Assembly: GCA_016839405.1 (NCBI GenBank)
Contig: JAEOUJ010000347.1
Location: 1 to 19,702, forward strand
DNA length: 19,702 nt
Reading direction: 5' to 3'
Source of the DNA: Candidatus Gerdarchaeota archaeon
Lineage (GTDB): Archaea; Asgardarchaeota; Heimdallarchaeia; JABLTI01
The notes below the pieces were generated by a model, which was given only the letters and a program-made list of their open reading frames with translations, made no database searches and was not told the origin of the DNA. The translations under genes and the position numbers were made by a program. This document shows, piece by piece, positions 1 through 19,702 of the stretch; the stretch's first letter is position 1, and each line of letters starts with the position of its first letter.

Positions 1-118
1 TTCATCAAAATCCCCAGCTGGATTTTTACATACATTTACATAAAAATACAACTATTTAACATTTTCCAAATTGACCTATTAATCCAATCTTTAGTAATAA
101 TTGCTCTTTTGTGAATTT

Positions 119-1345
119 TTATTTCATTTCTATTTGATTTTGATATTTTTCTTTTGTTCTTTTAGAATAAACAACTAAAATTACTGAAATTATAATTGCA
201 GAACCCGCTAAAGTGACTCCTAAGGTTATTAATAGAATCTTTCCAATATTACTAAAAAATGGAAATGGATCTCCAGGGAATAAATGAATTGGTAATTCAG
301 GGTTAGTTACATCAACAATATAGAGAGGTCTTCTTCCTTGTAATTCACCACTCTGTGTACTTAATAGATATGCAAAATTATTATCTACTACTATTGCTTC
401 AAAAAAGGTAGAATATTCTGTATTATATTGACCAATTAATTGAGTTGTTGGTAAAAGTGATATGTCAATGATATCAAATGAAGAAGAATTTGCTAAATAA
501 ACAAAGTTATTTTCAATACATAAACCTCCAAAATAATAGGAGGAATAATCATATTTTGTTATAAAAATTGGATTTAATGGATTCATTATATCAAATATAG
601 ATAGTCCTTTGTATTCCTCATATATGAAAATATATTCATCTGTTACATCAAAAGCTGGAAAATGACTAGATTCATTTATTATTACCTCTCCTATTTTTAC
701 TATATTTGAATAATCAGTTATATTTAGTATTGTAATTCCTTTCTCTTCTTCTAATAAATATGAATGATTTTCTTGTAAAACTAGATCAACAAAATTAGAG
801 CTTGTATTAAAGTAACTACCAATTGGGGAAAGTGGTAGGAAATTTGTAAAATCATAGATTGTAAAATTATTATCACTTATAGCAAAGATATTCCAACCAT
901 CAACTGCAAAATTATTGAGTCTATTACCAGATAATGTATAATTTTCTTTTATTGTTATATCAGCTAAATTTGAGCAATCTAGAATAGTTATTGTATTTGT
1001 ATCTTGACTATAAAAGAAAATATAATCATCCTGTACTATCAAATTACTATAATCTGGATGAAATCCCCAAGTAAAATCAAAAAAACCAACTATTTCTGGT
1101 TTATTCTTATTACTAACATTAAATATATCTAAACCATGATAATCTTCAATAATATACACTAATGTATCATTGACGAAAAGAGAAACTCCGCTAGTAATTG
1201 TTTTATTAAATTCTAACTGAGCATCAGTTTGATGTATACCATATATAGAAATTATTTTCGCAAAAGATAATGGAACAATCATAAGTATTGAAATTATTAC
1301 AATAGAATGAAAAATTAAAGATAATCTATTTTTACTAAATTTCAT
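119..1345 (-). CDS. Membrane-anchored LVIVD-repeat beta-propeller surface protein
   Basis: A 408-residue protein predicted to sit outside the cell on a single anchor. Residues about 8-30 are a hydrophobic signal segment (ending PLSFA). Residues about 365-394 are a second hydrophobic stretch followed by a basic tail (YSKRTKEKYQ). Between them I count seven related blocks of about 40-45 residues, each with a hydrophobic strand, an Asn/Asp turn and an 'I(F/I)D(I/V)(S/T)NP' strand (for example GLSIFDIMNPLNP and LYIVDVTNPELP). This is the pattern of LVIVD repeats, which form beta-propellers, so one seven-bladed propeller is likely. The ATG has a GGGAG ribosome site a few bases upstream. It is divergent from the acl operon. 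Such propellers often bind partners or sugars at the surface; the ligand cannot be read here. Confident of repeat type and topology, not of role. Confidence 0.8.
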   Translation of the reverse strand: MKFSKNRLSLIFHSIVIISILMIVPLSFAKIISIYGIHQTDAQLEFNKTITSGVSLFVNDTLVYIIEDYHGLDIFNVSNKNKPEIVGFFDFTWGFHPDYSNLIVQDDYIFFYSQDTNTITILDCSNLADITIKENYTLSGNRLNNFAVDGWNIFAISDNNFTIYDFTNFLPLSPIGSYFNTSSNFVDLVLQENHSYLLEEEKGITILNITDYSNIVKIGEVIINESSHFPAFDVTDEYIFIYEEYKGLSIFDIMNPLNPIFITKYDYSSYYFGGLCIENNFVYLANSSSFDIIDISLLPTTQLIGQYNTEYSTFFEAIVVDNNFAYLLSTQSGELQGRRPLYIVDVTNPELPIHLFPGDPFPFFSNIGKILLITLGVTLAGSAIIISVILVVYSKRTKEKYQNQIEMK

Positions 1346-1491
1346 TTTCTCCCAACCTAAAATACATTATTTTAATTGTATGTTATTTTTTTCTGAAAAA
1401 GTTTTCTTTCATGTTAAAATTAAATGAATATATTTTTACTCGAGCAAATCTTAAATTAATGAAAAATAATCAATTAAAAGAGGGATTTCTA
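1346..1491. promoter_or_regulatory. Divergent promoter region between the LVIVD gene and aclBA
   Basis: This AT-rich gap separates two divergent genes, so both promoters should lie in it. For acl, an AATATATTTTT stretch near 1428-1438 is a TATA-like candidate, and AAAGAGGGA at 1477-1485 is a good ribosome site 6 bases before the ATG at 1492. An earlier in-frame ATG at 1411 exists, but it has no ribosome site and the residues it adds do not match the family. The TATA assignment is only suggestive in DNA this AT-rich. Confidence 0.4.
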
Positions 1492-2778
1492 ATGAAACTT
1501 TATGAGCATGAAGCAAAAAAAATATTCAGGCAAAATGGCATAACAATTCCAAAACAATATGGTATAATTAAATCAATAGATAAGATAGAGCAATTGCAGC
1601 TACAATTTCCATCAATGGTTAAAGCTTCAGTTCTTGTTGGAGGTAGAGGGAAAGCTGGTGGCGTTAAAAAAGCAAGAAATTTGGATGAAGCTAATAGATT
1701 TGCATCTGATTTACTTAAATTAGTAATAAAAGATTATCCTGTTGAGATTGTTTTTTTTGAAGAAGCAGTTGAAGAAATTAAAGCAATTTATCTTGGAGTT
1801 ACAATGGAACCTAAATCATTTAATAATATGATAATTGCAAGTCCTTTTGGGGGAGTTGATATAGAAGAAGTAGCAACTAAACAACCTGAATTAATTTTTA
1901 AACAGGAACTACAAAACAATGAGAAAGAATTACCTAAGATAATTTCAGAAGAATTAGCAGATAAATTAAATCAAAAATTAAAATTAAAGGATGATTTAAA
2001 AAATAAATTAGTGCAAATAATCATTAATCTCTATAATCTTTATCAAAAAATTGATGCACGATTATGTGAAATTAATCCACTAATTATAACAGATGATGAT
2101 ATAGTAGCAGCTGATGCTAAAATTGTTCTAGATGATAATGGCTTATATCGTCAAGGAAAACTTCTTGAAAGTATTGACATGACTCATAAAAGGCATGATG
2201 TAGCTGAACCAACACCTAATGAAATAAGATCTTATGAGAATGAATTTCCATATGTAGATTTATTGCCATATAATCCTTCAAAAGATAAAGAAAAATTATA
2301 TGTGGGTTTGGTTCCTGGTGGTGCTGGTTATGGGATTTTATCTATTGATGAGGTTGCTAATATTGGCAATCAATTTTTTGATGGAAAAGTTATTCCAATT
2401 AATTTTATGGATAGTGGAGGAGGTCCACCAATAGATGGAGTCGCTGAAATGTTTCACTTGTTAATGGATTATACACTTGTTGATATGATTATAACTTCTA
2501 GATTTGGTGGAATTTCAAGCTGTGATATTTTTATTAGAGGATTGGTTCTAGCATTCAGAGAGAGATATAAGAAAAAGCAAAGAATCATACCCGTGATTGG
2601 TAGAATGGTTGGAACAGATTTACCTTCTGCAAAGAAATATCTCGAGCAAGCTATCCAAGAAACACCAGACGCTCTAAAGCTTATGAGTATTGAGGTTGGA
2701 AATGAACGGATTATGGCAGATGTTATAAAAGATGCACTGACTAAAGGATTTGAACTACGTGAGGAGGGATTGATATGA
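1492..2778 (+). CDS. aclB: ATP-citrate lyase small (ATP-grasp, beta) subunit
   Basis: A 428-residue protein related to the beta subunit of succinyl-CoA synthetase and to the N-terminal part of eukaryotic ATP-citrate lyase. Residues 1-~215 are the ATP-grasp domain: the opening MKLYEHEAKKIF is typical, the glycine-rich nucleotide loop is VLVGGRGKAGGVKKA (48-62), and the metal/ATP site is in CEINPL (192-197). Residues ~265-428 are the CoA-ligase-like/citrate-binding part, with LVPGGAGYGILS (273-284) and NFMDSGGGP (304-312). The length is near the ~400 residues of Chlorobium-type AclB. The start at 1492 is chosen because the family begins there and AAAGAGGGA lies just upstream. It overlaps the next gene by 4 bases (ATGA), so the two subunits are translationally coupled. 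Together they cleave citrate with ATP and CoA into acetyl-CoA and oxaloacetate in the cytoplasm. Confidence 0.88.
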   Translation: MKLYEHEAKKIFRQNGITIPKQYGIIKSIDKIEQLQLQFPSMVKASVLVGGRGKAGGVKKARNLDEANRFASDLLKLVIKDYPVEIVFFEEAVEEIKAIYLGVTMEPKSFNNMIIASPFGGVDIEEVATKQPELIFKQELQNNEKELPKIISEELADKLNQKLKLKDDLKNKLVQIIINLYNLYQKIDARLCEINPLIITDDDIVAADAKIVLDDNGLYRQGKLLESIDMTHKRHDVAEPTPNEIRSYENEFPYVDLLPYNPSKDKEKLYVGLVPGGAGYGILSIDEVANIGNQFFDGKVIPINFMDSGGGPPIDGVAEMFHLLMDYTLVDMIITSRFGGISSCDIFIRGLVLAFRERYKKKQRIIPVIGRMVGTDLPSAKKYLEQAIQETPDALKLMSIEVGNERIMADVIKDALTKGFELREEGLI

Positions 2779-4892
2779 AACGAGTGCTAGTCGATCAAGG
2801 AATGCTATATTATTTAATAGAACAATTAAAACCTGATTTAGCTAACCATATTAAAAAAACCAATGAAATTGATACTGTCATTATTGGATTAGGAAGACAA
2901 GGGATGAAACATGCTGGATTAATGAAGGATTTTGGTACAAAAATAACAGCAGGGATTTCAGTGGGTAGAGGAGGAACAAGAGTTCATGAAATCATCCCAG
3001 TTTATGAAACAATTGCAGAATGCTTGAAAGAACACCCAAACATAGCTATAGCAAGTATTTGGAAACATTATTCTGCAGTAAAGGATACCGCTATAGAGGT
3101 AATTGAGGCAGGAATTCCTATTGTAGTTTTAATAAGTGAATTTATTCCTTTAAAAGATGTTAGGGATATAATAATAGCAGCAAGAAAACACAAAACAATA
3201 CTTTTTGGAGGAAATACTCCAGGAATCATCTTTCCACCTGAAGGAATAAAGGTTGGAATGTTACCTGATATTTTTTATCCAGAAGAAAAAAATTCAACAG
3301 AATTTGGACCAAAAGGTGTTACAATTATCTCGAGAAGTGGTGCTATATTATATCATATGTCAGATGCATTAGCTAGTGTTGGAATTGCACAAAACGCTGT
3401 TCTAGGTGTAGGTGGTGATGGTGCAATTGGGACACGTTTCATTGATATTGTTCCTTTGATTCAAAAATATCAAAATACAGACTTAATCGTAATAGCAGGT
3501 GAAATAGGTGGATGTCAAGAAGAAATTCTAGCTGAAGATATCACAAAACATCCTGAGAAATATCCAAAACCAATGGTTGCAATGATCTCTGGTGCTAATG
3601 CTCCTGAAGGAAAAACTATGGGGCATGCCGGTGCTATTGTTACTCCGGAGCAAGAATATGGTACTTTTAAATCTAAAAAAGCTGCTTTTGAAAAAGCTGG
3701 AATTCCAGTTGTTAATGGGCAATTTGGTTTAATTGAAGAAGCTAGAAGGATATTAAATAATAAACAATATTTCCCAATTGAAAGCTATAAAGAGAAAATG
3801 CGTTTAACTTGGGAAGAACCACCTCAAAAACCTGAATGGGCAACACTGATAACGAAAATTGAGCCAAATAATATTATAATATCGGGTGTTCCATTACAAG
3901 ATATTATTAGGGATAAATCTCTTTTAGAAACAACCTACTTACTACTTAAAGGAAAATTTCCTTCAAAAGATGAATTAATTAACCTTGAGAAAATTGCTCT
4001 TAATGCTGTTAAACTACCAATTCCAAAAATTAAACCAATCAAAGATGAGGATATAGCTAAAACAATTGTTAAATATCTGCTTCTTGATGAAGAATTATCA
4101 CAATTTGCACAACAAGGTTTGAAATCATCACTTGAAATTACGACTTTCAATGTTGGACGGTTTGCTAGGTACCTTGCATCAATTTTAGGAAATGAAAAAG
4201 CACTAAATGTTTCTTCAAATAATAGTTTTAATCAGATAATTGGTCAAGCTTTACTTGGAGAATCAAAGCTTGATAAAGAAAAAACAGAATTACTTGAAGC
4301 TATGATAGTTGCTAGTGTTGATCATGGAGTAACACCTCCTTCTACACAATCAACGATAATTGCTGCATCGGTAAGAGCACCTTATGAAGTAGCAATTGCT
4401 CAAGGTGTTGGTGCAATTACTGATGTGCATGGAGGAGCTGGCACAAAAGCCACTCAATTTTTCAAAATTTGTGTAAAAACTGCTCATGAGCAAAAAATTT
4501 CTTTGATGGATGCTACTCAAAAAATAATTACTGATTATATTCAAAAAGGTTTGAGAATTCAAGGTTTAGGACATAGAATACACACAAATGATCCAAGAAG
4601 AGATGTTTTATGGGACAAAGCTAAAAAAGCTGGCGTTGTTGGTAATTGTATTGATATTTCTAAAGAAATTACAGAGATTTTCAAACAAGTTAGAGGAATA
4701 ACTTTACCAATAAATGTTGATGGAGTAATTGGAGCAATAATTGCTGAATTAGATGTTAATCCAATCATTTCAAAAGCAGTTTTCATATATGGTAGAATGA
4801 TTGGTTTATCCGCTCATTATTATGAAGAGATAATTTCCCAACCAGAAATGCGTAGAATTAATTTTAATGAAGCAGTATACAAAGGAAAATAA
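2775..4892 (+). CDS. aclA: ATP-citrate lyase large subunit (CoA-ligase alpha plus citryl-CoA lyase domain)
   Basis: A 705-residue fusion. Residues ~32-345 are the CoA-ligase alpha part: a Rossmann start (DTVIIGLGRQG), IISRSGA, GVGGDGAIGTRF, and the phospho-histidine loop GKTMGHAGAIVTPE with His284. Residues ~365-705 are a citrate-synthase-like lyase domain: GVPLQDIIRDKSLLETTYLLLKG opens it, and candidate catalytic residues are His517 (DHGVTPPS), His552 (VHGGAG), His600 (GLGHRIH) and Asp649 (NVDGVIGA). The ribosome site GAGGAGGGA lies inside the end of aclB. Gene order aclB-aclA matches Chlorobium. The protein is about 95 residues longer than the roughly 610-residue bacterial subunit. The extra length falls between the helix ending KGKFPSKDEL (~402) and LLEAMIVASVDHG (~507). 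The complex makes acetyl-CoA for a reductive TCA cycle or for biosynthesis; which of these cannot be told here. Confidence 0.87.
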   Translation: MKRVLVDQGMLYYLIEQLKPDLANHIKKTNEIDTVIIGLGRQGMKHAGLMKDFGTKITAGISVGRGGTRVHEIIPVYETIAECLKEHPNIAIASIWKHYSAVKDTAIEVIEAGIPIVVLISEFIPLKDVRDIIIAARKHKTILFGGNTPGIIFPPEGIKVGMLPDIFYPEEKNSTEFGPKGVTIISRSGAILYHMSDALASVGIAQNAVLGVGGDGAIGTRFIDIVPLIQKYQNTDLIVIAGEIGGCQEEILAEDITKHPEKYPKPMVAMISGANAPEGKTMGHAGAIVTPEQEYGTFKSKKAAFEKAGIPVVNGQFGLIEEARRILNNKQYFPIESYKEKMRLTWEEPPQKPEWATLITKIEPNNIIISGVPLQDIIRDKSLLETTYLLLKGKFPSKDELINLEKIALNAVKLPIPKIKPIKDEDIAKTIVKYLLLDEELSQFAQQGLKSSLEITTFNVGRFARYLASILGNEKALNVSSNNSFNQIIGQALLGESKLDKEKTELLEAMIVASVDHGVTPPSTQSTIIAASVRAPYEVAIAQGVGAITDVHGGAGTKATQFFKICVKTAHEQKISLMDATQKIITDYIQKGLRIQGLGHRIHTNDPRRDVLWDKAKKAGVVGNCIDISKEITEIFKQVRGITLPINVDGVIGAIIAELDVNPIISKAVFIYGRMIGLSAHYYEEIISQPEMRRINFNEAVYKGK

Positions 4893-4912
4893 AAATGGAT
4901 TAATTTTCCTTT
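4881..4912. terminator. Bidirectional terminator between convergent aclA and the TPR segment
   Basis: A perfect 10-base inverted repeat, AAAGGAAAAT (4881-4890) and ATTTTCCTTT (4903-4912), with a 12-base loop. It holds the aclA stop, and the right arm overlaps the 3' end of the minus-strand gene. The plus transcript runs on into AATTTTTC; the minus transcript has a T-rich stretch in the loop. The position between convergent genes supports a shared terminator. Confidence 0.55.
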
Positions 4913-5211
4913 AATTTTTCTAAAGAAAATTTAGCTTTCTTATGATATCTTTTAGTTCTATCATGAGCTAGTAATTTTTCATAAAATTCTTTAGCTTTCT
5001 CTACATTTCCATTTTCTTGATAAATTATGCCTAAATAATGTAAAGCATCAATATAATAGATTTCGTATTGTCCCTTTGGATTTACATTTTCTATTACAAA
5101 ATTAAAATTAGTTAGAGCTTGCTCTTTATCCTTAAAGTATCTGAAATTAAAATAACCAGACCAAATATGACCAATAATACTGTTAGGCTCTTTTTCTAAA
5201 AATTCCTTCAT
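4900..5211 (-). CDS. TPR-repeat segment, in frame with the M1 peptidase after one TGA
   Basis: A 103-residue, soluble, all-helical product with two tetratricopeptide-like repeats. One is around residues 13-33 (IGHIWSGYFNFRYFKDKEQAL) and a clearer one around 54-86 (ALHYLGIIYQENGNVEKAKE). TPRs bind partner proteins. Its ATG at 5211 follows the TGA of the upstream M1 peptidase with no gap and in the same frame. No ribosome site stands clearly at the right distance. The last residues before the stop (FDKCKE) and the first after it (MKEFLEKEP) read as one continuous TPR helix. It may therefore be the C-terminal tail of a single protein interrupted by TGA, or a separate protein made by stop-and-restart coupling. 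I cannot decide between these from the DNA. Confidence 0.6.
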   Translation of the reverse strand: MKEFLEKEPNSIIGHIWSGYFNFRYFKDKEQALTNFNFVIENVNPKGQYEIYYIDALHYLGIIYQENGNVEKAKEFYEKLLAHDRTKRYHKKAKFSLEKLKEN

Positions 5212-7137
5212 TCATTCTTTACATTTATCAAAACTAATCCAACGATTAATCATTGCATCACCGAATTTTGATAGTTTCTTAAATTCATCTGTCCATCTAA
5301 AGACCTTATAATTTGGATCAATCACAATTGATTTTGGTTCAAAATCTAGCATATATTCAAAATTAGTTATTTTGTTTTCGCTTAGAATTTCTTTTGTTAT
5401 TTTATGTTCTCCATTGACTATTTCTATTTCAATTTTTGTTTTATATATCTCCCTTATTTGTTTCAATGTACCACTGATTTTGTATTGATCTTTATCTATA
5501 GATTCTATTTTGTATTCCAACCTAAATTCTGGCGCACCAGTTCGAAAGAACCACTGATCAAAAAACCATTTCAAATCTTGTCCACTTGAATATTCAAACT
5601 CTTTCTGTAACTCTTCAAGTTTCATAAAAGTATGAGCATATTTCTCTATTGCAGATTGAAATCCTTTATAGAATGCATTATTTCCAATTACATCTCGTAG
5701 CATTAATAACACAAAGAAACCCTTTGTATTTGATAACAAATGTAGATCCATAGCTCTTCCCCAATCATTGATGCCTATTTTCATATCTTTATTATCTCTA
5801 TCTGCTACTGAGGCAAAGTAATAGTAAGCTGCTTGAAAATAATCTAATGCACCATATATGAGAAATTTTCTCATAATTTCTTCTCCATAAAATTTCTCTA
5901 AACATAAAGCATAGGCAATATTTGCCAAACCTTCACTAAGAAAAATTAAATCACCAATCACCCAATTTCCCCACCACAAATGCCCTATTTCATGTGCAAA
6001 TATAGGAATATTAACATAATTTTCATTTAATGAATTATCAGGATAGAAATTCATGCCTTGTTCACTCATTCCACCAGTTCTACCAGCAATTTCAGCAGGA
6101 ATTTCTACAATTGAATAATTCTCATACGGATATATTCCAAATATTTCTTTTTTCAAGAATGAAATTATATCAATTGTTTTTTGAAGATAGAATTTTGCTT
6201 TGGTTTCATCTTCCTTTAGTATATAGGAACCAAATTTTATCCCATCAATATTTTCACTGTAATTATAATAATTAGCTGCTGCAAAGGAGTAGATATGAGG
6301 AACATCTACTTGAAAATGATAATTTATTCTGTTATCAATGAATATTCTATCTATTTCTTTTCCAGTACATGTAACAACGAAATTATCTGGTACATTGAAA
6401 GAAATTTTTCCAGTTGTTTTTGTGAATCCAATTTGCGGATACCAATTTGATACGAAACTTGCATAAGACCCTTCTTTACCAATATGTATAATTTTATACC
6501 CAAATTTTCCTGTAGAATTATAAGGAACACCATTATATCTAATTTTTAGAGCAACACTGTTTTTATCTACAATTACATCTTTTGTATTTAATTCTATACT
6601 GTCACCTATTCTTAGGAACTGAATTCTTTTATTGTTGTTATCAAAAATTTCTGTGGGTTCTAAACCTCTATTCAATTTGATATGTATAGTATCAAGATTT
6701 TTTATTAAAAGATTGAATGTTAGATATGCAAAAACATCCATTTTATTGTATTTTAAATTCAAACTAATATCTAAACTTGTTTTTACATTTTCTGCTATTT
6801 GAAAAATAGTTTTATCTATTATTTTCCAATCATTATCTTTTTTTCCTAATTGAATCTTTGAAAATTGAGGATTATGATGTATCAAATCATCTTTATGATA
6901 TTCAATTACTTGAGATAAAATAATCGTAATTTCATTATTAGATTTTGAGATATCTAGAATTTTTTGATTATATTTAATGTCTTTATTTTCAATCCATTGT
7001 AAATAAGATGATTTTGTTCTTTCATATAAAATCTTATCTTCTTGATTATAATATGATAATATTTTTTTCATATCTTTTTGTTTAATTGCTTTATTTAAAT
7101 CTGAAAAAATTATTCTTATATTCTCATCGCTAAGCAA
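5212..7137 (-). CDS. M1-family-like zinc metallopeptidase with NTF2/SnoaL-like N-terminal domain
   Basis: A 641-residue cytoplasmic protein with no signal peptide. Residues ~5-115 look like an NTF2/SnoaL-type alpha+beta domain (helix, then KILSYY and strands ending WKIIDKTIF). Residues ~120-300 fit the beta-rich N-terminal domain of M1 enzymes. The catalytic domain has the substrate loop GGMSEQGMNF (355-364), a GAMEN-like variant, the zinc site HEIGH (382-386) and a likely third ligand Glu402 in FLSEGLA. FFDQWFFRTGAPEF (525-538) is also typical. HEXXH-to-Glu spacing is 15 residues, shorter than the usual 18. The start is TTG, chosen because AAGGGGAT lies about 6 bases upstream and no ATG occurs before residue 23. 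It probably cleaves N-terminal residues from peptides. It follows the clostripain gene by 88 bases with a terminator between, so it probably has its own promoter. Confidence 0.82.
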   Translation of the reverse strand: MLSDENIRIIFSDLNKAIKQKDMKKILSYYNQEDKILYERTKSSYLQWIENKDIKYNQKILDISKSNNEITIILSQVIEYHKDDLIHHNPQFSKIQLGKKDNDWKIIDKTIFQIAENVKTSLDISLNLKYNKMDVFAYLTFNLLIKNLDTIHIKLNRGLEPTEIFDNNNKRIQFLRIGDSIELNTKDVIVDKNSVALKIRYNGVPYNSTGKFGYKIIHIGKEGSYASFVSNWYPQIGFTKTTGKISFNVPDNFVVTCTGKEIDRIFIDNRINYHFQVDVPHIYSFAAANYYNYSENIDGIKFGSYILKEDETKAKFYLQKTIDIISFLKKEIFGIYPYENYSIVEIPAEIAGRTGGMSEQGMNFYPDNSLNENYVNIPIFAHEIGHLWWGNWVIGDLIFLSEGLANIAYALCLEKFYGEEIMRKFLIYGALDYFQAAYYYFASVADRDNKDMKIGINDWGRAMDLHLLSNTKGFFVLLMLRDVIGNNAFYKGFQSAIEKYAHTFMKLEELQKEFEYSSGQDLKWFFDQWFFRTGAPEFRLEYKIESIDKDQYKISGTLKQIREIYKTKIEIEIVNGEHKITKEILSENKITNFEYMLDFEPKSIVIDPNYKVFRWTDEFKKLSKFGDAMINRWISFDKCKE

Positions 7138-7195
7138 TATAAATCCCCTTATGATGAATTTTAATTTTGCTTAAAATAATTTAGACTAATCTTTA

Positions 7196-7227
7196 AAAGA
7201 AAAAGAGATAAAAACCAATTTTATCTC
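7196..7227 (-). terminator. Stem-loop with U-tract ending the clostripain transcript
   Basis: On the minus strand, GAGATAAAA and TTTTATCTC form a perfect 9-bp stem with a 5-base loop (arms 7227-7219 and 7213-7205), followed at once by a run of T with one C. The stem starts inside the clostripain stop codon. This is a classic stem plus U-tract and should separate clostripain from the M1 gene. Confidence 0.65.
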
Positions 7228-9187
7228 ATTGATTTTTTATCTTCTTATTTCGCCTTAACCCAGTAATAATTACAATTGTCGATAAAGCAACAAGGATAAC
7301 TAGATTAGATTTGTTTAAACCAATAAATCCAGTAGGTTTATTTGGAGGTACTAATTCTTTCCAATCTGTCAATTGATCATCATTTGTTACATTAATGCTT
7401 AGAACTTGACCTAGACCAATATCGCTTGTTTTTGTTTCTTCCCAAATTACTTCATTATCTAATACATGTTGAATTGTTAAATTGACATCTTGAGTAGCAC
7501 TAGCAGCTATAGAAGCATTTACCACAATTGAAAATGCTTGATTATTGTTCTTAACATTAACTGGAATACTAGCTGCAGGAATTCTAATTGTACAAGTCCC
7601 AAGAAGCATATCTTCCACAAAACTAGCTCCAGGAATCTCTATTTCTATACCCATGTTATCATGGATAAAGCTAGGTTTAGTATGTCCAATGTGTAATGGA
7701 CCACCATCGATTCTATCCATATAAATATGCATATTTATTGTTGGATCTATTGGCCCAAAATGAATTTGATATAATTCTGGTAGATCGAAATGATCAAATA
7801 TAAAAGTGTCAATTGGTGGATAAAGACTGAAAATAAAATTATCCCAACATGTATCAACAGAAATATCTAAATCTTGATAGAAATTAGGATAAAGATACTC
7901 CTGATACATAAAAATAGTGTCAGGGAAACAAATGCTAAAACCAGTTAAATTATAATGAGTATAAAAATAAGCAACATAGTTATCCCGTATTAATTTATTT
8001 ATTCCTGGCACTAATCTACCTAGCAACGATACTGCATGTTGTTCAATATTAGCTGCATTGTTAAATTCAGTTATTCTATCTAAACACTTTTGTATAAATG
8101 TACCAAGATCGATCATCATTGTATTTGTTTTATACAACCAATAATCATATACAAATTCGCTTCTCATTTCACCGAATATTTTTTGTGCATGAGTTTTATT
8201 TATCGTTATTTCTTGACACAATGCTTCCGTAAATAATTCAAATTCATATGCAAATGTATTCCCACCTAGTGGTGGTATTGCATGGAATTTAGTTAAATCG
8301 TATATATTGATATCTCTCCAACTATAAATTCCTGAATAATGCACCGGACTAACTCCACTTTGAAAACCATAATCAGCTAAAGTATAAGGATCAGCAGCAG
8401 TATACCCACTAAGATCCCATAAAATGTCTCGAGGATGATATAATACCTCTAAAGGTTGTGATGATTGAGCTGCTACTACATAATGAACATCACCTGCTAA
8501 TTGCCACATAACCTCAAATGAACCTGCTAAACAAGTATCAAAGAATAATACATCCACTCCACCAGAATTTTCTATCGCTGTATCTAATTCTTCAACAGTT
8601 AAGCAATCACCAAGAGCATAAGGCCAATACGGATGTGGAGCATGATAATCATAACAGAATCCTGCATACCCACGACCGTGATCGGATAATAATAAAGCAT
8701 AGTTATCTGCAGGATAAAACACTTTACAATAATCTATGAAACCTTGTAAAGTGGCTGGATCTCCCATATTTGTTTCCCCATATTCATAAAGAGTTATAAG
8801 ATTTCCATGTTGCAATTCGTACATTTTTGCATTACCTTTAGGGTGACCAGGATAATACGGATGATCAAATAATGCAATAACATTTAGATTTGTTTGAAAA
8901 CCCACTTGAAGGTATGGTCCGCCATGGTCTGTTTTATACAGTGAATTAATAGTTTCTAACATTACTCGACCTAAATCATTTCCAGAGTTATCTAAACTTC
9001 CACCAACATAATCATCTCGAGTATCTGCACAGAAATATATCATAAATGTCCAATTTTTTATTGCTTTTGATTTATCATTTTTAAATTGCTTATTATTGTT
9101 GATAGAATTGGTGTCATTTATTCGAATGGAAAATAATATTAAAGATACAAAAATTAGCACAAATATTTTAGATTTATTTTTTGTCAT
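7226..9187 (-). CDS. Secreted, membrane-anchored clostripain-type cysteine protease (family C11)
   Basis: A 653-residue protein. Residues ~8-21 are a hydrophobic signal segment. The C11 domain spans ~45-470 with the opening NWTFMIYFCADT, the catalytic histidine in LLLSDHGRGYAG (His170) and the catalytic cysteine in LFFDTCLAGSFE (Cys219), in the usual His-then-Cys order. VVAAQSSQP after the cysteine is also typical. Residues ~490-610 are a beta-rich, Ig-like region. Residues ~629-645 are a hydrophobic helix followed by the basic tail RRNKKIKNQ, so the enzyme should face outward on a single anchor. The ATG has GAGGGAG 5 bases upstream. Many C11 enzymes cut after Arg and mature by self-cleavage. 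The gene lies directly downstream of two micro-genes whose peptides carry an Arg before a conserved core, making them candidate substrates (inference). Confidence 0.87.
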   Translation of the reverse strand: MTKNKSKIFVLIFVSLILFSIRINDTNSINNNKQFKNDKSKAIKNWTFMIYFCADTRDDYVGGSLDNSGNDLGRVMLETINSLYKTDHGGPYLQVGFQTNLNVIALFDHPYYPGHPKGNAKMYELQHGNLITLYEYGETNMGDPATLQGFIDYCKVFYPADNYALLLSDHGRGYAGFCYDYHAPHPYWPYALGDCLTVEELDTAIENSGGVDVLFFDTCLAGSFEVMWQLAGDVHYVVAAQSSQPLEVLYHPRDILWDLSGYTAADPYTLADYGFQSGVSPVHYSGIYSWRDINIYDLTKFHAIPPLGGNTFAYEFELFTEALCQEITINKTHAQKIFGEMRSEFVYDYWLYKTNTMMIDLGTFIQKCLDRITEFNNAANIEQHAVSLLGRLVPGINKLIRDNYVAYFYTHYNLTGFSICFPDTIFMYQEYLYPNFYQDLDISVDTCWDNFIFSLYPPIDTFIFDHFDLPELYQIHFGPIDPTINMHIYMDRIDGGPLHIGHTKPSFIHDNMGIEIEIPGASFVEDMLLGTCTIRIPAASIPVNVKNNNQAFSIVVNASIAASATQDVNLTIQHVLDNEVIWEETKTSDIGLGQVLSINVTNDDQLTDWKELVPPNKPTGFIGLNKSNLVILVALSTIVIITGLRRNKKIKNQ

Positions 9188-9204
9188 GTGACTCCCTCAA
9201 ATTA

Positions 9205-9223
9205 AATACTATATATTAGTATT
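9205..9223. promoter_or_regulatory. Inverted repeat just upstream of the clostripain gene
   Basis: AATACTA (9205-9211) and TAGTATT (9217-9223) are perfect complements around TATAT. The repeat ends 18 bases before the clostripain ATG. It could be an operator over a TATA element or a small RNA hairpin near the ribosome site. In DNA this AT-rich, a 7-base match could also arise by chance. Confidence 0.35.
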
Positions 9224-9302
9224 TTGAAAATAAAAGTGTATATCGAAAATAAGTGATTAAAATCCATTTTTTAAAATCAAAACGAAAAGGAGTGTTTTAT
9301 TG

Positions 9303-9420
9303 TACATAAAAAAAGCCAGAATAAAATTAGTATTCAAGAATAATTCTTGAATTATTCATCCACCCATCTGAAATACAGATTATTGACCTGTCATTAGAGC
9401 AAATTTTATTCTAGCTTTTT
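9303..9420 (-). promoter_or_regulatory. Candidate translation-coupled attenuator between micropeptide 1 and clostripain
   Basis: Arms 9420-9402 and 9328-9310 pair over 19 bp in the minus-strand RNA with one U-G wobble. The plus-strand RNA would have a C-A mismatch there, so the minus RNA folds better. The 5' arm is coding sequence of micropeptide 1 (AAAAAGCTAGAATAAAATT), and the 3' arm runs straight into seven T. The 73-base interval holds two more hairpins: a 5-bp one (9380-9376 with 9370-9366) and a perfect 10-bp one (9352-9343 with 9341-9332). A ribosome finishing the peptide would cover the 5' arm, stop the outer stem forming and allow read-through into clostripain. That mechanism is inference; the pairing is seen. 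It may instead be a plain terminator. Confidence 0.55.
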
Positions 9421-9463
9421 CCAATGATTTTTTGACTTGTTTTTTTAATTCTTTGTTTGTCAT
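9380..9463 (-). CDS. Micropeptide 1 (27 aa, C-terminal core RIKFALMTG)
   Basis: A 28-codon reading frame with ATG, TAA, and AGGTGA ending 6 bases before the ATG. The product has a basic, Lys-rich N-terminal half (begins MTNKELKKQVKK) and a hydrophobic C-terminus (RIKFALMTGQ). A second micro-gene 81 bases upstream encodes the same nine-residue core. Over those nine codons the two differ at four positions, all synonymous (ATA/ATT, TTT/TTC, CTA/TTA, ACA/ACT), which argues that the peptide itself is selected. It has no signal peptide or membrane segment, and I recognise no family. Possible roles are a signalling or RiPP-like precursor, a protease substrate, or a leader peptide whose translation controls the clostripain gene downstream. 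The existence of the gene is well supported; its function is unknown. Confidence 0.72.
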   Translation of the reverse strand: MTNKELKKQVKKSLEKARIKFALMTGQ

Positions 9464-9500
9464 TTTTCTTCACCTTTTTTTCAGTTAAGATATATTATAT

Positions 9501-9540
9501 CTGGTCACTCTATAAGTTCCATTTGGAACTTTCTGACCAG
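9501..9540 (-). promoter_or_regulatory. Two-tier RNA hairpin after micropeptide 2
   Basis: The minus strand reads CTGGTCA, GA, AAGTTCC, AAAT, GGAACTT, ATAGAG, TGACCAG. Both 7-bp stems are perfect, so the hairpin is stable despite the AT-rich setting. The internal loop, with GA on one strand and AUA-GA-G on the other, resembles a kink-turn (three-base bulge, then tandem G-A pairs) with one extra G. It starts 4 bases after the micropeptide 2 stop. No U-tract follows, so it is more likely a regulatory, stabilising or L7Ae-type protein-binding element than a terminator. Confidence 0.55.
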
Positions 9541-9544
9541 CTCC

Positions 9545-9634
9545 TTAAGCACCAGTCATTAAAGCGAATTTAATTCTGGTTAATTCATAATCTTTGCCGA
9601 TTTTTTGTTTGATTTTTTGTCTTTTATCAGTCAT
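9545..9634 (-). CDS. Micropeptide 2 (29 aa, C-terminal core RIKFALMTG)
   Basis: A 30-codon reading frame with ATG, TAA, and a GGAG ribosome site 10 bases upstream. Like micropeptide 1, it has a Lys/Arg-rich start (MTDKRQKIKQKIGK) and ends in the shared core, here TRIKFALMTGA. The N-terminal halves differ in sequence but keep length and charge, as in leader-plus-core peptide pairs. It is the first gene after a TATA-like element at 9682-9690, so the order is promoter, micropeptide 2, hairpin, micropeptide 1, attenuator-like stem, clostripain. There is no recognisable family and no cysteine. It could be a precursor cut after the Arg before IKFALMTG, or a regulatory leader. The tandem duplication with synonymous drift is the main support. 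Confidence 0.72.
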   Translation of the reverse strand: MTDKRQKIKQKIGKDYELTRIKFALMTGA

Positions 9635-9659
9635 TTTTCTTTTTCTCCGAGTTTAATTC

Positions 9660-9749
9660 TTGATTAACATAACTCACAATCATATATAAAGCGGATTCAC
9701 TTTTTAGAGACTCAAAAATAAGACTCAATTAGAGGTCACAATTTGTGAC
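9660..9749 (-). promoter_or_regulatory. Promoter and operator region of the micropeptide-clostripain unit
   Basis: On the minus strand CTTTATATAT (9691-9682), preceded by CCG, fits a TATA box with a purine/GC-containing BRE-like flank. A start about 25 bases downstream (~9660) would leave a short leader carrying GGAG. Upstream are two exact copies of AGACTCAA on the plus strand (9708-9715, 9721-9728; 13-base period) and a 15-base palindrome GTCACAA-T-TTGTGAC (9735-9749). This arrangement suggests a regulated promoter. The winged-helix gene ending at 9762 is the obvious candidate regulator, which is inference. Confidence 0.5.
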
Positions 9750-9761
9750 TAAAGTCATATT

Positions 9762-10808
9762 CTAAATAACAAGAAGACCTTGTGGTCCTTCATAGTAAAT
9801 AATAATAGCACCGTATTTCTCTGGAGGCATTTTAATTATCTTTTCATCTACTAGAAAATCTATAGCCCAAGCATATGCTAAATGTATATACCAACAAATA
9901 AATTCTCCTAGACTATTATGAGTATATTTACTTGTATATAGTGTATTATAAAATTCTAGAATCATATCTTCTTTTTCTTTTATTTTTATTAATATTTTAT
10001 TTGATATTCTATTACAAAGCTCTCTCCAAGCAAGAGAATCTTCTTCAGAAATTATTGGAACATTAAGTTTATTTGCTAATTCATCAGGATTTGATAATTT
10101 TTCTTTCTCTAGTATATTTGAACATTTTTCCTCAAGTTTTCCTCTAGGGACATTATATTTACCATCAATGATATTTTTTCCAAAAGTAATGAAAGTCCAA
10201 TTTTCCCAAGGTAAATCTTTTGAATCTTCTCCATACTTACCATGATATTCCATAGGGCCCTCGATCATATAGAAATAATATTGTGCATCAGATCTATCTG
10301 GGCTAGGTCGTTTTGGAGCTGGTTTTAATAATGATCTATCTTTAACAAATGCTTCAAGTAATGCTATATCTAATAATTTTGATCCAATTAAAGTAAGTGA
10401 AAGATCTTCAATAGAATACTCCTGACTTATGCTAAGTTTACTATATTCACTTTTAATTTCCTTCCAATGTCTTTTTAATTCGTCAGAAATAATTCTCCCA
10501 ATTTCCTTCGAATGATTATATGTTTTTTCAGTTTCTTCTTCATTTACTATTAGAAAGGTTGGAAAATAATTATCATTCTCCTTTCTCAAAAGATTAGCAT
10601 TAATAAGAAGTTTTACTTTCTCAAGTAGTTCTTCTTCTGTAATTTCTAACATTATTCTTATTTCTTCAATTGAAAATCCATCATGCAATGCTCTAAGAGT
10701 TATTTTGCTAGAAGGTTTGAAGTAATCCCATGGATTGCCAGATCCTGCCATAGATAGACTAATTTTTCTATTAGCATACTCTTCTGGTAATTTTACCACA
10801 TATTCCAC
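9762..10808 (-). CDS. Winged-helix domain protein of unknown function, candidate regulator
   Basis: A 348-residue soluble protein. Residues ~33-88 look like a winged helix: SKITLRALHDG as the first helix, SIEEIRIML, a recognition helix TEEELLEKVKLLINANLLR and a beta wing NYFPTFLIV. This resembles ArsR/MarR-like DNA-binding domains. The remaining ~260 residues are mostly helical, with a mixed segment at ~175-215 (QYYFYMIEGPMEYHG and WENWTFITFGKN) and a strand-like C-terminus (GAIIIYYEGPQG). I do not recognise this part; it could be a ligand- or peptide-sensing domain. The start is GTG at 10808 without a strong ribosome site; ATG at residue 20 is a weaker alternative because it would cut into the region before the domain. 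It lies 127 bases upstream of micropeptide 2, on the same strand. Confidence 0.6.
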   Translation of the reverse strand: MEYVVKLPEEYANRKISLSMAGSGNPWDYFKPSSKITLRALHDGFSIEEIRIMLEITEEELLEKVKLLINANLLRKENDNYFPTFLIVNEEETEKTYNHSKEIGRIISDELKRHWKEIKSEYSKLSISQEYSIEDLSLTLIGSKLLDIALLEAFVKDRSLLKPAPKRPSPDRSDAQYYFYMIEGPMEYHGKYGEDSKDLPWENWTFITFGKNIIDGKYNVPRGKLEEKCSNILEKEKLSNPDELANKLNVPIISEEDSLAWRELCNRISNKILIKIKEKEDMILEFYNTLYTSKYTHNSLGEFICWYIHLAYAWAIDFLVDEKIIKMPPEKYGAIIIYYEGPQGLLVI

Positions 10809-10861
10809 CTAATGAAGAGTTGGAATTTTTAATGTAAAAATATTAACTCAAATCTTACTAA

Positions 10862-11665
10862 TTAACCAGTATCTGAATTTTCTTTTACTAAAAGAATTGC
10901 TTTCCACAACTTGATTTTATAATGTAATGTTAGAAAAATAAACAAGCTGGGTAAAAGCATTAGAAATATTCCTCCTATGAAAAATGGTGTTGATACATTC
11001 ATTGTTGGATTTAAAACAACTAAGAGATAAATTAGAGGAATTAATAACCAGAAAATCATTAATAGATATTTGTTTTCGAAATTTGTAAATGGTTTAAATA
11101 TCTTATACAAATTTACTGAAATTAAGTAGTATAATAACACAAAAAAAATAATCCCAGGGAATATAAAAATCCAGGATGGGATTCCTGTTAAATTACTTAT
11201 ACCTGCAATATCACCAAAATCCCATATACCACCCATAATTAAATAGCCAATTGAATTCATAAATGCCCAAAAACCATACCAAAAAAAGATGTGATAAAAA
11301 ATAATCAATACTAGATGTCTTTTACTATTTTTTCTTAAAGTAAAGTAGATGATCAATTGTGTTGAGAAAGCTACAATTAAACATGCTATTATACCTCCAC
11401 TCATCATATAAGCTCTAGCAGCATTTCCAACTACTAAATCAAATTGAACAAAAGCATGCCCAAATTCATATGGCCAAATCCATGACACATAATAATTAAA
11501 CGATGAACCACCAACAGTCAAACCTGCTAAGCAATGACCAAGAAATTCATGTGTTGTTTCAGAGACATATTTCATAAGAAAAGATATAGGAAAAAAACTG
11601 ACTAGAATGAAAAGAATTTTCCATAGTTTATAATTCTTTGATTTTTCCAGTAAATTATTTTCCAA
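10862..11665 (-). CDS. Multi-pass membrane protein with metalloprotease-like HEFLGH motif (M50-like?)
   Basis: A 267-residue membrane protein with about six hydrophobic segments (about 15-35, 85-110, 117-145, 165-187, 200-222, 226-248). Residues 37-50 read TTHEFLGHCLAGLT, next to the first helix. A later segment NSIGYLIMGGIWDFGD (137-152) could supply a third ligand. This layout, with a His-Glu-His motif at a membrane helix and a distant Asp/Asn-rich motif, resembles M50-type intramembrane metalloproteases. The motif is HExxxH rather than HExxH, so family membership is a suggestion. If active, it would cut membrane or membrane-proximal substrates. It sits between the flavin-reductase-like and winged-helix genes with short gaps (59 and 53 bases). 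It could equally be a non-enzymatic membrane protein. Confidence 0.5.
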   Translation of the reverse strand: MENNLLEKSKNYKLWKILFILVSFFPISFLMKYVSETTHEFLGHCLAGLTVGGSSFNYYVSWIWPYEFGHAFVQFDLVVGNAARAYMMSGGIIACLIVAFSTQLIIYFTLRKNSKRHLVLIIFYHIFFWYGFWAFMNSIGYLIMGGIWDFGDIAGISNLTGIPSWIFIFPGIIFFVLLYYLISVNLYKIFKPFTNFENKYLLMIFWLLIPLIYLLVVLNPTMNVSTPFFIGGIFLMLLPSLFIFLTLHYKIKLWKAILLVKENSDTG

Positions 11666-11724
11666 TAATATTTCCCCTAGTTTAACAAACTTTCATTTAA
11701 TTTTAGTAATTTAGATAAATCTGA

Positions 11725-12288
11725 TTATTGTAATTTTGGTTCAAAGCTTTCTTTTTTACATGTTGTGAAAGTATTTTTACCAAGATGTAAACACGGTTGG
11801 AATTTCATAATATCATAGAAATCTTCAAAATAGCCTTTATTGGCATATGCAGCAACTACCTCTCCAATTATTAAATCATGATCTCCAGTTTTAATGATTT
11901 CTTTAACAACAATTTCTAAATGTCCTATACATTCCTTAATAATTGGAGGTTTCACTTTCTTAGCTTTCAATGGAGTCAAATTTAATTCATTGAATTTCTT
12001 CACATACTTGCCTGAACGTCGTCCACAAAATAAAACTTCATTGACTAAATAATACGTTGGAATATTTATTACAAATTCATTAGTTGATTTGATTATTTCA
12101 TATGAATGTCTCTCAGGTTGAATACTCATAGCAATTAAAGGTGGATCAACACTTGTAGGTATTATCCATGCTACAGTCATTATATTTGGATTGTTATTTG
12201 CATCTAGACATGTAATTAATACAGAATTATATGGGTGTAATAAATAAAGTGATCTCTCAAATGGAATTATTACTTTTTGTTCATCCAT
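11725..12288 (-). CDS. Flavin reductase-like FMN-binding split-barrel protein
   Basis: A 187-residue cytoplasmic protein matching the flavin-reductase-like family. It has the early strand VLITCLDANNNPNIMTVAW, the FMN-contact segment TSVDPPLIAMSIQPERHSYEII, then the NEFVINIP strand, CGRRSGKYVKKFNELNLT, and late strands LEIVVKEIIKTGDHDLIIGEVV. These proteins bind FMN and either pass electrons to partner oxygenases or reductases or act as flavoredoxins. I start at ATG 12288 because GGAAGAG lies 9 bases before it. The in-frame TTG at 12306 lies just ahead of that ribosome site. It follows the nitrilase gene by 71 bases, possibly with its own promoter (TTTAAATAAAA in the gap). The electron partner is not evident here. 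Confidence 0.83.
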   Translation of the reverse strand: MDEQKVIIPFERSLYLLHPYNSVLITCLDANNNPNIMTVAWIIPTSVDPPLIAMSIQPERHSYEIIKSTNEFVINIPTYYLVNEVLFCGRRSGKYVKKFNELNLTPLKAKKVKPPIIKECIGHLEIVVKEIIKTGDHDLIIGEVVAAYANKGYFEDFYDIMKFQPCLHLGKNTFTTCKKESFEPKLQ

Positions 12289-12359
12289 TATAGTAAACTC
12301 TTCCAAATAAATTATTACTACTATGTTTTATCTTCTAATTTTATTTAAATTATATCAAT

Positions 12360-13298
12360 TTATTTTTGTTCTTCTTCATTAATTATTAGCTTGAAAACAT
12401 CAGGACGTGAATAATGACCTACAACATCGAAATCATAACGGCTTCGAGGAATTAATGATAAATCTAAATCAGCAAATAGAATTCCCACTTTATCAAATAG
12501 TGGACCTGCTAAATAATCACCATTTGGATCAATAATTGCACTTCCCCCTCGAGACATTATTTCTGGAGAATTTTTTAATTCATCATAACAAGTTAAATCT
12601 TTAGGATACATATCTTTTGTAACATATTGATTGCAGGATAAAACAAAACATCTACCTTCCATTGCAATGTGTCGGATTGTAGCTTGCCAACGTTCTCGAG
12701 CATCTGCTGTAGGAGCTACATAAATATCTAGTCCTTTTGTATACATAGCTGTTCTAGCAAGAGGCATATAGTTTTCCCAACAAATTAATCCCCCAATTTT
12801 CCCATAAGGTGTTTTTATAGCTGTTAAAGTACTACCATCACCTTCCCCCCATATTAATCTCTCAGAACCAGTTGGTTTTAATTTTCTGTGTTTACCAAGT
12901 AACTTTCCATCTGGTCCAAAGTAAAGAATCGTGCAATAGAGCGTCCCACCACTGAATTCAGCATCTCTTTCTACAACACCAATTAATAAATAGACATCAT
13001 TACTTTTAGCAATCTTTCCTAGTGTTTTAACATCCTGTCCAGGTATTTCAATTGAATTTTTAAAATATCGAGCAAAATCCTTCTTCCCTTCTTCTGATCG
13101 ACTCCCAATTTTTGTACCAAAAGACAATCCTCTTGGATAAGCAGGTATAAATGCTTCTGGAAATAAAACAATTTTCGCCCCATCATTTGCTGCTTTTTGG
13201 GTTAAATGATTTACTTTCTTAAAACAGGCTTCTTTTTCCATAATCACAGAAGAATCCTGAACAACCGCTACATAGACTGATTTTTCTTTTTGATTCAT
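12360..13298 (-). CDS. Nitrilase-family carbon-nitrogen hydrolase
   Basis: About 312 residues. The Glu-Lys-Cys triad is clear (numbering from the in-frame TTG three codons upstream): Glu51 in LFPEAFIPAYPRG, Lys142 in HRKLKPTGSERLIWGEGDGS, Cys176 in GGLICWENYMPLAR. FPEAFIPAYPRG and CWENYMPLAR are characteristic of the true nitrilase branch (nitrile to acid plus ammonia, including aromatic/aliphatic nitrilases and cyanide hydratase-like enzymes) rather than of amidases or Nit/omega-amidases. The length fits, and the enzyme is cytoplasmic, usually forming spirals. I start at ATG 13298, which has a TATA-like box about 27 bases upstream and no ribosome site, so a leaderless transcript is likely. 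TTG at 13307 is the alternative. The substrate cannot be read; nitrilases are uncommon in archaea, so transfer is possible. Confidence 0.88.
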   Translation of the reverse strand: MNQKEKSVYVAVVQDSSVIMEKEACFKKVNHLTQKAANDGAKIVLFPEAFIPAYPRGLSFGTKIGSRSEEGKKDFARYFKNSIEIPGQDVKTLGKIAKSNDVYLLIGVVERDAEFSGGTLYCTILYFGPDGKLLGKHRKLKPTGSERLIWGEGDGSTLTAIKTPYGKIGGLICWENYMPLARTAMYTKGLDIYVAPTADARERWQATIRHIAMEGRCFVLSCNQYVTKDMYPKDLTCYDELKNSPEIMSRGGSAIIDPNGDYLAGPLFDKVGILFADLDLSLIPRSRYDFDVVGHYSRPDVFKLIINEEEQK

Positions 13299-13317
13299 TT
13301 TACTCAAAATTAGAATC

Positions 13318-13332
13318 TATTTAAAAAATAAT
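13318..13332 (-). promoter_or_regulatory. TATA-like box of the nitrilase gene, probable leaderless start
   Basis: On the minus strand TATTTTTTAAA is centred about 27 bases before the ATG at 13298, and no ribosome site lies between. This is the usual geometry for leaderless archaeal mRNAs. The opposite-strand SBBP gene must share this gap. Confidence 0.4.
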
Positions 13333-13440
13333 AATATTATTATCATGTTTTATGAAGTGCTTAGAATGCTTTCTCAAAATTATGAGAAAGCTTTTAATCA
13401 CTTTAAAGGCAATAAATATTCAACAGGAGGATACTTTTTG

Positions 13441-15021
13441 ATGTCTATTAGAAAAAAAATAGTAACAATTACCACACTTCTAATTTTTTCTACAAATTTT
13501 TTATCAATAATTACAAATAATTATGTTGCGAGTATAAGTGATTGTAATATTAGTATTGATGATTATATTTTCAGTACTTATTTAGGGGGATCTGGTGAAG
13601 ATCTAGTTCATAATTCAATCATTGATTCTAATGATAACATTATCATAGCAGGTGTTACAAGTTCTGAAAATTATCCAACAATCAATGCTTATCAAGAAAA
13701 TTACAATGGAGGGGGTGATTCATTTATTTCAAAAATAAGTTCAGATGGACAAGAAATTATCTTCTCTACATTTTTAGGTGGATCTGACTTAGATATTGTA
13801 AGTTCCGTTAAACTTGACAATTATGGTAATATTGTCGTAACAGGTTTTACATATTCATCTAATTTTCCAACTTTAAATCCAATTCAAGCAGAATTAAATG
13901 GTACTAGTGATATATTCATCAGTAAATTTAATCCTGATGGTATTTTGCTTTATTCAACATTTTTTGGTGGTAGTGGTTTAGATACAGGTCGAGATTTAAC
14001 TTATGATTCTAACAATAACTATATTTTAACTGGTCATACTACATCAAGTGATTTTCCAATCACCAATGATGCATTTCAAGATAGTTTTGGTGGTGGCACA
14101 GATGATGCTTTTATTTTACAATTGGCAGAAAATGGACAAACAGTACTATATTCAACTTTTCTAGGTGATGATGGCATAGATGGAGGTACACAAATTATAA
14201 TAGATAACCAAGATTGTGTAGCTTTTTGTGGAACTACTAATTCAACAGAATTTAATACTACAATCGATGCCTATCAAACAACTTTCAATGGTGGTATTAA
14301 TGATTGTTTTATTGCTTTTTTTAATTTAACAAACAAAGAGATAATTTACTCTACTTTAATAGGTGGTAATGAAAATGAAATGCCTTGGGATATAACTTTT
14401 GATAATAATTTTAATCTAATTATCACAGGATATACACATTCAAGCAATTTTCCAACATCAGTAGATGCATTTCAAATTATTCATGGGGGAAATGATGATA
14501 TTTTTGTTTTAAAACTGAATAGTAATGATTATTCACTGAACTTCTCAACTTTTTTAGGGGGATCAAATAATGAATATGGAAAGGATTTGAAAATTGATGG
14601 ATGTGGAAATGTACTAGTAATTGGTAATAGCGAATCACCAAATTATCCAATTAGCTCAAATGCATTTCAAGCTACAATAGGTGGTTATAATGATATTATA
14701 TTTAGTGCTTTAGATTCAAAAGGTCAAAATCTAACCTATTCAACTTTCATAGGAAGTCAGAACTACGATAATGGAAATGGATTATCTCTAGATCAAGAAT
14801 TTGATCTAATAATAACTGGATCATCAGATTCAACAAATTTCCATTTAGAGGATCCACTTCAAGATAATAACGCTGGATTATATGATAATTTAATTTGTAA
14901 ATTTGATTTAATCTATGAAGAATCAACTTTAGAAAATCCAATATTACTATCTACAACAAGTTTCATTATTTTTGTAGCAGTTTTAATTATTTTTATTCAA
15001 AGAAAAAGAACAAAGAATTAG
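13441..15021 (+). CDS. Membrane-anchored SBBP-repeat seven-bladed propeller surface protein
   Basis: A 526-residue protein. Residues ~5-22 are a hydrophobic signal segment after the basic MSIRKK. The middle is seven tandem repeats of about 65 residues, each with (F/Y)STFLGGS, a strand ending (I/V)TG, (S/T)NFP, an AFQ-type turn and GG-D-(A/I)F(I/V)-K. This is the SBBP (beta-propeller) signature. The C-terminus has a hydrophobic helix (STTSFIIFVAVLIIFI) and basic tail QRKRTKN. A surface-exposed propeller on a single anchor is expected. The start is ATG 13441, since AGGAGGA lies about 10 bases upstream and the signal peptide begins there; the in-frame ATG at 13345 adds 32 residues without features. 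Its ligand is unknown. The design parallels the LVIVD protein at 119-1345. Confidence 0.85.
   Translation: MSIRKKIVTITTLLIFSTNFLSIITNNYVASISDCNISIDDYIFSTYLGGSGEDLVHNSIIDSNDNIIIAGVTSSENYPTINAYQENYNGGGDSFISKISSDGQEIIFSTFLGGSDLDIVSSVKLDNYGNIVVTGFTYSSNFPTLNPIQAELNGTSDIFISKFNPDGILLYSTFFGGSGLDTGRDLTYDSNNNYILTGHTTSSDFPITNDAFQDSFGGGTDDAFILQLAENGQTVLYSTFLGDDGIDGGTQIIIDNQDCVAFCGTTNSTEFNTTIDAYQTTFNGGINDCFIAFFNLTNKEIIYSTLIGGNENEMPWDITFDNNFNLIITGYTHSSNFPTSVDAFQIIHGGNDDIFVLKLNSNDYSLNFSTFLGGSNNEYGKDLKIDGCGNVLVIGNSESPNYPISSNAFQATIGGYNDIIFSALDSKGQNLTYSTFIGSQNYDNGNGLSLDQEFDLIITGSSDSTNFHLEDPLQDNNAGLYDNLICKFDLIYEESTLENPILLSTTSFIIFVAVLIIFIQRKRTKN
13561..14925 (+). repeat. Seven SBBP protein repeats (about 65 codons each)
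   Basis: Repeats open near DYIFSTYLGGS, IFSTFLGGS, LYSTFFGGS, LYSTFLGDD, IYSTLIGGN, NFSTFLGGS and TYSTFIGSQ. They are diverged at DNA level, so the array is old rather than recently expanded. Repeats 4 and 7 are the least regular. The seventh merges into the stalk before the anchor. Confidence 0.75.
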
Positions 15022-15045
15022 AATTTGTTCTTTATTATTTCTTTT
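15005..15045 (+). terminator. Terminator of the SBBP gene
   Basis: AAAGAACAAA (15005-15014) and TTTGTTCTTT (15024-15033) are a perfect 10-bp inverted repeat with the stop codon in the 9-base loop, followed by ATTATTTCTTTTTT. The rest of the gap to 15309 is AT-rich, and I see no gene in it. Confidence 0.6.
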
Positions 15046-15309
15046 TTAATTAACTTGTCTTTATATAAATTAATGATATACAAGTTTTCAAATCAGAAGA
15101 ATTGTAAAAAAACGATTATAAATTTCTTGATATTTTCTTTTTCATTATATTTAATTTTACAGACAAATATTTCTATTAAAATTTAATCTAATCCAAATAA
15201 AAAATGCTTTCTAACTTTACAAAGCGAAAAAGTATTATTAGTGAAGAATTTATTTTATTGACATATTCTCATATTATTAAATTAATACATTAGATGAGAT
15301 GTGGTATAA

Positions 15310-16002
15310 ATGTTTGATAAACTTAGAAGAAAAGCTACACGAGCAGTTAAACGTGCTGTTGGTGATGCTGTTGAAGATGAAGCTGAACGTCAAGTTGATA
15401 AGCAAGTCAGCAAAGTGAAAAGTGACGCGAAAAAAAGTCAAGATGAAGCAATAAAACATTCATTTCGTGGTATGGTAACTAAAGAAAAAACAGTCACTGG
15501 TGAAATGATTACTGATTTTAACAAATTTAAATCTGAATGGGAAAAGAATGCAGAAGATCCTGCTGATTCAATTTTCTATCTTTTAATTGCTGCATATAAT
15601 TACAGCTCCAAAGATAAAGCAATTGGCGAAGCGATGGCTACAGTTGTACTTTCTAAAGAACATAATTATGAGGATGCTGGCTCTCCATCAGGTTTGAAAT
15701 TTGGTAAAACTAATAAATATCTCTTTGATCAAATGAGAGATGATCCGAATATTGTTAAATCTTATCTTGGAGCAGAATATAAAGAAGATTATAAATTCAA
15801 TGAGAAAAAATTAAAAATGACTTTTCTTGGCATTGTTCCAGATGAAGATAAACATCTAAAGGCAATAATTCAAAGTACAGGAAAAGATTATCCTACTCCT
15901 GTTTCATTAGCTAAAAATAAACATGACCAATGGAAAGTTACAGAATTTTCTTCAATTGCAACTGGTTGTAAAAAACCCGCTTCTGAAGAAGATGATTTTT
16001 GA
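15310..16002 (+). CDS. Soluble protein of unknown function with charged helical N-terminus
   Basis: A 230-residue protein with no signal peptide or membrane helix. Residues 1-50 are very rich in Lys/Arg, Glu/Asp and Ala and should form a charged, possibly coiled, helix. Residues ~55-220 form one folded domain: FYLLIAAYNYSSKDKAIGEAMATVV, SPSGLKFGKTNKYLFDQMRDDPNIVKSYLGAEYKEDYKF, LKMTFLGIVPDEDKHLKAIIQSTGKDYP, and DQWKVTEFSSIATGCKKP. The last segments look like strands that close a small alpha+beta fold. It vaguely recalls an uncharacterised bacterial/archaeal DUF (possibly DUF6935), which I cannot confirm. The tail ASEEDDF is acidic. It is monocistronic between two terminators. No function is assigned. 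Confidence 0.75.
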   Translation: MFDKLRRKATRAVKRAVGDAVEDEAERQVDKQVSKVKSDAKKSQDEAIKHSFRGMVTKEKTVTGEMITDFNKFKSEWEKNAEDPADSIFYLLIAAYNYSSKDKAIGEAMATVVLSKEHNYEDAGSPSGLKFGKTNKYLFDQMRDDPNIVKSYLGAEYKEDYKFNEKKLKMTFLGIVPDEDKHLKAIIQSTGKDYPTPVSLAKNKHDQWKVTEFSSIATGCKKPASEEDDF

Positions 16003-16018
16003 AATAAAATAATTTTAA

Positions 16019-16052
16019 AAAAAATTGTTAAAACAATTTTTTCTATTTTTTA
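16019..16052 (+). terminator. Terminator of the gene ending at 16002
   Basis: AAAATTGTT (16021-16029) and AACAATTTT (16032-16040) pair around two bases, extendable by two A-T pairs to 11 bp. The sequence then runs into TTCTATTTTTT. It lies between convergent genes and may serve both. Confidence 0.55.
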
Positions 16053-16072
16053 TAAATAAACTTTATATTTTT

Positions 16073-16540
16073 TTATTTAATCCAATTCAAAATATCCTTG
16101 CTTTTATTTTGTATTCCTTCAATTTCTCCTTCTCTAAGTGGTCCTTTGGCTTCAACAACCCATCCAGATAACCATTCAGAATAAACGTTACTAACAGCTT
16201 TCCCTAAAATTTTATTGAACCTATTTGCTTGAAATGTAACATTTTTTGTTGGCATTGCATGAGTAACAAAAGAGACGCCAAATTTTATGTTTTTATTTGC
16301 TTTCTTCAACTGATTTTTTAAACCACGTATAAATAATTTGCATTTTAGACTTGTCATAAAAGCTTTAACAGGTGTCCCTATAACAAGAGCATCAGGTGAA
16401 TCGTCAACTACTTGTTTTGGGTTTATATCTTTCACATGATATATTTTTACATCCAACTTTTTTTCAAAAACTTTACCAATCGTTTCAGCAATTCTTTTCC
16501 CATTGCCATATGTAGAATCATGAATTATCCATACTTTCAA
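16073..16540 (-). CDS. Flavodoxin-like FMN protein
   Basis: About 155 residues. It begins with a first strand and the phosphate loop IHDSTYGNGKRIAETIG, a good match to the flavodoxin FMN loop (S/T-x-T/Y-G-N-x-x). It continues with DALVIGTPVKAFMTS (second flavin-contact loop) and GVSFVTHAMPT (third strand and loop). The product is cytoplasmic, either an electron carrier or a regulatory flavodoxin-domain protein. I start at TTG 16540 because GGGTGA lies about 5 bases before it; the GTG at 16549 overlaps that ribosome site. It precedes no obvious partner; the flavin-reductase-like protein of this window is 4 kb away and in another unit. The C-terminus (VEAKGPLREGEIEG) is normal length for the family. 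Confidence 0.8.
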   Translation of the reverse strand: MKVWIIHDSTYGNGKRIAETIGKVFEKKLDVKIYHVKDINPKQVVDDSPDALVIGTPVKAFMTSLKCKLFIRGLKNQLKKANKNIKFGVSFVTHAMPTKNVTFQANRFNKILGKAVSNVYSEWLSGWVVEAKGPLREGEIEGIQNKSKDILNWIK

Positions 16541-16601
16541 ATAAATCACCCAATAATTGATGAGAATTTATTTATTCTCCTAGAATTTAAATAATTGCTA
16601 T

Positions 16602-17810
16602 TTATAATTCATAATTGATCGTTAAATCGATTGCTGCAGCTATTGTTGCTTGACATACTTTTCTTATAAAATCAAAATCTAATTTATCAATTGTATCTGC
16701 TTCTGTATGATAATATGGATATCTAAAATTAGCTGTGTCTGTTACCATTATTGCAGGAATATTTTCTCGCCAAAATGGAGCATGATCTGATCGTAATAAA
16801 TCTCCTCCTTTTTTAGCAATTGTTTCAAATGATAGTGGAACACCAGCTGATATATAGGGTAATTGTATTGATTTATGTTTACAATTTTTACAAAATATTT
16901 TTACAAGTTTTTTTGATTTTTTATCACCTACAACAGCAATAAAATTACCAATCATTTTTCTTGTATTAGTTTTATATTTTGGTAATAATTTAAAAAGGAA
17001 TGTAGGAAATTTTTGAGAATACTTTTTATTAGAAGTAAAACCAACAGTTTCGAGGTTTATCACTCCAAGAATTTTCTTATTTTCTTTAATAGCAGTCTCA
17101 ACCCATTTATTGCTACCAATTAAAGCATTGTTGCCTATCCAATCTGTAAAATTATCTTTTGCAATTAATTTTTTATATAATTCAAGATATTTCAATTCAG
17201 ATTCTGAAAAATTTATTTTCGTGAAGTCATCAGCTAATTTTATAGCTTCTTTAGATGTCTTACTTTTTGCCCTCCATTTTCTTACATTTCTTTGATATTT
17301 TTCTATTCTTTTTCTACTCTCATAGGTAAGGAAACGATTTTCTTTATCAAATAATCCAAATTTTTTCGCTAGATTTTGTAACTTGAAAACATAGGCTGCA
17401 TTAAATTCCTCTAAAGTGAAACTAACATAACGAATGTTTGATGCCTTTTCTTCTTTTGCTAAAATTCTTGCTGTTTCTAACATAACAGCAATTCCTGTTC
17501 CATTATCATTAGCTCCAGGTGAAGAATAGACAGTATCATAATGACTTGTAATTAGTAATTTAGCGTCTTCACTGTCTTCCATATATCCTTCAATATTCCT
17601 AAATATTAAGTCAAATTCTTCTAGTTTGAAGGTTTGTTCTTTTACTTTTAATCCATAATTCTCAAATTGGTTTTTAATATAATCAGCTGTTTCATTTAAT
17701 TTATCAAGCCCATTAATTGGATGTTTTACTCCTTCAATGTGTAGAATGTGTTTATACAATTGTTCAATTTCTACCTTCTCAATTAGTTTCTTTTTCTCCA
17801 TATTTTTCAT
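16602..17810 (-). CDS. M28-family zinc aminopeptidase/carboxypeptidase with large internal insertion
   Basis: A 402-residue cytoplasmic protein with no signal peptide. Family M28 metal ligands are present in order: His90 (ITSHYDTV), Asp102 (GANDNGTG), Glu135 with catalytic Glu134 (FTLEEF), Glu254 (INLETVG) and His368 (YYHTEADT). The RSDHAPFW segment (340-347) is also typical. Between Glu135 and the usual next motif (LIGSNKWVE, ~230) lie about 90 extra, highly charged helical residues (roughly 142-225), where most relatives have only a short link. The fourth ligand is Glu where Asp is more common; both are tolerated in the family. It probably removes terminal residues from peptides. ATG 17810 is taken, with ATG at residue 4 possible since GAGAT lies before it. 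Confidence 0.85.
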   Translation of the reverse strand: MKNMEKKKLIEKVEIEQLYKHILHIEGVKHPINGLDKLNETADYIKNQFENYGLKVKEQTFKLEEFDLIFRNIEGYMEDSEDAKLLITSHYDTVYSSPGANDNGTGIAVMLETARILAKEEKASNIRYVSFTLEEFNAAYVFKLQNLAKKFGLFDKENRFLTYESRKRIEKYQRNVRKWRAKSKTSKEAIKLADDFTKINFSESELKYLELYKKLIAKDNFTDWIGNNALIGSNKWVETAIKENKKILGVINLETVGFTSNKKYSQKFPTFLFKLLPKYKTNTRKMIGNFIAVVGDKKSKKLVKIFCKNCKHKSIQLPYISAGVPLSFETIAKKGGDLLRSDHAPFWRENIPAIMVTDTANFRYPYYHTEADTIDKLDFDFIRKVCQATIAAAIDLTINYEL

Positions 17811-17947
17811 CTCAAATAGCTATTATCAACAAATCCTAAAATGTAAATTAATTTTTAGATTGAATATAAATAGGTTAATTGTAATTTTATATTTTTTTAC
17901 ACAATTTTTTTTAAGCTTTCGAAAATTAATATAATGGTGGGTATGTT
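17811..17947. promoter_or_regulatory. Divergent promoter region of the M28 and six-helix membrane genes
   Basis: For the minus-strand gene, CCTATTTATATTC around 17875-17863 is a TATA candidate about 55 bases before its ATG. For the plus-strand gene, TTTTATATTTTTTT near 17885 is a candidate, and GGTGGG at 17936-17941 is a clear ribosome site 6-7 bases before TTG 17948. Both TATA calls are tentative. Confidence 0.35.
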
Positions 17948-18601
17948 TTGTCTAAAAAAATAAAGAAACCTACGAAGATGATTTTAATAATTAGCTCAAT
18001 TATTGCTTCTATTTTAATTTTATCAGGTATTATGCTTTTTACCATAAGAGGCAAATCTGAAGATCTATTTTGGTGTATAGCATTAAATGGAGCAGCAGGC
18101 TTTATGTTATTATTTCCACCATTAATAACTTGGGGTACTGTTAAAGGAAGAGAAATAGATTTAGTAGAAGAAGAAAAATGGTCAACAACATTAACAGTTT
18201 TATTTGTAATTTTTTTAGTATTAGGAATTTGTTTGATAATAACCGGTATAGTTTATATTTTCTTATACTATCAAGTTTCAAAATTCATGATTGGTGCATT
18301 ATTCAGTTTTTGTGGTATCATTTCACTTATCATCAGTTATGTTATTTTACATAAAAATAATAAAAGAGATGAAAACTACAAACCGAAAGTCTATCTATTG
18401 GAATTATTTGCATACAATTTTCTTTGGATAGCTGTCGTTTTAACAATTGCTGGAATATTCTTTTTCCGTTACTATTCAACTCAATCAATTATTATGCTAG
18501 TAATTGCTGCATTACTTCTTATTGGATTTGGTCTTTCAATGTACTTTTATATGAAAAAGTCAAGAGCTTATAAATTGGATTCATCATCTACCAACTCATA
18601 A
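17948..18601 (+). CDS. Six-helix membrane protein of unknown function, TTG start
   Basis: A 217-residue protein with a basic start (SKKIKKPTKM) and six hydrophobic segments (about 11-33, 40-62, 82-107, 110-132, 150-172, 177-200), ending in a short polar tail. I see no catalytic or binding motif and do not recognise the family. The start is TTG, fixed by GGTGGG about 7 bases upstream; the first in-frame ATG (residue 11) is already at the edge of helix 1 and has no ribosome site. Its 3' end overlaps the convergent gene by 34 bases. Function unknown. Confidence 0.7.
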   Translation: MSKKIKKPTKMILIISSIIASILILSGIMLFTIRGKSEDLFWCIALNGAAGFMLLFPPLITWGTVKGREIDLVEEEKWSTTLTVLFVIFLVLGICLIITGIVYIFLYYQVSKFMIGALFSFCGIISLIISYVILHKNNKRDENYKPKVYLLELFAYNFLWIAVVLTIAGIFFFRYYSTQSIIMLVIAALLLIGFGLSMYFYMKKSRAYKLDSSSTNS

Positions 18602-18972
18602 CCCAATATCTCAGCTTCCTCAATATCTTTCGAAAGGATTTCCCTTTCTCTTCCTTTTGTACTTGCTATGTAAATTGCTCTAATCATAGTATAAAATGAT
18701 GTTGGAACAAACCAAAAGATTGGTGCAATAATAAAAACGAGTATAAATGCAGCCCCAGCAACTCCTATTCCACCTGTTAATTCAGGAACAAAAGCAAAAA
18801 GTATACCAATACAAATTGGTGCCATAATCGATAATGTTACTAAATAAGAATTTCCATTAGCTTTCATTCTTTTTTTATTTCGAAAAACTAATCGATAAAA
18901 AATAATATCTAAAATTAGACTGACTACAGTTGCAATTAAAATAAATATCCCCATAGCTGATTCAGGATCCAT
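18568..18972 (-). CDS. Small membrane protein of unknown function
   Basis: A 134-residue protein with hydrophobic segments at about 6-30, 43-63 and 68-95. A basic loop after the first (FRNKKRMKANG) suggests that side is cytoplasmic. The acidic C-terminal tail (KDIEEAEILGYELVDDESNL) is probably soluble. No recognised family. It starts at ATG 18972, with GGAGAT upstream. It converges on and overlaps the six-helix gene by 34 bases at the 3' ends; both frames look real because each keeps membrane-protein features outside the overlap. Confidence 0.65.
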   Translation of the reverse strand: MDPESAMGIFILIATVVSLILDIIFYRLVFRNKKRMKANGNSYLVTLSIMAPICIGILFAFVPELTGGIGVAGAAFILVFIIAPIFWFVPTSFYTMIRAIYIASTKGREREILSKDIEEAEILGYELVDDESNL

Positions 18973-19379
18973 TATAATATCTCCAATTCTTATCTTTAGC
19001 TAATCTCATTGAGTAACTATTCACATTGATTTATTAACATTATCAATTATGTAAATTCTATATAGCTATAATCAAGAATATAATAAAAACTATGAAAGAA
19101 ATATAATTTAAAAATAGCCAATATTAATTAAAACCTCATTCAACCATTTTCAATTGATTAATCGTTTATGGTCTGATTATTAATACCAATTTATCGAGTC
19201 AAATTTATCACAGAATTACTAAATATTACAACATAACAATCAATGGGATTATAAAATAAATTTTATAACTTTAAAAGAAGAAAAACCTTCAATATATTTC
19301 TGCAAATTTAATATTAGTAATCTTTGTTTAATACTGTTTCTTGAAAATCTTTAATTAATAAAGGAAGAAATAACAAATT
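18973..19379. other. AT-rich intergenic region with divergent promoters, no gene seen
   Basis: About 400 bases of very AT-rich DNA between divergent genes. I see no tRNA, no structured RNA and no micro-gene with a ribosome site. The palindrome TATAGCTATA lies near 19061-19070. AAAGGAAG near 19361-19368 lies 11-12 bases before the ATG at 19380, a rather long ribosome-site spacing. TATA-like stretches are too common here to choose one. Confidence 0.4.
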
Positions 19380-19702
19380 ATGAGATCTCCTAGTAGATTG
19401 AGAACTTTAAGAAATCAATTTAAGCAATTCAGGGTGCCTATTCTTATATTTCTTCTTTTCTGGATTGCGGGTTTCATTGCCTTTTATGTTATTGAACCAC
19501 AAAAAAATTTTTGGAATATATTTCTAATTTCCGTTGCAATAAGAGAAAGTCAAGCAAATGAAACATTCTATAATTTTTACCATTTTCTTTGGCCTTTATT
19601 ATTTGAATTATTAATTCTAACTTTTATTATAACAACAATACAAGAATTCTATGGTTATGATCCAGAAGTTAAAGCAAGAAAATTAGCTTCTCATAAAAGA
19701 AA
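19380..19702 (+). CDS. Partial: two-helix membrane protein, N-terminus of a TrkA-N/RCK-type channel-like protein
   Basis: Only the first ~107 residues are in the window; the gene runs off the right edge. A basic start (MRSPSRLRTLRNQFKQF) is followed by helix 1 (VPILIFLLFWIAGFIAFYVI), a 35-residue outer segment (NFWNIFLISVAIRESQ...), helix 2 (FLWPLLFELLILTFIITTI) and then EFYGYDPEVKARKLASHKR. That last segment resembles the linker leading into TrkA-N NAD-binding (RCK) domains in prokaryotic potassium-channel-like proteins. The outer segment lacks the TVGYG selectivity filter, so it may not be a classical potassium channel. Family call is tentative because the diagnostic domain would lie beyond the edge. 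Confidence 0.5.
   Translation, partial: MRSPSRLRTLRNQFKQFRVPILIFLLFWIAGFIAFYVIEPQKNFWNIFLISVAIRESQANETFYNFYHFLWPLLFELLILTFIITTIQEFYGYDPEVKARKLASHKR

Follow-up and report, generated by a model that had tools for sequence, protein, structure and literature searches.

We found that two very short tandem genes, P1 and P2, are members of a cationic micropeptide gene family that is lineage-specific and under coding selection. Both lie on the minus strand of the window, by which we mean the whole stretch of DNA that was analysed (19,702 nucleotides). P1, the first cistron (9545-9634, minus strand), encodes 29 residues (MTDKRQKIKQKIGKDYELTRIKFALMTGA, then stop) and P2, the second cistron (9380-9463, minus strand), encodes 27 (MTNKELKKQVKKSLEKARIKFALMTGQ, then stop); both are recognised by their frames and by homologues in relatives. 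Each is preceded by a ribosome site read from the sequence, GGAG for P1 (9645-9648, minus strand) and AGGTGA for P2 (9470-9475, minus strand), and a gap of 81 bases (9464-9544) separates the two frames. The original prediction had described this arrangement exactly to the base. It had also reported four base differences, all synonymous, across the nine codons common to P1 and P2, and reading the window sequence confirmed this (ATT/ATA, TTC/TTT, TTA/CTA and ACT/ACA). With up to three mismatches, the degenerate core pattern occurs at only two places in the window, P1 and P2, and two such matches were found in none of 200 dinucleotide shuffles of the window.

Several elements around the pair go beyond what had been predicted. 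Upstream lie a perfect operator-like palindrome, GTCACAAATTGTGAC (9735-9749, strand not applicable), which is also present at other loci, and a TATA-like promoter region, AAAAAGTGAATCCGCTTTATATA (9683-9705, minus strand), which is identical at eight places in the genomes of the order. Between the genes there is a hairpin, CTGGTCA...TGACCAG (9501-9540, minus strand), that is absent from two loci of the same tandem type (type A, below; L058 and L059). A 19-nt inverted repeat connects core codons of P2 (9402-9420, minus strand), the 5' arm of a terminator-like stem, with a U-tailed arm at 9310-9328; the two are complementary at 18 of 19 positions, and the remaining position is a G-U pair in RNA. 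The loop of this stem holds a hairpin of its own (ATTCAAGAAT/ATTCTTGAAT; 9332-9352, minus strand), and the 3' anti-core arm, AATTTTATTCTGGC, is followed by seven U and would form a terminator-like transcript end (9308-9328, minus strand). No Rfam family matched the window at gathering scores.

To describe the family, we built a profile from 22 peptides (A2) and then one from 47 (A3), and ran both over 227 genomes of the Asgard phylum. A3 gave 60 strong matches (E<=1e-8), one of them with an in-frame stop, and all fall in the nine genomes of one order, to which genome G003 (below) belongs. At E<=0.05 the number of matches in these nine genomes rises to 67, with 2-14 per genome and all nine genomes positive. 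In the 218 other genomes of the phylum no A3 match fell below E=0.0072, and the seven genomes with a marginal match had it mostly within long frames. Members are 27-33 residues long, carry a net charge of +4 to +10 and consist of a Lys-rich front followed by the core, R-[MI]-[KR]-[FMY]-A-L-x-x-G-x-stop; the full consensus is K-x-x-[IL]-K-x-x-[IV]-[KR]-[KQ]-[DE]-x-E-x-[AT]-R-[MI]-[KR]-[FMY]-A-L-x-x-G-x-stop. The core Arg is present in all 47 rows of A3 and the Gly in 46, and 41 rows have a single residue after the last Gly.

The suggestion that the pair represents a new class of archaeal small peptide thus holds, for a family larger than proposed. The original prediction recognised no known family, and this agrees with our searches: Pfam gave just four families for the 22 A2 members, each in one or two members and with a best E of 0.022; NCBIfam had no match for P1 or P2; and the PDB returned none at E<=10. 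Six matches to the core pattern in viral contigs are, by their reading frames, apparently due to chance or located inside longer frames. FALMTG resembles box I of tyrosine recombinases, a reading that we rejected because the members stop at the core and each is served by its own ribosome site. Among the open-access papers listed, no title or abstract opening describes the micropeptide family, and RIKFALMTG gave no paper. Micropeptides as such are well known; we rate this family as new in kind because none of the known systems agrees with it in every defining feature.

The tandem arrangement with conserved core and ribosome sites recurs, as had been anticipated, at seven like loci and in other tandem types. 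A near-copy of the P1/P2 unit was found in genome G003 by a whole-genome search of the seven genomes that encode relatives of the 348-residue protein next to the pair (below), and its order is that of the window (palindrome, promoter, P1, hairpin, P2, hairpin and U-tailed arm). In all, this P1-P2 tandem (type A) occupies seven genomic loci in six genomes, with two in G059. Six of the seven are followed by a convergent adenosine-specific-kinase-like gene (assigned by Pfam PF04008 for the one tested and by like translations for the others) and have a HEAT-like gene upstream, with a 98-residue divergent frame in between at L045 and L048; the HEAT assignment comes from Pfam on the counterpart at L098 only. 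L098, in G058, is a divergent eighth A-like unit with the same neighbours, in which the core of the first peptide has decayed. At L049 the next gene is a different convergent gene, and the window has other neighbours again. Because the neighbours differ between L049, the window and the six kinase-flanked loci, type A is a stand-alone unit and not part of the adjoining genes of the window.

These adjoining genes encode a 348-residue protein (9762-10808, minus strand) and, downstream of the pair, a clostripain-family (C11) peptidase (7226-9187, minus strand). The 348-residue protein is without a Pfam match and has 38 relatives. Four of these are named by organism, as Asgard group archaeon or as Candidatus Heimdallarchaeota. 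When one genome of each species was scanned, seven loci of the protein were found. We rejected synteny with the pair, since the relatives at L007-L013 are without it in the stretch examined. One of them, L008, is labelled Candidatus Bathyarchaeota and is 65% identical to the Asgard protein, and is possibly mislabelled or mixed. The peptidase gene has, by eye, its own TATA-like and ribosome-site-like sequences. A role of P1/P2 as its leader was likewise rejected, since the unit elsewhere precedes convergent genes and the terminator-like stem intervenes. Further away, at 1411-4892 on the plus strand, the window encodes an ATP-grasp protein and then a 705-residue protein with CoA-ligase and citrate-synthase domains, an ATP-citrate-lyase-like pair.

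The remaining loci fall into several types. Type F is also a tandem pair; L094, L097, L106 and L127 lie near SRP19, a gene with weak likeness to Gar1 and, in convergent orientation, an NAD-kinase-like gene, these families having been tested on L094 only and the Gar1 scores being below curated cut-offs. Type H is a tandem in which the first core is degenerate (read in L124), type G has a coreless Lys-rich frame upstream, and types B and I have, as far as read, a single peptide. In type C, the core-bearing peptide comes after one or two further short frames rich in Lys. L046, L047 and L057 are of this type, and at some loci three micropeptide genes form an array; at L057 (G001:C258) a 33-residue frame ending in KVKIILTMFYSDGLI and a 24-residue frame come before the core-bearing peptide, whose core codons contain an in-frame TAA, the copy being either decayed or misassembled. 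The micropeptide is the first cistron in types D, E and J, ahead of a coiled-coil/ArsR-like HTH gene, a bactofilin gene, and GNAT or TPR/aspartyl-protease genes, respectively, and its stop lies 15-36 bases before the next start at the nine loci measured. Type K (L151, L153 and L157) is a coreless Lys-rich frame of 32 residues under the type A promoter, with its stop about 200 bases (208 in L151) before a deoxyhypusine synthase gene. No RiPP enzymes were found among the subset of neighbour genes scanned against Pfam.

We then assessed selection on the coding sequence in 25 hand-picked orthologue pairs, some of them from one locus. Pooled, these pairs have 67.7 synonymous differences over 413.8 sites and 69.3 nonsynonymous differences over 1686.2 sites. 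The resulting dN/dS across homologues, the check that the original prediction had called for, is 0.23 and indicates selection on the peptide, with values of 0.14 for the core and 0.32 for the N part. In 20 of the 25 pairs the nonsynonymous rate is the lower one, and in five it is not (synonymous and nonsynonymous differences: A_P1 L056-L053, 0 and 3; F2, 0 and 1; G L108-L111, 0 and 1; H2 L113-L110, 1 and 9; a coreless X pair, 1 and 4). Orthologues also exchange the starts ATG, TTG and GTG and the stops TAA, TAG and TGA.

The inverted repeat of P2 has counterparts elsewhere. In 16 loci (eight type A second cistrons including the window, six of type H and two of type F), the stop of the last micropeptide is followed, no more than 130 bases on, by the motif TTCTNG(Y)T5+, which pairs with the K-A-R-[MI]-K codons of that peptide. 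Pairing was observed in 239 of 288 cells, compared to 221.8 +/- 4.1 with partners dealt anew, a level that none of 2000 such deals reached, with the relatedness of the loci inflating the result. The Ala wobble position shows compensatory changes (C-G in 4 loci, A-U in 7, U-A in 2, U-G in 2 and one mismatch). Tested locus by locus, the pairing is without significance at three of these loci (L045, p 0.13; L118, p 0.14; L114, p 0.31). A terminator pattern allowing two mismatches gave 12 matches in the nine genomes and one control match. Ten of the 12 are at known members, and the other two are L158, where the pattern follows KYMLMAGR, an F-like end at the edge of a contig, and L159 (G061:C106). 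The latter has a family-like frame, IDNKKKIKEQVRKQQ..., that lacks both the core Arg and a stop ahead of the terminator motif, and is apparently a decaying type H copy. These data demonstrate a terminator-like stem nested in micropeptide codons.

Such pairing was the point on which the original prediction could have failed, had the core been kept by RNA structure instead of by its codons. This concern is borne out in part, for P2 and 15 other last-cistron members: because their stem lies in core codons and shows compensatory changes, P2 is constrained at the codon level and by RNA pairing alike. It does not extend to types C, D, E, G and J, and since these keep the peptide without a U-tailed arm, pairing does not explain peptide conservation. 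The arm is also absent from the type F loci L094 and L097, and pairing without a U tract occurs at the type C locus L047 (p 0.01) and at two of four type B loci (L054 and L055). A further reading, in which conservation is that of an RNA or a DNA repeat and the open frames are by-products, is suggested by the same inverted repeat between the P2 core and its 3' end. It is extremely unlikely and largely refuted by the coding signal, given the dN/dS, the interchangeable starts and stops, the ribosome sites, the types that keep the peptide without the arm, and the 12 terminator-pattern matches, each of which follows a frame of the family, intact or as a remnant.

The stem and the position of some members also bear on the idea that the micropeptides are leader peptides, in which the nascent core would stall the ribosome or be sensed in translation and so control the next cistron or termination. 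The first-cistron position in types D, E and J, close ahead of the next gene, would suit this, as would the C-terminal location of the conserved core, mostly one residue from the end, and the stem over core codons in 16 loci; a peptide of 27-33 residues would also fit the ribosome tunnel. However, at all seven genomic type A loci and at the NAD-kinase-flanked type F loci the next gene is convergent and none is co-directional, the N-terminal half is conserved too, and related type D peptides have tails of either one or three residues after the Gly. The leader model covers the nested stem and types D, E and J, and leaves the tandem units that stand alone without an explanation. The regulatory leader that the original prediction had offered as a guess does not fit those units, and we consider it unlikely as an account of the family.

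We next turned to the winged-helix genes found at some loci, using a profile (A4) of 13 winged-helix proteins from micropeptide loci. A4 gave 54 matches in eight of the nine genomes. Of the 26 matches of at least 240 bits, 20 lie within 1.5 kb of a strong family member, and the other six form three pairs that flank Lys-rich frames of 34-36 residues, two at L128 and three at each of L129 and L130; these frames are tandem, coreless and alike in G057, G061 and G062. None of the 28 weaker matches has a strong member nearby, counting strong members only. The palindrome TTCTCAN5-6TGAGAA is present upstream at all nine loci examined (three of type B and six of type H; the fourth type B locus, L054, was left out).

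By analogy with Rgg/SHP or RRNPP layouts, a micropeptide and its neighbouring winged-helix protein might be a cognate signal and regulator. The association with the closest paralogues, the shared palindrome, and a Lys-rich front with a short hydrophobic end are consistent with this, but A4 was built from winged-helix genes beside micropeptides and favours close paralogues of that kind, which biases the association toward such a result. Moreover, the core is near-invariant among paralogues and would thus provide little specificity, and only 18 of the 60 strong members lie within 1.5 kb of a winged-helix gene. This model covers the winged-helix loci and not the other 42 members; we regard it as distinctly improbable for the family as a whole.

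The composition of the peptides raises the question of toxicity. Short, cationic, multicopy and tandem genes with promoters that look regulated, one copy of which in G001 has an in-frame stop, could encode small toxins or antimicrobial peptides of a type I toxin-like or bacteriocin-like kind. Nevertheless, purifying selection acts in most pairs tested, and the alignment columns show no hydrophobic stretch of membrane-spanning length, the hydrophobic run being limited to core positions +3 to +6; such a function is very doubtful. The N part has helical periodicity (p=0.006, one of three stretches tried). We rejected an amphipathic helix along the whole peptide, since the full-length helical moment is not above that of shuffles and the periodicity is found in the N part only.

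A possible link to bactofilin came from the promoter. The 23-base pattern, with up to three mismatches, has 26 matches in the nine genomes, including the eight identical copies, and none in the reversed control. Downstream of these matches are seven type A loci, five F-like, three of type E, three of type K, five direct bactofilin-like genes and three apparent chance matches; 18 of the 26 thus precede micropeptide frames, 15 with the core and the three coreless ones of type K. Of the five direct genes, Pfam identifies three as bactofilin (L155, L156 and L161), as it does the type E genes at L093, L104 and L123; the other two direct genes are bactofilin-like by their N-terminal letters. GTCACAN3TGTGAC, with at most one mismatch, lies ahead of 18 of 27 promoter matches including the window, a raw count that leaves out L163, a chance match also scored. 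The palindrome was not found at L045, L048, L090, L094, L097, L152 and L162. The common promoter type and the adjacency in type E suggest bactofilin, or else the membrane, as the likeliest partner of the peptides.

Taken together, we favour the interpretation that the P1/P2 family are regulated cationic effector peptides that act in trans on a common partner, to which we assign a probability of about 50%. This interpretation is drawn from sequence alone, and the transcripts and peptides are predicted. On sensing a signal at the GTCACA/TGTGAC palindrome, the cell would make P1 and P2. The Lys-rich, helically periodic front would confer general affinity, and the C-terminal R-x-K-F-A-L-x-x-G-x end would dock on the one common partner, for which the bactofilin polymer or the membrane is the likeliest candidate. 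Members beside winged-helix genes may be branches of the family with a local switch of their own. In the least certain step, ribosomes finishing P2 might delay 3'-end formation via the core-codon stem, tying the transcript end to translation. Several observations argue against effector peptides: types D, E and J occupy the position of a leader peptide, 41 of 47 rows end one residue past the Gly, which could equally be the layout of a stop-proximal arrest motif, RNA pairing likewise constrains the P2 core, the helical moment of the full-length peptide does not exceed that of shuffles, bactofilin is linked by promoter type and adjacency only, and five of 25 pairs have no lower nonsynonymous rate.

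A broader proposal, which we put forward as a speculation with the odds clearly against it, is a private multicopy micropeptide code in this Asgard order. If true, modules of a winged-helix regulator and a micropeptide array would be cognate peptide-regulator switches; the type A branch, co-produced with bactofilin cytoskeleton proteins under one operator, would modulate their assembly; and translation of the core would govern the transcript end, the core codons being one arm of the terminator.

Asgard archaea are the group nearest to eukaryotes, and genes of 27-33 codons are at or below the usual size limit of gene finders. Here, a coherent family of tiny genes, with as many as 14 matches in a single genome of the one order, is accompanied by palindromes, promoter types common to several loci, genes for candidate regulators and what may be a connection to a cytoskeletal polymer, and the list of loci is ready for peptidomics and tests of small-protein regulation in Asgard archaea. 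A terminator-like arm nested in conserved peptide codons is unusual.

Among known systems, the micro-proteins of Haloferax volcanii and the small proteins of Methanosarcina mazei are, as far as titles and abstract openings describe them, similar in being very small archaeal proteins, many of them unannotated; those of Haloferax are zinc-finger proteins of fewer than 70 residues, with a Cys motif that the present family does not have. TisB is a type I toxin, and the family resembles it in length and regulated promoter and resembles its class in tandem and multicopy occurrence, but the micropeptides are highly charged and have no membrane-spanning stretch. TnaC and ErmCL are leader peptides of a similar kind, with roughly 20-30 codons, a conserved C-terminal end by the stop and an RNA stem over the end of the frame (here at 16 loci); in contrast to them, the family has stand-alone loci without a co-directional target gene and a conserved N-terminal half. 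Rgg/SHP and RRNPP are peptide-regulator pairs of Gram-positive bacteria. Compared to these, the regulator here is an ArsR-like winged-helix protein, the core is near-fixed and 42 of 60 members are without a regulator within 1.5 kb; as in those systems, short genes with a Lys-rich front and a hydrophobic end lie by a DNA-binding regulator, with several such pairs per genome.
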